A stretch of 64,000 nt of DNA from Chitinophagales bacterium (GTDB lineage: Bacteria; Bacteroidota; Bacteroidia; Chitinophagales; Chitinophagaceae): positions 62,001 through 126,000 of the forward strand of contig JAIXKI010000031.1 of NCBI GenBank assembly GCA_026936105.1. Direction: 5' to 3'. Shown one piece after another: positions 1 to 64,000 of the stretch. A program made the position numbers and the translations under genes. Under the pieces are notes generated by a model. That model was not told where the DNA came from, did not search any database, and saw nothing but the letters and a program-made list of their open reading frames with translations. Numbering within the stretch: the stretch's first letter is position 1; each line of letters begins with the position of its first letter.

Positions 1-72
1 AGTCTTGCAGTTGTATTCTCTTTATTCTACTTTAACAGTTCAATAAGATCCGTCCTTAATAAAAACAAGGCT

Positions 73-303
73 ATGAAAATAAAAACTAATGCAAAGCCCT
101 ATTTTGCTGCCTATCCTTTGAAAGTGATCACCGGTTCCCGGCAAGTCAAAGAAGAAGAAAAAACTCCAATATTAAGTTCTATACTCTCTATCAAAACAAA
201 AGCTTTTAGCCGCCCGCGGGTATCACCCATGCAGAACCCCTATAAAGAAGATTTTACCAAACCTGAACTTCCCTGTTTCGATCATAGAAACGGTGCTGCA
301 TGA
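73..303 (+). CDS. Doubtful small ORF, 76 codons
   Basis: An ATG-started open frame that I do not recognise. The product has no signal peptide, membrane segment or known motif. It is Lys/Pro-rich with one Cys near the C-terminus. The only support is position: a good plus-strand terminator lies about 50 bases after its stop, and a weak promoter-like pair (TTG at 5-7, TACTTTA at 28-34) lies before it. The terminator could equally end a transcript that begins outside the window. Treat it as a possible short gene only. Confidence 0.28.
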   Translation: MKIKTNAKPYFAAYPLKVITGSRQVKEEEKTPILSSILSIKTKAFSRPRVSPMQNPYKEDFTKPELPCFDHRNGAA

Positions 304-354
304 TGAGTGCAGGATAAAGTCATTATAACCTTGAGCCATAACCCTAAAACAAAT

Positions 355-384
355 GCCCCGGTGAAAACCGGGGCTTTGTATTTT
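355..384 (+). terminator. Intrinsic terminator
   Basis: A perfect 8-bp stem (355-362 with 367-374, GCCCCGGT/ACCGGGGC) closes a GAAA tetraloop. It is followed on the plus strand by TTTGTATTTT. It ends whatever plus-strand transcript enters from the left edge or from the small ORF. Confidence 0.75.
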
Positions 385-463
385 ACATCATTTTAAAGGC
401 GAAGACATTTAAAGAAAGATACAAATGTGTGAAGTCAAACCGTATTGCCGACACACGGGTGCA

Positions 464-736
464 GATCGCTTCGTTCCCCGCAATGACCAACTCGACAAAA
501 AAGTGCGTGGGTCTTTGCGAGGCAATCAAAGAAAGATGCATTGTGTCAAGTCAGGCTCCATTGCCGAAGCAAACTGCATTTAAGGCGGATCGCTTCGTTC
601 CCCGCAATGACCTTCGCGACAAAAAAGTGCGTGGGTCTTTGCGAGGCAATCAAAGAAAGATGCATTGTGTCAAGTCAGGCTCCATTGCCGAAGCAAACTG
701 CATTTAAGGCGGATCGCTTCGTTCTCCGCGATGATC
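464..736. repeat. 124-bp tandem repeat, about 2.2 copies
   Basis: The block beginning GATCGCTTCGTTC recurs at 464, 588 and 712, a constant period of 124 bp. The first two full units are nearly identical; the third copy is only the first 25 bases and carries a few changes. Each unit contains GCGAGGCAATC followed later by GATCGCTTCGTTCCCCGCAATGA, which are degenerate inverted halves of one another. This resembles the dispersed palindromic element built on CATTGCGAGG...GAAGCAATC that is common in bacterial genomes (recalled, not checked). The frames open across the repeat are treated as non-coding. Confidence 0.85.
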
Positions 737-758
737 AACTGCTCGCAGGGGAATACGA

Positions 759-794
759 ATAAAAAAAAAAGGCCATCTTAACTTTTAAGACGGC
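759..794 (-). terminator. Intrinsic terminator of the sugar-dehydrogenase-like gene
   Basis: The hairpin 771-781/784-794 (GGCCATCTTAA with TTAAGACGGCC, one mismatch) is preceded on the plus strand by a run of A at 759-770. Read on the minus strand this is a stem followed by a long U-tract, placed 36 bases after the minus-strand gene stop at 831. Confidence 0.85.
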
Positions 795-830
795 CTCCTC
801 CCTGTGTTGTTCTTCTATAAAGCAATTCGT

Positions 831-3362
831 TTATTGTTTGATCACTTTATACACCTGTTGATCCACATCGTAATCATTGTACATCTTCAGCACATAAACT
901 CCCGGTCTCAGTGTGCTGACATCTATTGAGAAATTTTGCCTTGTCTCCTGCTGCCTGAGTACCATCTTTCCTTTCAGGTCGTACAGTTCAACTTGTAGCA
1001 GCCTGTTGAAATTCTTTTTGCTTTGAACATACAAAGTCTGGCTCACAGGATTAGGCCTTACCATGAATGTGTTGGCTGTAACAATGGTGACAGACACTAC
1101 CTGGCTGTATGTGAATGAGCCATCCGCATCAACTATTTTCAAACGGTAATAAACCACGGTTGCATTCTGGTTGGCAGCTTCATAATCAATGTATGAATAA
1201 TTATTGGCGCTATTGGTCGTTCCTTTGGCAGGCTCTGAAGTGATCATTTTGAAATCAATTCCGTTCACACTGCGCTCAAGCTCAAAATGATCGGTGTTGA
1301 CCTCATTCTCTGTTTTCCATTGCAACAAAGCTGTATTGTTCTGTAATGATCCTGAAAAGGATAATAAATGCACCGGCAGCGTTACATTGGAACCGCCGAA
1401 GTAAAATGAAGAGAATGAATTGACGCTTGCCTGTAAAACATAACCGTTCGTTCCGTGGGCTTCGGCAAAAACCGGGTTAATCAATGTAGTGCTGGTGGCA
1501 ATAGAAGATCCACAGGCATCATTGTTCTTAAGGATCTTAAGTCCCGAAATATTATTGATCCCTCCCAGCGGGTCTGCATCCAGTGCATCATATTCTGCTT
1601 TGGAAATATAAAGCCTGATCTTTACGGCGCTTGACGGCTGATTTTGCGGTGTGATGGTCATGTTCCTGTCAAGATAATGAACCCCACCTTTAGTTCTGAT
1701 AGCCCCTGAATTGATATAAAAATAAGAAGTAACAGTACCCAGATTATTTCCGTTCGGGTAAATTTCTGCCATGATGTTTCCATCAGGTCCGGTAATAGGC
1801 ACCCAAAGCATGTTATTAGTATTGTCTATTGTGACTGTTGTAGCATTGTTCACTGTATTGGCAGTTCCTTCCGTTACATCAATAGCAGCCGGTATTGTAC
1901 TTTTCCCTGCTGCATCTGCATAACCAAGGAAAGTGTACTTAATAACGCATTTTTGACAGTTCGGCACTGTGGCAGGACCGCCAGCCGGTCCGGAACTTGT
2001 ATTAGTTTCCTGGCTGACAAACACATCTTTTCCGTCCGGTGAAAATGCAATATCCCTGTACCTGTTTTTACTCTGAAAATATGCAATGGTGTCGGCTCCA
2101 TCCGTATTCACAATGGAGCTTCCGTCTGCACCAAGTTTTAAACGGACTATTCTCCCCCACTTCAGCGCTGCTACCACTAACGAATTTTTCCATCCCGGAA
2201 TATAAGCCTGGTTATAATAATCCATTCCCGACCATGCTTCGGAAGGCCAGGTACTGTTGGAAGGGGCGGTAGTCCAGATATTGCTGACCGTGGCCTGGTT
2301 GGGAGCATATCCGCAGAACAGGGGATCCTTATAACCAGGAATGGCTGCAGCGGCTGTGGTTTCATTTGTAATTACTGAAAGGGAAGAAGGCCCGTAATTC
2401 GGTGTTCCGGCGCTCGATCCATTATAATTATTATCTGCTGCATACCCGATCACATAAGGGTGACCGTAATTTTTTGCTCTTTCAATAACATTGATTTCAT
2501 CATCGCTGTACGGGCCATGTGAAGATCCGTACAGAATACCAAGGTTGGGGTTATAAGCAAACCCCTGGTTATTCCTGATACCGGTACACCAGACGGCACT
2601 TTGATTAACCCCGTTATAGGGATTGTCATTGGGTATCCATTTATCATAAGCGCCTGCATCCGCATCAGGTTCCAGGTTGAACCGGAGGATCTTTCCTTCA
2701 TAAGATGAGAGATTCTGGGCTTTGTTAATTCTCGTAGCATTAGACAATTGTCCAGCTCCCATATCACCGTTCGGATAGAATAAGTAATCAGTGCCTCCCA
2801 CCGGTGCAATGATCAGCCTTTGTGAATTGTGATCATTACCGCCCGGCAAAGTATCACATAACATTATGGGGTTTTTCAACTTTCCTGTCGTTGCATCATA
2901 TTCAAATCTTACAAGGCTGTTTTTGAAAAAATAACCCGGACCATTTGATCCTCCATTATATTTCAGAACGTACGAAATATAAACATAGGGTTTACCTGTA
3001 TTGAATTGTGGGTGTATTGCTAAGCCTGCAAATCCTCCCTGCGGCCAGGGGCTTTGTGAAGCATTATTAAATTGAACTTTAAAAGACGGAAAGTCAGTTG
3101 ATGCATTGCTTAAGTCAAGAATTGTTCTTTGAGCTCCGGTAACCGGGCTCATTTTGTAAGCTTTATATCCATGTGAATCTGTGATCCACAATGAATCATC
3201 CGGTCCGTAAGTAACTTCCCAGGGAGTATTGATGGCGCCGCTTGATAAAACAGTTCGATTCCATATTTCATTCATGCGGCTAAACGGTGTTTGGGAGAAA
3301 ACCGTTACTGAAATGAAAAAAAGGCAAAGCAGTAAAAGGATCTGGCTTGAGAATTTTTGCAT
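831..3362 (-). CDS. Secreted PQQ-dependent sugar dehydrogenase-like beta-propeller protein with T9SS sorting domain
   Basis: A predicted 843-residue exported protein. It begins with a signal peptide ending ...VTVFSQ. The next ~420 residues match the soluble glucose/sorbosone dehydrogenase propeller: GGFAGLAIHPQF, then GGNDHNSQRL with the His expected to act as base near residue 178, then TGIRNNQG with the Arg near 263, then ENYGHPYV. A linker region follows. The last ~80 residues form a type A T9SS sorting domain (VRPNPVSQTLYV, then GVYVLKMY near the end). By family, such enzymes oxidise sugars or other alcohols with PQQ; the substrate is unknown here. ATG at 3362 is preferred to the upstream TTG at 3383, because a TAATTTG promoter-like motif (3381-3387, minus strand) overlaps that TTG. 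It is transcribed divergently from the surface-protein array. Confidence 0.85.
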   Translation of the reverse strand: MQKFSSQILLLLCLFFISVTVFSQTPFSRMNEIWNRTVLSSGAINTPWEVTYGPDDSLWITDSHGYKAYKMSPVTGAQRTILDLSNASTDFPSFKVQFNNASQSPWPQGGFAGLAIHPQFNTGKPYVYISYVLKYNGGSNGPGYFFKNSLVRFEYDATTGKLKNPIMLCDTLPGGNDHNSQRLIIAPVGGTDYLFYPNGDMGAGQLSNATRINKAQNLSSYEGKILRFNLEPDADAGAYDKWIPNDNPYNGVNQSAVWCTGIRNNQGFAYNPNLGILYGSSHGPYSDDEINVIERAKNYGHPYVIGYAADNNYNGSSAGTPNYGPSSLSVITNETTAAAAIPGYKDPLFCGYAPNQATVSNIWTTAPSNSTWPSEAWSGMDYYNQAYIPGWKNSLVVAALKWGRIVRLKLGADGSSIVNTDGADTIAYFQSKNRYRDIAFSPDGKDVFVSQETNTSSGPAGGPATVPNCQKCVIKYTFLGYADAAGKSTIPAAIDVTEGTANTVNNATTVTIDNTNNMLWVPITGPDGNIMAEIYPNGNNLGTVTSYFYINSGAIRTKGGVHYLDRNMTITPQNQPSSAVKIRLYISKAEYDALDADPLGGINNISGLKILKNNDACGSSIATSTTLINPVFAEAHGTNGYVLQASVNSFSSFYFGGSNVTLPVHLLSFSGSLQNNTALLQWKTENEVNTDHFELERSVNGIDFKMITSEPAKGTTNSANNYSYIDYEAANQNATVVYYRLKIVDADGSFTYSQVVSVTIVTANTFMVRPNPVSQTLYVQSKKNFNRLLQVELYDLKGKMVLRQQETRQNFSIDVSTLRPGVYVLKMYNDYDVDQQVYKVIKQ

Positions 3363-3457
3363 AAGAATGGATTCTACTGCCAAATTACTACTTGCTTCAT
3401 AATCAACAAATAGAACCTTTACTGAGTTTTTATTACTTCTTTCAGGTAGATCTACTA

Positions 3458-3488
3458 TTGCAGGGAACGTAAAATCAATGTAGGTTTA
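3458..3488 (+). promoter_or_regulatory. Bacteroidota-type promoter for the first array gene
   Basis: TTG (3458-3460), a 20-base spacer, then TAGGTTTA (3481-3488), seven of eight matches to TAnnTTTG. The expected start of transcription lies about 35 bases before the ATG at 3531. Confidence 0.5.
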
Positions 3489-3530
3489 TACCTGAAAAAT
3501 CCTGTGTAAAAATTCAAAAATCCTGATGCT

Positions 3531-6269
3531 ATGAAACAAATTTTACTTCTGAAAGCCCTATTGCTCCGTTCAACAATTTTCACTTCAATTATATGTTGCC
3601 TTAGCGGTTTACTTTATGCACAAGCGCCTTTCAATGACGAATGTGCTAATGCCATTACACTTCCTGTAGGAGTGAATACATGCTCCACTTTACCGACTAC
3701 CATTGCCGGAGCAACAGCTTCACCAGTTTCTGTTACTCCCTGCACAGGTGCTGTCGGTTACGATGTATGGTATAAGTTTACTGCTATATCCAACTCATCC
3801 ACGATTTCAATCAGCGGTGCCGGAGCCAACTTTACTAACCGTTATATTCAGGCCTTTTCCGGCAACTGCGGCTCACTTACTTCAGTGGCTTGTGGTGCAA
3901 AAAATTCAGCTTTAACATTTACATCAACAACGGGCACTACCTATTTTATCAGGGTATATTCCACCGATAGTCCTGCTCCTGTTAATAATGCCGACTTTAA
4001 AATTTGTGTTAATGGAGGCGTCAATGCGCCCGTCCGTTTCGGAAACAGTTATGTAAATGTTTCTAAAAAGACAAATGGCGGAGTAGTGGAGCAAGGCGAT
4101 ACGCTGGAAATAAGATTCACGATCAATCATACTTCAGGAACGGTATCAAAGCTTCGTTACGTAGATAATGTTCCTTCACATACATCAATGCTCACGGGAA
4201 TAAAAGATTCGATCAGAATCATAACCAATGAAGGGTTGACATATAAAAAATTCACCCTGGCTTCCGGAGATGACGCAGCCACTTACAAAGCCGCTCCCGG
4301 TTCAGGTGAATATAATATCAGGCTCAACCTCGGTTTCGGAGGTACTAATCCGGGAATTCCGGTAAATAATACATCAACAGAATCCGCATCAGCATCAGGC
4401 TCTATGGATGGTACAAAAACTGCTGATCAAAGGCCTAGAGGAGGGGGTGGTTTATTATTTGCCATTGCATACCGTGTAGTGGTAACCGGTGTTGCCGGAG
4501 ATACCATCACTTTATTTCCGGCACAGTTTCTTTATAATAATGGTGTCTCTGATTTTACTCTTACTGCCACCTCTTTTAAAATACTGATCAGCGATCCATT
4601 AAGCTTATGCACCAACAGTATTGGATTGAACAATGCAGTGGAAAACGGAGGAACATTCGGCAACGGGATATCATTGAACAGAGGTACTGATCTGACCACG
4701 CCCATTCCCGGATACACTTTTGTGCCCAATGTATCTCCAAGTTTCACTATAAATGATGGGCGATATGCTATTGTAAAAAATCTGAGCCCTACCAGTGGTA
4801 TTCAACGTGACGCTTCCAGAAAGCCCAACTGTACCGGGAGCGGACAATTCGATTGTGCCAACAGAATGTTCAACGGATATTGGTATATTGATGGCGATCA
4901 CACAGGGACCAACAATGCCATAGGTAATAATCCTCCTGATGCCTCTACACCCGGCGGTTACATGATGGTGGTAAATGCAGACTATGTGGCTTCGGAAGTG
5001 TTTCGCCAGACTGTTACTAATCTCTGCCCTAATACTTACTACGAATTTTCAGCATGGATCAGAAATATCTGCCCTACCTGTGGAATTGATTCCACCGGCG
5101 CACAATTCGCAGGAACACCTACCGCTCCTGCTAACGGGTATCCCGGTGTATTACCCAACCTCACATTCTCATTAGACAATCTTGATTTTTACAATACAGG
5201 TGAAATTGATACTCTTGGGTGGCTGAAAAGAGGTTTTGTATTTAAAACCAAACCGGGACAAACAACAGCTACCTTCTCTATAAGAAACAATGCACAGGGA
5301 GGCGGAGGAAATGACTGGGCACTGGATGATATTGCCATTGCCACCTGCCTGCCTACCATGCAGTATTCTCCTTCCATAAATCCTTTTGTCTGCATGGGCA
5401 ATGCCTTGCAGATCAATGATACCGTGAGTTCTTATTTTGACAACTATTCTAACTTTAAATGGCAGCGTAGCACTGATCAGGGCAACAACTGGTCCGATAT
5501 AACAACTCCTGTGGATACAACTCTTAGTTATAACGGAACCACTTATCAATTCATAACAAAATATATTATACCTCCGGCTAACACCAATATGTCCGACAGC
5601 GCCGACCTGTACCGTGTTGTTGTTGCTACCACATCCGGTAATCTGGCAAATCAGAATTGTCTGTACACCGATGCATCCACCATTATCACTCTTTCAGTCA
5701 ATGACTGCGGGAAGCTGCTGGGATTAGACCTTCTTTCTTTCAACGGGAAACTGGTGAATGGCAATGCTGATCTCACATGGGTGACTGCCAATGAAGAAGG
5801 CTTTGTTTATTTTGGTATTGAAAAGAGCCTGGACGGAATAAACTTCACGGGCATTGCAACGGTAAATGGCCGGGGAAATAATGCAGCGAATAACAATTAT
5901 CAATTTACAGACCCGTCCAAAATAAAAGGACGTGCATGGTACCGCCTGGCCATATACTCCGATAAGGGAACTAAAAAATATTCACGTACTGTACTTCTCG
6001 TTTCAGAATCCGAAGGAATAAGCCTGAACAACGTTGTGAATCCTTTTGGTAACGAACTTAATTTTGAAGTCTCAGCATCCGGAAATTCAAGGATAAATAT
6101 TACCCTTGTCAACATTTCAGGCAAACAGGTCAAACAGGAAAATTTCTTTATTAATGCAGGAGCTAACAATCTGAGTATTCCAAATACCGGAAACTTAGCT
6201 CCGGGGATTTATATCCTTCAAATAAGAGATCAGGATAAAGTTCTCAGTAAAAAGGTTTTGAAACGGTAG
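3531..6269 (+). CDS. Large secreted T9SS surface protein, paralogue 1
   Basis: A 912-residue exported protein of unknown role. Order of parts: signal peptide (1-31, ending LLYAQ); a pre-peptidase-C-like beta domain (~33-160, starting FNDECANAITL with YDVWYKF); a module beginning VRFGNSYVNVSKK with GDTLEIRF, NEGLTYK and GDDAATYK; a module with LCTNSIGLNNAVENGGTFG and then NLCPNTYYEFSAW, CPTCGIDS and GGGGNDWALDDIAIATCLP; an immunoglobulin-like stretch (FKWQRSTDQGNNWSDI); and a type A T9SS domain (~840-912, ending GIYILQIRDQ...VLKR). It is probably anchored at or released from the cell surface. Two intact paralogues follow, and parts of the gene are nearly identical in DNA to the second one. No enzymatic motif is visible. 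Confidence 0.8.
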   Translation: MKQILLLKALLLRSTIFTSIICCLSGLLYAQAPFNDECANAITLPVGVNTCSTLPTTIAGATASPVSVTPCTGAVGYDVWYKFTAISNSSTISISGAGANFTNRYIQAFSGNCGSLTSVACGAKNSALTFTSTTGTTYFIRVYSTDSPAPVNNADFKICVNGGVNAPVRFGNSYVNVSKKTNGGVVEQGDTLEIRFTINHTSGTVSKLRYVDNVPSHTSMLTGIKDSIRIITNEGLTYKKFTLASGDDAATYKAAPGSGEYNIRLNLGFGGTNPGIPVNNTSTESASASGSMDGTKTADQRPRGGGGLLFAIAYRVVVTGVAGDTITLFPAQFLYNNGVSDFTLTATSFKILISDPLSLCTNSIGLNNAVENGGTFGNGISLNRGTDLTTPIPGYTFVPNVSPSFTINDGRYAIVKNLSPTSGIQRDASRKPNCTGSGQFDCANRMFNGYWYIDGDHTGTNNAIGNNPPDASTPGGYMMVVNADYVASEVFRQTVTNLCPNTYYEFSAWIRNICPTCGIDSTGAQFAGTPTAPANGYPGVLPNLTFSLDNLDFYNTGEIDTLGWLKRGFVFKTKPGQTTATFSIRNNAQGGGGNDWALDDIAIATCLPTMQYSPSINPFVCMGNALQINDTVSSYFDNYSNFKWQRSTDQGNNWSDITTPVDTTLSYNGTTYQFITKYIIPPANTNMSDSADLYRVVVATTSGNLANQNCLYTDASTIITLSVNDCGKLLGLDLLSFNGKLVNGNADLTWVTANEEGFVYFGIEKSLDGINFTGIATVNGRGNNAANNNYQFTDPSKIKGRAWYRLAIYSDKGTKKYSRTVLLVSESEGISLNNVVNPFGNELNFEVSASGNSRINITLVNISGKQVKQENFFINAGANNLSIPNTGNLAPGIYILQIRDQDKVLSKKVLKR

Positions 6270-6320
6270 GCCTGATAAAAGTATTTTCCAGAACATAAAT
6301 AAACTTATTCAATAACAGCA

Positions 6321-6782
6321 ATAAAGATCTAATTACTCTTTCGGCGTTTACATAGAAATTTCCCGGCTGAAAATTACTATTGCATCAGGTATAAACTTGT
6401 TATACTTTGACGGATTGAGTGTAATCTGTGAAAGCGGGAAATTCAATTCTATGAAACATCTTGTACCAAGAAGAACCACGTTACTTCATTATGCGGCCCT
6501 CACTACAATGATCCGCTGTAGTGCCTCTTCTGCAATGGCACAACCGGGTTTAGGGAAAAGGCATATCAATATTACCAAAAGAAATAATAGAGAAACTTCG
6601 GAATCTGAAGGCGCACAAGAGATCAGGAAATCTTTTATCGTTAGATCAGATGCCATTAACAATTGTGGATCTTATGATACAGTTCCTGCCGGCAATATTT
6701 ATATCAAGGGTATATCCAGATTTTTGATTAATCAAGAAAAAATCTATAAACAATTCACTGATGATTACGGATATAAACCATA
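6321..6782 (+). repeat. Duplicated leader and gene start (copy 1; copy 2 from 10721)
   Basis: From ATAAAGATCT at 6321 the sequence matches 10721 onward at a constant 4400-bp offset through the promoter, leader and start codon (6451 versus 10851). It then diverges gradually with small indels until about 6782, where similarity stops. This marks a duplication of the third array gene's 5' part. Confidence 0.8.
6380..6409 (+). promoter_or_regulatory. Promoter copy upstream of the truncated paralogue
   Basis: TTG (6380-6382), 18 bases, then TATACTTTG (6401-6409). The same arrangement sits exactly 4400 bp downstream at 10780-10809, within a longer near-identical duplicated leader. The match to TAnnTTTG is imperfect (one extra base), so its support comes mainly from conservation between the two copies. 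Confidence 0.45.
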
Positions 6783-6852
6783 TTTTTTCTTTTTCCGCCT
6801 TCCTTTGTTTATTATTCGATTTTTTAAAAAGCCTGAGCGTCAATTTTTATGA
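6451..6852 (+). pseudogene. Truncated paralogue of the third array gene
   Basis: The translation from ATG 6451 (MKHLVPRR..., signal peptide ending SAMAQPG) aligns with the first ~110 residues of the protein encoded at 10851. It shares the signal region, INITK.NN, SCG/NCGSYD..P.G.TYI and YKQFTD.YG. It then runs into an unrelated hydrophobic tail (YFFFFRLPLF...) and stops at 6852, overlapping the start of the next gene by 4 bp. GDTLEIR is degraded. It is best read as a gene that lost its 3' part when the neighbouring gene arrived by recombination. It keeps a promoter, so it may still be transcribed and could drive the gene at 6849. Confidence 0.7.
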
Positions 6853-9800
6853 AACTATCTATCCTTTTGAGATACTTATTTCAATTCCTAATTTTTTTAG
6901 GGCTACTTTTTCTTTCTAAAACTTCGTTTGCACAAACATTTGTTGGAGTTTCCAGTAATCCGGCAGACAATGCATCCTATTCTGGTCAAACAGTTGATGT
7001 AACTCCTGTTGCAGGAATGCAGGTAAACGATCTTGTTATAATTTACGCTCAGTACAGAAGCACCTCTTATAGTTTAAGCATATCAACTACCGGCGGTCAA
7101 TCTTGGACAAGTGAAACGCAATATAATACCACCGATCAGAGAATAAGAATTTTCTGGTGTAGTTTCAACGGTTTCTGGGCTGCAAATCCGGTTATCAAGT
7201 CAAGCTCCGGAAGCAGCCCTTTTTCTGTTACCATGTATGTTTTCAGACCTACTTCCGTTACCAATACATGGCATAAACACATAGGCCCCAATAATAACAA
7301 CCCTAATGCTGCTTCAATCTCAATCACCGGAGTTACGACAACTGTCGCGAATACGGTAAACATGGCTTTTTGGGGCAATGCAGCTGCCAACACCTGGGGA
7401 ACTTTGACCGGTGCAGGATGGAGTAAAGCAGGTCTAAGCAACCAATATAGAAATACAGCAGGCAGTGGTCAGTCTCAAACAGCTGCTTATAAAATTATGG
7501 CCACAGCAGGAGCCACAGGAAATGTCTCACAAACACAATCAACCGGTCAAAGGACTGCAACAACAATTATCTCATGGTATGAGACACCAATGAGTGACGA
7601 TTGCAGCAACCCGATTGCTTTGGTTTCAGGTACCAGTTGCACCAACGTAACAGGAAATGTTTATGGCGCTACTAATGAAGCGCCAAGTATTTCTTATGAT
7701 TGTGCCGGTTCTGTTGTGTATGATGTATGGTATAGATTTGTTGCGCAAACGCTTAATCCAACCATTACACTCAGCAATATCGGAAGCAGCTTTACGAATC
7801 CCGGAATAGAATTAATAAACGGAGATTGCAGTAACCTGTCAGCAATTGCCTGTGGCACCACTTCCATAACTGCAAGTTTCCTCTCACCAGGTACTACTTA
7901 TTATATCCGGGTATTTTCATCTGGCGGCTCACCGCCGGCATCACCAACGAATGCAGGCTTCGATATTTGTGTTGTGGACCCGGCTCAGTCACCTCCTTTT
8001 AATGATGAATGTACCAATGCGACCAACATACCGATATGGAACACCTGTAATAACATAGTCGGCAATATGGCCGGGGCCACCCTTTCACCCGGAGTAGCTT
8101 TATCAGGCTCCTGTACGGGTACAGTTGGTTATGATGTATGGTATAAATTCATTGCAGTAACCAATAATGCAGCAACCGTTTCTTTAAGCGGAATAGGGCC
8201 AAATTTCACGAACTCCGGTTTACAGGTATTTTCAGGAACCTGTGGTTCACTCACAGCTATTGCATGTAATAACGGTAGTTCTGTAACCACGCCACCGCTG
8301 ACAACCGGTAATACTTACTATGTAAGAGTATTCTCAACAGATGCATCAGCACCTGATGGATATGCAGGATTCAGTATTTGCGCTACTACATCCGGTGCTC
8401 CTGTCCGGTTCGGAAACAGTTATGTAAATATTTCTAAAAAAACTGCTGGTGGGGTGGTGGAAAAAGGAGATACACTGGAAATCAGATTCACCGTAAACCA
8501 TACATCAGGAACTATGACTGATTTAAGGTTTGTGGATAATGTGCCTTCCCATACCCTCATGCTTAGTTCTTCTAATGATTCTATCCGGATTATCACCAAT
8601 GAAGGGTTAAGTTATAAAAGTTATACTATAGCCGGTGGCGATGATGCTGCCACTTATCAGGCCTCACCGGGCGCCGGGGAATACAATATCCGGATGAATG
8701 TCGGGTTTGCCAGCGGCTCTGCTCCCAATGTCCCATCAGTAATGACAAATGCAAACACATCTGCCAATGGTCAAATGGCTTCTACTGATAAACCGAAAGG
8801 TGGTGGCGGGCTACTGTATGCTATCGCATACAGGGTGGTAGTAACGGGGAACCCGGGTGATACCATTACTTTATTTCCGGCAGAATTTATTTATCACGAT
8901 GGAAATTTAGGTAGTGATATTACACTGACGGCTACTCCCTTTAAAATACTTATTAATGATCCTCTAAATTTGTGCACCAATAGCACCGGCCTCAATAATG
9001 CAGTAGAAAATGGAGGTACTTTCGGATCAGGAATTCCCCTGACCAGGACTTCAGATCTTGCAACTCCAATCCCGGGATATACTTTTGTACCCGATGTTTC
9101 TTTGTTTCCCAGTAGCTCCGGGGCTATCAGTTCGGTCGGTGATGGCCGGTACAGTATCGTAAAAAACAATAGCCCTAAAGGAAGCTCCTTTGCCAATGCC
9201 GGGCGAGTGCCGGTTTGCCCTACAGTCGGATATAATGATCCGGCAAATTGTAACAACAGAATGTTTGGAGGCCACTGGGATGTAGCAGGAGATCACTCCG
9301 GTACCAATAACGCAGCTGGTAATGCGCCTCCTGATCTATCTACGCCTTCAGGATATATGCTTGAAGTAAATGCAGACTATGTGGCATCGGAAGTATACCG
9401 TCAAACGATAACCAATCTCTGCCCGAATACTTATTATGAGTTCTCTGCATGGGTTAAAAACATTTGCCACACCTGCGGGATAGATTCCTTGGGCAAAGGC
9501 GCCGGTAAGTCCACGCTTCCGGGAAAAGAGAACGGATATCCCGGTGTATTGCCTAATCTTACTTTTGCTTTAAATGGCCTGGACTATTACAACACCGGAG
9601 AATTAGATACAGTCGGCTGGTTGAAAAAAGGGTTTGTATTTAAAACCAAACCGGGACAAACAACTGCCACCTTCTCTATAAGAAACAATGCACAGGGCGG
9701 TGGAGGAAATGACTGGGCTATGGATGATATCGCCATCGCCACCTGCCTGCCTACCATGCAGTATTCTCCTTCCATAAATCCTTTTGTCTGCATGGGAAAT

Positions 9801-10667
9801 GCCTTGCAGATCAATGATACCGTACGCTCCTACTTTGACAACTATTCCAATTTCAAATGGCAAAGAAGCACCGATAACGGTAATAACTGGTCCGACATCA
9901 CAGCAGCTGTGGACACCACCCTTGATTACAATGGTTCCACTTATCAATTCGTAACAACTTACACCATACCTCCGGGCCATACCAACATGTCCGACAGCGC
10001 CGATCTATACCGTGTAGTGGTGGCCACCACATCTGCCAACCTGGCCAATCAGAATTGTCTGTACACCGATGCATCTACCATTATCACCGTTTCTGTAAAT
10101 GATTGTGGCAAATTGTTGGGATTGGACCTGCTTTCTTTCAATGGCAAGCTTGTGAATGGCAGTGCTGAACTTAGCTGGATAACAGCTAATGAAGAAGTCC
10201 CTGTTTCTTTTGATGTTGAGAAAAGCCCGGATGGAATAAACTTTTCGGTTATCACCACAGTAAACGGGAAAGGGAAAAGCGGAGCCAATAACAATTACCG
10301 GTTTACCGATCCTTACAGGATCAACGGCAATACATGGTATCGCCTGGTGATGCACTCCGGCGAAGGGGCCATAAAATATTCAAAGACCCTGTTCTTCAAT
10401 AAAGGCTCCGATGAGATCAGTCTTAATAACGTGGTCAATCCGTTTAACAGTGCACTTAATTTCGAAGTCCTAGTACCTCAAAGTTCAAGATTAGATGTTT
10501 CACTCATCAATCTGACCGGAACGGAGATCAGGAAAGAAAGTTTCAGGGTCAATGAAGGCGCTAACAACCTGAGCATAAGAAACACTGAAGACCTGCCGGC
10601 AGGAGTGTATATCCTCCAGGTAATGGGCCAGGGGCAGGTCATCAAAAGGAAGGTGCTGAAGAGATAA
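6849..10667 (+). CDS. Large secreted T9SS surface protein, paralogue 2
   Basis: A 1272-residue exported protein, the longest of the array. It has a signal peptide (1-29, ending KTSFAQ). An extra N-terminal beta-rich domain (~30-250, VGVSSNPADNASYSGQ..., ISWYETP) is absent from the other two. Two pre-peptidase-C-like domains follow (from DDCSNPIALVSG ~252 and from FNDECTNATNI ~386, each with YDVWY(R/K)F). Next comes the shared core (VRFGNSYVNISKK, GDTLEIRF, LCTNSTGLNNAVENGGTFG, NLCPNTYYEFSAW, GGGGNDWAMDDIAIATCLP), then a type A T9SS domain ending VLKR. Blocks such as 9736-9795 are almost base-identical to paralogue 1, which suggests recent duplication or gene conversion. No promoter of its own was seen, so transcription may come from the truncated copy upstream. 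Function unknown; likely adhesin or matrix-like by architecture (inference). Confidence 0.8.
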   Translation: MKLSILLRYLFQFLIFLGLLFLSKTSFAQTFVGVSSNPADNASYSGQTVDVTPVAGMQVNDLVIIYAQYRSTSYSLSISTTGGQSWTSETQYNTTDQRIRIFWCSFNGFWAANPVIKSSSGSSPFSVTMYVFRPTSVTNTWHKHIGPNNNNPNAASISITGVTTTVANTVNMAFWGNAAANTWGTLTGAGWSKAGLSNQYRNTAGSGQSQTAAYKIMATAGATGNVSQTQSTGQRTATTIISWYETPMSDDCSNPIALVSGTSCTNVTGNVYGATNEAPSISYDCAGSVVYDVWYRFVAQTLNPTITLSNIGSSFTNPGIELINGDCSNLSAIACGTTSITASFLSPGTTYYIRVFSSGGSPPASPTNAGFDICVVDPAQSPPFNDECTNATNIPIWNTCNNIVGNMAGATLSPGVALSGSCTGTVGYDVWYKFIAVTNNAATVSLSGIGPNFTNSGLQVFSGTCGSLTAIACNNGSSVTTPPLTTGNTYYVRVFSTDASAPDGYAGFSICATTSGAPVRFGNSYVNISKKTAGGVVEKGDTLEIRFTVNHTSGTMTDLRFVDNVPSHTLMLSSSNDSIRIITNEGLSYKSYTIAGGDDAATYQASPGAGEYNIRMNVGFASGSAPNVPSVMTNANTSANGQMASTDKPKGGGGLLYAIAYRVVVTGNPGDTITLFPAEFIYHDGNLGSDITLTATPFKILINDPLNLCTNSTGLNNAVENGGTFGSGIPLTRTSDLATPIPGYTFVPDVSLFPSSSGAISSVGDGRYSIVKNNSPKGSSFANAGRVPVCPTVGYNDPANCNNRMFGGHWDVAGDHSGTNNAAGNAPPDLSTPSGYMLEVNADYVASEVYRQTITNLCPNTYYEFSAWVKNICHTCGIDSLGKGAGKSTLPGKENGYPGVLPNLTFALNGLDYYNTGELDTVGWLKKGFVFKTKPGQTTATFSIRNNAQGGGGNDWAMDDIAIATCLPTMQYSPSINPFVCMGNALQINDTVRSYFDNYSNFKWQRSTDNGNNWSDITAAVDTTLDYNGSTYQFVTTYTIPPGHTNMSDSADLYRVVVATTSANLANQNCLYTDASTIITVSVNDCGKLLGLDLLSFNGKLVNGSAELSWITANEEVPVSFDVEKSPDGINFSVITTVNGKGKSGANNNYRFTDPYRINGNTWYRLVMHSGEGAIKYSKTLFFNKGSDEISLNNVVNPFNSALNFEVLVPQSSRLDVSLINLTGTEIRKESFRVNEGANNLSIRNTEDLPAGVYILQVMGQGQVIKRKVLKR

Positions 10668-10779
10668 ACAAGTCTGTGGCACTTTACTGAAGACACAGAT
10701 CAATACATTCTGTAACGATCATAAAGATCTCAACGATCTTTGGGCGTTTACATAGAAATTTCCCGACTGACAATTACTA

Positions 10780-10809
10780 TTGTTTCAGGTGTAAACTTAT
10801 TATACTTTG
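10780..10809 (+). promoter_or_regulatory. Promoter of the third array gene
   Basis: TTG (10780-10782), an 18-base spacer, then TATACTTTG (10801-10809), conserved in the duplicated copy at 6380-6409. It lies about 40 bases before ATG 10851, which favours that start over the upstream in-frame ATG at 10740. Confidence 0.5.
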
Positions 10810-10850
10810 ACGGATTGAGTATAATCTGTGAAAACGGGAAACTCCATTCT

Positions 10851-13118
10851 ATGAAACAACTTGTACTCAGGAAATCCAGAATACTGCATTATGCGATCTT
10901 CACATTAATGATCTGTTGTGGTGTCTTACCGGCAATGGCACAGCCTGACATCGGAAGAAGTTATATCAATATCACTAAAGGTAATAACGGCGGAACGGTG
11001 GAACCGGGTGACACATTAGAGATCAGGGCATCTTTTGTCGTCACTTCAGGCACTTATGACAGTTGTGGCTATTTTGATGCAGTGCCATCCGGTACAACAT
11101 ATATTCCCGGCACAATAAGGGTGCTGACCAATGAAGGAAAGCTTTACAAACAATTCACCGATGCATACGGAGATGATGCAGGATATAAAACCGGTAGTAA
11201 TATCCGCATCAACTTAGGATACAAAACCGGATCTTCGCCTGCCACTCCTTTCAGGCGGGGCAGAGTGGCAAATAACCATCGGCCCTCTTTTTATAACAGT
11301 GCCTGTATCATGATCGCAACATTCAGGGTAAGGGTGACTGCCACAATGGGGTCTAATATTTATATGACAGGGGGATATATGACTTATAAAAGCGGGAGCG
11401 GATCTGTAAAAAGTCTGCCGCTAAATACAAAAGTCATTCAGCTATATCCCAATTACGGTATCTGCGCCAATACTGTCGGCACCAATGCACTCGGCACAGA
11501 GAACAACGGAACCTTCGGAAGCGGCAAGAATAAAAACCGCGGCCCTTCAGCCAATGTACCTGCAGGCTATGGGTATAAAATCTTCGATACCGGAACACCA
11601 AATGACTATTTCTATGGGATTTCTAACAACACTTCTACCAAATCCAATTATACCACATCCAATGCATGGCCAATACCTGATAACAGTTCACCCACTCACC
11701 GGGTGTTTACAGTCTGGGACATCATCGGAGATCATACCGGAGCCGCTTCACCCACTGCGGGCAATCCTCCTGCAGATACAGTGAATGGCACGGGAGGATA
11801 TATGCTGGTGATCAACTCCGCATACAGGATAGATTCTGCTTTTGTTCAGACCATCACAGGGCTTTGTCCCAACACTTATTACGAGATCTCCTGCTGGATG
11901 CGTAACATTTGTTCAAGATGCGGATGCGATTCAACGGGTAAAGGAGCAGGAAGCAAAGGTTATATTCCTACAGGCCCCGGAGATTCATCAGGAGTGCATC
12001 CCAACCTTTCCTTCCAGGTTGACGGAATTGATTATTACACAACGGGTGACCTTCCTTACACCGGCCAGTGGGTGAAAAAAGGATTCACTTACCTGACAGG
12101 GCCAACACAAACAAGTTTTACCCTGAAATATTTCAATAATGCTCCCGGTGGTGGTGGTAACGACTGGGCGCTGGATGATATATCCGTGGCCACTTGTCTT
12201 CCAAACATGAAATATTCTCCTTCGATCACACCACAGGTTTGCGCAGGAAATCTTTTAGAGATATACGACACCGTGCGTTCTTTCTTTAACAACTATTCTT
12301 ACTTCAAATGGCAACGCAGCACCGATCATGGAAGCAACTGGTCTGACATTACCGGCGTGACAGATACAACATTAGTGTTTAACGGAACGAACTATGAGTT
12401 CCTGACCAAGTACACCATTCCGCCCGCTCATACCAAGATAACAGACAGCGCTGACCTTTACCGGGTGGTGGTGGCCAGCACTCCTTCCAATTTGTCCAAT
12501 TCAAATTGCCTGTACACAGATTCGACTTCCATCATTACTTTATCAGTAAACAATTGCGGCATCCCCCTTGAATTGAACCTTCTTTCTTTCACGGGAAAAC
12601 TTATAAGCGGAAATGCAACGCTGCAATGGGTAACAGCCAATGAAGATGAACCTGTATATTTTGGTGTAGAAAGCAGTATTGATGGAATAAATTTTACCCA
12701 ATTAACCACAATAAAAGGATATGGAGGAAGATCATCAAATAACTATTATTATTATTCCGATCCAACTCCTGTTTATGGCCGTGCATGGTACCGGGTAGCC
12801 ATATACAATGAAAAAGGGAACATAAAATATTCACGGACCATTCTTCTGAATTCACAATTGCCTGTATTTGATTTGAAAAACGTGATCAATCCGTTCAGCA
12901 ATGAACTTCACTTTGATGTTTCCATCCCTAAAGATTCACGAGTGGCTGTCACTTTGATCAGTTTATCGGGTAAGCAGGTGCGTAAAGAAAGCTTTATTGC
13001 CAATGAAGGTGACAACAGGCTCACCCTTCATGGAACCGGTAATTTACCGGAAGGGGTATATATACTTCAGGTGAATTATCAGGGCCGGGCAATTAACAGA
13101 AAAGTGATGAAAAAATAA
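10851..13118 (+). CDS. Secreted T9SS surface protein, paralogue 3
   Basis: A 755-residue exported protein. The start at 10851 gives a clean signal peptide (MKQLVLRKS...LPAMAQPD), and the inferred promoter lies between it and the alternative ATG at 10740. It lacks the pre-peptidase-C-like domain of the other two: the mature protein begins directly with the INITKGNNGG/GDTLEIRAS module, then NTVGTNALGTENNGTFGSG, GLCPNTYYEISCW, CSRCGCDSTG, GGGGNDWALDDISVATCLP, FKWQRSTDHGSNW and a T9SS type A domain ending KVMKK. It is the most diverged of the three and the source of the truncated copy upstream. It is followed by a strong hairpin terminator. Role unknown. Confidence 0.8.
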   Translation: MKQLVLRKSRILHYAIFTLMICCGVLPAMAQPDIGRSYINITKGNNGGTVEPGDTLEIRASFVVTSGTYDSCGYFDAVPSGTTYIPGTIRVLTNEGKLYKQFTDAYGDDAGYKTGSNIRINLGYKTGSSPATPFRRGRVANNHRPSFYNSACIMIATFRVRVTATMGSNIYMTGGYMTYKSGSGSVKSLPLNTKVIQLYPNYGICANTVGTNALGTENNGTFGSGKNKNRGPSANVPAGYGYKIFDTGTPNDYFYGISNNTSTKSNYTTSNAWPIPDNSSPTHRVFTVWDIIGDHTGAASPTAGNPPADTVNGTGGYMLVINSAYRIDSAFVQTITGLCPNTYYEISCWMRNICSRCGCDSTGKGAGSKGYIPTGPGDSSGVHPNLSFQVDGIDYYTTGDLPYTGQWVKKGFTYLTGPTQTSFTLKYFNNAPGGGGNDWALDDISVATCLPNMKYSPSITPQVCAGNLLEIYDTVRSFFNNYSYFKWQRSTDHGSNWSDITGVTDTTLVFNGTNYEFLTKYTIPPAHTKITDSADLYRVVVASTPSNLSNSNCLYTDSTSIITLSVNNCGIPLELNLLSFTGKLISGNATLQWVTANEDEPVYFGVESSIDGINFTQLTTIKGYGGRSSNNYYYYSDPTPVYGRAWYRVAIYNEKGNIKYSRTILLNSQLPVFDLKNVINPFSNELHFDVSIPKDSRVAVTLISLSGKQVRKESFIANEGDNRLTLHGTGNLPEGVYILQVNYQGRAINRKVMKK

Positions 13119-13173
13119 TTATGATCCGGTACGGGTCAGCACCTGCTTTCTCTTTCCGTGCCTTTACCAAGTC

Positions 13174-13205
13174 AAGCCGCCGCAACTATCCGGCGGCTTC
13201 TTTTT
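13174..13205. terminator. Terminator between the array and lspA
   Basis: A perfect 9-bp stem, AAGCCGCCG (13174-13182) with CGGCGGCTT (13191-13199) and an 8-base loop, followed on the plus strand by CTTTTTC. It ends the array transcript and probably also the minus-strand lspA transcript, although the U-tract on that side is poor. Confidence 0.8.
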
Positions 13206-13904
13206 CTAAGATACCTGTACCTTATCGCTCACATCGGCGCTTGTTTCAGTAACAGAGATCTGGTCTTCATTACGTTTTTTAAAAAACTTTTTCTGGAACA
13301 ACAGTAAAGTGATTACACCAATGGAAATTGAAGCATCGGCAATATTGAATATGGGGCTGAAGAATTCAAAATCATCTCCGCCAACGAAGGGAAACCAGGA
13401 AGGGAAATGAGATCTGATAATGGGGAAATATAGCATGTCCACCACGCTTCCGTGCAGGAAGCCTGCATAACCATGAGAAGAGAATGATGCAACACCCGAA
13501 TAGGTCAAATATTCATGCAGGGAAGCATCATAATGCAATCCTTTATCAAAGATCAGCCCGTAAAACATACTGTCAATAAGATTGCCCAAAGCGCCAGCAT
13601 AGATCAAAGCTGCACAAATGATAAAGCCACGGCTGTGTTTCTGTTTAACAATTTTAGTTAAATACCAGGTGCCAAATATGACGGCAGCCAGTCTGAAAAG
13701 TGTCAGTATCATCTTGCCCGTTTCATTCCCGAATTTCCAGCCCCAGGCCATTCCGGGGTTTTCAATAAAATGTAAACGGAACCAGGAAAAGCCAAATACA
13801 CGCAGCACTTCACCGGTAGGGTAACAGGTCTTGATCCATATCTTCAGTGCCTGGTCAAACACAATGATCAATGCAATAAATAAAAAAACATTACGAAGCT
13901 TCAC
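13206..13904 (-). CDS. lspA: Lipoprotein signal peptidase (signal peptidase II)
   Basis: Cleaves prolipoproteins ahead of the lipidated cysteine in the inner membrane. Hydrophobic segments and the two catalytic aspartate motifs are visible: GSVVDMLYFP and FNIADASISIG. FDQALK near the N-terminus and FIENPGMAWG are also typical. About 232 residues, longer than the ~160 of enterobacterial LspA; the extra length lies in an insertion between the third and fourth segments (DKGLHYDASLHEYL...HGYAGFLHG and the SWFPFVGGDDFEFFS stretch), as in other Bacteroidota enzymes. I choose GTG at 13904. The longer TTG start at 13925 falls inside a perfect TATATTTG promoter motif. Lipoproteins elsewhere in the window (HmuY, CzcB) are its likely substrates. 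Confidence 0.92.
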   Translation of the reverse strand: MKLRNVFLFIALIIVFDQALKIWIKTCYPTGEVLRVFGFSWFRLHFIENPGMAWGWKFGNETGKMILTLFRLAAVIFGTWYLTKIVKQKHSRGFIICAALIYAGALGNLIDSMFYGLIFDKGLHYDASLHEYLTYSGVASFSSHGYAGFLHGSVVDMLYFPIIRSHFPSWFPFVGGDDFEFFSPIFNIADASISIGVITLLLFQKKFFKKRNEDQISVTETSADVSDKVQVS

Positions 13905-13922
13905 TTCAGTGATTTTAAGCAA

Positions 13923-13930
13923 CAAATATA
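13923..13930 (-). promoter_or_regulatory. -7 element of lspA promoter
   Basis: TATATTTG on the minus strand is a full match to TAnnTTTG. No clear TTG is seen at the -33 position. Transcription would start about 12 bases before the GTG at 13904, which decides the start codon. Confidence 0.5.
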
Positions 13931-14006
13931 TGAATTCAGCACAGGCAGGCGGAAAGGTTAACTGTTAAACCTGAATTACACAATCCAAAAAGATCAAAGA
14001 CAATAT

Positions 14007-16529
14007 TCATTCTTCATAATAAACCCTCTTCACCCGTTGGGAAATTCCGGTCATAATTTCATAGGGTATCGTACCTGCCCAGCGTGCCAGGATTTCCACC
14101 GGCAATTCTTTTCCGAAGATGATGACCTCATCTCCTTCTTTTACATTGGGTATTCCGGTAATATCAATCATGGTCATGTCCATGCAAACAGTTCCAATTA
14201 CCGGCGCCAATATTCCCTGCCCGTTAGCTGAACCATTCCCGTCCGTACCGGCATGGATGGGCATCCATATCTTTCCTATCCCGTTACTTAACCGCCTTGA
14301 AAAACCATCTGCGTAACCTATGCGTACGGTGGCAATGACAGAATCCCTGCTGACCTTACCTATCCTGCTGTAACTGACCGTTTCGCCCGACTTCAGTTCT
14401 TTTATCTGGGCAATGGTAGAACGGAGTGTTGCCACCGTATGCAGAGCAAGATTATTCTCTGCAGCACTATTGATACCATACAAACCAATTCCCGGCCGCA
14501 CCATATCTAATTGCATTTCCGGATGACGAATAATAGCTGCCGAATTGGATATGTGTTTTAAAAAAGAATATCCGAGTTTTTTTTCTAATCTTCCTGCACA
14601 ATCCAGAAACAAGGAATACTGATGCCGGGTAAAATCATCCTGAGCAGGATCTTCAGATGCGGCCAGGTGTGAAAACACACTCTGTACCCGGAAAGATGAA
14701 GTGGAAGAAAGTGCAGATGCCAGTTTCTCTATTTCATCATCACGGAAACCCAGGCGGTTCATTCCTGTTTCAATTTCTATATGAACAGGAAACTGCTGTA
14801 AATTTTCTTTCTTAAGATAATGATCCAGTGCCTGCAATATGCCAAAAGAATATACTTCAGGCTCCAGATTATTCTCCACCATTGTTCCAAAACTGCTTTC
14901 CTCGGGATTCACCACCATGACCGGTAAAGTGATCCCTGCTTTGCGTAATTCAACACCTTCATCAACATAGGCCACTCCGAGATAATCCACTTTATGATAC
15001 TGCAGCACACCTGCGATCTCTGCGCCACCACTCCCATAAGCAAAAGCCTTCACCATGGCCATTATTTTTGTCGAAGGATTCAGAATCTGACGGAATAGCT
15101 TCAGGTTTTCAGACAATGCGGTCAGGTTAATTTCCAAAACGGTCTGATGAACTTTCTGCTCCAGTAATGATACGATCCTTTCGAATTCAAATATCCGGGC
15201 GCCTTTTATCAGGATTGCTTCTTCTTTGAATTTCGATGCCCTGAATTGCCTTAAGAATGTCTCCGTATTTAAAAAATAATCCTGCTGAATGGAAGTGTGC
15301 TGAATCAGTGCAGGCAAATGATGGGTTATACGGCTGCCAATGCCAATGATCCTTCCTATGCCATGTTGCTGTATCGTTTCCGCAATATGATCATACAGGT
15401 CCTCATCACTGATGCCTGCCTGAAGAAAATCAGAGATGATCAGTGTTTTCTTTGTACCGGCGCTCTGCTGATCCAAAAAATTCAATGCGATCTCCAGAGA
15501 GCTCAGGTCAGCGCTGTAGCTGTCATTGATGATCACACAATGGTTCGATCCTTTTATTAACTCCAGCCGCATGTTTACCGGCTGAAGCTTTTTCATTCTT
15601 TCTATGATCTTTTCAATATCATTTCCCAAATGCAAAAGCAAACAACAGCAGGTCACCGCATTTTCAACAGATGCATCATCCGTGAACGGGATCGTTACGT
15701 TACATTCTTTATCCTCACACAAAATAGAAATCTCAGTTTTGTCAATACCTTTTTTAATTTCCTGAACAATGAAATGATTTTTTTCTGAAGATCCCCAGGT
15801 CAGCACTTTCAGGTCACTGTTCATATATTCAAAAACAGTATCCTGTCCTTCAAAATCTGCTTCCCTCCCGATCAGGATCTTACAATTGCGAAATAAAGTA
15901 AGCTTCTCCCTGAACTTGTGCGCATGGTCAATAAATCCTTCGCTGTGTGCTTCGCCTATATTCGTCAGGATGCCGATATCGGGCCGGATGATCCTTTCAA
16001 GACGATTCATTTCTCCCTGTTTTGATATGCCTGCTTCAAAGATGCCAAGCGTATAGTGATCATTCATCTGCCATACACTCAGCGGCACACCGGTCTGCGA
16101 ATTATAACTTTTAGGGCTGCGCACTATGTCATAGTCTTCATGCAATAACTGGTAAAGCCATTCTTTCACCATCGTTTTTCCGTTACTTCCGGTAATACCG
16201 ATCACAGGGAAATGAAAACGGCTTCGATGAAAAGCAGCCAATTCCTGTAAAGCGCTCAATGTATCCCCGGCCAAAATAAAATTTGCTTCAGGAAAAAGGG
16301 ACAGATCAATATTGTCACTGATCACAAAACTCCTTACCCCTTTTGCATACAATTCTGAAATAAATGAATGCCCGTCCCTGACCGGACCTTTTATTGCAAA
16401 GAAAACCGATGTTTCCGGAGCAAACACCTTACGGCTGTCCAGCAGGATCTGGTCCACATCGCTGTCATGATGCATTTGCAACAGATCACCATTGATGATA
16501 GAAGAGATCTCACTTACCGGGTAGTTCAT
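14007..16529 (-). CDS. murF-alr: Bifunctional MurF ligase / alanine racemase
   Basis: A fusion of two consecutive peptidoglycan-precursor activities. The N-terminal ~450 residues are UDP-MurNAc-tripeptide:D-Ala-D-Ala ligase, with the ATP loop GITGSNGKTMVKEW, TNIGEAHSEGF and NDSYSADLSS. The C-terminal ~370 residues are PLP-dependent alanine racemase, with MAMVKAFAYGSG (the Lys binds PLP), MNRLGFR, MVRPGIGLYGIN, GYADGFSRRL and GTVCMDMTMID. D-Ala made by the racemase supplies the substrate that becomes D-Ala-D-Ala. This fusion is common in Bacteroidota. ATG at 16529 (MNYPVSEISS) gives 840 residues and overlaps the 3' end of the upstream membrane-protein gene by 20 bp. Starts further up (16556) are possible but only lengthen that overlap. 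Confidence 0.93.
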   Translation of the reverse strand: MNYPVSEISSIINGDLLQMHHDSDVDQILLDSRKVFAPETSVFFAIKGPVRDGHSFISELYAKGVRSFVISDNIDLSLFPEANFILAGDTLSALQELAAFHRSRFHFPVIGITGSNGKTMVKEWLYQLLHEDYDIVRSPKSYNSQTGVPLSVWQMNDHYTLGIFEAGISKQGEMNRLERIIRPDIGILTNIGEAHSEGFIDHAHKFREKLTLFRNCKILIGREADFEGQDTVFEYMNSDLKVLTWGSSEKNHFIVQEIKKGIDKTEISILCEDKECNVTIPFTDDASVENAVTCCCLLLHLGNDIEKIIERMKKLQPVNMRLELIKGSNHCVIINDSYSADLSSLEIALNFLDQQSAGTKKTLIISDFLQAGISDEDLYDHIAETIQQHGIGRIIGIGSRITHHLPALIQHTSIQQDYFLNTETFLRQFRASKFKEEAILIKGARIFEFERIVSLLEQKVHQTVLEINLTALSENLKLFRQILNPSTKIMAMVKAFAYGSGGAEIAGVLQYHKVDYLGVAYVDEGVELRKAGITLPVMVVNPEESSFGTMVENNLEPEVYSFGILQALDHYLKKENLQQFPVHIEIETGMNRLGFRDDEIEKLASALSSTSSFRVQSVFSHLAASEDPAQDDFTRHQYSLFLDCAGRLEKKLGYSFLKHISNSAAIIRHPEMQLDMVRPGIGLYGINSAAENNLALHTVATLRSTIAQIKELKSGETVSYSRIGKVSRDSVIATVRIGYADGFSRRLSNGIGKIWMPIHAGTDGNGSANGQGILAPVIGTVCMDMTMIDITGIPNVKEGDEVIIFGKELPVEILARWAGTIPYEIMTGISQRVKRVYYEE

Positions 16530-17457
16530 TCTTATCAGCGTTTTTTGCAGCTTCATATATCGAATAGGCAATAGATCCGCCAATGCACACCACGATGACC
16601 ATCATGGAGGCATAGATCGGAACCGTAAAATGGAAAATCTCTGCCAGCATTTTAAGCCCGATAAAAACAAGCACAATGGCAATGCCCTGCTGCAGGTGCC
16701 CGAATTTGTTTACTGCCCCTCTGAGCAGGAAGAACATGGAACGCAAGCCCAGCACGGCAAAAATATTGGAAGTATAGATTACCATTTTATTTCTCGTGAT
16801 GCCCATTACTGCAGGAATGGAATCAAATGCAAACACAATATCCGTCATTGCCAGCATGACGACCACTACGAACAAAGTAGTATAAGCAGGCTTATGCCGG
16901 ATACGGATAATGTATTTCCCATTACCATCGTGCGGAACCAGGGGAAGAAACCGGTTCAAAAATCTGTAAACCCTGCTTTTTTGAGGATCAAACTCATGCT
17001 CTTCTTTTGAAGAGAACATCTTAATCCCGGTATAAACCAGGAATGCTCCAAAGATATAAAGTACCCATTCAAATTTTTCCACCAGCGCAACACCTACAGT
17101 AATAAAAATCACACGGAAAATAATAGCCATCAGAATACCGATCAGCAACACCTGCCCGTAATATTTCTCTTTGATGGAAAAAGAAGAAAAGATCAGTATA
17201 AAGACAAAAATATTGTCAATACTCAGGCTCCATTCCATCAGGTAACCGCTCAGGTATTGAAATGCCAGCACTTCACCATCCTCTTTCCAGATAAAAACGA
17301 AGAAAGCCAATGCAAGAAGGATCCAGAAAAATGTCTGAAACAGCGCCTGCCTGATGCTGATCACTTTATTCTTTTTACTGAGAAGGCCAAGATCAAATAC
17401 AAGAGCAACTAATAAAACAATCCCGAAAACGAGGTAGGTGATCTGCTGGGCTGTCAT
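16510..17457 (-). CDS. TerC/Alx-family integral membrane protein
   Basis: A 315-residue multi-pass inner-membrane protein of the TerC family, associated in other bacteria with tellurite resistance and manganese export. About nine hydrophobic segments are visible. The family's acidic membrane motifs are present: EWSLSIDNIFVF in the first half and MTDIVFAFDSIPAVMGI in the second. A basic cytoplasmic loop (QKSRVYRFLNRF) separates the halves. The substrate cannot be read from sequence. It starts at ATG 17457 behind a promoter of the local type. Its stop lies inside the start of murF-alr, so the two are probably co-transcribed. Confidence 0.9.
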   Translation of the reverse strand: MTAQQITYLVFGIVLLVALVFDLGLLSKKNKVISIRQALFQTFFWILLALAFFVFIWKEDGEVLAFQYLSGYLMEWSLSIDNIFVFILIFSSFSIKEKYYGQVLLIGILMAIIFRVIFITVGVALVEKFEWVLYIFGAFLVYTGIKMFSSKEEHEFDPQKSRVYRFLNRFLPLVPHDGNGKYIIRIRHKPAYTTLFVVVVMLAMTDIVFAFDSIPAVMGITRNKMVIYTSNIFAVLGLRSMFFLLRGAVNKFGHLQQGIAIVLVFIGLKMLAEIFHFTVPIYASMMVIVVCIGGSIAYSIYEAAKNADKNELPGK

Positions 17458-17479
17458 TAATAAATTTTAAATGCCGGTG

Positions 17480-17509
17480 CAAAGTTACTGAAACCAAATA
17501 AGGGATTAA
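17480..17509 (-). promoter_or_regulatory. Promoter of the terC-murF/alr transcript
   Basis: On the minus strand: TTA (17509-17507), a 19-base spacer, then TAACTTTG (17487-17480), a full match to TAnnTTTG. The start codon is about 22 bases further on. Confidence 0.6.
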
Positions 17510-17527
17510 CTTGCCTGTTTTTTTTGC

Positions 17528-19261
17528 TTACTCATATTGTTTTTTGCGGGCCTGAAGGTAAACAAAGCCAAATAAAATGACCAGTAATGCGGGCAGCCCT
17601 ATATTGATCAGTTGCCAGTCCGATCTTTGCTCTTTCACTTTCTTTGAATCCAGCAAACGGAGAACGATATTCTTATTCCTGGTGGCGATCACCTCTGGGC
17701 TGGCAACCAGGTACTCCAGGCAATTTTCAAAGAATTCCCTGTTGGATACCGGGATAAAATATTTTCCGTCATCGGTCTGCTCCTGGTAAGCGAGATAGGT
17801 AAACTTATTCCAGCCCATCGGCAAAGGGCCGTACTGCGGCAGCGCTTCGTTCAATGCCATATCACCGTCTGCAACAAGGATCATTTTATTTTGTCCGGAT
17901 CGGGAAACAAAAGAAGTGTTGTACTTGTTCAGGCTATCGGTTTGCCGTTGTGAAATCCTGTTCTTAAATAGTGAGGTAAATTCTCCTTCCAGCAATACCG
18001 CCACCGGTATTCCCGACTTATTGAACTTTTCATCCTGAGGAGCATTACGGTTCTCATCAAGGCTGATCAATGCCGGAGTGGAAATGGTCCTTGAATTGTC
18101 AGACGAAGCTAAAAGTATGGTCTTTTTTATTCCTGCTGCATCTATGGTATCTATGGAATTGACAAACCGCCCACCCACCAATCCTAAATTTTTCGTGATA
18201 GGATTATTATCAGGTGCATTGAACAAAGGATAATAATTCCAGTGAAGAAATTCCTGTTGCGGGTTATTGGCGCTGCCGCCCACAACGAAAGGAATAGATT
18301 CGCATTGCAGGTCCATGACCAGGTCGGTATTGATGCGAGCACCGTAATGAAAGAAGAGATCGGTAAGATTCAGATTCCGGTCAAACGCAATGGTCTGGGA
18401 TTTGAATGCAAGGCTGTCTGATTCTGCATACAGGTTATCAATAAAGCATAAAAGTTTTCCGCCCCGCATCACATACTGATCGAGTTTAAGTTTTTCATCA
18501 TCAGAAAATTCTGCCGACGGTTTTACAATGATCATCGCTTTGATCTCATCCGGGATCACCGGCTGCCTTTCAAGGTCGAATACAAAAAGACTGTAGTCCT
18601 TTGAAAGCACCTGTTGCAGATCATAAGTCCGGTAATCATTCGGTTCTCCATTTCCCTGTGCATAAGCAACCACTGTTTTTTCCGTATTCCTGAGTTTATC
18701 TAATGCGCTGAGAAACCGATATTCCAGTAAAGGTTCTTCTTTGTAGGTATCTTCTATTCCAAATTCCTTTTTATATCCCGGAAATAAAATGACCAGTTGC
18801 TGTTTCCCTTTGTAATGCACCAGCGCCACAGGAAATACATAATTCTGTTGCTGCCCTTCTTTCAGCTGGACTGTAAGATTGATGGGTGTATAGCCAAGTT
18901 CTGCGAGTGAATCACCGTAACTTATAGTTGTTCCCGGAATATTCTCTCTCGGAGAAATGAACCGGTAATTGATCTTAGAGCTGTTGTAATCTTTCAATAG
19001 CTGGAGGAATTCATCTGTGCTGTTTGCAAGCTTACGGAAGCCTGCAGGAAAATCTCCTTTCAGGAAAACATCAATGGTCACTTCATCATCCAGGTTTTTG
19101 ACCAGTTGTATTGTGGCCGGGCTCAGCGTATATCTTTTTTCTTTGGTAAGGTCGAAGCGTGTATGAAAAGATGAACCCAGAAAATTGATGGCCACCAGGA
19201 TCACCAGCAGGTAAAGCCACCAGAGTTTTGCAGAAAATATTTTATCAAAAAAGTTTTTCAT
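17528..19261 (-). CDS. gldG: Gliding-motility ABC transporter auxiliary protein GldG
   Basis: A 577-residue protein with one N-terminal membrane segment (WWLYLLVILVAINFLG), a large extracytoplasmic region and one C-terminal segment (LINIGLPALLVILFGFVYL). The FHTRFDLTKEKRYTLSPAT start is characteristic of GldG. By family it works with GldF (permease) and GldA (ATPase, not in this window); mutants of the system in other Bacteroidota lose gliding. Its ATG at 19261 comes one base after the gldF stop, so the pair is translationally close and shares a transcript. Gliding itself is an inference: gldFG also occur in non-gliding relatives. Confidence 0.92.
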   Translation of the reverse strand: MKNFFDKIFSAKLWWLYLLVILVAINFLGSSFHTRFDLTKEKRYTLSPATIQLVKNLDDEVTIDVFLKGDFPAGFRKLANSTDEFLQLLKDYNSSKINYRFISPRENIPGTTISYGDSLAELGYTPINLTVQLKEGQQQNYVFPVALVHYKGKQQLVILFPGYKKEFGIEDTYKEEPLLEYRFLSALDKLRNTEKTVVAYAQGNGEPNDYRTYDLQQVLSKDYSLFVFDLERQPVIPDEIKAMIIVKPSAEFSDDEKLKLDQYVMRGGKLLCFIDNLYAESDSLAFKSQTIAFDRNLNLTDLFFHYGARINTDLVMDLQCESIPFVVGGSANNPQQEFLHWNYYPLFNAPDNNPITKNLGLVGGRFVNSIDTIDAAGIKKTILLASSDNSRTISTPALISLDENRNAPQDEKFNKSGIPVAVLLEGEFTSLFKNRISQRQTDSLNKYNTSFVSRSGQNKMILVADGDMALNEALPQYGPLPMGWNKFTYLAYQEQTDDGKYFIPVSNREFFENCLEYLVASPEVIATRNKNIVLRLLDSKKVKEQRSDWQLINIGLPALLVILFGFVYLQARKKQYE

Positions 19262-19262
19262 T

Positions 19263-19982
19263 TTATCGTTTCACAAGATTTCGGTTGGTAATGGCCAGAA
19301 AAAGAAAGATCACCGTCATGAAATAAACAATATCTCTTGTATCAATCAATCCCCTGCTGATACTCTGATAATGAAAATCAATGCCGATCATTCCGGTGTA
19401 ATAGTCCATGCCATCTGCAAGGCCCGGAAGTTTGCTGATCGCACTGAAGCCGTAATAAAGCAAAACGCAACCCAAAAGGCTTAAGATAAATGCCACCACC
19501 GAATTACTCGTCAGGCTGCTGGCACAGATCCCGATAGCTGTAAACACAGAAGCTAAGAAAAATAATCCGATATATGACCCGATGGTAGCTCCGGTGTCTA
19601 TGCCTTCATTGGAAGAAAGGCTTTGAATGGAGATCACATAAATGATCGTTGGTATCAAAGCGATCAATACCACTGTCAGGCTGCCGAAATATTTCCCCAT
19701 GATGACCTGCCAGCGGGTGAGCGGACGGGTTTGCAGGATCTCATAAGTTCCCCCCTTAAATTCATCGGCAAAACTGCGCATGGTAATGGCAGGGATCAGC
19801 AACAAAAGGATCCAGGGAGCCAGTTGAAAGAACCGGTCAAGGCTGGCATATCCGAAATCAAAAATATTATCCTGGAATACAAACAACGCCAGGCCGTTCA
19901 CCAGCAGAAAAACAATGATCGCAATATAGCCGGTAAGGCTGCTGAAAAACTGACGAAGCTCTTTTTTGCAAATGGCCCACAT
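19263..19982 (-). CDS. gldF: Gliding-motility ABC transporter permease GldF
   Basis: A 239-residue ABC-2-type permease with six hydrophobic segments. It begins MWAICKKELRQFFSSLTGYIAI and carries the usual GldF signatures TMRSFADEFKGGTYEILQTRPL and WQVIMGKYFGSL. It forms the membrane channel of the GldAFG transporter, whose cargo is not known. A short leader precedes it, with a TATTTTG promoter-like motif a few bases upstream of the ATG, suggesting that transcription starts just before the gene. gldG follows immediately; no gldA is adjacent. Confidence 0.92.
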   Translation of the reverse strand: MWAICKKELRQFFSSLTGYIAIIVFLLVNGLALFVFQDNIFDFGYASLDRFFQLAPWILLLLIPAITMRSFADEFKGGTYEILQTRPLTRWQVIMGKYFGSLTVVLIALIPTIIYVISIQSLSSNEGIDTGATIGSYIGLFFLASVFTAIGICASSLTSNSVVAFILSLLGCVLLYYGFSAISKLPGLADGMDYYTGMIGIDFHYQSISRGLIDTRDIVYFMTVIFLFLAITNRNLVKR

Positions 19983-20377
19983 AAAGGCGCAAAATACATT
20001 ATTGATCTCAGATTTCAGGCCTGAAGGAGTTCCGATCCATTCATTTAATTTCTGGATAACATTTCGATGCAGGAACTGGAATTGTCTTATTCCCTCTTAT
20101 TGGATCGAATCATGAGGCTTTCAATACCCTTAGGTTAAAAGAAGTTGGCCATTCGGATACAAACAAATGAGTGGGTTCAACAAAATCCAAGTCCGTTATT
20201 GAACTGGTGTAATAGCATAAATTCAACTGATCCTACGGCAAGAACGCCAGCCTGTAACAAGGATAATATTCTGTTTATACTGCCCATACTTAAAAAGTCA
20301 GATAAGTTGCATATTGCCTATCAGATTAATACTTTATGTTAATATCTTATGTAATTTTAACAGGCAAAATATCGTTC
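19983..20377. other. Intergenic region between gldF and the histidine kinase
   Basis: About 390 bp with divergent genes on either side. No RNA gene, repeat or clear hairpin was found. A 65-codon plus-strand frame at 20145-20342 shows no protein-like features and is not called. The sequence just before 20378 holds only weak promoter-like motifs (TTG at about 20307, TACTTTA at about 20331). Confidence 0.5.
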
Positions 20378-22576
20378 ATGCATATCCGGTTACCTGTAAA
20401 ATTTTTCCTGAATATTCTATTATTGATAGCTTTTGGCAGTACTCTTCAGGCTCAGAAAAAATACAATAAAGTTGATTCCATAGAAATATTCCGTTTACTG
20501 AATGAAGCAGACGAAGCGGACATGCATGGCCAAATGGATCTGGCCTTTACTCTCGTCAACCGGGCAATCGAGAAAAGCAGGCAAAACTCTTTTTTAACAG
20601 GCCAGGCATTTGGATTGTTGAAGTTAGCCGACCTTAAATTGAAAACAGATGGGGCTACCGGTCTTGATAAATATTATCAGGAGGCAAAAAAACTGGCAAA
20701 AATAGTAAACAATAATTTTTTAAACGGACTTATTGACCTGCAGTATGCTCAGCAAAAAAACCAGGCAGCCGAATTTGAAGAGGCAGAAAAATATTGTCAG
20801 GATGCATTGAAATATTTTATTCTCTCCGATAGCATACATTATATAGCATATACATACAATGAGTTGGGTTTCATTTATGAAAAAATGGGTAAATACGAAA
20901 ATGCAGCTCAGAATAATCTGAAAGCCATTTCTGGGTTTGAAAAAGTGGGTGATCTTAAAGAAGCTGCAAATACAATAGGCAATCTGGCCATTGTTTATTA
21001 CCGGTTAGGTAAAAAGAATGATGCCCTGGAAATGTTCAAAGAATCGGCAGCAATCAGAGAAGAGATCAGGGATATAAAAGGGCTCGCTGCCACTTACGGA
21101 AACATAGCTACCATTTACATACCGATTGACGAAGATTCCGCTGAAAAATATTATTCTCTTCAGCTGCACTATGCACTGAAAAGCGGTGTGAAAGCCAATA
21201 TTGCTCAGGCTTATGCCAACAATGTGGTCATATTGGATAAACAGAAAAGATTTTCTGAAGCCTTGGAGAAAGAGAAAAAGGCTATTCAACTATATGAAGA
21301 AATAGGAGATAAAAGTAAGCTTGGAATACGTTATACCAGTGCCGGCAACTTATATCATAAGTTGAATGACAGTTTGAACGCAGAGAAAAATTTTGCTTTG
21401 GCAGAGAGCCTTGGAAATATTTTGAACAACAAACCTGTTTTTCAAAATCTGTATCTGCACAGATCAGAGTTCTATAAATCAAGAAAGGATTATAACCGTG
21501 CCTTATATTATCTGGAGAAATATCATTTGTATAAAGACAGCCTGGTCAATGAGAAAACATCATCTAATATTGCCGAATTGCAATTGAAATATGAAACAGA
21601 AAAAAAAGATAATGAAATCAGTCAATTAAATGCGGCAACGAAAGTTCAGCAATTAGAGCTGGATCACCACCAGGCTCTTTTGAAAGCCAACCAGCTGGAA
21701 AACCAGAAAAAAGAACAGTCCATCCTGCTGTTGAAACAGGATCAGAAATTAAAAGAAGAACTGCTGGCCAGGCAGAGTCTGGCGGTAAAAAGCAATGAGC
21801 AGCAACTGAAGATATCCGAACAGGAACAACAATTAAAAGAACAGGAATTGCAAAGAGAGAAACTAATCCGTCAGATCATTATCGGGTTGACAACGCTGGC
21901 AATTATATTGAGCGCTATTCTTTTCGGGAGATACCGGCTAAAGAGGAAACTGGAGGAACAAAAAAAAATATTGGCAGTAAGAGATAATATTTCCAGGGAC
22001 CTTCATGATGAAATAGGCAGCACACTCACCAGTATCAATATCCTGAGCAATATTTCCCGGCAGGCATTTTCAAAAGACCCGGTTCAGGCAAAAAACTTGC
22101 TGCAAAAGATATCAGAACAGACCAAGACCATACAGCAAAACATGAGCGATATCGTATGGTCTTTGCGCCCCGAAAATGAAGCTATTGAAAATCTGGAAGT
22201 GCGAATGAGGGAGTACTCGGCCCAGACCCTTGAAGCAAACAATATAAAAACCCAATTCCATTTTGACGATAAGTTGCACAAACTGGCTTTCTCACATGAT
22301 GTGAGAAAAGACCTGCTGCTCATTTACAAAGAAGCAGTTAACAATATTATTAAACATGCCCGGGCAACTCAAGCAGAAATAACAATGGAAAGAAATGATC
22401 ATAAAGTAAGGATGATCATAAAAGATGATGGGATCGGATCACAATCCAACAGCAACCCTTTAAGTGGAACGGGAACCAAGACCATGGAACAAAGAGCAAA
22501 GGATATTAGTGGACACCTGTTGATCGGAAGAAATAATAACGGCACAACCGTTACTTTGGAAATACCCCTAACATAA
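20378..22576 (+). CDS. TPR-containing sensor histidine kinase (NarL-partner type)
   Basis: A 732-residue membrane kinase. Order: signal peptide (to FGSTLQAQ); tetratricopeptide repeats in the periplasmic half (~45-390, e.g. AYTYNELGFIYEKMGKYENA and NTIGNLAIVYYRLGKKNDA); a long Gln/Glu/Lys coiled coil (~400-495); one membrane span (~497-517); a HisKA_3 dimerisation domain with RDLHDEIGS (His ~543); and a HATPase domain with NNIIKHARATQAE, DDGIGS and GTGTKTMEQRA. It lacks a phosphoacceptor domain of its own, and its partner regulator follows 56 bp downstream. ATG 20378 gives the clean signal peptide. The signal sensed by the TPRs is unknown. Confidence 0.9.
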   Translation: MHIRLPVKFFLNILLLIAFGSTLQAQKKYNKVDSIEIFRLLNEADEADMHGQMDLAFTLVNRAIEKSRQNSFLTGQAFGLLKLADLKLKTDGATGLDKYYQEAKKLAKIVNNNFLNGLIDLQYAQQKNQAAEFEEAEKYCQDALKYFILSDSIHYIAYTYNELGFIYEKMGKYENAAQNNLKAISGFEKVGDLKEAANTIGNLAIVYYRLGKKNDALEMFKESAAIREEIRDIKGLAATYGNIATIYIPIDEDSAEKYYSLQLHYALKSGVKANIAQAYANNVVILDKQKRFSEALEKEKKAIQLYEEIGDKSKLGIRYTSAGNLYHKLNDSLNAEKNFALAESLGNILNNKPVFQNLYLHRSEFYKSRKDYNRALYYLEKYHLYKDSLVNEKTSSNIAELQLKYETEKKDNEISQLNAATKVQQLELDHHQALLKANQLENQKKEQSILLLKQDQKLKEELLARQSLAVKSNEQQLKISEQEQQLKEQELQREKLIRQIIIGLTTLAIILSAILFGRYRLKRKLEEQKKILAVRDNISRDLHDEIGSTLTSINILSNISRQAFSKDPVQAKNLLQKISEQTKTIQQNMSDIVWSLRPENEAIENLEVRMREYSAQTLEANNIKTQFHFDDKLHKLAFSHDVRKDLLLIYKEAVNNIIKHARATQAEITMERNDHKVRMIIKDDGIGSQSNSNPLSGTGTKTMEQRAKDISGHLLIGRNNNGTTVTLEIPLT

Positions 22577-22607
22577 TCATGGTATTTCGACCCGGAAGCC
22601 GTATTGT

Positions 22608-22615
22608 TACATTTG
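22608..22615 (+). promoter_or_regulatory. -7 element before the response regulator
   Basis: TACATTTG is a full match to TAnnTTTG, about 18 bases before the ATG at 22633. The -33 region has only TTT (22585-22587, 20-base spacer). It suggests that the regulator can be transcribed independently of the kinase, with a very short leader. Confidence 0.4.
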
Positions 22616-22632
22616 CGTTTACCTGTAGCTAG

Positions 22633-23268
22633 ATGATAAGCCGGATTTTAATATATGAGGACAATACTAACCTGGCTAAAAGTGTGAAAATGCTTTTTGA
22701 ATGGCAGGATGATTATGAATTGATAGACATATTTCCGGATGCTATGAATATTTTAAAAGATATTGAACTGTACTCTCCTGATGTCGTACTGCTGGATATT
22801 GACATGCCGCGAGTCACCGGGGTGGAAGCTTTGAAACAGATCCGGACTGTATATACTGAATTGCCTGTCATCATGTTTACGGTCTTTGATGATGACAATA
22901 ATATTTTCGAAGCCATGCGTAATGGCGCCAACGGATATATCCTGAAAAAAAGTTTCGATCAACTGATCCCTTCTATCACAGATGTCCTGAATGGCGGTGC
23001 ACCTATGACCAGTGTTGTAGCAAAAAAAGTCTTGCAATTATTTGCACACCCCAAAGCAAAGCAAGATTTAAAAAAAACAGAAGAAGCAGCACTGACCAAA
23101 AGAGAAGACGACCTGCTGCAGTTACTGATAAAAGGATATAGTTATAAAATGATTGCTTCTGAATTGGGAATTTCCATTGAAACAGTAAGGGTGCATATCA
23201 AAAAAATTTACAGGAAGCTGCAGGTCAATAGTGCAACAGAAGCAGTTTCAAAAGTATTGAGAGGGTGA
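22633..23268 (+). CDS. NarL/FixJ-family response regulator
   Basis: A 211-residue two-domain regulator. The receiver domain (1-~120) has the acidic pair ED at 9-10, phospho-acceptor Asp55 in VVLLDIDMP, Thr near 83 (IMFTVFDDD) and Lys in ILKKSF. The LuxR-type helix-turn-helix domain (~150-211) carries LTKREDDLLQLLIKGYSYKMIASELGISIETVRVHIKKIYRKL. It is the partner of the TPR kinase just upstream. Its targets are not evident; the exported-protein cluster starting at 23481 is the nearest downstream candidate (inference from position only). Confidence 0.93.
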   Translation: MISRILIYEDNTNLAKSVKMLFEWQDDYELIDIFPDAMNILKDIELYSPDVVLLDIDMPRVTGVEALKQIRTVYTELPVIMFTVFDDDNNIFEAMRNGANGYILKKSFDQLIPSITDVLNGGAPMTSVVAKKVLQLFAHPKAKQDLKKTEEAALTKREDDLLQLLIKGYSYKMIASELGISIETVRVHIKKIYRKLQVNSATEAVSKVLRG

Positions 23269-23395
23269 TCATTCCGCTCAATTTCCAGCTACATACCTTG
23301 TTTCTTAAATAGCAGGCCCCTTCATTTCTATCATGTTGGTCAAAAGGGCTTCGGGATTTAGCTTCCCACTGTTGCCATATAACCCTATCATGGTA

Positions 23396-23425
23396 TTGAC
23401 TGGCGTTACAGTAATTCTAAATTTT
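23396..23425 (+). promoter_or_regulatory. Promoter of the exported-protein cluster
   Basis: TTG (23396-23398), a 19-base spacer, then TAAATTTT (23418-23425), seven of eight matches to TAnnTTTG, followed by a ~50-base leader to the ATG at 23481. Confidence 0.5.
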
Positions 23426-23480
23426 ACACATAAATAACCAGGAGAGTATATCAATCTTCACATATCTAAAAATTTAAAAA

Positions 23481-25382
23481 ATGAAAACAAAAGCTTTTAG
23501 GCCCTTTTTGATCCTTCTTGTTTTGGCATCGTTACATCTGGCTGTCGTTAGCCAGGTAAAACAAAATCCCCCCTTAAATATAAAAACCCCTGTCAAAGAT
23601 CCGCCTGCCAAACCTGGCCAATTGAAAGAACAGGGCAATAATAAAGTCAACGCAAAAACTGTAACCAATACAGATCCCGGAACAGTTTATATTCCCCGTG
23701 TCACCGGCTATGTAGATATGCATGCCCACCTGATGAGCCATCTTGCATTTGGCGGGAAGATTATGTATGGAGTTCCTGACTTTGAAACATTAGCTTTGCC
23801 CGGATCATTTTATACCCCAAGAGATTTTAATATTGCAGGTGATCCCAATTACAACGCAAACATAGAACCCGCCGGAAAAGATAATTATGCATGGGCTTTG
23901 GGTAATTGTAACGCTGTACACGGTGGTCACGGGTTAGATAACAACGGAGGCAATTACATCAGGCAGGTTGTTATTAATACCCTCGATAAAAATTATCCTT
24001 ACAGAAGTATTGTAAGTATTCCGAGTATTGATTTAACAATGGCATGGGATCACCCACACACCGGAGGATATCCTGACTTTAAATACTGGCCCAACCAGAC
24101 AAGCATCACGCATCAGCAGATGTGGTACACCTGGGTCAAAAGGGCATTTGACGGAGGCCTCAGAATCATGGTGATGCTGGCAGTTAATAATTCTCTTTTG
24201 GCAAAAGCGGTTGCCGCAGACAATAAGTATGTTGATGATGAAACCTCCATTGAACTCCAGTTGACGGAAATGAAAAAGTTTGTGACCCGACACTACGATT
24301 TCATGGAAATAGCCCGGACATCTGCCGATGCACTAAGGATTATAAAATCCAACAAACTTGCTGTCATATTAGGAGTAGAAACCGATGATATTGGAAACCT
24401 GACCGTAAAAAATAAATTCAAAGGAGAAAAAGCAGACATCAACAGCGTAAGGAACGTACTCCGGAATTTGTACCACAATTTTGATGTGAGATATATTTTC
24501 CCGATCCATATAGCAGACAACCTTTTTGGAGGAACTGCCGTTTATGATACCATGCTTGCTCTAAGCACCAGGTACTACACAAACAATTATATACGTGTAA
24601 GGACTTCCTCCGGCGAAGGCATCACTTATAAACACACGAAAAAAAAATTTGATGAAGGGGAGGCAATGGCCCTAAGATCATTGGACCTCGGATGGGTAAT
24701 AGATCCCCAGCCCGATTATCCTGATCCGGGCCCGGGCAATGGTCATGCTAATGCACAGGGGCTTACTCCACTAGGTATAAGTGCAATAACAGAAATGATG
24801 AAAATGGGAATGATGATAGACATAGATCACATGTCGCAAAAATCCATGGCAAGTACGATAGCACTATCCAAGTTATTTGGATTGGGGAAAAAAGATCCGA
24901 ACGGCTATCCAATTAATGCAGGTCATACGGGTATCCGCGGGAACTCCGGTTCAGAAAGAAATCTTTACCGTCCGTTCGTGGATAGCATCATCAAAACAGG
25001 AGGCATGATCGGGCTCGGCACTGCCAATACAATACCCGATAATTTTATCCGGGCATTCAACGATGTTTATCGCCAAAGTAAGTACAGCAATAATATTGCT
25101 TTTGGTACAGATGCCAATGGACTTGAGCCATTGCCACGTGCCACACCGGGTCTTAAAACTGACGTGTTTTACAGCAACTTTCCACTGGGAAAATGGTTTC
25201 GTCCTAATGGACAGCCGTGGGATTACACCAAAGAAGGAGTGGCTCACTATGGCCTGCTACCGGAATTTTTCAAAGATGTAAGAGAACGACCCGGCGGCGC
25301 CCAGGTTGACAGAGTACTCAGCAATTCTGCTGACAGTTTTATCAGAATGTGGGAGCGTTGTGAAATGCTTAGCAAGAAATAA
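23481..25382 (+). CDS. Exported metal-dependent hydrolase, peptidase M19 (membrane dipeptidase)-like
   Basis: A 633-residue exported protein with a signal peptide (MKTKAF...AVVSQ) and a Pro/Lys-rich linker, then a TIM-barrel amidohydrolase domain. Metal-site residues expected for the M19/amidohydrolase fold are visible in order: DMHAH (His81, His83), GVETDD (Glu300), PIHIADN (His343), IDIDHMS, and NAGHTG followed by FGTDANG. Known M19 enzymes cleave dipeptides or lactam-like bonds with two zinc ions; the actual substrate here is unknown. Large insertions (~90-210, including HGGHGLDNNGG) make it much longer than typical M19 enzymes (~350-400). It is the first gene of a run of exported proteins. 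Confidence 0.75.
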   Translation: MKTKAFRPFLILLVLASLHLAVVSQVKQNPPLNIKTPVKDPPAKPGQLKEQGNNKVNAKTVTNTDPGTVYIPRVTGYVDMHAHLMSHLAFGGKIMYGVPDFETLALPGSFYTPRDFNIAGDPNYNANIEPAGKDNYAWALGNCNAVHGGHGLDNNGGNYIRQVVINTLDKNYPYRSIVSIPSIDLTMAWDHPHTGGYPDFKYWPNQTSITHQQMWYTWVKRAFDGGLRIMVMLAVNNSLLAKAVAADNKYVDDETSIELQLTEMKKFVTRHYDFMEIARTSADALRIIKSNKLAVILGVETDDIGNLTVKNKFKGEKADINSVRNVLRNLYHNFDVRYIFPIHIADNLFGGTAVYDTMLALSTRYYTNNYIRVRTSSGEGITYKHTKKKFDEGEAMALRSLDLGWVIDPQPDYPDPGPGNGHANAQGLTPLGISAITEMMKMGMMIDIDHMSQKSMASTIALSKLFGLGKKDPNGYPINAGHTGIRGNSGSERNLYRPFVDSIIKTGGMIGLGTANTIPDNFIRAFNDVYRQSKYSNNIAFGTDANGLEPLPRATPGLKTDVFYSNFPLGKWFRPNGQPWDYTKEGVAHYGLLPEFFKDVRERPGGAQVDRVLSNSADSFIRMWERCEMLSKK

Positions 25383-25513
25383 TTACCGGGCAGCCGGTAA
25401 ACGAATGAAGGCTTCAGGGATTATTATAACTCTCTTTACCCTTTCGTATAACCCTTTTATAGTATTTCACTTATTGAGTGCACTGACGAATTTTATTTTA
25501 CAAAAAAACAGCA

Positions 25514-26524
25514 ATGAAATATATACAGGAAATTTTGATGGCTATCATTCTTTTGTTCTTCACTTGCCCTGAACTGGTTGCCCAGAGCAAACCTGTAAAG
25601 ACAGCACAAAAAGTAAACGACCAGGTGAAAAAAGTAAAAGAGGATGCAGATGAAATGACAAGGCAGGCGGGTGAGATCGGAGAAAATGTCAAAGCAATCC
25701 AGTCGAATATTAAAACAGTGGTCAGCATTTTTGAACCTATTCTGAGGTTCAGGCTAAAAAAGAATACACAAGACCTTGTACAAGTGTCTCCAGACAATAA
25801 CAATTCTGAGACTTCCACCCGTACAGAAGAGGCGGCAGTCAATGATACCAATATCGTAAACTATGACACCGGCGTAACCCAATCGGACTTAAACAACGGG
25901 ACGCCTCTTGTAGCCGAAAGCCCATCTTACAACACTGATGGCAGTGCTAATCTTGGCAGTCAGAACAATGATAAATTTGGTTGCTACCTGGATATGGTGA
26001 ATGGCCAGGTGATGGATGATATTGATGCGGCCGGCAATTCTAAAAGTATTGATATCATCTTTACCGCTACCGGTGCATTCAATGAACAAGTACCTATGTA
26101 CGCTTTTCTCACACCAGCCTACATCAAGAATGACCGTTTTGCCTACAATTTTTTTAAAGGAACTAAATACAAAGATCAGAATATTCCGCCTGCGTCCTGG
26201 GATGACGTGAATGAATCAGAAGTTGCCATGACAGCTCTGACACCGGCGCAGTTTGACAAGATCCAAAACAACAACCAACTGACCGCTGTTGTAAAACAAA
26301 TAAAAGGTTTCGGGCAAAAAGTTGAAAGCCGTACAAAACTCGATGGAAAAGTCATTGCCGTTAAAACAGAGATGGGAAACCGCACTGCTTTCGGGCTGAT
26401 CTGCATCACCAATCATTATGGGACCACTGGCAGTAATGGTTATCTGAAGATCAGAATTAAAGTGACTGGATTCGACAGCAATGGAGATGGTATGCCTGAT
26501 GCGCAATTCTATAACAATTATTAA
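25514..26524 (+). CDS. Exported protein of unknown function
   Basis: A 336-residue protein that I do not recognise. It has a signal peptide (MKYIQEILMAIILLFFTCPELVAQ), then a charged, probably helical/coiled-coil region (~30-95, TAQKVNDQVKKVKEDADEMTRQAGEIGENVKAIQ), a low-complexity Asn/Thr/Ser linker (~95-150), and a C-terminal globular region (~155-336) ending in SNGDGMPDAQFYNNY, where DSNGDGMPD resembles a calcium-binding loop of the thrombospondin type-3 kind. A weak promoter-like pair (TTG 25474-25476, TATTTTAC 494-501) precedes it. It may be expressed with the hydrolase gene upstream. Confidence 0.65.
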   Translation: MKYIQEILMAIILLFFTCPELVAQSKPVKTAQKVNDQVKKVKEDADEMTRQAGEIGENVKAIQSNIKTVVSIFEPILRFRLKKNTQDLVQVSPDNNNSETSTRTEEAAVNDTNIVNYDTGVTQSDLNNGTPLVAESPSYNTDGSANLGSQNNDKFGCYLDMVNGQVMDDIDAAGNSKSIDIIFTATGAFNEQVPMYAFLTPAYIKNDRFAYNFFKGTKYKDQNIPPASWDDVNESEVAMTALTPAQFDKIQNNNQLTAVVKQIKGFGQKVESRTKLDGKVIAVKTEMGNRTAFGLICITNHYGTTGSNGYLKIRIKVTGFDSNGDGMPDAQFYNNY

Positions 26525-26546
26525 TCGTTTTTAAATTCTCATTTTC

Positions 26547-27325
26547 ATGAAACAAAAAATTTTATTTTTTTTGCGTACCTGCTCTTTGCCGTATCGCTTA
26601 CTAAGGCTCAAGAGCAGAATCCGCCTTCCAGAATCAAAACCAATAAAGTTGTAAAGCCGGTTACTAAACTGCCTGCCGAGGCATTGGCCCAAAAAGTGAT
26701 GTTGGAAGACATAAATGAATGGCTATGCCCCAGCGCATTGCTCAGAGGCGACAGGGAATTCGACGGGCATGGGCCGAAAATTAAAAGTGAAGTAAAGCTT
26801 CGTATTGGAAATGGAGGTGCCGCTCTCTTTGCAGATATCTATCTATGGGCACAGGAAACTCAACACGACTGGAGTACTACCGAAGGAAGGTGGACCAGAA
26901 AAGTTTATGATGCGCTTTATGGCCAGAAGATCATCAGAATCGTATCGGATGCTGCCAGTCGAACACAGTTTACCAGCCCTCCGGCAGGTTTCCAGTTTAT
27001 CTTTCCGGGAGAAGACGTTAAGACTGCAATGAAAAAGTTTTTCGATGATTCAACCATAGCAAATGCAGTTCTGATGGCTCATGGAATCGCTAGCCCATCT
27101 ACCGTGACCCAACAACAAATTGCAAGTCTGTTAAGACTGTATAATTCGGGGAACACTGTGGTACAAGTGCCGCCTACTGAAGGAACATTAGTAAAATTTT
27201 TTCATATCGTTGGCGATACGGGTGGCGATGACATCAGCACTGATGACAACTGTAATGATGACACAAGAATAGTAAAGATCGAATTTTTTCCTGTGAAGGT
27301 GGAAATGATAAAAACCGGAAAATAA
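26547..27325 (+). pseudogene. Exported protein of unknown function, interrupted by a one-base slip in a T-tract
   Basis: The intact frame starts internally at ATG 26684 (213 codons), but the same frame is open back to 26573 and encodes the end of a signal peptide and a linker (AYLLFAVSLTKAQEQNPPSR...). An ATG at 26547 begins MKQKILFF in another frame. The two are joined across a run of eight T (26565-26572); nine T would give one continuous protein with a normal signal peptide cleaved after KAQ. So the gene has lost one base, or the run is slippery, or the sequence has an error. The mature region (VMLEDINEWLCPSALL..., DIYLWAQETQHDWS, CNDDTRIVKIEFFPVKVEM) is not recognised. As read, a shorter product without export signal could start at 26684. 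Confidence 0.65.
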
Positions 27326-27328
27326 ACC

Positions 27329-27725
27329 ATGAAAAAATTAAGAACCTGAACACTGAAATTTTTTTTGAATATTGTTGCCCTTATTATTAATGACATTGTC
27401 AACTATGGTTAAAGCACAGAGAAATTCGTAAAAGCCTGTTACCAGCATCATAATAAAGGATCCTTCCAATAAGATCTCCCGGAAAGCGACAGAATAACCT
27501 AATACAACTAAAACGAATTGGGTTGAATTATATCCGTCGCCGGATTTCAGTTGCCTATCCGCAAGATAGGCGGGAAGTATTCGGGATTTCACTTATCCTT
27601 TTTCTTTTACGAATAAAAGAGAACTGTCTCTCAAAATCGCACCGGAATATATAGCTTATATTAGTATTAAAGAGGAATTTGTGGAGCTGAAGAATTTATT
27701 TCTTTCGGGCTTTAAAACCAGTTGA
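27329..27725 (+). pseudogene. Probable decayed exported-protein gene
   Basis: Four bases after the previous stop, ATG AAA AAA opens a frame that soon stops. In one constant frame downstream, a hydrophobic stretch ending MTLSTMVKAQ (signal-peptide-like, ATG at 27390) runs through three in-frame stops (27429, 27495, 27567) into an open 50-codon tail, ...IAPEYIAYISIKEEFVELKNLFLSG..., that ends at TGA 27723. A strong terminator follows six bases later. This layout looks like a short exported-protein gene ruined by stops and a frameshift. A small hairpin (27553-27571, GCCTATC/GATAGGC) lies inside it. No family recognised; a chance frame cannot be excluded. Confidence 0.35.
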
Positions 27726-27730
27726 AAAGA

Positions 27731-27772
27731 TAGCCTCTTTATATGATCACAAAGAGGCTATTCTTTTTTTTT
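27731..27772 (+). terminator. Strong intrinsic terminator
   Basis: A perfect 10-bp stem, TAGCCTCTTT (27731-27740) with AAAGAGGCTA (27751-27760), followed by TTCTTTTTTTTT. It ends the exported-protein cluster. Confidence 0.85.
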
Positions 27773-27915
27773 CAATAAGTTATTTCATTAAAGGATAAAT
27801 CCTCCGGCTCTTCCTGCTCATTCATACAATGGTAAGCTTCTTGCCCGTTCCATTCCGGGTTACAGGCATGTCAGTATATTCGCATAACGGCGCCACGATT
27901 TAAAAAGTCCGGCTA

Positions 27916-27943
27916 TTGGGAAATTTATTCAATTATAATTTTA
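27916..27943 (+). promoter_or_regulatory. Promoter of mce
   Basis: TTG (27916-27918), a 17-base spacer, then TAATTTTA (27936-27943), seven of eight matches to TAnnTTTG. The ATG lies at 27997. Confidence 0.5.
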
Positions 27944-27996
27944 AAGCCATCTTACAATGATCACCATCATTGAAAAATTCAATCAACTATTTTGCT

Positions 27997-28398
27997 ATGA
28001 ATAAAATTGAACATATAGGTATTGCCGTAAAAAGTTTATCTGCCTCAGTGCCATTGTTTGAAAAACTGTTGAACACCCGTTCCTACAAAACCGAAACTGT
28101 TGAATCCGAAAAAGTGAATACGGCTTTTTTCCAAACAGGTAATTCCAAGATCGAATTATTGGAAAGCCTGGATCCGGATGGCGTGATCGCCCGTTTTATT
28201 CAAAAAAGAGGTGAAGGGCTTCACCATATTGCTTTTGAAGTGGAAGATATTGAATCGGAGATGAAGAGGTTGAAAGACGAAGGCTACACATTACTGAATG
28301 AAAGACCTAAACAAGGAGCGGATAATAAACTGATTTGCTTTCTTCACCCGAAAGATACGAATGGTGTTTTAGTTGAATTATGCATGGAGAAAAAGTAA
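27997..28398 (+). CDS. mce: Methylmalonyl-CoA epimerase
   Basis: A 133-residue vicinal-oxygen-chelate protein that interconverts the R and S forms of methylmalonyl-CoA in propionate metabolism. Metal-ligand motifs are visible: IEHIGIAVK (His) at the start, then KIELLES and GLHHIAFEVEDIE, and a terminal VELCMEKK. The length fits the family (~130-140). ATG at 27997 starts exactly at the conserved MNKIEHIGIAV. The gene converges on rnc with three bases between the stops. Confidence 0.88.
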   Translation: MNKIEHIGIAVKSLSASVPLFEKLLNTRSYKTETVESEKVNTAFFQTGNSKIELLESLDPDGVIARFIQKRGEGLHHIAFEVEDIESEMKRLKDEGYTLLNERPKQGADNKLICFLHPKDTNGVLVELCMEKK

Positions 28399-28401
28399 GC
28401 A

Positions 28402-29169
28402 TCATTCAGGATGCTCTTCCACCGTTGAATCGGTACTGGTGATTCCCAGTTTTTCCACGGCCAGTTGCGCTGCTATCTGAGAAGCATCTTTCTTATTGAA
28501 TGCTTTCCCTTCAGCTACATTTACTCCGTCAATAACGGCTGCAATAGTAAACAACCTTCTCCCGTTTTCAAGATGTTCATCCACGGTTTCGAATTCGAGA
28601 AGTTTGCCGTTCTTATTAGCCCAGCCGTACAATTTATTTTTCAGATTGATCTCCAGGTTTTCCAGGTCATCCATGAACATGTGAGGCAGGATAATGCATT
28701 CTTTCACCCATTTGTTAGTCTTCTTATAACCCTGATCCAAATAAATGGCTCCGACCAAAGCTTCGAGTGTATTGCCAAAGATCTGGCTTATCTTCAATGA
28801 GCCATCCATCTTATTATAAAGAGTGACCCGCTTCAATCCCATGCGGATGGCAATATCGTTGAGTTGCTGCCGGTTCACCATTTTACTGCGCATCTCCGTC
28901 AGAAAGCCTTCTTCTTTGTAGGGATATTTTTTAAAAAGATAATCAGCAATCAGCGCACTGAGTACCGCATCACCCAGATATTCCAGGCGTTCATTATTCT
29001 CATCCGCACCTTCGCGAACGGAACGATGTGTCAATGCAGTCTTGTATAAGGAAAGATCAGAGGGTCTGAATCCTAAAATATTTCTCAGTTCTTTCTTAAA
29101 GGAACCGTCTTCGTGTGATTTAAAAAAAGCTTTCAAAAGATCCTCAGACTTTAAAATGCAAAGAAACAA
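28402..29169 (-). CDS. rnc: Ribonuclease III
   Basis: A double-stranded-RNA endonuclease for rRNA and mRNA processing. About 255 residues. The catalytic domain contains NERLEYLGDAVLSALIADYLF (signature with acidic ligands), EMRSKMVNRQQL and GNTLEALVGAIYLDQGY. A double-stranded-RNA-binding domain follows (~180-245, NKLYGWANKNGKLLEFETV...GKAFNKKDASQIAAQLAVEKL). No ATG lies near the N-terminus: the frame opens with TTG at 29169, and a TTG at 29136 (LKAFFKSH) is an alternative, so the exact start is uncertain. It is the third gene of the acpP-fabF-rnc run, 27 bases after fabF. Confidence 0.93.
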   Translation of the reverse strand: MFLCILKSEDLLKAFFKSHEDGSFKKELRNILGFRPSDLSLYKTALTHRSVREGADENNERLEYLGDAVLSALIADYLFKKYPYKEEGFLTEMRSKMVNRQQLNDIAIRMGLKRVTLYNKMDGSLKISQIFGNTLEALVGAIYLDQGYKKTNKWVKECIILPHMFMDDLENLEINLKNKLYGWANKNGKLLEFETVDEHLENGRRLFTIAAVIDGVNVAEGKAFNKKDASQIAAQLAVEKLGITSTDSTVEEHPE

Positions 29170-29196
29170 AAACCGAAAGCATTAAAAAAACAGATA

Positions 29197-30447
29197 TTAA
29201 CTGTATTTCTTTACCACCACACAGGCATTGTGTCCTCCGAAACCGAATGTATTGCTGATGGCGGCACGTACAGTCCGTTGCTGTGCTTTGCCGAAAGTAA
29301 AGTTGATCCTTGAGTCCAGTTCAGGATCATCAGTGAAATGATTGATCGTTGGTGGCACCATGTCATAACGCACACTGTTGATGCAAGCCATGGCTTCTAT
29401 CACGCCGGCTGCACCCAGGCAATGGCCTGTCATGGATTTTGTAGAACTGATATTGAGATCATACGCATGATCGCCGAAAACGGAAACAATGGCTTTCACT
29501 TCTGCTGTATCTCCCAATGGAGTGGCCGTTCCATGTGTATTGATGTAATCAATATCCTCAGGTTTCATTCCTGCATCTTCCAATGCAGCGATCATTACAT
29601 TTTTGGCTCCTAATCCTTCAGGATGCGGCGCCGTAATATGATAAGCATCTGCAGTGGCGCCTGCGCCTGCAAGTTCACAATAAATTTTTACCCCTCTCTT
29701 TAAAGCATGTTCCAGCTCTTCCAGGATGATCACACCGGCAGCTTCTCCGATAACAAATCCATCACGATCCTTATCATAAGGGCGACTGGCCGTTTTAGGA
29801 TCATCATTACGTTCACTTAATGCTTTCATGGCATTGAATCCACCAACTCCTGCTTCACTGATCACACTTTCCGATCCGCCTGTTACAATAATATCAGCCT
29901 TGCCCATACGGATCAGGTTGAAAGATGACATCATTGCATTGGTAGATGAAGCACAGGCGCTGACTACAGCATAATTAGGCCCCCGGAATCCATGCCGCAT
30001 GGAGATCTGCCCTGCAGCAATATCCAGTATCATCTTGGGAATAAAGAACGGGTTAAAACGGGGAGTGCCATCTCCTTTTGCAAAATTGGTAACTTCTTCC
30101 TGAAAAGTGATGAGGCCGCCGATACCGCTGGCATAGATCACTCCCACCCTGTCCACATTCACATTGTCCTTGCTGATGCCTGCATCTTTCACTGCCTGGT
30201 CGCTGGCCACCAGGGCGGTCTGAGTGAAGCGGTCTATCTTGCGTGCTTCTTTTCTTTCCAGAAAATCTGTAGCGACGAAATTTTTTATCTCGCAGGCAAA
30301 TCTTGTCTTGAATTTGGAAGCATCAAAGAGGGTAATGTAATCAGCGCCGGAAACACCGTTGATCAATCCATTCCAGTATTCATCAACAGAATTTCCCAAA
30401 GGAGTCAGTGCGCCCATTCCGGTTACAACAACTCTTTTTAATTCCAT
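29197..30447 (-). CDS. fabF: Beta-ketoacyl-ACP synthase II
   Basis: A 416-residue condensing enzyme of fatty-acid elongation. It starts MELKRVVVTGMGALTPLG. The catalytic triad is visible: Cys in VVSACASSTNAM, His in NTHGTATPLGDTAE, and His in SMTGHCLGAAG. The C-terminal FGFGGHNACVVVKK is also typical. It accepts acyl chains carried by the ACP encoded just upstream. The gap between acpP and fabF holds two hairpins that may set the ratio of the abundant carrier protein to the enzyme. Confidence 0.96.
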   Translation of the reverse strand: MELKRVVVTGMGALTPLGNSVDEYWNGLINGVSGADYITLFDASKFKTRFACEIKNFVATDFLERKEARKIDRFTQTALVASDQAVKDAGISKDNVNVDRVGVIYASGIGGLITFQEEVTNFAKGDGTPRFNPFFIPKMILDIAAGQISMRHGFRGPNYAVVSACASSTNAMMSSFNLIRMGKADIIVTGGSESVISEAGVGGFNAMKALSERNDDPKTASRPYDKDRDGFVIGEAAGVIILEELEHALKRGVKIYCELAGAGATADAYHITAPHPEGLGAKNVMIAALEDAGMKPEDIDYINTHGTATPLGDTAEVKAIVSVFGDHAYDLNISSTKSMTGHCLGAAGVIEAMACINSVRYDMVPPTINHFTDDPELDSRINFTFGKAQQRTVRAAISNTFGFGGHNACVVVKKYS

Positions 30448-30483
30448 ACAGCCAGCAGTTATTTATTTATTTAAAGCTAAAAA

Positions 30484-30514
30484 CCGCCTTCACAGTTTGT
30501 GAACCAGAAGGCGG
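30484..30514 (-). terminator. Hairpin (attenuator-like) between acpP and fabF
   Basis: Stem CCGCCTT (30484-30490) with AAGGCGG (30508-30514), followed on the minus strand by TTTTTAG. It sits after acpP and before fabF on the same strand. It can act as a partial terminator that makes more acpP than fabF mRNA. Confidence 0.6.
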
Positions 30515-30540
30515 AGTCTAATTTAATCCTTTTCAGTGTT

Positions 30541-30556
30541 ACCCCTGATCAGGGGT
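30541..30556 (-). other. 16-bp perfect palindrome after acpP
   Basis: ACCCCT-GATC-AGGGGT is fully self-complementary and lies seven bases past the acpP stop. In RNA it forms a short stable hairpin without a U-tract, suited to protecting the acpP 3' end from exonucleases (inference). Confidence 0.5.
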
Positions 30557-30563
30557 ACACACG

Positions 30564-30800
30564 TTATTTGGCATGCTCTTCCAGATAAGTGATCGCCTGA
30601 CCCACCGTAGTGATGGTTTCGGCCTGCTCATCAGGAATGGAAATATTAAATTCCTTTTCAAATTCCATGATCAATTCAACAGTGTCCAGGGAATCAGCGC
30701 CCAGATCATTAGTGAAAGAGGCTTCGTTGGTTACTTCGCCTTCGTCAACTCCCAATTTGTCAACGATGATTTTCTTTACTCTAGATGCGATGTCTGACAT
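30564..30800 (-). CDS. acpP: Acyl carrier protein
   Basis: 78 residues, the usual length, and strongly acidic. The phosphopantetheine attachment Ser lies in [17 protein letters not shown]. It carries growing acyl chains for FabF (next gene) and acyl donors for LpxA (50095). ATG 30800 ([10 protein letters not shown]) is chosen over an upstream TTG because it matches the family start. A perfect -7 promoter motif lies 27 bases upstream. Confidence 0.97.
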
Positions 30801-30826
30801 GACGTACAATTTTGGTTTTATGGGTG

Positions 30827-30834
30827 CAAAAATA
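30827..30834 (-). promoter_or_regulatory. -7 element of the acpP promoter
   Basis: TATTTTTG on the minus strand is a full match to TAnnTTTG. A convincing TTG at -33 was not found. It predicts a leader of roughly 20 bases before ATG 30800. Confidence 0.5.
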
Positions 30835-31014
30835 TACTTTTTGATTTAATCACCATCGGAATCAGTATTTTTTCCTTTTAACCCTAATATGTTGTGGCCG
30901 AGGCAATAACAGTTTGCCGGTAATATTTTTCCTCCCTAAAATTAAAGATAAGAACGGTTGGCGATATTCCAAGTTCTTTGTAATTTGAAAACCAGAGGAC
31001 TCAACAAATCCCCC

Positions 31015-31443
31015 ATGGCCCTTAAGATCATAGATTTTGGAAGCCCTGAGTATCATCAAATGATCAGGCTCAGGGATGATATCTTGCGTAAACCGCTTGG
31101 GCTTTCCTTTGATATGCAGGAACTAAATGAAGAAAGGGACAATATGTTTATCGGCGCCTTTGACGAAGATCGCATGTTGGGTTGCTGCATGCTGGTCGAA
31201 GAAGAACCCGGTATTGTCAGGCTCCGGCAGATGGCAGTGCTCAATGACCTACAAGGAAAAGGAATAGGCAGAGCGCTGATGAACTTCGCAGAAAACCTGG
31301 CCAGGGACCGGGGTTACAGGTATATCACCATGCATGCCCGTAAAAATGCCATTGGTTTTTATGAAAAAATGGGTTATAAGGTAACCAGTTCTGAATTTAC
31401 CGAAGTGACCATACCTCATTATGTGATGGAAAAAAAATTGTAG
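31015..31443 (+). CDS. GNAT-family N-acetyltransferase
   Basis: A 142-residue acetyl-CoA-dependent acetyltransferase of unknown substrate. The acetyl-CoA site motif appears as LRQMAVLNDLQGKGIGRALM (Q/RxxGxG/A type). AIGFYEKMGYKV closes the domain as in most GNAT proteins. ATG 31015 (MALKIIDFGSPEY) fits the domain start, and a promoter-like pair (TTG 30958-30960, 20 bases, TAATTTG 30981-30987) lies just before it. The gene is divergent from acpP and converges on the YcxB-like gene. Confidence 0.85.
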   Translation: MALKIIDFGSPEYHQMIRLRDDILRKPLGLSFDMQELNEERDNMFIGAFDEDRMLGCCMLVEEEPGIVRLRQMAVLNDLQGKGIGRALMNFAENLARDRGYRYITMHARKNAIGFYEKMGYKVTSSEFTEVTIPHYVMEKKL

Positions 31444-31474
31444 CGCTCAGAAGCTGATGCTCAGACATCCCCGT

Positions 31475-31963
31475 TCATTTCCTTTTCTTCACTTTATCTT
31501 TCAGCAGGTGCCTCAGTTCATAGACTTCATTCTCGTCCTTACATCCATCTTTAGGCACCAGGAAAAATGAGCGGCTGTCGAAATAGAGATGGAAAAAATT
31601 CGGGCTCTCAATAAAACTGCTTAGCGATCCCCATTGCCAGGAGCGGGAACCTCTTTCGTGCCCCAGCGTGAAACCATCTTCGTTAAAATTCATACTGAAA
31701 CTGTCCTTAAACGTGGCAGCTCTTCTATACACTACAGAAGGCATCACAAACCAAAAACTGATCATCAGGACGATCCACAATGTAGCTCCGATCACAAATG
31801 CCAGCGGAGTGATCTTATGCATGAGATATAATATTAAAGAGGCGATCGCAAAAACATTGACCAAAATGATCATGATCTTTATTTCAGGCCTGCTGATAAA
31901 ATGATAACGCAAAGCCTGCAACACCTGCCCTTTTTCGTATTTAAAATGAATGGTCATATTCAA
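31475..31963 (-). CDS. YcxB-like membrane protein
   Basis: A 162-residue protein with a short N-terminal beta stretch (MTIHFKYEKGQVLQA), two membrane segments (~30-50 and ~55-75) and a C-terminal cytoplasmic PH-like part (FSMNFNEDGFTLGHERGSRSWQWGSLSSFIESPNFFHLYFDSRSFFLVPKD), the layout of the YcxB family of unknown function. ATG 31963 or the ATG two codons later could be the start. It is a single gene, convergent with the acetyltransferase. Confidence 0.65.
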   Translation of the reverse strand: MNMTIHFKYEKGQVLQALRYHFISRPEIKIMIILVNVFAIASLILYLMHKITPLAFVIGATLWIVLMISFWFVMPSVVYRRAATFKDSFSMNFNEDGFTLGHERGSRSWQWGSLSSFIESPNFFHLYFDSRSFFLVPKDGCKDENEVYELRHLLKDKVKKRK

Positions 31964-32111
31964 TTAATGCTTGATGCCTTCTTATGAAAGAAGAGCAATG
32001 TTAAGAAGAAATAGACAACCGGAAGAATTTTCGTAAAAAAAGCGGCTTCTTTTATAATGATATCTGTTATCAATAAACCGGTTTACCGATTCTCATAAAC
32101 GCCTGGTAATT

Positions 32112-32138
32112 AAAAAGCCTTCTCTTTTCAGGAAGGCT
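32112..32138 (-). terminator. Intrinsic terminator of the DksA-like gene
   Basis: Stem AGCCTTC (32116-32122) with GAAGGCT (32132-32138). On the minus strand it is followed by TTTTTAATTA, 25 bases past the gene stop at 32163. Confidence 0.75.
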
Positions 32139-32162
32139 ATGTATCATAAATTTTGTGAAAGA

Positions 32163-33002
32163 TCATTTATTCATCATCTGCTTTGCTTCAATACTCAAAG
32201 TGGCATGAGGCACGGCACGAAGGCGTGCTTTATCAATCAGTTTTCCGGTGACCCGGCAAATACCATAGGTCTTATTTTCAATGCGCATCAGTGCTTTTTC
32301 CAGATGATCAATAAAAGTAATCTGGCGGCTGGCCATCTGGCTGAGTTGTTCTCTTTCCATGCTTACGCTTCCGTCTTCCATGGTCATATAACGAGCTTCA
32401 TCCATATCGCCTCCTTCATCCTTTCGGGTGATCAGTCCCTGTAAATAAGCAAGTTCTTTCTTTGCCGAATCCAGTTTTTTCATGATGATCTCTTTGAATT
32501 CGGCCAGATCTGAATCCGAATAACGCTGGGTCGGAGTATTCAACTCCTGCAAGGAAGGTGAATCCAGAACAGATTTCGTAAATTCCGGTTCATACTTCAC
32601 TGAAGTCTTGATGCTGGTTACGGGTATCACAATCTTAGCAGGCCTGGCAGGTTCTTTTTTAGTTACCTGAGCCACCTTAGGTTTAATGGTCACCAAAGAT
32701 TTTGCGTCAAACCCTGCTGTCTTCTTTACCGGTTTTACTGCAACCGGTTTTGCCGGTTGAGCTGTTTTGGTTTCAACTTTTTTCGGCGCAGGTTTGTTTG
32801 CAGGTTTTTGTACAGGTTTTTTCGTTACTACTTTCCTGGCAGCGGGCTTCGCAACTTTCTTTGAAGCTGTTTTTTTAGGTGCGGTTTTTTTCATGGGTTT
32901 CTTTGCAGCTGGCTTTTTAGGAGCTGCTTTTTTGGCGGACTTCGAAGTTTTCTTAGCTGCCGGTTTGCTTCCGGGGCGTTTTGTATGCTTTTTAGTTGCC
33001 AT
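32163..33002 (-). CDS. TraR/DksA-family protein with long histone-like N-terminal tail
   Basis: 279 residues. The first ~110 are a Lys/Ala/Pro-rich repetitive tail (KKAAPKKPAAKKPMKK and similar) resembling histone H1 or the tails of bacterial nucleoid proteins, likely to bind nucleic acid. The C-terminal ~120 are a DksA/TraR domain: a coiled coil (SDLAEFKEIIMKKLDSAKKELAYLQGLI), then KTYGICRVTGKLIDKARLRAVPHATLSIEAKQ. Classical DksA has four zinc cysteines; here only one remains (GICRVTGK), so the finger is degenerate. DksA proteins bind the secondary channel of RNA polymerase; whether this one does is unknown. The gene starts three bases after the ileS stop, so the two are probably one transcript. 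Confidence 0.85.
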   Translation of the reverse strand: MATKKHTKRPGSKPAAKKTSKSAKKAAPKKPAAKKPMKKTAPKKTASKKVAKPAARKVVTKKPVQKPANKPAPKKVETKTAQPAKPVAVKPVKKTAGFDAKSLVTIKPKVAQVTKKEPARPAKIVIPVTSIKTSVKYEPEFTKSVLDSPSLQELNTPTQRYSDSDLAEFKEIIMKKLDSAKKELAYLQGLITRKDEGGDMDEARYMTMEDGSVSMEREQLSQMASRQITFIDHLEKALMRIENKTYGICRVTGKLIDKARLRAVPHATLSIEAKQMMNK

Positions 33003-33005
33003 TTC

Positions 33006-36000
33006 TTAGCCTTTTTTTGAAACAATTACTTTTAGAGAAACATCATTGACCTCAATCTCTGTACCATCCACGATTTCGGGCAATAATTCAAGATTATCTG
33101 CCAGAATTTCGGCGCAAATATAGGCTTTAAAATGTGCTAATGATGCTTTGAGGCCATTATTTGCTGCCACTTTTACAACGATACGATCAGTGAGGGCAAA
33201 TCCACTGTCTTTGCGTATGTTTTGAATACGGTTTACAAATTCCCGGGCATCGCCTTCCATCTTCAGATCCTGTGTCAACGTGATGTCCAGAGCCACGGTC
33301 AGAGTGCCTTTATTGGCTACCATCCAGCCGGGTATATCATCACTGCTGATCTCCACTTCTGAAAGTTCGAGGGTCAGCGTTTCGTTATCAATAGTCAAAA
33401 TGTACTTACCGGTTCTTTCAAATATTCCGATATCATCCTGAGTGAATTGAGTCATTGCCTGGGCCACCGATTTCATCTTCGATCCCAATTTTTTGCCTAA
33501 TACCACAAAATTGGGCTTGATCTTCTTTTTAATAAAGGTGTTGTCAGGATCCAGGTATTCGATTCCCTTTACGTTCACTTCAGCCTTAATGAGATCTTCC
33601 ACTTTATGCAATTGCTCTTTCATGGAAGAATTCAATACCGGTATCAGAATTTTCTGCAACGGCTGACGAACCTTAATGTTCACTTTCTTACGAAGCGATA
33701 AGATCAGGGAAGAAGCATCCTGTGCCAACTGCATCCTTTCTTCCAGCGGTTTATCAATTAAAGATTCATCGGCTACAGGGAAATCAACATGGTGAACGGA
33801 GCCGGCATTGAATCTTGCCGCGACCGCATTCAAATTCTGAAAGATCGCATCGCTGAAGAACGGAGAGATGGGCGCCATCAACCGGAGAATGGTTTCCATA
33901 CATTCATACAAAGTCTGATACGCACAGATCTTGTCCTGCTCATATTCACCTTTCCAGAATCTTCTTCTACAAAGACGGACATACCAGTTGCTCAGATGTT
34001 CATCCACAAAATCTTCAATGGCACGTCCCGCCTGGGTCGGCTCATAGTCATCCATGTATTCATTCACTTTTTTCACTAATGAATTCAGTGAAGAAAGTAT
34101 CCACCTGTCAATCTCGGGGCGGTCGCTGACCGGAATATATTTTTCTTTGAATGAGAAGCCATCCACATTTGCATACAATGCAAAAAACTGGTAGGTGTTG
34201 TAGAGGGTTCCGAAAAATTTACGCTGCACTTCTTTGATGCCGTCGAGGTCAAACTTCATGTTTTCCCATGGAGAAGCATTAGTGATCAAATACCAACGGG
34301 TGGCATCAGCGCCAAAACTTTCTATTGTTTTAAAGGGATCAATGACATTACCTAACCTTTTACTCATCTTGTTGCCTTTCTTGTCCAGCACCAGTCCATT
34401 GGAAACACAGGTTTTATAGGCTACCGAATCAAAGACCAGGGCAGCAATGGCATGAAGAGTATAGAACCAACCTCTTGTCTGATCCACACCTTCTGCAATA
34501 AAATCAGCAGGAAAAGCTCCCTTCCAGCCTTCTTTGAAAGGATAAGGCGAACCTTCTTTCAGTTTTTTATGATCCAGCCCCCATTGTGCATAAGGCATGG
34601 CGCCGCTGTCGAACCATACGTCAATCAGATCGGGCACCCGTCTCATTGGTTTACCGGAATCACTTACAAGAATAAATTCGTCCACATAAGGTTTATGAAG
34701 ATCGAGTGTCTCTTTAAAGTTTTTCGAAGGTGATATCTTAGAAACACCTGCCTCGTAAGATCTTTTTAATTCCAGTTCCAGTTCATCAATGCTACCAATA
34801 CATTTTTCTTCTTTATCATCGTCCGTTCTCCAGACCGGAAGGGCTGTTCCCCAAAACCTGCTGCGGCTCAGGTTCCAGTCCACCATATTCTCCAGCCAGT
34901 TCCCGAATCTTCCTTCCCCGGTAGATCTTGGTTTCCAGTTGATGGTCTTATTCAGTTCCACCATCCGGTCTTTCAATGCCGTGGTTTTGATGAACCATGC
35001 ATCCAAAGGATAATACAGTACCGGTTTATCTGTCCTCCAGCAATGCGGATAGCTGTGTTCGTATTTCTCCACTTTGAAAGCACGGTTCTCTTTTTTCAGC
35101 TTTACGGCAATATCCACATTCACATCCACGTAGTCCGGATCGTCTTTATAATTTTTTACATAGCGGTTACTGAATTCACCCAAACCCTCAATGAATTTTC
35201 CCTGCTTATCCACCATCGTCAATATACCGATGTCATATTTCTTTCCCACTTTAAAGTCGTCGGCACCAAAAGCGGGAGCCGTATGAACGATACCGGTACC
35301 ATCTTCCGTAGTCACAAAATCGCCCAGCAATACTTTAAAGGCGTTAGGGTTATCACTTTTATTCGCTTCATAAGGCAGCAATTGTTCATAAGAGATCCCT
35401 TCGAGATCTTTCCCTTTGAATACATCAAGTATTTTCCAGGGAAGATTGCCGCCTGAAGCAGAAGCTTTGGAGTCTTTTGAAACAAGAGCCGTATAGTCTT
35501 CAAAACTTCCATTCTCATTTTCGGGCTTGAAATATTTCCCGGTCAATGCTTTTGCAAGAATGACATTGACAGGAAGATGAGTGTAGGGATTAAATGTTTT
35601 TACCAATACATAATCAATATTGGCGCCAACGGTCAGGCCAAGGTTGGAAGGAAGCGTCCAGGGTGTGGTGGTCCACGCCAGAAAGAAAACTTCACCTCCA
35701 TTTTTCTGAACTTCAGAGATCCGGTTTTGTACGAAAGACAAATCCTTTCCACCGGATGTATCCTGTGAAGCCACTTTAAACATTGCCACACAGCTCGTAT
35801 CCTTTACATCCTTGTATGTTCCGGGCTGATTCAGTTCATGTGAACTCAGTCCGGTTCCTGCAGCAGGTGAATAAGGCTGAATGCTAACGCTCTGGTACAG
35901 CAATCCTCTCTGATACAACTGCTTCAGTAGCCACCAGAGTGTTTCGATGTATTCATTTTTAAAAGTGATGTACGGATCATCCAGGTCCACCCAATAACCC

Positions 36001-36419
36001 ATTTTGCGTGTCAGGTCATCCCACTTGTCTTTGTAACGAAGAACCGCCTCCCTGCATTTCCGGTTGTATTCTTCAACAGAAATTTTTTTACCAATATCTT
36101 CCTTGGTGATCCCCAATTCTTTCTCCACTCCCAATTCCACAGGCAGGCCATGAGTGTCCCACCCTCCTTTTCTTTTCACCTGAAAACCTTTCATGGTCTT
36201 GTATCGGCACACCAGGTCTTTCAGAGTCCTGGAAATAACGTGATGAATGCCGGGCATTCCGTTGGCGCTGGGCGGGCCTTCATAAAAAACAAAAGGTGTA
36301 GCGCCTTCTCTTAAAGAAACACTTTTCTCAAAAGCATTGGTGGCCTGCCAGCGTGCAAGAATGTCCTGCTCGATGGCCGGCAAGTTCAACTGTGAAAATT
36401 CTTTGTACCTGTTACCCAT
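33006..36419 (-). CDS. ileS: Isoleucyl-tRNA synthetase
   Basis: A 1137-residue class I aminoacyl-tRNA synthetase that charges tRNA-Ile and edits valine. The HIGH-type motif is in GMPGIHHVISR, WDTHGLPVELGVEKELG follows it, the editing domain is in the middle (GTGIVHTAPAFGADDF), and the KMSKS-type motif is KGNKMSKRLGN. The anticodon-binding and C-terminal regions follow. WDTHGLPVE and the long form point to the eukaryote-like IleS group often linked to mupirocin insensitivity (family knowledge, not tested). ATG 36419 (MGNRYKEF) is chosen because a TAACTTTG motif lies between it and the upstream TTG at 36458. Confidence 0.96.
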   Translation of the reverse strand: MGNRYKEFSQLNLPAIEQDILARWQATNAFEKSVSLREGATPFVFYEGPPSANGMPGIHHVISRTLKDLVCRYKTMKGFQVKRKGGWDTHGLPVELGVEKELGITKEDIGKKISVEEYNRKCREAVLRYKDKWDDLTRKMGYWVDLDDPYITFKNEYIETLWWLLKQLYQRGLLYQSVSIQPYSPAAGTGLSSHELNQPGTYKDVKDTSCVAMFKVASQDTSGGKDLSFVQNRISEVQKNGGEVFFLAWTTTPWTLPSNLGLTVGANIDYVLVKTFNPYTHLPVNVILAKALTGKYFKPENENGSFEDYTALVSKDSKASASGGNLPWKILDVFKGKDLEGISYEQLLPYEANKSDNPNAFKVLLGDFVTTEDGTGIVHTAPAFGADDFKVGKKYDIGILTMVDKQGKFIEGLGEFSNRYVKNYKDDPDYVDVNVDIAVKLKKENRAFKVEKYEHSYPHCWRTDKPVLYYPLDAWFIKTTALKDRMVELNKTINWKPRSTGEGRFGNWLENMVDWNLSRSRFWGTALPVWRTDDDKEEKCIGSIDELELELKRSYEAGVSKISPSKNFKETLDLHKPYVDEFILVSDSGKPMRRVPDLIDVWFDSGAMPYAQWGLDHKKLKEGSPYPFKEGWKGAFPADFIAEGVDQTRGWFYTLHAIAALVFDSVAYKTCVSNGLVLDKKGNKMSKRLGNVIDPFKTIESFGADATRWYLITNASPWENMKFDLDGIKEVQRKFFGTLYNTYQFFALYANVDGFSFKEKYIPVSDRPEIDRWILSSLNSLVKKVNEYMDDYEPTQAGRAIEDFVDEHLSNWYVRLCRRRFWKGEYEQDKICAYQTLYECMETILRLMAPISPFFSDAIFQNLNAVAARFNAGSVHHVDFPVADESLIDKPLEERMQLAQDASSLILSLRKKVNIKVRQPLQKILIPVLNSSMKEQLHKVEDLIKAEVNVKGIEYLDPDNTFIKKKIKPNFVVLGKKLGSKMKSVAQAMTQFTQDDIGIFERTGKYILTIDNETLTLELSEVEISSDDIPGWMVANKGTLTVALDITLTQDLKMEGDAREFVNRIQNIRKDSGFALTDRIVVKVAANNGLKASLAHFKAYICAEILADNLELLPEIVDGTEIEVNDVSLKVIVSKKG

Positions 36420-36439
36420 TTCCGGACTTAAAAAGTCTG

Positions 36440-36447
36440 CAAAGTTA
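36440..36447 (-). promoter_or_regulatory. -7 element of the ileS promoter
   Basis: TAACTTTG on the minus strand is a full match to TAnnTTTG, about 20 bases before ATG 36419. A clear -33 TTG was not seen. Confidence 0.5.
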
Positions 36448-36589
36448 AGAAAATTCAACGGCTGAAATGATAAGAAAATGTCATTTATTGAGCATGGAAA
36501 GCTCTTTCAGGGATGTTTTTTTCTCCCGGAAAATAAATAAAGCGAATCAGTGTATGATGGCTTTAAATAAAAAGGCGTTAACCAATAAA

Positions 36590-36613
36590 AAGCCGCCGTA
36601 TCGCAGGCGGCCT
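36590..36613 (-). terminator. Intrinsic terminator of the hmu operon
   Basis: Stem GCCGCC (36592-36597) with GGCGGC (36606-36611). On the minus strand it is followed by TTTTTATT, 18 bases past the hmuY stop. Confidence 0.8.
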
Positions 36614-36630
36614 TAATATGATTATAGCAT

Positions 36631-37218
36631 CTATTTGAATGAAGAAGAGCTGTTGGGCTGATATAAAAATCTCAGTTTATAGTTGATAATGGTTGGAACG
36701 GGCCCTGTGAATGGAGCATAAGTGGCTTCCAGTATCTCCATTTTGGCATAATGGTCATCTGCTGTCCTGAAGATGAAAACCTTGCCGGGCTTTGGCAAAA
36801 ATGAGTGTGTGTTCATATCATAATTGTACCAGCTTCCGTCAACAATAGCGGGATGACCTGCAGCAGTATCATAAGCATATCCGCTTGCAGGAATGGAAGT
36901 GATATCATCCAAGATCCCGTTTTGCAGGATCACACCTGCATTGCCCGGGCCGCTTGCGTTGCTATTCACAATGAAAGTAGTAAGCCTCAGGCCAAAATCC
37001 CATTTATTCGAGGCAGAATCGGAATTGCTTACCGTTCCACCTTTTTTAAAACTGAAAAACGCAAAAGGGCTGTTTGCCGAAAAATTAACAGACAGTACTG
37101 CAGTATCCACTTTCGCCACATTGTTTGGTGAACTATCCTCTTTTTTACAGGAACTGAAAAACAGAAGACTGCCTGCCGATAATGCCAATGTAATTAAGAA
37201 AAACCGTGTTGATTTCAT
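36631..37218 (-). CDS. hmuY: HmuY-family haem-binding lipoprotein
   Basis: A 195-residue outer-surface lipoprotein. The signal sequence has lipobox LFFSSC with Cys24 as the lipidated residue. The body matches the HmuY fold family: SNKWDFGLRLTTFIVNSNASGPGNAGV, GSWYNYD and KVFIFRTADDHYAKMEIL, ending INYKLRFLYQP. By family it captures haem and hands it to a TonB receptor. Its ATG overlaps the receptor's stop by four bases (ATGA), the usual hmuRY arrangement with the receptor first, so the two are translationally coupled. HmuY haem ligands vary between species and I cannot assign them here. Confidence 0.85.
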   Translation of the reverse strand: MKSTRFFLITLALSAGSLLFFSSCKKEDSSPNNVAKVDTAVLSVNFSANSPFAFFSFKKGGTVSNSDSASNKWDFGLRLTTFIVNSNASGPGNAGVILQNGILDDITSIPASGYAYDTAAGHPAIVDGSWYNYDMNTHSFLPKPGKVFIFRTADDHYAKMEILEATYAPFTGPVPTIINYKLRFLYQPNSSSSFK

Positions 37219-39353
37219 AAGTGTTCTTTTTTATGATTTTTTGTAAATGAATAGAAAACAGAAATGTAAGGTTGAATGCCCGGCTGGTCCGGAAGATTCA
37301 ACGGATCCCTATAATTGAGCAGGTTATCAATGCCTGCCTGAAAATTGAGATCCCTGATCTTTTTAATGACGGAAAAATTCAGCATTAAAGATCCTGAAGC
37401 AAATTCATCGCTGCGGTTAATGATCCCGTTTCCGTCTTTATCCGTGGTACCCCAACGGCTCCGGTAAATGGCACGGAAAGAGCCTGACCATCCGGACTTA
37501 TCATCTTCATAAAACAATTTAAGGTTGGCCATGTGTGCTGACCGGTTGGGCAATCCTGCATAATCACTTCTTTTGATTTTATATACCTGGTTAGAATTGA
37601 GTTTTCTCGCATACAGGTCTCCGGCTTTTATCTCTTTCAGAACATCCTTATCCGCAGTGATAAGGAATTGATACCCGCCCTGGAGCATGATCTTTTTGTT
37701 TATCAGAAACTGAAACTGCGGCTCTACTCCCTCTGTGTATGCCCTGTTGATATTAAAATAACTGTACACCGGTGCGTCATTGCTGCGGTAAGCAACGATC
37801 TCATACTGGATCAGGTTGTTAATATCGTTTCTGAAAATATTGGCTGAAAAACTAAGCCTGGGGCTCACCTCATAATGTAGATCAATATTCAATCCCCTTG
37901 AGATCTCGGGTTTCAGCAAGGAAATTTTATATGCTGACGGCAAAACGGAAGACAGCAATCCCTGCCTTTGCTGCTCCAGTAATTGCTGAGCTGTTATCTC
38001 GCTGGCGCCATAGATCAGGTAGCCACCGGCTGCATCATTGGTAAAATTCAAATATTGCTGACGGAAGTCCGGCGCTTTAAATCCCGATCCGTAAGAAATA
38101 TTGATCCGCAGATTATTGCCAGGTTTATAACTCAGGGCAAGTTTGGGGCTTAGCCTTGACCTGTATGCAGTGTTGTCATCATAACGTGCACCGGCTATAA
38201 TAGTAAGATCACCGGCTGCTCTCCATTCATTTTGTACAAACAAATAACGTAATGCATCACTTTTCCGGGCATTGTAGCGGTTCGTATTCAAAACATCGGC
38301 TGCAATTCCTCCGCCTGCACTCAAAAAATTGTTCTTTTGCCATTTCCAATCGGTCTGGTCTTCTGCTTTGAAAAAGTTTTGCTGAAACAGATCATAATAA
38401 TAAAGCGAATGATCACTTTCTTTGCTCAATGATTGTTCATAATGATAGCGGCTAAAATAAAATCTTAATGAAGAACTCAGCCCCGTACTGAATTGGTGAA
38501 TGAGGGCAGGGTTAAGGCTGATGTCCCTTGTCTTTGAATAACCGGATACATTGATGGATGATCCCGGGCCGTTTTCTGTTACCGGATAAAAATTATTCTG
38601 CGATCCCGTGAAATAACGCCCTGACAGGTTCAGTTTTGTTTTTGCCGACAATTGATAGACCGATCTTGCCTGAACGGTATAGTTTGAAAACGCATCTACC
38701 GTATTTCCCGGAATATTTTTATCGAGATCGAAACCGTTTGAACTGTTTCGGTTGCCAAAGACCTGCAATCCCCATTTTTGCTTTTTTAACGAAGCAGTGA
38801 GATTTGCATCCAAGGCATTGAATCTTCCGTAGCGAAGTCCGGCGCTGATCCGGTCCTTTTGTGGTTGTTGTGTAATAATATTTACCACTCCTCCCATTGC
38901 TTCGCTGCCGTATAAACTTGATGAAGGCCCTTTTACAATTTCAATTTTTTTGATATCACCCACGGCGATACGGGTGAGATCCAGCACTCCTCCTTCACGG
39001 CCGATGACAGGCTCTCCGTCGATCAATATCATGGTATAGTCAGGGGAAAGCCCCTGTATCTGCACTCCATTTCCGAAAACCCCGCCTCCCGGCGAATTGG
39101 AAGAACTTCCTGATGTGATAAACAATCCCGTTTGTTCCTGAAGTATATCGTTGAGCCGTACCGAACCCGACTGCCTGATCGTTTTGACGCTGATCATCTG
39201 AGCCGGCACAGCCACATTGCTCAGCTTTCTTTCGGAACGGGTGGCGGTCACGATCACTTCATCAAGCTGTTTTACATAGAGAGAATCCATTTGTGAACAA
39301 AGTGATTCAGCAGAAAATAAAAATATCAGCAGTATTAAACAATTTTTCATCAT
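37215..39353 (-). CDS. hmuR: TonB-dependent outer-membrane receptor, HmuR-like
   Basis: A 712-residue receptor. Signal peptide MMKNCLILLIFLFSAESLCSQ; TonB box-like LDEVIVTATR; plug domain with IQGLSPDYTMILIDGEPVIGREGG and IEIVKGPSSSLYGSEAMGGVVNIIT; then a ~550-residue beta barrel ending in SVFYSFTKNHK. The GSEAMGGVVNIIT plug and the HmuY partner indicate haem or haemoprotein uptake; the exact ligand is inferred from the neighbour. ATG 39353 (or 39350) is chosen over TTG 39359. An AATCTTTG promoter-like motif (39367-39374, minus strand) lies just upstream, leaving a leader of only a few bases. Confidence 0.88.
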   Translation of the reverse strand: MMKNCLILLIFLFSAESLCSQMDSLYVKQLDEVIVTATRSERKLSNVAVPAQMISVKTIRQSGSVRLNDILQEQTGLFITSGSSSNSPGGGVFGNGVQIQGLSPDYTMILIDGEPVIGREGGVLDLTRIAVGDIKKIEIVKGPSSSLYGSEAMGGVVNIITQQPQKDRISAGLRYGRFNALDANLTASLKKQKWGLQVFGNRNSSNGFDLDKNIPGNTVDAFSNYTVQARSVYQLSAKTKLNLSGRYFTGSQNNFYPVTENGPGSSINVSGYSKTRDISLNPALIHQFSTGLSSSLRFYFSRYHYEQSLSKESDHSLYYYDLFQQNFFKAEDQTDWKWQKNNFLSAGGGIAADVLNTNRYNARKSDALRYLFVQNEWRAAGDLTIIAGARYDDNTAYRSRLSPKLALSYKPGNNLRINISYGSGFKAPDFRQQYLNFTNDAAGGYLIYGASEITAQQLLEQQRQGLLSSVLPSAYKISLLKPEISRGLNIDLHYEVSPRLSFSANIFRNDINNLIQYEIVAYRSNDAPVYSYFNINRAYTEGVEPQFQFLINKKIMLQGGYQFLITADKDVLKEIKAGDLYARKLNSNQVYKIKRSDYAGLPNRSAHMANLKLFYEDDKSGWSGSFRAIYRSRWGTTDKDGNGIINRSDEFASGSLMLNFSVIKKIRDLNFQAGIDNLLNYRDPLNLPDQPGIQPYISVFYSFTKNHKKEHL

Positions 39354-39565
39354 CCACAATGAGGCGCAAAGATTCCACTGGGATTTTTTTTAACATTCAT
39401 GTTTTTGTCATAAACATCTGCACAGGATTGTTTTTACAAACAGATGACTTCATTTTTTTGCATCAATTAAAAGGGTCTTATTAATTTTCTTTCTATACGA
39501 GCTCTTAAATACAAAGCATAATCAGGCCTACTGTCCGATATTTGTTCCAATAAATTAATACGAAT

Positions 39566-40453
39566 ATGAAATATTTCTTTCTGTCATTACTGATTTTGTC
39601 TTATGGCGTAATATTTTCTCAGTCGCCCATGGAATCCAATTTCAGAATCTATGATACTAAAGCCAAAGAGATCATATCCGTTGACAGGATCATTGCCAAT
39701 ATGTCTAATGCTGATGTTTTATTCTTCGGGGAAGAGCATAATGACAGCGCCTGTCATTACCTGGAAGCAGAAATATTCAAAGCGCTCCATCAGAAATTCG
39801 GCGACAAAGTTGTACTGAGCCTTGAAATGTTTGAAACCGACAATCAGTTGGTTCTTGATGAATATCTAAAAGGATTCATTCCAGAAGACCGCCTGGCAAA
39901 AGATGCACGCCTCTGGCCCAATTACAAAGACTACCGTCCTATGGTGGAGCTGGCAAAAGCAAATCATCTCGATGTGATCGCTGCCGACCCGCCCCGCAGA
40001 TATGTAAGCATGGTAAGCCGGCTGGGAATGTCATCCCTGAATCAATTATCCAAAGAAGCGAAAAAGCTTTTGCCTCCTCTTCCTTTTGACACATTGGGTG
40101 GCCGCTATCGAGAACGTTTTTATGAGATCATGAAAGGAAGTCCCGGCAGTGACAATCCCAATGTTTATTACAGCCAGAATCTATGGGATGCAGGGATGAG
40201 CTATAGCATTTACAAGTACTGGAAGAAAAATAAAAAGAAAAAGATCTTTCATTGTGTAGGCGGATTCCACACCTCGGAGAAGTCGGGCACTGCGGCTCAA
40301 TTGCACATGAGAAGCAAAAAGATCAGGATGCTGAATATAGCCAGTGTCAGCGATCCGTCCTACAACAGCAATGATCCGAAGGCATTTGAAAAATTCAGTA
40401 ACCTCGGCGATTATATTCTGATCACAAATCCCAATCTGAAAAAAACATTCTGA
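39566..40453 (+). CDS. ChaN-family haem-associated protein
   Basis: A 295-residue exported protein (signal peptide MKYFFLSLLILSYGVIFSQ) of the ChaN / cofactor-haem-binding family, part of the Tiki-like superfamily. Conserved elements: ADVLFFGEEHNDSACHYLEAEI near residue 50, VVLSLEMFETDNQ, RPMVELAKANHLDVIAADPPRRYV and KKKIFHCVGGFHTSEKSGTA near 225. The GEEH and GGFH motifs mark the putative active or haem-contact site. ChaN of Campylobacter binds haem dimers; the role here is inferred from that family and from the divergent hmuRY operon next door. The ~210-bp gap to hmuR holds both promoters; no clear Fur-like box was recognised. Confidence 0.82.
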   Translation: MKYFFLSLLILSYGVIFSQSPMESNFRIYDTKAKEIISVDRIIANMSNADVLFFGEEHNDSACHYLEAEIFKALHQKFGDKVVLSLEMFETDNQLVLDEYLKGFIPEDRLAKDARLWPNYKDYRPMVELAKANHLDVIAADPPRRYVSMVSRLGMSSLNQLSKEAKKLLPPLPFDTLGGRYRERFYEIMKGSPGSDNPNVYYSQNLWDAGMSYSIYKYWKKNKKKKIFHCVGGFHTSEKSGTAAQLHMRSKKIRMLNIASVSDPSYNSNDPKAFEKFSNLGDYILITNPNLKKTF

Positions 40454-40455
40454 GC

Positions 40456-42948
40456 TCAGTAAGCAAGTAATCTCAGCGCATTGAACACCACTATTATGGT
40501 AGATCCTTCATGCCCGATAACGGCAGGGCCGATATGAGCAATGCCTAAAATAGTGAGCGGGATCAATATCACAACCATTCCAAGACTGATAATTAGATTC
40601 TGTTTTATGATCCTGTTAGCTTTCCTGCTTAATCCGATCGCAAACGGAAGATTGCTCAGATGATCAGACATCAATGCAATGTCCGCAGTTTCCAGCGCCA
40701 CATCGCTGCCTGCTGCTCCCATGGCAATTCCCACTGTGCTCCTGGACATTGCAGGAGCATCATTCACACCATCGCCGATCATCGCCACTTTCTTTTCAAC
40801 TGACCTGAGCTTTTCGATCGCTTCCACTTTTTGTTCCGGCAGCAGGTTTCCCCATGCTTCCGTAAGTCCGATCTCTTTTGCAATGGCATCCGCCACTTTC
40901 TGATCATCGCCCGTCAGCATGATCATCTTGCGGATCCCCATTTCACTGAGCCTGGCCAGCGATGCTTTAGCATCTTTCCTTGAAACATCCATCAGGGTGA
41001 TGATGCCGATGACCGAGTTCTCTTTTCCAACGATCATGGTTGTTTTTCCCTGCGCCTCAAGCTGTTCCACTTTTGTTTTTATATCTCCCCGAAAATTGAA
41101 TCCGTTTTCTTGGAACAGTTCTTTATTGCCTATATGGATCGTGCTATTATTATAAACAGCTTTTATTCCTCTTCCCTGTATGGATCTGATACCGGATGCT
41201 GCTGCAATCTCTTTTTTCAATTTTTCCATGCCACCTTTTACTATGGCTGCAGCCAAAGGATGCTGGCTTAATTTTTCTACAGCTACCACGATCTCCAGCA
41301 ATTCTTCTTCCGTTATTCCGTTTAACGGATACACTCCGGTAAGTTCAGGTTTCCCTTCGGTAAGAGTTCCTGTCTTGTCAAATGCAATTGCAGTAAGCGA
41401 TCCCAGTTCTTCCAGTGGTTTACCGCCTTTGATCAGCACACCTCCTCTTGCCGCTCTGGCCACACCGCTCAATACGGCGCTGGGTGTGGCAATTGCCAAA
41501 GCACAGGGGCTGGCAGCCACCAAGACGGCCATCGCCCTGTAAAAACTCACACTGAACGGTTCGTTGGTCACCAGAAAGGCAAACAATAAGACGACTACCA
41601 GGATCAGAACACCGGGCACATAATACTTTTCCAGTTTATCCGTGAAATTCTGGGTGGGAGATTTTTGCGTCTGTGCTTCGTTGACCAGTTTTATCAACCT
41701 TGCTATCGTGCTGTCAGCAGCGATCTTTGTCACTCTGATCTCTAAATTTTCGGCTCCATTCACAGAGCCTGCAAACACTTTGTATTTCGTTTCCATTTTA
41801 TCAGCCGTATTTATATCAAAACCTGTTTCGATCACAGGCTCTTTATCTGCCGGTATGCTCTCGCCTGTTATCGGCGCCTGGTTCACACTGCTTCTTCCTT
41901 TTATTACCACACCATCGGCCGGAATTTTACAATCAGGCTTCACAACAATTGTATCTCCTTTTCTCAATTCTTCGACCGGAACTTCTCTGATGTCATCACC
42001 GGTTTTCAGCATTGCCGTTCCGGGAGTGAGTTCAGCCAGTGCGGCAATAGACTTGCGTGCTTTTTCCATTGCGTAATGTTCAAGTGAATGGCCAAGGCTA
42101 AAAAGGAAAAGCAAAAGAGCGCCTTCCTCCCAATGTCCCAATATTGCTGCACCGACAGCGGCTACCAGCATTAAAAAATCAATTTCAAAATCACCTTTGA
42201 TGACTCCTTCAATGGCTTCCTTAGTTGTATAAAACCCTCCGAAAAAATACGTAACAATATAAAATGCTAATGGAACATACATGGAGATTCCGCTGACCCA
42301 TGATAATCCGAAACCAATAGCCAGCATTATCCCTGAAATGATAGCGAAGATCAATTCTGTTCTCTCCCCAAAAATTCCTCCATGCTGATGCTGATGATCA
42401 TGATCCGCATGAACATGATCATGCTTTTCATGATGGACATGTTCATGCACAGGGTTTTTTTTCAGCTCAGGGGAGATCACCGACAAGCCTGTCTTCTCCA
42501 GGTATTTATAAACTTTTACCGGAGTGGTGGCATGATGATCGAATTCAATACTAATCCACCCTGTAGCTGATACGGAAACCGATAAAATACCTTTCAGGTC
42601 TTTCAATCCCAGTTCAATCATGCGGGCATGACGAACATACCTGATCCCCTTCACTTCGAGTAACAGATGGCCATATCTTTCTGTAATCTCCGCTCCCGAT
42701 CTTTCTGCCAGATTTTCCACCTCATCAATGGAGATCTCATTAGGGTTATAATGAAAACAAAGTTTTGCCTTGGATGATTCTGTTTCGGGAACAATATGTA
42801 CTTTTTCGATCCCTTTCCTCTTTTCAATGGCAGTAATAATGCGTTGCACGCAGGCATCCTTTTCATCAGGAACATCCGGTAATATTATATCCAGGTCAAG
42901 TTTGATCTTCTCCATCCCGAAATTTTTGTCGAAATTATTCTTCTTCAT
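40456..42948 (-). CDS. P1B-4-type heavy-metal-transporting ATPase
   Basis: An 830-residue inner-membrane metal exporter. The N-terminus has two HMA-like folds without CxxC (~12-160) and a His-rich segment (168-189, HEHVHHEKHDHVHADHDH), suited to Zn/Co/Cd/Ni. Catalytic parts are all intact: TGES (361), SPC in the sixth membrane segment (480-482), DKTGTLTEG with phospho-Asp524, HPL, MLTGDD and GDGVNDAP. SPC plus a terminal HEGSTIIVVFNALRLL defines the P1B-4 class. It is the last gene of the czc operon; its ATG at 42948 overlaps the stop of the adaptor gene by 14 bp (ATG 42915 is an alternative). It probably moves cytoplasmic metal to the periplasm for the RND pump. Confidence 0.9.
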   Translation of the reverse strand: MKKNNFDKNFGMEKIKLDLDIILPDVPDEKDACVQRIITAIEKRKGIEKVHIVPETESSKAKLCFHYNPNEISIDEVENLAERSGAEITERYGHLLLEVKGIRYVRHARMIELGLKDLKGILSVSVSATGWISIEFDHHATTPVKVYKYLEKTGLSVISPELKKNPVHEHVHHEKHDHVHADHDHQHQHGGIFGERTELIFAIISGIMLAIGFGLSWVSGISMYVPLAFYIVTYFFGGFYTTKEAIEGVIKGDFEIDFLMLVAAVGAAILGHWEEGALLLFLFSLGHSLEHYAMEKARKSIAALAELTPGTAMLKTGDDIREVPVEELRKGDTIVVKPDCKIPADGVVIKGRSSVNQAPITGESIPADKEPVIETGFDINTADKMETKYKVFAGSVNGAENLEIRVTKIAADSTIARLIKLVNEAQTQKSPTQNFTDKLEKYYVPGVLILVVVLLFAFLVTNEPFSVSFYRAMAVLVAASPCALAIATPSAVLSGVARAARGGVLIKGGKPLEELGSLTAIAFDKTGTLTEGKPELTGVYPLNGITEEELLEIVVAVEKLSQHPLAAAIVKGGMEKLKKEIAAASGIRSIQGRGIKAVYNNSTIHIGNKELFQENGFNFRGDIKTKVEQLEAQGKTTMIVGKENSVIGIITLMDVSRKDAKASLARLSEMGIRKMIMLTGDDQKVADAIAKEIGLTEAWGNLLPEQKVEAIEKLRSVEKKVAMIGDGVNDAPAMSRSTVGIAMGAAGSDVALETADIALMSDHLSNLPFAIGLSRKANRIIKQNLIISLGMVVILIPLTILGIAHIGPAVIGHEGSTIIVVFNALRLLAY

Positions 42949-44104
42949 CCGTATTGATCATTTTGGCGAGTAAAAAATAGGCTCCTTTCACTACCACCCT
43001 GGCATCTTCAGGGAATTTTTCGAGTGATTTAACTTCTGAATAACCCAGATCGGTCGGGCCTTTTATCACTTCTATCCTTTTATAGAAAATCTCATCGCCC
43101 TTTTCGCCCGTATAAATAAAGATGTAATCCTTTCCGAGATTGCTCACGATCGCTTCATCGGGAATGGCATCCGAAAGCGCCGTACCGATACTGATAACAG
43201 CAGTCACATTCATGCCGTCTATCAGTCCTGCCTTATCTCCTTTCACCATGGCATGGGCAACTATGGCTTTGGATTCATCTTCAAACGAAGTGCCGATGGA
43301 ATAGATGGTGGCATCGTATTCTTTTCCCGGGTTGTTGGTCAGTGTAAAATGAATGGTTTGCCCGTCCTTCACTTTCGGCAGGTCCTTTTCATAAATAAAA
43401 AGATCAAGGTGTAACTGCGAATTGTTCACCACTTCGGCAATGGCAGCGCTCGCATCCACAAAAGTTCCGATCTGCGCATTCACTTTACTCACTGTTCCGT
43501 CAATAGGAGAAGTGACCGGCAAAGAAGAAATGATATTGCCCATGCTGATCTTCGCCGGTGAAATTCCCAGAGTTGATAACTGCTTTTCCAATCCCGCTTT
43601 TTCTGCCTGAAGATTCTTCAATTCAGTCTCTGCCTGCTGCAGGTATTTCCTGGCGCCTGCATTTCCTTCCACTAAAGTTTTCTGCCTTTCATATTCAAGT
43701 TCCGCCAGGTTCAACTTGGTATTCACCGATAAATACTGCTGTTGCAATTGCACCAGTTCCGGATTGACGATAACAGCAAGCACCTGCCCCTTCCGTACCA
43801 TGTTACCCGGTTGAATATTCAGACTCCGTATGGTGCCCGGGAATAAAGAAGTGATCGTTGCTTTATTCTGATTCGGAACATTGAGAATACCGTTCACTTT
43901 TACGGTAGTGCTCAGATCCTTTTTTTCAATAGGGCCATATTGCAACCCGATGGTCTTAATCTGTTCTTTATTCAATGATACGGTGGTCAGGTTAGCGACT
44001 GCATTTTGCTCTGAGTCTTCCTTGTTTTCCGGAGTCTTATCATTATTGCAGGAGAACAATAATATCAAACCTAAAAACATCGGGGATACTAATATTTTTT
44101 TCAT
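42935..44104 (-). CDS. czcB: Periplasmic adaptor (membrane fusion) lipoprotein, CzcB/CusB type
   Basis: A 389-residue adaptor linking the inner-membrane RND pump to the outer-membrane channel. Lipobox LLFSC gives lipidated Cys19. The barrel-sandwich halves are visible (FPGTIRSLNIQPGNMVRKGQVLAVI and SLPVTSPIDGTVSKVNAQIGTFV), with a helical hairpin between them (~110-180) and a beta-barrel after (LFIYEKDLPKVKDGQTIHF). It lies seven bases downstream of the pump gene and overlaps the ATPase gene. No extra metal-binding N-terminal domain is present. Confidence 0.9.
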   Translation of the reverse strand: MKKILVSPMFLGLILLFSCNNDKTPENKEDSEQNAVANLTTVSLNKEQIKTIGLQYGPIEKKDLSTTVKVNGILNVPNQNKATITSLFPGTIRSLNIQPGNMVRKGQVLAVIVNPELVQLQQQYLSVNTKLNLAELEYERQKTLVEGNAGARKYLQQAETELKNLQAEKAGLEKQLSTLGISPAKISMGNIISSLPVTSPIDGTVSKVNAQIGTFVDASAAIAEVVNNSQLHLDLFIYEKDLPKVKDGQTIHFTLTNNPGKEYDATIYSIGTSFEDESKAIVAHAMVKGDKAGLIDGMNVTAVISIGTALSDAIPDEAIVSNLGKDYIFIYTGEKGDEIFYKRIEVIKGPTDLGYSEVKSLEKFPEDARVVVKGAYFLLAKMINTDEEE

Positions 44105-44111
44105 GACCTGT

Positions 44112-47100
44112 TTATTGATTGATGAGATAATAATATTGAATGACCGATTGATTATACTGGTTCAGATTATCCAGATAATTTTTTTGGATATCTATTGCCT
44201 GAGTAAGAAACTGGCTCAGTTCCGCAAACCCGATCTCCCCGCTGCTGTACGCAATGGATGCACTTTTGATGATCTGTTCCGCCTGGCGTATGCCGGTGGA
44301 TTCGTAAAATGACAGCATTGTCTGATCCTTATGTATCTCGTTAAGAGCTATTGCCCTCTCGGTATTGATGACCTGAGATTGATATTCCAGTTCTTTCTGC
44401 TGCACCGATACTTCAGCAATGGCAGACCTCACTTTACTCCTGTATGCCGAACCGCCGAACAAGGGAAATGCCGCAGTGACAGAAAACCCTGAAAAGGGGT
44501 CTTTCACTCCATATAATCTTTGTGAAAAGAACCGCCCGGAGAATTCCGGCTTGTTCATGTTTCTCTGAACCAAAATATTGGCGCCGGCAATATTTATGTT
44601 TTGCTGTTGCAGCTTCAGCAAAGGATGAAGCGAATCAGCCTCTTCGGGTAATGAAAGTTTTTCCAGTCTTTTCTCCACGGGAAATAAGATCTCTTTTGTG
44701 TTGAGTAGCTGCATCAACGATTGTTGCCGGATCATCAACTCACTGTTCAACTGATTTTTCATTGCTTCCACTTCTCTCATCCTTGCTTCTGCAGCTATGC
44801 TGTCAAGCCCGGCCACATCACCCGTTCTCACTCTCAATGTAGCCACATCATAAAGCGAACTGTAGATGCTGTCAAGCCTTTCAAAAAGTTTTTGCTTTTC
44901 TTCCAGGTACCAGAGCTGGTAATAGACAGTACGGACATCTCTTTTCAGCGCAGCATCTATCACCCGGGTATTGACTTCATAATATTTTGATTGTTCATCA
45001 AAATAATTTTTCCTTGCCTTGTACAAACCCGGCCAGGCAATATCCTGTGACAAGCCGATCTTTAAGACGCCTTCCCGGTCACCGGGATGTATGTCTTCAT
45101 TTTCCACAAACACTCCCGTCTTCGGAATCTCATAAGCTGTTTTCTTTTCAAGAACAGAACGGTTGTACTGCTGCCTGTTCACCTGGTATTGAAGATTGTT
45201 CTTCAGGGCAGAGTCTATCGCTTCATTTACTGTTATTCTTTTTACTGTCTGTGCTTTTACGGGTGATGATGAAAAAACAAAAAATGAAAGAGTAACGATG
45301 CTTGCTGCCGGAGTGATTTTCACTTTCAGTTTTTTTGAAAACAAAGAATATAAAACCGGCATCACTATCAGGGTGAGAAGAGTGGCGGTGACCAAACCTC
45401 CGATGACCACTATGGCAAGAGGCCTTTGCACTTCAGCTCCAGCTCCCCTTGAGATCACCATGGGCAGAAAGCCGAGAGCCGGTACAGCGCCGGTGATGAT
45501 CACTGAGCGAAAACGGTTTTTTGTTCCTTCTAAGATCCTTTGTGTTATATCTGTCATTCCTTTTTTCTTTAATTGATTGAAATGATCTATCAATACGATC
45601 CCGTTCAGCACTGATACGCCGAACAGGGCAATGAATCCGATGCCGGCTGAAATGCTGAAAGGCATTCCTGCAATCCATAATGCCAGCACACCTCCGATCG
45701 CTGACAGTGGAATAGCAGAAAAAACAAGAAGGCATTGCTGAATATTCCCAAATGCAAAAAACAAAAGAACAAAAATCAATGCCAGCGCTACCGGAACGGC
45801 AATGCTCAGGCGCTGACTTGCCTCTTCCAGGTTTTGAAATTGCCCGCCGTAAGTAAAATAATAACCGGGAGGAAGCTTCACTTTTTGTTCCAGTTTATCC
45901 TGCAATTCCCTGACCACTGTTTTTACATCTCTTTCAGGAACATTGAAGCCCACACTGATCCTTCTCTTTGCATCTTCGCGGGTGATCTGCGAGGGGCCGA
46001 GTTCATAGTTGATATCCGCCAGTTGTTGAAGCGGAACCTGCGTGCCCGAAGCAATAGGAACAAAAAGATCTTTTATATCATCAATATCCCGGCGTTTTTC
46101 TGTTTGCAGCCGGACAACAAGATCGAATCTTCTTTCATTTTCAAAAACCAATCCGGCGCTTTCGCCGGCAAATGCTGCTCTTACGATATGATTCAGATCG
46201 TCTATATTCACACCATAGCGTGCAATTTTATCCCGGTCATATCGAATGGTTATCTGTGGAAGTCCGGAAGTGACTTCCACCCGCGGTGAAACCGTTCCTT
46301 TTATGCTATTGATCACATCATTCACCCGGTGAGCATAAGCCAGCAGGGTATCCATATTCTCACCGAAAATTTTCACGGCCACATCTTGTCGGATGCCGGT
46401 CATCAGTTCATTGAACCGCATCTGAATAGGTTGCTGAAATCCGAAAAAAACCCCGGGAAGCACAGACAATGCATCGGTCATCTTCTGTGCAAGCTCATTC
46501 CGGTCGTGTGCAGAGGTCCATTCCGATTTATTTTTCAGAATGACCATCATGTCACCGGTATTGATCGGCATCGGGTCGGTGGGCACTTCGGCAGAGCCGA
46601 TCTTTCCCACCACTTCTTTCACTTCCGGAAATTTCTCTTTCAACATAGAAGATGCTTTTTCAAACACTTCCACCGTCTGCGAGAGCGAAGACCCCTGAGG
46701 CAAAATGGTTTCCACTGCAAAATCTCCTTCTTCCAGAGTAGGGATGAATTCTCCGCCCAGGTTTCTGAACAGAAGAAAAGATGCCATAAACACTGCCAGT
46801 GAGGCAAGCGTGATCTTCCATTTATTTTTCAATGCAAAATTTAAAACAGGTTTGTATAACCGGTAAAGCCTGTTCATCATCCTGTCGGAGAAATTCTGTT
46901 TATGTTTTGTTTTTCTGCCCAGGAAAAGGGATGACACCATCGGCAGATAGGTGACCGATAAAATGAATGCTCCGAGAATGGCAAAGGAAACTGTCTGCGC
47001 CATGGGTTTGAACATCTTTCCTTCTATTCCCACCAAAACGAGGATAGGAAGATAAACGATCAGGATGATGATCTGCCCGAAAAAAGATGAGTGAACAATC

Positions 47101-48443
47101 TGTTGGGCAGCGCCTGAAACTTCATTGTCCATTTGCTCCCTGTTCAGAATATCAACACCCACATGATGATGCTTGCTCAGGAAAATACGATGGACGATTG
47201 CTTCCACAATGATCACCGCTCCGTCCACTATGATGCCGAAATCAATTGCTCCCAGCGACATAAGATTGCCGCTGACACCGAATTGATTCATCATGATGAC
47301 AGCAAAGAGCATGGACAAGGGTATCACTGATGCCACGATAAAGCCTGCACGAAGATTGCCCAGGAACAAGACCAGGACAAAGACCACAATCAGGAATCCG
47401 AGGGTCAGGTTTTCCGCTACGGTATGAATAGCCCTGTTCACTAAATGAGTGCGGTCAAGAAAAGCTTCAATCTCTACTCCTTCAGGCAATGATTTCTGGA
47501 TCTGTGCCACTCTTTCTTTCACAGCTTTTACTACCTGAGCGCTGTTCGATCCTTTCAACATCATCACAATTCCACCCACCACTTCTCCCTGTCCATCTTT
47601 CGTCATACTGCCATAGCGGATGGCGCTTCCCAACTGAGGCGTGGCAATATCCCTTATCAAAACCGGAATACCATTAGAATTGGTCTTGACCACTATCTTT
47701 CCGATATCATCCAATGTGTTCACCAATCCCAGGGCACGGATGAAATAAACATTCGGCTTCTTCTCGATATAGGCTCCGCCTGTGTTCTCATTGTTTTTTT
47801 CCAATGCAGTAAAAACTTCCGGAATGGTTACGTTCATTGATTTCAGCCGCTCAGGATCAAGAGCCACTTCATATTGTTTCAGCAATCCTCCGAAACTGTT
47901 CACTTCGGCCACACCGGGAGTGCCCAGCAATTGTCTTCCCACTATCCAATCCTGAAGAGTCCTCAACTCCATTGGAGAAAATTTATCTTCAAATCCGGCT
48001 TTGGGTTTTATGATATATTGATAGATCTCGCCGAGTCCCGTACTTACCGGGCCAAGCTCCGGCTCACCGGCGCCTTGCGGAATTTCTGTTTCAGCTTCTT
48101 TCAGCCTTTCACTTACCAACTGTCTTGCAAAGTAGGTGTTGACGTCTTCCTTAAACACGATCGTAATCACGCTTAACCCGAATCTTGATATGGAGCGGAT
48201 CTCCACCAGGTCCGGCAATGTTGCCATTGCTCTTTCAATGGGATAGGTAATGAACTTCTCTACGTCCTGAGTCGCCAGTGTTCCGGAAAGTGTCAATACC
48301 TGCACCTGGTTGTTGGTGATATCAGGCACAGCATCTATAGGAAGTTTTTTCAAAGAAAAAATTCCGGTCACGATCAAGGCCAGGGTCAATAACCCGATGA
48401 TCAGTTTATTCCTGATACTGAATTGTATAATGCTGCTCAACAT
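44112..48443 (-). CDS. CzcA/CusA-family heavy-metal RND pump fused to a TolC-like outer-membrane factor
   Basis: 1443 residues. Residues 1-~1036 are a complete HME-RND pump: twelve membrane segments, signature DFGIIVDGAVIIVE (401-414) of the metal group, porter and docking domains. Residues ~1066-1443 are a TolC/CzcC-type outer-membrane factor (VNEAIDSALKNN..., TAAFPLFGGSAYRSK, long helices with GEIGFAELSQFLTQAIDIQ). The join (1037-1065) reads as a Sec signal: KKLKVK, then a hydrophobic core, then VKAQ. Such pump-channel fusions occur in other Bacteroidota. The channel must reach the outer membrane, so cleavage at the join is likely (inference). Metal identity is not determined. Confidence 0.9.
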   Translation of the reverse strand: MLSSIIQFSIRNKLIIGLLTLALIVTGIFSLKKLPIDAVPDITNNQVQVLTLSGTLATQDVEKFITYPIERAMATLPDLVEIRSISRFGLSVITIVFKEDVNTYFARQLVSERLKEAETEIPQGAGEPELGPVSTGLGEIYQYIIKPKAGFEDKFSPMELRTLQDWIVGRQLLGTPGVAEVNSFGGLLKQYEVALDPERLKSMNVTIPEVFTALEKNNENTGGAYIEKKPNVYFIRALGLVNTLDDIGKIVVKTNSNGIPVLIRDIATPQLGSAIRYGSMTKDGQGEVVGGIVMMLKGSNSAQVVKAVKERVAQIQKSLPEGVEIEAFLDRTHLVNRAIHTVAENLTLGFLIVVFVLVLFLGNLRAGFIVASVIPLSMLFAVIMMNQFGVSGNLMSLGAIDFGIIVDGAVIIVEAIVHRIFLSKHHHVGVDILNREQMDNEVSGAAQQIVHSSFFGQIIILIVYLPILVLVGIEGKMFKPMAQTVSFAILGAFILSVTYLPMVSSLFLGRKTKHKQNFSDRMMNRLYRLYKPVLNFALKNKWKITLASLAVFMASFLLFRNLGGEFIPTLEEGDFAVETILPQGSSLSQTVEVFEKASSMLKEKFPEVKEVVGKIGSAEVPTDPMPINTGDMMVILKNKSEWTSAHDRNELAQKMTDALSVLPGVFFGFQQPIQMRFNELMTGIRQDVAVKIFGENMDTLLAYAHRVNDVINSIKGTVSPRVEVTSGLPQITIRYDRDKIARYGVNIDDLNHIVRAAFAGESAGLVFENERRFDLVVRLQTEKRRDIDDIKDLFVPIASGTQVPLQQLADINYELGPSQITREDAKRRISVGFNVPERDVKTVVRELQDKLEQKVKLPPGYYFTYGGQFQNLEEASQRLSIAVPVALALIFVLLFFAFGNIQQCLLVFSAIPLSAIGGVLALWIAGMPFSISAGIGFIALFGVSVLNGIVLIDHFNQLKKKGMTDITQRILEGTKNRFRSVIITGAVPALGFLPMVISRGAGAEVQRPLAIVVIGGLVTATLLTLIVMPVLYSLFSKKLKVKITPAASIVTLSFFVFSSSPVKAQTVKRITVNEAIDSALKNNLQYQVNRQQYNRSVLEKKTAYEIPKTGVFVENEDIHPGDREGVLKIGLSQDIAWPGLYKARKNYFDEQSKYYEVNTRVIDAALKRDVRTVYYQLWYLEEKQKLFERLDSIYSSLYDVATLRVRTGDVAGLDSIAAEARMREVEAMKNQLNSELMIRQQSLMQLLNTKEILFPVEKRLEKLSLPEEADSLHPLLKLQQQNINIAGANILVQRNMNKPEFSGRFFSQRLYGVKDPFSGFSVTAAFPLFGGSAYRSKVRSAIAEVSVQQKELEYQSQVINTERAIALNEIHKDQTMLSFYESTGIRQAEQIIKSASIAYSSGEIGFAELSQFLTQAIDIQKNYLDNLNQYNQSVIQYYYLINQ

Positions 48444-48607
48444 TTTTATTTAGTTGAAATTTTCTTTCTTCTTATGTCAAATGGAATTGTAATGATCGTT
48501 GCCTGTCATAGAAACGGCAAACAGATATCATGATCTTTAACGATAAATTCAGTGAAAGGGATGATGCGTCTTGTCGTCTCCCATATTCATCAACTGAAAA
48601 TAAGCGA

Positions 48608-48919
48608 TCAAAGCCTGGGAGGCTGCCACACGGGAAGTGAGATTTCTATGAGATCTCCTGAAGAAAATACGAGAAAGTGTGTATCGCGGGTAAAAGGAGT
48701 ATAACCGGAAGTGGTTACAGTTTGGTTTATGGAAAAACCGGTACAGCAGGAACAGGAACAAAACGGAGGACAGATATCATTTACATTATGATGCTGTGTT
48801 TCGTGTGAGGCATTGCTCACTGTCTGAACAAAATTACAGCTGCATGCTTTGCTGTCATTGCACGGAAGGCAGGCAACTGCCAATAAATAAAAAGCAAACA
48901 GAAAGCCCAGCTTTTTCAT
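48608..48919 (-). CDS. Small Cys/His-rich exported protein, DUF6660-like
   Basis: 103 residues: lipoprotein-type or Sec signal (MKKLGFLFAFYLLAVAC, candidate lipid Cys17), then cysteines 20, 26 and 28, a HETQHH cluster (39-44), CPPFCSCSCC (50-59) and a terminal VWQPPRL. This pattern (metal-liganding middle, W-Q-P-P end) matches the DUF6660 family as I recall it, a short protein that often accompanies heavy-metal RND pumps in Bacteroidota. It sits between the AraC regulator and the pump on the same strand. A role in periplasmic metal binding or delivery is inference. Overlapping frames in the same region are not called. Confidence 0.75.
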   Translation of the reverse strand: MKKLGFLFAFYLLAVACLPCNDSKACSCNFVQTVSNASHETQHHNVNDICPPFCSCSCCTGFSINQTVTTSGYTPFTRDTHFLVFSSGDLIEISLPVWQPPRL

Positions 48920-48971
48920 AAGCTCAAAAATATCAATTGAAAAGCATTTTTAAAAGCATACAGGAAAGAAA

Positions 48972-49919
48972 TCAGCGCAGGAGCAATTCACAAGGCTTTA
49001 ATCCCGTATGTTTTTTAAATGCAGTGGAAAAATGCGAGATGGAAGAATAGCCCAGGTTCAGGGACACTTCTGTCACACTTAATCCTTTTTCATAGAGCAG
49101 ATATTTGGCGTGTTCCATTCTCTGGCTTTGATAAAAATCAAATATGGTAGTGCCGAACATCTCCTTAAATCCTTTTTTCAGATAACATTCATTGATGGCC
49201 ACCTTGCGGCTCAGTTCCCTGATCGTGATCGGCTCGCCGATGTGTTCAATCAGTATTTCTCTTGCTTTGATGATTTTTTCACGGTCTGCTTCATTGGCCA
49301 GGAATTTACAACTGACCACATCCAGTTCTTTTTCTCCCAGCATACATCCCAAAGCATATAAAAGCAGCATCTGGGTTTGTGCATTGACATAAATATTTTC
49401 GAGGGTATCCGAAAAATTATGATTCAGTAACCCGTCCAGCACTGCCCTCATGCGGCCGCACAAAGGAACGATCTTGGTAAACGGTGAGTTATGCCTGAAA
49501 TTAAGAATATCTTCTACCAAAGTGTCATCGGAATAACGCGGCTTAACAAACTGGGACAGATGCACCGGTGAAAAACGGAAACTCAAAACATTCACGCTGT
49601 CCGATCCTTCATCGCAGCTTTTTTCTTTTGCAGGATTTAATCCGCATTGATCACAATCAGAGTCTTTTTGACGGCAATATATTTTTTTACTTACACAAAA
49701 CTTCAGTTCCAGGTAATTCTTGTCTGCATCATTATTCTCATAATGGTACACCATCATACCGATGTCATCCATATTCCATTGAGGGTCTTTCTGATAACGC
49801 CTGACGCTGTATTGTACTGACCCGGGTATCAGGTTTTCCTTTTCATACAATAATTCCCACTGTCCCTGAACAGGCGTTTGTTTATACGCCAGTGTCAATA
49901 TATCGAGTTGCTGATTCAT
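48972..49919 (-). CDS. AraC-family regulator with a cysteine cluster
   Basis: A 315-residue regulator. The C-terminal ~100 residues are an AraC double helix-turn-helix (PITIRELSRKVAINECYLKKGFKEMFG, then GLSVTEVSLNLGYSSISHFSTAFKKHTG). The N-terminal half has no family match that I can name but contains Cys75, 82, 89, 92 and 102 (spacing C-x6-C-x6-C-x2-C-x9-C) within a charged stretch, a plausible metal-sensing site. It is the first gene of the minus-strand efflux operon (regulator, DUF6660-like, pump-channel, adaptor, ATPase). That position and the cysteines suggest metal-responsive control of the operon and of itself (inference). A TAAATTCG motif near 49932-49939 could be its -7 element. Confidence 0.85.
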   Translation of the reverse strand: MNQQLDILTLAYKQTPVQGQWELLYEKENLIPGSVQYSVRRYQKDPQWNMDDIGMMVYHYENNDADKNYLELKFCVSKKIYCRQKDSDCDQCGLNPAKEKSCDEGSDSVNVLSFRFSPVHLSQFVKPRYSDDTLVEDILNFRHNSPFTKIVPLCGRMRAVLDGLLNHNFSDTLENIYVNAQTQMLLLYALGCMLGEKELDVVSCKFLANEADREKIIKAREILIEHIGEPITIRELSRKVAINECYLKKGFKEMFGTTIFDFYQSQRMEHAKYLLYEKGLSVTEVSLNLGYSSISHFSTAFKKHTGLKPCELLLR

Positions 49920-50025
49920 AATGAACAGCGAATTTACGACAGATAAATCTATTTTCTTTTTCGCCGGGGCAAAAAGCAGGATAAGTTGATTTTTAAGAAA
50001 TTATATACTAATAATATTCCTTTTT

Positions 50026-50053
50026 TTGCGTTTGCTCTTAAGAGTTAACTTTG
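50026..50053 (+). promoter_or_regulatory. Promoter of lpxA
   Basis: TTG (50026-50028), a 17-base spacer, then TAACTTTG (50046-50053), a full match to the Bacteroidota consensus in both boxes. It predicts a ~35-base leader and favours ATG 50095 over the frame's earlier codons, which lie in the promoter. Confidence 0.7.
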
Positions 50054-50094
50054 CCCGCCATCCGCTAATGGCGGTGAGTTCATATTCTAAGTGC

Positions 50095-50901
50095 ATGATT
50101 CATCCACATACTTATATCCATCCGAATGCCAGGCTTGCCACTAATGTAAAAGTGGATCCCTTTACTGTGATACATCAGGACGTTGAGATCGGGGAAGGAA
50201 CCTGGATAGGGTCCAACGTGACCATAATGGAAGGCGCCCGCATCGGAAAAAACTGCAGGGTATTTCCCGGAGCTGTTATTGCTGCCATTCCGCAGGATAT
50301 GAAATTCCAGGGTGAATATTCCAATGTATTCATCGGTGATAACACCACCATCCGTGAATTTGTAACCGTGAACCGCGGCACCAGAGAAAAAGAAAAGACT
50401 GTAGTTGGAAATAATTGCCTGTTAATGGCGTATTGCCATCTTGCCCATGACTGCTTTGTTGGTGATAACTGCATCATGAGCAATAATACTCAGATTGCAG
50501 GACATGTCACCATTGGTGATTGGGCCATTATGGGAGGCATGAGCGCTGTTCACCAGTTTGTAACTATCGGCCAGCATTCCATGATCGGTGGCGGATCGCT
50601 GGTCAGTAAAGATGTTCCACCATATATTAAAGCCGGTCGCAATCCCCTGACCTATGCCGGAGTGAATTCCATCGGATTAAAAAGAAGAGGTTTCACCATT
50701 GAAAAGATCAATCACATTCTTGAAATATACCGGGTCATTTACGGCAAAGGTTTGAATATCTCTCAGGCCGTGGAGTACCTGGAAGAAGAATTTGCAGCTA
50801 CTGATGAAAGAGATGAGATAGTACAGTTCATTCGCAACTCACAAAGAGGCATCATTAAACGCTTCTCAAAAACAAACGGCGATGAAGGTTTCGTTGACTG
50901 A
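50095..50901 (+). CDS. lpxA: UDP-N-acetylglucosamine acyltransferase (lipid A synthesis)
   Basis: A 268-residue enzyme for the first step of lipid A synthesis: transfer of a hydroxyacyl chain from ACP to UDP-GlcNAc. A left-handed beta-helix is visible as hexapeptide repeats (VKVDPFTVIHQDVEIGEGTWIGSN, IGKNCRVFPGAVIAA, IGDWAIMGG). LMAYCHLAHDC holds the catalytic His, followed by GHVTIGD, SAVHQFVTIGQHSMIGGGS and RNPLTYAGVNSIGLKRRG, which are LpxA landmarks. The C-terminal helical domain is complete. The last 20 bp overlap the start of the ABC ATPase gene. Confidence 0.95.
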   Translation: MIHPHTYIHPNARLATNVKVDPFTVIHQDVEIGEGTWIGSNVTIMEGARIGKNCRVFPGAVIAAIPQDMKFQGEYSNVFIGDNTTIREFVTVNRGTREKEKTVVGNNCLLMAYCHLAHDCFVGDNCIMSNNTQIAGHVTIGDWAIMGGMSAVHQFVTIGQHSMIGGGSLVSKDVPPYIKAGRNPLTYAGVNSIGLKRRGFTIEKINHILEIYRVIYGKGLNISQAVEYLEEEFAATDERDEIVQFIRNSQRGIIKRFSKTNGDEGFVD

Positions 50902-51502
50902 TGCCGGAAAACGTTTCAACCGGGATTGGATCTTCCGCCATCTCACCTACATTTTCGAACAAGGCAGCTCCTATGCTATCATTGGCCCTAACGGATCAGG
51001 CAAGAGCACTTTACTGCAGGTGATCAGCGGAAGCATGCAGATCAATGAGGGGAAAATAGTATGGAGCCATGACAACAGATCGCTGGCAAATGACACCGTT
51101 TTTAACATGGTCTCCATTTGTGCCCCATATCTGGAAGTAGTGGAAGAAATGACGCTGAAAGAATTTTTACATTTCCACCAGGTGTTCAAACCTTTCCTTC
51201 CGGAATTCCCGGTGGAAAAAATCATTTCAATGATCGGATTGGACAAAGCATCCGGCAAACAGATCCGCTATTATTCTTCAGGCATGAGGCAGAGGGTGAG
51301 ACTGGCACAGGCTATATTTTCTGATGTTCCGGCTGTTTTACTTGATGAGCCTTGTACCAACCTTGATGCAGCCGGGATCTCGTTATATAACCAGCTGATC
51401 AACGATTACTGCAAAGACCGCCTGGTAGTGGTAAGCAGTAATGATGAAACCGAGTATGGTTTTTGCAAAAACAGGATCAACATCAATGACTATAAAAAAT
51501 AA
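50882..51502 (+). CDS. ABC transporter ATP-binding protein
   Basis: A 206-residue stand-alone ATPase subunit. Walker A is GPNGSGKST, the signature motif is the variant YYSSGMRQRVRLAQA (normally LSGGQ), Walker B is AVLLDEPCTNLD. At the switch position the usual His is replaced (VVVSSNDETEYGF has Asn), as in some CcmA-like proteins. No permease is adjacent, so the partner is elsewhere or it serves another role. Its start lies inside lpxA, so the two are co-translated and may be linked to envelope lipid handling (inference from coupling only). Confidence 0.85.
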   Translation: MKVSLTDAGKRFNRDWIFRHLTYIFEQGSSYAIIGPNGSGKSTLLQVISGSMQINEGKIVWSHDNRSLANDTVFNMVSICAPYLEVVEEMTLKEFLHFHQVFKPFLPEFPVEKIISMIGLDKASGKQIRYYSSGMRQRVRLAQAIFSDVPAVLLDEPCTNLDAAGISLYNQLINDYCKDRLVVVSSNDETEYGFCKNRININDYKK

Positions 51503-51509
51503 TTCCGCA

Positions 51510-53084
51510 TTAATGAAGCCCTTCCATATTCATTTGTTTATTCCGGCTGCCTTTGGACAATAATATAAATGGAACACAAACCAGGAATAGCAAACCGATA
51601 AAGAGAAATACATCCATATAGGTCAGCACTGCCGCCTGCCTGAAAACAGAATAATCCAATGCTTTATAAGCGCTTTTCAATGCCATATCAGGAGTCATTC
51701 CTTTTGCCATAAATCCCTGTCGAAGCGCTGCTATTTTATTCTGAACAACCGGGTCGGTAATATCCAGTTTGCTTACCAGGTCATAACGGTGAAGCATGGT
51801 CTTTCTTGCCATAAAAGTGGTAATGACTGCAATACCGAATGAGCCTCCCAGCTGGCGCATCATTCCGGTGAAAGAGGCTCCCTCGCCGATCTCCTGGCCG
51901 TTCAAAGTGCTTAATGCCAGAGTAGTGATCGGAACAAACAACATTCCCATGGCAAATCCTCTGAGAATAAGCAACCAGAAAAACGCTTCTTCACTTGTAT
52001 CAGGTGTCAGGATCTTATAGCCCCATACCGAATAAAAGAAAAATAAAAGCATTCCGAAAGCAACAAGATATTGCTGCTTCACTCCTCTTTGTATCAGCTT
52101 TCCTATAACCGGCATCATGAATGCAGTTGTCAATGCAGAAGGAACCAGGAGCAATCCCGCCTGTGTAGCCGTCCATCCTAACGATGATTGTGTGTACAAC
52201 GGAATGATAAATGTGGACCCATACAATCCAAATCCAAGAATGAAAGAAAGAATAGTGCCCACTCTCAGGTTTCCATTCTTCAATACCCGAAGATTTACCA
52301 CAGGTTTTCTAAAAACAATTTCTCTCCATAGAAAGAAGAAAAAGCCAAGACAACTGATGATGGTGAATGCAACGATGACACTATCATTGAACCAGTCGTC
52401 ATCCTGACCCTTTTCCAGTACATATTGTAAAGAACCCACAAAAACGGCAAGTAAAGCAATTCCAAGCCAGTCTATATCTTCTTTCTGGCTTTTCTCCGCA
52501 TACTTCGGACTTTTTACGTATTGTAAGGTGAGCAGGATAGCAATGATGCCCAGCGGAATGTTGATATAAAAAATATAGGGCCAGGAATAGTTATCGGTAA
52601 TGTATCCTCCCAACGGCGGGCCCAATGTTGGGCCAACCACCACTCCCATTCCATAGATGGCCTGGGCCATGCTTCTTTTTTCGTAAGGATAACTTTCTGT
52701 AAGGATGGTCTGCGAAGTGACCAGCAAAGCGCCACCGCCTAATCCCTGCATGAAGCGAAAGATCACCAGCTCCCACAAGCCCGTGGAATTGCCGCATAAA
52801 AAAGAAAAGATCGTGAATATGGCAATGGAAGCAGCAAAATAATTCCGCCTGCCAAATTGCTGAGACAGCCAGCTCGTCATGGGTACAACGATCACGTTTC
52901 CGATAGCATAAGCAGTGATCACCCATCCGATCTCGGTTGTGGTAGCGCCCAGGTTGCCTTTCATATCCGTCAACGCAACATTTACAATGGTGGTGTCCAC
53001 TATTTCCAGCACGGTACAGATAATGGCTAAAATAGTGATGACAACCCTGCGGTGTCCATACTCAACTAATGAATCGTATTGCAT
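51510..53084 (-). CDS. MFS drug:proton antiporter, DHA2 (EmrB/QacA) family
   Basis: A 524-residue, 14-segment inner-membrane exporter. Motifs: EIVDTTIVNVALTDMKGNLG (the first-helix Asp motif of the family), WLSQQFGRRNYF (loop motif A), GVVVGPTLGPPLGGYITDNYSWPYIFYINIPLG (antiporter motif C). It pairs with the adaptor encoded 25 bases upstream and the TolC-like channel to form a tripartite drug pump. Substrates cannot be predicted. It converges on the ABC ATPase gene with seven bases between stops. Confidence 0.92.
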   Translation of the reverse strand: MQYDSLVEYGHRRVVITILAIICTVLEIVDTTIVNVALTDMKGNLGATTTEIGWVITAYAIGNVIVVPMTSWLSQQFGRRNYFAASIAIFTIFSFLCGNSTGLWELVIFRFMQGLGGGALLVTSQTILTESYPYEKRSMAQAIYGMGVVVGPTLGPPLGGYITDNYSWPYIFYINIPLGIIAILLTLQYVKSPKYAEKSQKEDIDWLGIALLAVFVGSLQYVLEKGQDDDWFNDSVIVAFTIISCLGFFFFLWREIVFRKPVVNLRVLKNGNLRVGTILSFILGFGLYGSTFIIPLYTQSSLGWTATQAGLLLVPSALTTAFMMPVIGKLIQRGVKQQYLVAFGMLLFFFYSVWGYKILTPDTSEEAFFWLLILRGFAMGMLFVPITTLALSTLNGQEIGEGASFTGMMRQLGGSFGIAVITTFMARKTMLHRYDLVSKLDITDPVVQNKIAALRQGFMAKGMTPDMALKSAYKALDYSVFRQAAVLTYMDVFLFIGLLFLVCVPFILLSKGSRNKQMNMEGLH

Positions 53085-53109
53085 ATACGGTCAGCGAAAA
53101 CTCTTCAGT

Positions 53110-54213
53110 TTACTCTAGGCTTACATCAACAGTTACATTCAGTCCCGGCCTCAGTTTTTTGATAAGAGAGTCGGAAGCATCAGTGAATTCAATCTTCACC
53201 GGTAAGCGCTGAACCACTTTTACAAAATTTCCGGATGCATTATCCGGGGGTAACAAAGCAAAAGTGGATCCGGTGGCAGGAGAAAAAGAACTGACCACTG
53301 CCTTGAATTCATGCCGGGGATAGGCATCAGCCGTGACAATGACGCTCTGCCCTTCTCTCATTTTATTCAGTTGTGTTTCCTTAAAATTGGCAACCACCCA
53401 CACATCCTGGCTGTGTATCATGCTGAACAATGCCTGACCCGCCTGTACAAACTGTCCGGGTTGCACTCCCACTTTTGAAAGATGCCCATCTTCATCAGCA
53501 GTGATAATAGTGTATGAAAGACTCAGCTTAGCTGCATCCACATCCACTTCCCTTTGCCTGATGGCAGCCTGTGCCACATTCACCTGTTCTGCTGTAGCAT
53601 TGCTCTGCACCGTGACAGCGTTGGTCTGATGCGATGCCTGATTTTTTTGTCCCTGTAAAACCGATAGTTGTTTTTCTGCCGTTTCCTTTGCAGCCCATGC
53701 CTGTTCATATTGCTGCTGGGTAATCGAATGATCTTTAATCAGGTTGGCATAGCGTTCATAATCCTGATTGGCACGCCATGCAGTGATCTTTGCTGCCGCT
53801 ATCTGTGAGTCAATGGTAACAATGGAAGCAGCCGATGTGGCAATGTTCGCTTTCGATGCAGATGCCATGGCAATGGCATTCTGCAAATTAGCTTTGGCTA
53901 TTCCCAATGCAGCTTCTGCTTCTTCCAGTTTTAATTTATAATCACGGTCATCCAGTATGATCAGTGTATCACCTTTTTTCACCCACTGGTTATCTTTCAC
54001 CCGCACTTCTTTTATATACCCCGACACATGAGGGATCACCAGCAGGATGTCGGCGCTCACCTGTGCGTCATCCGTTTCTTCGTGATGAAGGCTGTACCGG
54101 TATTTTGAAATACCGAACCAGCTTCCTCCCACCAGCAGGAGGATAAGCAGTATTATGAAGAACGGGTTTCTTTTCTTTTTCTTTGGTGTCACTTCTTCAT
54201 TTTTTGTTTCCAT
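53110..54213 (-). CDS. HlyD/EmrA-type membrane fusion protein
   Basis: A 367-residue adaptor anchored by one N-terminal membrane segment (FFIILLILLLVGGSWFGISKY) after a basic tail (TPKKKKRN). A biotinyl-lipoyl half-motif is visible (SGYIKEVRVKDNQWVKKGDTLIILDD), then a long helical hairpin (~75-215, Ala/Gln-rich) and the second half (ITADEDGHLSKVGVQPGQFVQAGQALFSMI), with a beta-barrel containing DVWVVANFKETQLNKMREGQ. It is typical of EmrA partners of DHA2 exporters. It is the third gene of the tetR-tolC-emrA-emrB order. Confidence 0.92.
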   Translation of the reverse strand: METKNEEVTPKKKKRNPFFIILLILLLVGGSWFGISKYRYSLHHEETDDAQVSADILLVIPHVSGYIKEVRVKDNQWVKKGDTLIILDDRDYKLKLEEAEAALGIAKANLQNAIAMASASKANIATSAASIVTIDSQIAAAKITAWRANQDYERYANLIKDHSITQQQYEQAWAAKETAEKQLSVLQGQKNQASHQTNAVTVQSNATAEQVNVAQAAIRQREVDVDAAKLSLSYTIITADEDGHLSKVGVQPGQFVQAGQALFSMIHSQDVWVVANFKETQLNKMREGQSVIVTADAYPRHEFKAVVSSFSPATGSTFALLPPDNASGNFVKVVQRLPVKIEFTDASDSLIKKLRPGLNVTVDVSLE

Positions 54214-54241
54214 AATCGTTCTGATTAAGTCTTTTTAAAGT

Positions 54242-55591
54242 TTACTTGTTTAATTCTTCACTCAGGGTACCTGTTATCTGCAACAGTTTATGATAAGCCA
54301 CGAAGGCATCGGCTTTTGCCAGGGTATAGCTGAGCATTGCCTGAAACTGTGCCACATCCGCTTCAAGCAAATCGGTGGTAGTGGCAAGGCTGTTGTCAAA
54401 CTTGTTCCTGACGATCTTGAAATTTTCATCGGCCTGCTCCACTGCCTTTGCATATACGTCTATCTTTTTGCGGCTGCTGAGAAATGTCAGGTAACTTTTA
54501 TTCACCTGCAGTTGCAGGTTATCCGACATCAGGCTTTTTGTCAACTCAGCTTCTTTTGCTTTTGCTTCTGCCTGCTCAATTTTGGATCTGGTCTTCCAGA
54601 GAGACCCGAGACTGTAGGATAAACCCACACCTACATTAGTGGCATTCGTGATGGTCACCAGTTTCGGAATGTCGGCTGCGATATAACCCCCGGTCAATGA
54701 AACGGCCGGATACATCTGTCCTTTGGTGATCCTGATCGCATCGTCTGCTGCTTTCTTTCTGTAATCTACTGCCATCAGGTCCTTACGGTTTGTGAAAGCT
54801 GTTTGCACATAATCCTGTAAAGCCAATCCCTTTTCTTTCTTTTCAATTACCGTTGTGTCTGTCTCCAATTGTGTATCGGTGGACAACCCCAGCATCAGGT
54901 CCATATTGAGATTGGCCATCTGAAGATTATTTTGTGCATCCAGCAGATTCAGTTCAACATTTGAAGTTTGTAACTGGGCTTTTAAAAGATCATTCCTTGC
55001 CAGCAAACCATTTTTTTCCAGGTTGCTGAAATCTTTTTCACGTTGTTGTGATTGTTTGAGGTTGTCCTGAATGAGTTTTACTGAGGACATCGCTTTGAAC
55101 AAATTGGCATAAGCTTCAATGGTATTCTGGATCACACCTTCTTTATCATTTGCAGCATCCAGCAGCGCAGCTTGTTCAAGATACCGGGATGATTCGATCC
55201 CATATTTGATCCTTCCCCCGGTAAAAACGGGAAATGAAACATTGGCAATACCATAGATAGCCTGCGATACAGAAGGCGGTTTTGAATTATTACCGCCAGG
55301 TCCTCCGCCTCCGGGATTACCACTGCCTGTTTTCAGATCCACTTTGGAGCCGAACAATCTCATATAGGCTCCACTCACACTGGCATCGGGCAATCTCTTT
55401 TCTTCCGCTTCTTTCAGCGCTGCCGTTGCTTCTTTGATCTTCTCAGAATTGATCTGCAGTTGCTTGCTGTTCTTAAGGCTCAGGTCAATAGCTTCCTGCA
55501 AAGTCAATTGCTTTTTTTCCTGAGCTTCCATTCTCAGCCCGGACAACAACAGAACAAACAATAATAGAACCCAGGTCTTTTTATTCTTCAT
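54242..55591 (-). CDS. TolC-family outer-membrane efflux channel
   Basis: A 449-residue outer-membrane factor: signal peptide MKNKKTWVLLLFVLLLSGLRMEAQ, then duplicated helical and strand modules (LTLQEAIDLSLKNSKQLQINSEKIKEA and VGVGLSYSLGSLWKTRSKIEQAEAKAKEAELT). A Gly/Pro-rich loop (GSGNPGGGGPGGNN) is in the first half. Its ATG overlaps the tetR stop by 11 bp, so the regulator and channel are translationally linked. It forms the exit duct for the EmrAB-like pair downstream. Confidence 0.92.
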   Translation of the reverse strand: MKNKKTWVLLLFVLLLSGLRMEAQEKKQLTLQEAIDLSLKNSKQLQINSEKIKEATAALKEAEEKRLPDASVSGAYMRLFGSKVDLKTGSGNPGGGGPGGNNSKPPSVSQAIYGIANVSFPVFTGGRIKYGIESSRYLEQAALLDAANDKEGVIQNTIEAYANLFKAMSSVKLIQDNLKQSQQREKDFSNLEKNGLLARNDLLKAQLQTSNVELNLLDAQNNLQMANLNMDLMLGLSTDTQLETDTTVIEKKEKGLALQDYVQTAFTNRKDLMAVDYRKKAADDAIRITKGQMYPAVSLTGGYIAADIPKLVTITNATNVGVGLSYSLGSLWKTRSKIEQAEAKAKEAELTKSLMSDNLQLQVNKSYLTFLSSRKKIDVYAKAVEQADENFKIVRNKFDNSLATTTDLLEADVAQFQAMLSYTLAKADAFVAYHKLLQITGTLSEELNK

Positions 55592-56213
55592 AAGTCAATA
55601 CGGCTTTAAAAAGTGATTTTAGATGATAGGTAAGTTTCTTCCGCAGGTGCGCCTGAAATTTTTCATTAGTCATTGACTGCATGCCATTCAGTTCACGGTA
55701 AAAATGCTGCGTGCTGATCATGTGGCCGGTAGTGCCGATCAGCACTGCCATCATCAGCGGCACATCAATATTTTTTTTAAACTCCCCTTTCTTTTGTCCT
55801 TCTTCAATAAGTTGCCTGATCAGTTCCTGGTTCTTGGTGATCAGCTGTCGGATCTGTTTATGCATAGGGCCATAGTTTTTAGCTATTTGCTCCCGCATCA
55901 TGATCTTATAAAAACTTTGCTGATCCATTATTCTTTCCACATACCTGTCTATCATCTGATCCACTTTTTCCAGCGAGGTCATTATTTTATTCTGGAGCAT
56001 TGTCTCCAGTTGCAACGTGATATTTTCTCCCCGGAATCTGAAAATATTCTCCAACAGTTTTTCCTTGGAACCGAAATAATAAGAGATCATGGCAAGATTG
56101 ACACCGGCTTCATCAGCAATATCCCGTACCGAAGTGCCCGCAAATCCTTTTTCAGCAAAAAGTTTTTCTGCTTTCTCCATGATCGCAACCTGTTTTTCGT
56201 TGTACTCCATCAT
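55581..56213 (-). CDS. TetR/AcrR-family repressor of the efflux operon
   Basis: A 210-residue regulator. The N-terminal helix-turn-helix is clear: EKAEKLFAEKGFAGTSVRDIADEAGVNLAMISYYFGSKEKLLENIF. The C-terminal ligand domain is of the kind found with efflux pumps (RYVERIMDQQSFYKIMMREQ, MMAVLIGTTGHMISTQHFY). ATG 56213 (or 56210) is chosen over TTG 56249, which overlaps the -7 motif. It heads the operon it presumably controls; two palindromic 12-mers cover the promoter, indicating negative autoregulation relieved by a pump substrate (inference). Confidence 0.9.
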   Translation of the reverse strand: MMEYNEKQVAIMEKAEKLFAEKGFAGTSVRDIADEAGVNLAMISYYFGSKEKLLENIFRFRGENITLQLETMLQNKIMTSLEKVDQMIDRYVERIMDQQSFYKIMMREQIAKNYGPMHKQIRQLITKNQELIRQLIEEGQKKGEFKKNIDVPLMMAVLIGTTGHMISTQHFYRELNGMQSMTNEKFQAHLRKKLTYHLKSLFKAVLTYEE

Positions 56214-56236
56214 AAGTTCCTTTGAAAAAGGAGGCG

Positions 56237-56272
56237 CAAATTTAAACAAACGTTTAATTAAAACAAGTGTTT
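56237..56272 (-). promoter_or_regulatory. tetR-operon promoter with two operator-like palindromes
   Basis: Minus-strand promoter: TTG (56266-56264), 19 bases, TAAATTTG (56244-56237), a full match to the -7 consensus. Two related 12-mers lie over it: AAACAAACGTTT (56244-56255) and AAACAAGTGTTT (56261-56272), 17 bp apart. The second is a perfect inverted repeat (AAACA-N2-TGTTT); the first sits in TTAAAC-N4-GTTTAA (56242-56257). They are good candidates for binding sites of the adjacent TetR protein. Confidence 0.65.
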
Positions 56273-56349
56273 AACCACATAAAAACATCTGATTAATTCC
56301 CATGAATGGAAAGCTGGTGCTCTTAAAAATTCTGTATGTGTGCGAAGAA

Positions 56350-57564
56350 TTACCGCTGGCTGGCGATCAGCAGGTTCAGATCGGTGTATTTCAGGTTGAA
56401 CCTTTCGCTCATGTAGAAGTTGGTCAGTGCCCCGTTGAACAGGTAAATACCGCTGCGCAGGTGTATGTTGTGCCAGAGCAGGTTTTCAAATCCTCCTGCC
56501 TCTCCGGCTTCCAGCAGTAAAGGCATCAGTACGTTGCTGATGGCTTGTGATGCTGTTCTTGCAAACCCCGAAGGAATATTAGGAACACAATAGTGAATCA
56601 CTCCGTATTTCATAAAGATCGGATGCTCGTGACTGGTGATCTCCGAAGTTTCAAAACAGCCGCCACGATCAATACTTACATCAATGATCACAGAGCCCGG
56701 CCGCATATTGCTGACCATTTCTTCGGTTACCACTAACGGTGTTCTTCCTGTTTCGGATCCCAATGCCCCCACAGCCACTTCACAGGTCTTTAATTGTTTG
56801 GCAAGCAATCTTGGTTCGATCACCGAGGTCCATAAGCGCTGACCGATATTGTTCTGCAATCTTTTCAGCCGGTACACATTATTGTCAAACACTTTTACCG
56901 AAGCGCCAAGAGCCAGGGCAGCCCTTGCCGCATATTCTCCCACAATGCCCGCCCCAATGATAATCACTTTTGTTGGCGCAATGCCCGATATCCCTCCGAG
57001 CAAAACACCTTTGCCATGGTTGGCAGATCCCAGGTATTGTGCAGCGATCAGCATGGATGCGCTTCCTGCGATCTCACTCATGCTGCGGACGATCGGATAA
57101 GAACCGCTGTCGTCTTTCAGGTTCTCAAAAGAAATGGCGGTGATCTTTTTTTCCATCATCTTTTGAAGAAGGTCTGCTTTCATGATGGAAAGATGAATCG
57201 GAGAAATGATCACCTGGTTAAACTGGAGTAAGTCAATATCTTCTTCTATCACCGGGGCGCTCTTCATTAGGATCGGCGCCTTGAAGATCTCTTCCCGGTC
57301 ATATACGATCCGGGCGCCGGCCTCATTGTAATCCTTATCACGGAAATGGGATGCATCTCCCGCATTATGCTCTATCGTCACATGATGCCCGTTACTCACC
57401 AGCACACTTACCGCATCAGGGGTCAGCGCAATACGGTTCTCCTGGAAAGCGATCTCTTTCGGAATACCGATAAGCATCTGAGCTCCGCCTGGTTTTATAT
57501 CCAGCTTTTCTTCTAATGTCTCATAACTGAAAGATGGGATGATGTTGGGGTTTTGCTGCGCCAT
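56350..57564 (-). CDS. ald: Alanine dehydrogenase
   Basis: A 404-residue NAD-dependent enzyme interconverting L-alanine and pyruvate plus ammonia. Motifs: MLIGIPKEIAFQENRIALTPDAV, GHHVTIEHNAG, LMKSAP, and the nucleotide-binding loop VIIIGAGIVGEYAARAALALGASVKVFD, then VIIDVSIDRGGCFETSE and the terminal VPNIPSGFARTASQAISN with active-site residues of the AlaDH/PNT family. About 30 extra N-terminal residues (PSFSYETLEEKLD) precede the family core, as in other Bacteroidota. Start MAQQNPN at 57564 is preferred to a codon at 57579. It follows tsaE on the same strand. Confidence 0.93.
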   Translation of the reverse strand: MAQQNPNIIPSFSYETLEEKLDIKPGGAQMLIGIPKEIAFQENRIALTPDAVSVLVSNGHHVTIEHNAGDASHFRDKDYNEAGARIVYDREEIFKAPILMKSAPVIEEDIDLLQFNQVIISPIHLSIMKADLLQKMMEKKITAISFENLKDDSGSYPIVRSMSEIAGSASMLIAAQYLGSANHGKGVLLGGISGIAPTKVIIIGAGIVGEYAARAALALGASVKVFDNNVYRLKRLQNNIGQRLWTSVIEPRLLAKQLKTCEVAVGALGSETGRTPLVVTEEMVSNMRPGSVIIDVSIDRGGCFETSEITSHEHPIFMKYGVIHYCVPNIPSGFARTASQAISNVLMPLLLEAGEAGGFENLLWHNIHLRSGIYLFNGALTNFYMSERFNLKYTDLNLLIASQR

Positions 57565-57589
57565 TCCAAGTGGGTTCAACCAAAATTAC

Positions 57590-58015
57590 TTATTTATATT
57601 TTATGTACAACCTGCGTTTATCTGCATTAACTGCTTCAAGATAAACATGAAGGGTGTCTTCAGGCAAAAGGGATAAGGCTTTTTCCGGCCATTCCACCAG
57701 GCAAATATGTCCGCTGTACAAACAATCTTCAATTCCTGCATCAAAAGCTTCTGTTTCGCTGCGAAGGCGGTAAAGGTCTATGTGATAGATCTTCAACTCT
57801 TTTCCTTTTTCTTCAAAGCTGTATTCATTGATCAGCGAAAAAGTGGGGCTGCTTACCACATCCCTGACCTTTTTTACATCGCAAAGTGCATGGATGAATG
57901 TTGTCTTGCCCGATCCCATCGGGCCATGAAATGCGACCACTTTTCTATCTTTCACCTCCTTCCAGAAAGAAATTGCCGTTCCAAGAATTTCATTTAAAGA
58001 AAATATCCATTCCAT
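57590..58015 (-). CDS. tsaE: tRNA threonylcarbamoyladenosine synthesis ATPase TsaE
   Basis: A 141-residue P-loop ATPase of the complex that makes t6A37 in tRNAs reading ANN codons. Walker A is GPMGSGKTTFIHALC, then SPTFSLINEY, IYHIDLYRL, and CLVEWPEKA (Walker-B-like end), all diagnostic. Length and order match the family. It is followed by ald after ~25 bases, so both are probably on one transcript. It is divergent from the degenerate P-type ATPase gene, with ~100 bp between the starts. Confidence 0.95.
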   Translation of the reverse strand: MEWIFSLNEILGTAISFWKEVKDRKVVAFHGPMGSGKTTFIHALCDVKKVRDVVSSPTFSLINEYSFEEKGKELKIYHIDLYRLRSETEAFDAGIEDCLYSGHICLVEWPEKALSLLPEDTLHVYLEAVNADKRRLYIKYK

Positions 58016-58019
58016 CCGG

Positions 58020-58027
58020 CAAAAATA
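58020..58027 (-). promoter_or_regulatory. -7 element of tsaE
   Basis: TATTTTTG on the minus strand, a full match to TAnnTTTG, lies four bases upstream of the tsaE ATG (58015). Transcription would start at or very near the start codon, so the mRNA may be nearly leaderless. No -33 TTG is evident. Confidence 0.4.
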
Positions 58028-58042
58028 ATACGGAACTGCATT

Positions 58043-58058
58043 GTGCTATTCATAGCAC
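58043..58058. promoter_or_regulatory. 16-bp inverted repeat between tsaE and the P-type ATPase homologue
   Basis: GTGCTAT-TC-ATAGCAC is a perfect 7-bp inverted repeat with a 2-base centre, placed between the two divergent -7 motifs. It could be an operator for a dimeric regulator affecting either gene. It lacks a U-tract and is unlikely to be a terminator. Confidence 0.4.
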
Positions 58059-58093
58059 TTTTATTATGGTAAACGACGGCGGTTTTGATTCAA

Positions 58094-58101
58094 TAACTTT
58101 G
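58094..58101 (+). promoter_or_regulatory. -7 element of the P-type ATPase homologue
   Basis: TAACTTTG is a full match to TAnnTTTG, 17 bases before the ATG at 58119. It predicts a leader of about 10 bases. No good TTG lies at the usual distance. Its presence argues that the gene is still expressed. Confidence 0.5.
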
Positions 58102-58118
58102 CCGGTCATCACAAGAGT

Positions 58119-60224
58119 ATGGAAAAAGTTCAATGGAAAGTGGAGGGAATGACCTGCTCCCTTTGTGCCGCTGCCATCACAAAATACCTGGGCAGGAAGG
58201 GAGTGAAGAATGTGATGACAGATTTCATCAGCGGCGAACTTTCTTTTGATAAAGATGAAAATTTCAATGAGGAAAAGATCATCAAAGGGATCCGTGACCT
58301 TGGTTACCGAGTTATAAAAACAGGTGCTGAATTATTGCAAGAAAATTATTTCAGGAAAATTTATTTACAAAGATTTTTCTTCTGCCTGCCATTTGCTATT
58401 GCCCTTTTTCTTCCTGCTTCACTTTCCCAATGGTTGCAGGATCCATGGATCAGGCTGGCCCTTTGCCTTCCTGTATATTTCACCGGGATGTATCAATGGG
58501 GAAAAAGCACATGGAACAGTATCCGTATCGGATCACCCGGAAGATTTACTTTGATCGTTTCTGCGGCGTCCATAGCTTTCTTTTATAGCCTGATCCTGGC
58601 AATTAAAGGTTATGAAGAGAATTATCTTCTGTATAATGTCACAGCCATTATCATCACGCTGACTTTTCCGGGAGTTTATCTGGAACAACGCTTCATTCAG
58701 GCTGCACAACTCTCAACCAAAAATTTAATAAGGGCTAAGAATGTAACTGCCGATCTCATCGGCTTTGATGAAGAACACAAGGAACATGTTTTCCCTATAG
58801 AAAACTCACATCTGAAAACAGGTGACCTGATCCGAGTCACCGGCGGGAATCATGTTCCTGCAGATTGCAGGATCCTTTGGGGAGAAGCAGACGTTGATGA
58901 ATCTTTGATCAACGGTGAGAAAATAGCGGTACAAAAAAAAGCAAAAGACCTTTTATATGCAGGAAGCAAACTGATCAATGGTTCGGTAAAAGCACAGGTG
59001 ACCGCTCCCATCAACGAATCTTCAATTCATAACATGATCCGAATGATCAGGCGGTCACAAAGTGAATATTCCAATAGAAAGAGAAAGATGGATAAATCCG
59101 GGATCATCTTCATATTATTGGTATTGTTGATCGCAATTCTCACTTTTATTTTTACACGGATTAGCACCGGAGACATATCGCTTGCAATAACACGGATGAT
59201 CACAGTTATGGCGATCTCAGCTCCCTGTATTTTCGGATTATCCATCCCTGCAGCCATCGCCGCCTGTATCAATAAAGGCCTTAAAGAAGGAATCCTTTTC
59301 CGGGACATTTCCGTGTTGAACATAGCCGGAAAAATCAGGCAGGCGGTATTTGGCAAAACAGGCACACTGACCACAGGCGTTTTCCGGATCATGGATTACC
59401 GGGTTGAAAACTGCACCGATGAAGAATTTAAGAGGACTATATTTTCCCTGGAAAAATATTCCGGCCATCCGATAGCAAGATCCATAGTGAAGGAATGGAA
59501 AACCAAAGATGAGATCAGATGGAAGAATGTGGAAGAGATCAAAGGAATGGGAATAAAAGCTGAAGACAAACAGGGAAATATTTACACCGCAGGCTCGTAT
59601 AAACTGGCAGAGTCTTCTGTCAATGATGACTCCTTCAGTGTTTTCATTACAAAAAATGAAACATTGCTCGGCTGGATTGATATAAGGGATGAATTGCGCA
59701 GCGAATCAGCATCTGTGATCTCTTATCTTCATTCCAAAGGAATACAAACCGGCTTGCTCACCGGCGATGTTCATCAGAAAAGCGGGCAGCTTGCAAAAGA
59801 ACTTAAGATAGATTCTGTACATGCGGGGCAAACACCCGGACAGAAGATCAGTTTCATATCGGATCTTACTGCCCGTGCACCGGTAATGATGATCGCCGAT
59901 GGCATCCATGATGCAGCCGTACTGGAAAAAGCGACTGCAGGTGTTTCAGTCACCGATGCTTCCCTTATAGAAGGACAAACTGCTCAGGTTCTGTTGCTCA
60001 ATAATGGGATCAAAAAACTTCCGGCTTTGTTCGATCTGAGCCAACTGGCCAATAATGTTATCGGTCAGAATATTTTTTGGGCATTTTTCTATAATCTGTC
60101 AGCCATTATTCTTGCAGCGTCAGGATTGCTGACACCAATTCAAAGCATAGTGGCCGCAACGTTCAGCAACCTGGTCCCGCTACTCAATTCACATAGAATA
60201 TTGTCTAAAAAATTAAAAAGCTGA
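58119..60224 (+). CDS. Catalytically degenerate P1B-type ATPase homologue (putative pseudoenzyme)
   Basis: A 701-residue membrane protein with the layout of a copper-type P1B ATPase: HMA domain with intact MTCSLC (Cys13, Cys16), about eight membrane segments, actuator, P- and N-domains. Every catalytic signature is altered: TGE is NGE (265-267), CPC is APC (368-370), DKTGT is GKTGT (Gly412 replaces the phosphorylated Asp; codon GGC at 59352), GDGxNDAP is ADGIHDAA (593-600). Retained are GHP (449-451), LTGD (547-550) and the hydrophobic segments, with no stop or frameshift. It cannot run a normal phosphorylation cycle. It may bind or sense metal, act as a partner or decoy, or be early in decay. 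The intact P1B-4 pump at 40456 is a different subclass. Confidence 0.85.
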   Translation: MEKVQWKVEGMTCSLCAAAITKYLGRKGVKNVMTDFISGELSFDKDENFNEEKIIKGIRDLGYRVIKTGAELLQENYFRKIYLQRFFFCLPFAIALFLPASLSQWLQDPWIRLALCLPVYFTGMYQWGKSTWNSIRIGSPGRFTLIVSAASIAFFYSLILAIKGYEENYLLYNVTAIIITLTFPGVYLEQRFIQAAQLSTKNLIRAKNVTADLIGFDEEHKEHVFPIENSHLKTGDLIRVTGGNHVPADCRILWGEADVDESLINGEKIAVQKKAKDLLYAGSKLINGSVKAQVTAPINESSIHNMIRMIRRSQSEYSNRKRKMDKSGIIFILLVLLIAILTFIFTRISTGDISLAITRMITVMAISAPCIFGLSIPAAIAACINKGLKEGILFRDISVLNIAGKIRQAVFGKTGTLTTGVFRIMDYRVENCTDEEFKRTIFSLEKYSGHPIARSIVKEWKTKDEIRWKNVEEIKGMGIKAEDKQGNIYTAGSYKLAESSVNDDSFSVFITKNETLLGWIDIRDELRSESASVISYLHSKGIQTGLLTGDVHQKSGQLAKELKIDSVHAGQTPGQKISFISDLTARAPVMMIADGIHDAAVLEKATAGVSVTDASLIEGQTAQVLLLNNGIKKLPALFDLSQLANNVIGQNIFWAFFYNLSAIILAASGLLTPIQSIVAATFSNLVPLLNSHRILSKKLKS

Positions 60225-60266
60225 CAATTTTCTTTTACTAACTTCATTCCACAACCTTTGTAAGGA

Positions 60267-62228
60267 TTGACCGACATTCATCAAATACTGAGACATTACT
60301 GGGGATTCAATTCTTTCCGGCCTTTGCAAAAGGAAGTCATTGAATCCGTAATGCAGGGAAACGACACATTGACCCTGATGCCCACAGGCGGAGGCAAATC
60401 TCTTTGCTACCAGGTCCCTGCACTGGCAAAAGAAGGAATGTGTCTTGTTGTATCACCTCTTATTGCATTAATGAAAGACCAGGTGGAGAACATCCGAAAA
60501 AAAGGGATCACGGCATTCGCCATTTTTTCAGGGATGAAAAGAAAAGAGATCGTGAATGCTTTAAAGGTATCTGCAAACAGCAACTGTAAATTCCTTTATG
60601 TATCACCCGAACGGTTGGAAACAGCATTGTTCAGGGAATATCTCCCCGGAATGGATATTAACCTTATTGCTGTTGATGAAGCGCATTGCATCTCACAATG
60701 GGGATATGATTTCCGCCCTTCCTATTTAAAAATTGCAACCATAAGAGAAGAGTTGCCGGACATTCCCATCCTGGCTTTAACTGCATCTGCAACTCCTGAA
60801 GTGCAGAAAGATATTTGCGAGAAACTTCAATTCAGAAACGTTTCAAAGATTCCGGCTGCAACGCCTGCAATACCCGGCAGGAAGGATTCGCCTTCACCTA
60901 AAATATTCCGTCAATCTTTTGAGCGGCCCAATCTTTTATACAGTGCATTCAGAGTGGATTCCAAGATCAACAAGATCATTGAGATCCTCACTAAAGTAGC
61001 AGGCAGTTCCATCATTTATTGTAAAAGCAGGAGGCGAACCAGAGAGATCAGCGAGCTGCTGCAATTGCAGAATATCTCTTCTGACTTCTATCATGCAGGA
61101 TTGATACAGGATGAACGGAACCGGAAGCAGGAAGACTGGATCAATAATAAAACCAGGGTGATCGTTTGCACCAATGCATTCGGAATGGGCATTGACAAAC
61201 CTGATGTACGGACCGTGATCCATGCCGATGCGCCTGATTGCCTGGAAAACTATTACCAGGAAGCAGGCCGGGCCGGAAGAGACGGGAGAAAAGCTTTTGC
61301 CGTTCTTTTATATGATGAAAACGATCTTCAGGAACTGGAAGCGCTGACGGAACAACGGTATCCCTCTTTTGAGGATATAAAAAATGTGTACCAGGCTGTT
61401 TCCAATTATTTGCAGATCCCGGCGGGAAGCGGCGAAGGCGAGTCTTATAATTTTGACATTGCCGACTTCATCAAAAAATTCAAACTGAACAGCCACACTG
61501 TTCTTTATTCATTGAAAGCGCTGGAACAGGATGGCTGGCTGGCATTCAATGAACAGGTCTTTATTCCTTCCACTGTTCAATTCATCGCAGGCAAGGCGGA
61601 GCTGAATGAATTTGAAAAAATACATTCTGAACTTGATATTGCGATCAAATCACTTTTGAGAGCTTATGAAGGAATCTTTGATCAGGAAGTTCCCATCTCG
61701 GAATGGGTGCTGACCGGGCTTATGAAAAAAAACACGGAAGAGGTGAAAGAGCAATTAAAACAACTTCACCGCTATGGCATTATCTTATACCGCCCCCAAA
61801 AAGACAGCCCGCAGTTATTCCTTCTACGTAATCGTATTAAAACCGAAGACCTCACCATCAATATGTCCGCATACAACCTGAGAAAAGAAAATTTCAGGTT
61901 GCGTTGTAAAGAAATGATCCGTTATATAAACGAGAAAGCGGACTGCCGAAGTCAAATGATCGCTTCCTATTTCGGTGACCATTCCCTGAACCGCTGTGGT
62001 GTTTGCGATAATTGCCTGCGGTTAAGGTCGGTCCAGCTAAGCAAAGAAGAATTTGAAATGATCAATCATCAAATCATCAGCACGATCAGCCCCGGGCCTT
62101 TGCACACCAAAGATCTTTTACTGCGGCTTAATGGAATCAAAAAAGAAAAAGCCTGGAAAGTGATCGAATTCCTCCAGGCTGAAAGTAAAATAAAGATGGA
62201 TAAGGATGGATTTGTGAGTGTTCAATGA
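60267..62228 (+). CDS. recQ: RecQ-family ATP-dependent DNA helicase
   Basis: A 653-residue 3'-5' helicase of recombination and repair. Motifs: FRPLQKEVIESVMQGNDTL (motif 0), LMPTGGGKSLCYQVPAL (I), VSPLIALMKDQV (Ia), AVDEAHCISQWGYDFRPSY (II, DEAH), LTASAT (III), FYHAGL, TNAFGMGIDKPDVR and YQEAGRAGRDGR (VI). A RecQ zinc site lies at ~550-595 (CKEMIRY...CGVCDNC), then a winged helix. No HRDC domain is present. An insertion rich in Pro/Ser (IPAATPAIPGRKDSPSPK) precedes the second RecA lobe. No ATG fits: the frame starts at TTG 60267 just after TAAGG, only seven bases beyond an AACCTTTG motif (60253-60260), so the message may be leaderless. Confidence 0.93.
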   Translation: MTDIHQILRHYWGFNSFRPLQKEVIESVMQGNDTLTLMPTGGGKSLCYQVPALAKEGMCLVVSPLIALMKDQVENIRKKGITAFAIFSGMKRKEIVNALKVSANSNCKFLYVSPERLETALFREYLPGMDINLIAVDEAHCISQWGYDFRPSYLKIATIREELPDIPILALTASATPEVQKDICEKLQFRNVSKIPAATPAIPGRKDSPSPKIFRQSFERPNLLYSAFRVDSKINKIIEILTKVAGSSIIYCKSRRRTREISELLQLQNISSDFYHAGLIQDERNRKQEDWINNKTRVIVCTNAFGMGIDKPDVRTVIHADAPDCLENYYQEAGRAGRDGRKAFAVLLYDENDLQELEALTEQRYPSFEDIKNVYQAVSNYLQIPAGSGEGESYNFDIADFIKKFKLNSHTVLYSLKALEQDGWLAFNEQVFIPSTVQFIAGKAELNEFEKIHSELDIAIKSLLRAYEGIFDQEVPISEWVLTGLMKKNTEEVKEQLKQLHRYGIILYRPQKDSPQLFLLRNRIKTEDLTINMSAYNLRKENFRLRCKEMIRYINEKADCRSQMIASYFGDHSLNRCGVCDNCLRLRSVQLSKEEFEMINHQIISTISPGPLHTKDLLLRLNGIKKEKAWKVIEFLQAESKIKMDKDGFVSVQ

Positions 62229-62239
62229 ACTCCTGTCAT

Positions 62240-62971
62240 CTATTGAGTTGAATCTGCAGCATTCTGAATATCGCCTTTCAGGCCAATTTCTTCAGGACTC
62301 ACATTATTTTCTTTCATGGCCCTTTTTTCACAAACCTTGCATAGCTGTGAAAGGCCTCTCTGGTCAAATGCCTGTTTGATAGTTGCCTGCGTGACGCCAT
62401 CCCTGTTTTTGATATACTGACAATCCCTGTAGATATGATACACCGTTCCTTCTTTAGCCAAATAAACCAGGTTATTGCCAGGGGTCAGTTTGCTCAATAC
62501 ACTGTCCTGCTGATTAATTTCCTTTGTATATTTTTCAATAGATGGCGGGTTAAAATCAATACCGGTAATACCGGCAATCAATAAGGCTATTATAGCGACC
62601 ACACCGGCAATGCCTTTTGTCTTTTTATCAATGTCTTTGTTCATGAAGATGGCGATCACCAAAGGCAGAAAAGCCAAAACACCAAGGATGGCGCCCAACT
62701 GATTCTGAATAAAAAATTTCGTTTTGTCTTTTTCCGAGGCAGGATCCAGCCGGTTCGCTTTTTTCCACAGTATAGAGCCGGTGACCGCAAGAATAAGAAT
62801 GACCACGATGGCCACGATCAGCCAGGTCAGCGTTTCATTATGTATCAGTTTGAAAATGGCAAAGATCTCACCGGCAATGGCAACCAGCCATGCCAGGATC
62901 GCAAAGAGTCGAAGCTGTTTCGCTTTAGCTTTACTTTCTTCACTTGCTACAAATACTTTTTGTTCAGGCAT
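62240..62971 (-). CDS. Small membrane protein with C-terminal Cys/His motif, unknown function
   Basis: 243 residues. The start MPEQKVFVASEESKAKAKQ at 62971 is preferred to longer forms. Four membrane segments (~23-43, ~49-70, ~93-112, ~122-138) are followed by a soluble tail with VYHIYRDCQYIKN...GLSQLCKVCEKRAMKEN. The order H-x4-C, about 25-30 residues, then C-x2-C resembles short zinc-binding tails found on various bacterial exported or membrane proteins; I cannot name the family. A basic/helical stretch precedes it. Single minus-strand gene with convergent recQ 11 bases away. Confidence 0.7.
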   Translation of the reverse strand: MPEQKVFVASEESKAKAKQLRLFAILAWLVAIAGEIFAIFKLIHNETLTWLIVAIVVILILAVTGSILWKKANRLDPASEKDKTKFFIQNQLGAILGVLAFLPLVIAIFMNKDIDKKTKGIAGVVAIIALLIAGITGIDFNPPSIEKYTKEINQQDSVLSKLTPGNNLVYLAKEGTVYHIYRDCQYIKNRDGVTQATIKQAFDQRGLSQLCKVCEKRAMKENNVSPEEIGLKGDIQNAADSTQ

Positions 62972-63140
62972 GATTAGAATTGTTTTTATTGATGAATGTG
63001 GTGATCCATTTAAAAAAAAGCATGGATCCAACAATGATTCAGGGTATTAAAATAAATAATATTTCAAGACAAACCTTTAAGAGTAAAATTATTTTTCAAA
63101 AAGTACAGCAGATCATTTAACAGAATGCGAATCTGAAAAG

Positions 63141-63168
63141 AAAAACCGGAGACTAAATGCCGGTTTTT
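63141..63168. terminator. Bidirectional intrinsic terminator
   Basis: A perfect 9-bp stem, AAAAACCGG (63141-63149) with CCGGTTTTT (63160-63168). It overlaps the last bases of the HerA-like gene (stop at 63167) and ends its minus-strand transcript. Confidence 0.75.
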
Positions 63169-64000
63169 AAAAAATACTTTTCCTTCCTCTTCCGCCCAGT
63201 CCCAGAACTCCCAGCAGACTCCTAGTAATAACGCTTGCTGCCGTTCTGCCCACCTGCCTGATTACCGTGTTGTCAAAAATACTTTTATCTTTTTTGGGAG
63301 CCCTGGTTGTAGTCTTGGGAAGCTGAGCCCTTTGCTGCTCTTGAATAGTTTCCCCGCTCTTTCTTGCAGCATCCTCAAGTTTTCCGGTCAGGATCTCGTA
63401 AGCGCTTTCGTTATCTATCACCTGGTTGTACTTCTCCCTGATTTTGGATCGGGACACTACCTGATCTATCTCTTCACCAGTCAGGATATCCATCCTGCTT
63501 TTTGGAGGGCAGAGCATACAATGCACCAAAGGTGTAGGGATACCTTTTTCATTTAATATGGTCACCAAAGCTTCACCGATTCCCAGTTGAGTGATCAGGT
63601 CTTCCGTTTTGTAAAATTCAGTTTCAGGATAATTCTCTGCGGTTTGTTTGATCGTCTTCCTGTCTGCAGCAGTGAATGCCCTTAAGGCATGCTGCACCTT
63701 CAATCCCAATTGAGACAACACCGATGCCGGAACATCCATCGGATTCTGTGTACAGAAATAAATACCGATGCCTTTGGAGCGGATCAGTTTCACTATCGTT
63801 TCGATCTGCTGTAATAACACTTTGCTTGCTTCCTGAAAGATCAGATGCGCTTCATCAATAAACATTACCAGTTTGGGCTTATCCAAATCACCTTCTTCAG
63901 GGCAGGTGGCATAAAGTTCTGCCAGCATCTGAAGCATGAAAGTGGAAAACAGTTTGGGCCTGTCCTGAAGGTCCGTAACCCTGATAATGGAGACCATCCC
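63167..64000 (-). CDS. HerA-like (DUF853) ATPase, C-terminal part, cut by the window edge
   Basis: About 276 residues of a longer protein whose N-terminus, including Walker A, lies beyond 64000. Visible: KLVMFIDEAHLIFQ (Walker B with Glu), IETIVKLIRSKGIGIYFCTQNPMDVPASVLSQLGLKVQHALRAFTAADRK (sensor and arginine-finger region of the HerA/FtsK ATPase fold), GEALVTILNEKGIPTPLVHCMLCPP, and a basic C-terminal tail ending GGRGRKSIF. DUF853 proteins are hexameric-helicase-like ATPases of unclear role. No NurA or Mre11-Rad50 partner is in view. Confidence 0.9.
   Translation of the reverse strand, partial: GMVSIIRVTDLQDRPKLFSTFMLQMLAELYATCPEEGDLDKPKLVMFIDEAHLIFQEASKVLLQQIETIVKLIRSKGIGIYFCTQNPMDVPASVLSQLGLKVQHALRAFTAADRKTIKQTAENYPETEFYKTEDLITQLGIGEALVTILNEKGIPTPLVHCMLCPPKSRMDILTGEEIDQVVSRSKIREKYNQVIDNESAYEILTGKLEDAARKSGETIQEQQRAQLPKTTTRAPKKDKSIFDNTVIRQVGRTAASVITRSLLGVLGLGGRGRKSIF

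Follow-up and report, generated by a model that had tools for sequence, protein, structure and literature searches.

The gene located at positions 58119-60224 (plus strand) of the 64,000-nucleotide stretch of DNA analysed here (hereafter the window) encodes a P1B-type ATPase homologue that lacks the catalytic Asp. This window gene is a P1B-type ATPase by descent and fold, on the basis of full-length homology, an HMA domain, domain order and synteny. It is interpreted, with a probability slightly above one half (about 0.55), as a lineage-specific pseudo-pump, i.e. a membrane-anchored protein that would carry out neither phosphorylation nor transport, and that would be kept mainly for its ATP-binding domain.

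The frame comprises 701 codons without stop or frameshift; its integrity, put forward in the initial annotation, was confirmed by reading the sequence. HMA, E1-E2_ATPase and HAD hydrolase domains were detected in the product with Pfam. Using NCBIfam models, the product scored 384.5 bits for the heavy-metal P-type ATPase family (TIGR01525, cut-off 346) and 320.6 bits for the Cu subfamily (TIGR01511), which is below the curated cut-off of 397, whereas the intact orthologues of two congeners pass both cut-offs (522 and 506 bits with TIGR01511). The HMA metal-binding domain (58119-58316, plus strand) retains its CxxC (C13 and C16) and is 58% identical to that of these congeners, compared with 88% between the congeners themselves. 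A Bacteroidota-type -7 promoter element (TAACTTTG, 58094-58101, plus strand) was found 17 bases 5' of the ATG, as previously reported, and similar elements (TAAATTTG and TACATTTG) are present upstream of the orthologue in both gene-carrying congeners; no clear -33 element was seen upstream of the gene in the window sequence.

According to the initial annotation, all catalytic signatures of the protein had been replaced, each substitution abolishing a step of the cycle. The named residues are changed and their codons had been read correctly: TGE is NGE (T265N, codon AAC at 58911; motif 58911-58919), CPC is APC (C368A, GCT at 59220; 59220-59228, also seen in the orthologue alignment), the DKTGT phosphorylation site is GKTGT (D412G, GGC at 59352; 59352-59366) and GDGIND is ADGIHD (G593A, GCC at 59895, and N597H, CAT at 59907; 59895-59912), all on the plus strand. 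Two further positions, near-invariant among orthologues, are changed in the last helix (M680A and D684N, 60156-60170, plus strand). The signatures are nevertheless only partly lost, as K413-T416, G266-E267 (including the catalytic Glu), P369-C370, G549-D550, K576, D594 and D598 (both Asp of GDGIND) are still present, together with the YN pair and, as had been noted, MTCSLC, the HP motif and LTGD. By textbook knowledge, D412G, which removes the phosphorylation site, and C368A, in the metal path, are the sole changes that would be individually fatal. The phosphorylatable Asp of DKTGT that characterises an active P-type ATPase is thus absent, as are the CPC-type membrane metal motif (APC, with M680A and D684N) and the complete TGE and GDGxND (NGE, ADGIHD) of an active P1B transporter. 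Replacement of the residue equivalent to D412 in ATP7B (D1027N) abolishes the phosphoenzyme (PMC4179477). Judged from its sequence, a product without D412 cannot form a phosphoenzyme or run the P-type cycle, in agreement with the earlier statement that it cannot pump. From what is known of the family, the loss of C368 and of the last-helix residues has very probably interrupted the path of the metal.

The changes are not confined to the motifs, contrary to what had been proposed. Among the 92 sites that are strictly invariant over 78 aligned orthologues, 27 are altered in the window gene, and losses affected motif residues (7 of 25) and other near-invariant sites outside residues 433-544 (46 of 131) alike (Fisher p = 0.65). 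Since motif sites were lost at the same rate as other invariant sites, inactivation is placed early in the fast phase; the same comparison suggests that catalytic constraint had been gone for about as long as the remaining acceleration lasted.

Orthology was examined by comparison with three congeners (G001, G002 and G003). The window gene lies between two conserved syntenic neighbours, a TsaE-type gene (57590-58015, minus strand) and a RecQ-type helicase gene (60267-62228, plus strand), and an alanine-dehydrogenase-type gene (AlaDH) also adjoins the locus; among 32 homologous family loci, the order AlaDH-TsaE-ATPase-RecQ was recovered at nearly all of those whose contig extends far enough. 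The ATPase gene is carried by G001 and G003, with intact motifs; the two orthologues are 82% identical to each other and 51% identical to the window copy, the corresponding range for eight neighbour genes across the same genomes being 65-93%. A tree of the regions outside the N domain places the window gene together with its congeners (support 0.96). Synteny and this grouping identify it as a vertically inherited, strongly accelerated orthologue rather than an import, and a horizontal origin or paralogy was ruled out on the same grounds. A CcoI role for a cbb3 oxidase was also considered and rejected, a strong ccoN being found in G001 alone, where it adjoins a different P1B ATPase.

In G002, the ATPase gene has been cleanly deleted, leaving 171 bases between TsaE and RecQ. 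Most neighbour genes place G002 nearer to the window genome (MFS 92%, HlyD 90%), of which it is, from these sequences, the apparent closest relative (sister species). The deletion indicates that the function is dispensable nearby and, considered with an intact CopA-like ATPase (823 aa, CPC and GDGIND) on contig C9 of the window genome, that the clade evidently tolerates its loss. Both observations speak for a pseudogene in the making, in which constraint on a redundant pump would have been lifted and the frame would so far have survived fortuitously or owing to harm caused by truncated membrane proteins.

None of the motif-checked members of the 78 aligned orthologues lacks the catalytic Asp. 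In about 390 genomes of the family, a search for Asp replacements restricted to GBN and AAY codon patterns (Gly, Ala, Val and Asn) before KTGTLT returned the window gene and one chance match in a 63-codon frame, and no other [G/A/V/N]KTGTLT P-type ATPase. The expectation that the same replacements would be conserved across species was therefore not borne out: the pseudo-pump state is observed in one genome, the same replacements occur in no second species checked, the other checked orthologues are intact and the G002 gene is deleted. No genome-specific partner gene was found adjoining the window gene.

Acceleration of the window gene is regional. Outside residues 425-545, its branch length is 1.26, the congener branches measuring 0.09 and 0.12 (it is thus 11-14 times as long), whereas inside this segment it is 0.31, as against 0.19 and 0.26. 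The preserved block was delimited by a two-breakpoint scan as residues 433-544 (59415-59750, plus strand; edges 433-440 and 537-544), and contains most of the ATP-binding N domain and adjoining P-domain elements. Novel residues number 0 of 112 in the block versus 23% elsewhere, with a gain of 26 log-likelihood units. Identity between the window gene and its congeners is 64-67% in the N domain (73% between congeners), but 36-37% in the region of the fifth and sixth membrane helices (93% between congeners), the transmembrane helices being the fastest-evolving portion of the gene. The ATP contacts of P1B N domains are a Glu, the His of HP, a GxG and a third Gly (PMC5089723); the window gene keeps all of them, with E445, H450, P451, G476, G478 and G486 retained in the block. 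In the same source, the N domains of the plant proteins HMA6 and HMA8 failed to bind ATP when isolated.

Such a block could also result from gene conversion, if a decaying gene had received residues 433-544 from the intact copy of a related species. The edges of the block do not coincide exactly with those of the N domain, and it extends into the P domain of the structural model, as would be compatible with a mosaic. However, codon identity in residues 425-545 (0.51-0.61) is at the ordinary congeneric level and is not raised, the genome contains no intact orthologue as donor, and the missing stops elsewhere in the gene would be left unexplained; a mosaic origin is considered improbable.

The initial annotation had named intact motifs in the closest orthologues, together with relaxed selection on this copy (dN/dS near 1), as grounds for abandoning a functional pseudoenzyme. 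The closest orthologues are indeed intact, but saturation of synonymous sites in every neighbourhood gene (codon identity given the same residue of about 0.5) leaves a dN/dS near 1 neither demonstrated nor excluded. Branch codon models were tried, and their omega estimates were discarded, fitted branches being mostly 1-20 neutral substitutions per codon. Neutral decay was simulated (300 runs), each run being continued until the observed share of near-invariant sites had been lost. Up to residue 544, about 10.5 stops were expected and none of the 300 runs was stop-free; after residue 544, 2.3 stops were expected and 10% of the runs were stop-free, which makes this second stretch mildly surprising (P ~0.1). 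No stop was observed in either part, for a total of about 13 expected under unconstrained decay, and 100 neutral substitutions yield zero stops in merely 1% of cases. The earlier argument that random decay should add stops is upheld. Replacements at formerly near-invariant sites are also mild (9% radical, versus a neutral expectation of 35 +/- 7%; mean BLOSUM62 of -0.09 versus -0.70, P = 0.007), and the membrane helices have gained no charge (10 charged residues, versus 15.7-18.7 simulated). In the N-domain block, neutral decay was expected to remove a further 35% of sites (minimum 17%), and no excess over the congeners was observed.

Considered together, the tests on stops, on replacement mildness and on the N domain make unconstrained decay unlikely. 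Outside the block, excess change depends only weakly on how conserved a site formerly was (0.33 at invariant sites), as in relaxed decay, and this near independence is a further point in favour of a pseudogene. An open frame with no frameshift where about 13 stops were expected, conservative replacements at invariant sites and an untouched N-domain block argue against it, and a pseudogene in the making is accordingly regarded as rather unlikely. All three tests would be accommodated if constraint had been relaxed in the transport parts while selection acted on the N domain and kept the frame open as far as that domain. The proposal of a functional pseudoenzyme thus gains from the conservative replacements and the normal constraint on the N domain, but it had pointed to the metal-binding domain, and the best-preserved part is the ATP-binding N domain.

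The AlphaFold model of the window protein (pLDDT 79, pTM 0.67) retains the membrane helices and the fold, its best fold matches being ATP7B and CopA; as the alignment used as input was one of intact homologues, the model confirms the family and is no proof that the window copy folds. The P1B-1/CopA group (TIGR01525, TIGR01511; PDB 7r0g, 3j09, 7xuk) and the window gene have in common the order HMA-TM-A-TM-P-N-P-TM, the predicted fold, the HMA CxxC and the ATP-site residues. Unlike this group, the window gene lacks the phosphorylatable Asp, the first Cys of CPC and two near-invariant positions of the last helix, and, unlike its congeners, it falls below the Cu subfamily cut-off. Retention of the membrane helices, of the second Cys of CPC and of the YN pair, along with the fold matches, would be compatible with an altered, non-phosphorylating transport, either as a passive channel or as a carrier driven by another protein. 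C368, M680 and D684 are nonetheless gone and the transmembrane helices change fastest, so that altered transport is considered highly improbable.

A comparable loss affects the P4-ATPase domain of Plasmodium guanylate cyclase beta, which is likewise retained with most signature residues gone (PMC6592433). That domain is a eukaryotic P4 fused to a cyclase, whereas the window gene is a free-standing bacterial P1B with a retained ATP site. PacL, a non-pumping membrane metal-binder that aids a P1B ATPase in mycobacterial metal-efflux platforms (PMC9374683), is an analogue in function only: it has a single transmembrane domain and a short motif that binds metal, with no suggestion of descent from an ATPase, unlike the window gene.

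The pseudo-pump would have arisen from an ancestral, vertically inherited Cu-type P1B ATPase by loss of phosphorylation and metal translocation, a full-length membrane protein still being encoded. Selection would now act chiefly on the N domain, which would be exposed at the membrane and bind ATP or a partner, and the HMA CxxC may still bind metal. The product could then be a docking or regulatory subunit that responds to a nucleotide or a metal without hydrolysing ATP. In a more specific and tentative form, it may be a membrane-bound ATP-sensing protein, its N domain under normal selection and its transport parts released, with a regulatory or scaffolding role in which it signals the state of ATP or metal to a partner.

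Several features of the neighbourhood were recorded in addition. Copper pumps have MSxSS in the last helix. In the TsaE-RecQ ATPase group, the corresponding residues (680-684 in window numbering) are MGFSD or MGLSD, as in the family orthologue L037, CPC and YN being kept; with MGFSD or MGLSD instead of MSxSS, the metal of this group may not be copper. RecQ is 80% identical between the window and G002, and 85% between G002 and G001; it may be slightly accelerated on the window branch too. A metal-efflux cluster (40456-48443, minus strand) encodes a further P1B-type ATPase of 830 aa, which has an SPC motif and an N-terminal region rich in histidine and in which DKTGT and GDGVND are intact. Also encoded there are a membrane-fusion protein and a CusA/CzcA-type RND pump (1443 aa) to which a C-terminal TolC-like outer-membrane domain is apparently fused. 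Consecutive TetR-type regulator, TolC-type, HlyD-type and MFS efflux genes (51510-56249, minus strand) are conserved in all three congeners.

Stand-alone P-type ATPase pseudoenzymes are apparently little described, the searchable literature having returned only the degenerate malaria-cyclase domain mentioned above. Were the window gene the product of mere decay, it would be a clean example of a misleading open frame. Because the locus is constant, the gene being intact in two congeners and deleted in the apparent sister species, this bacterial case could allow the loss of transport with a retained nucleotide-binding domain to be dated and tested.
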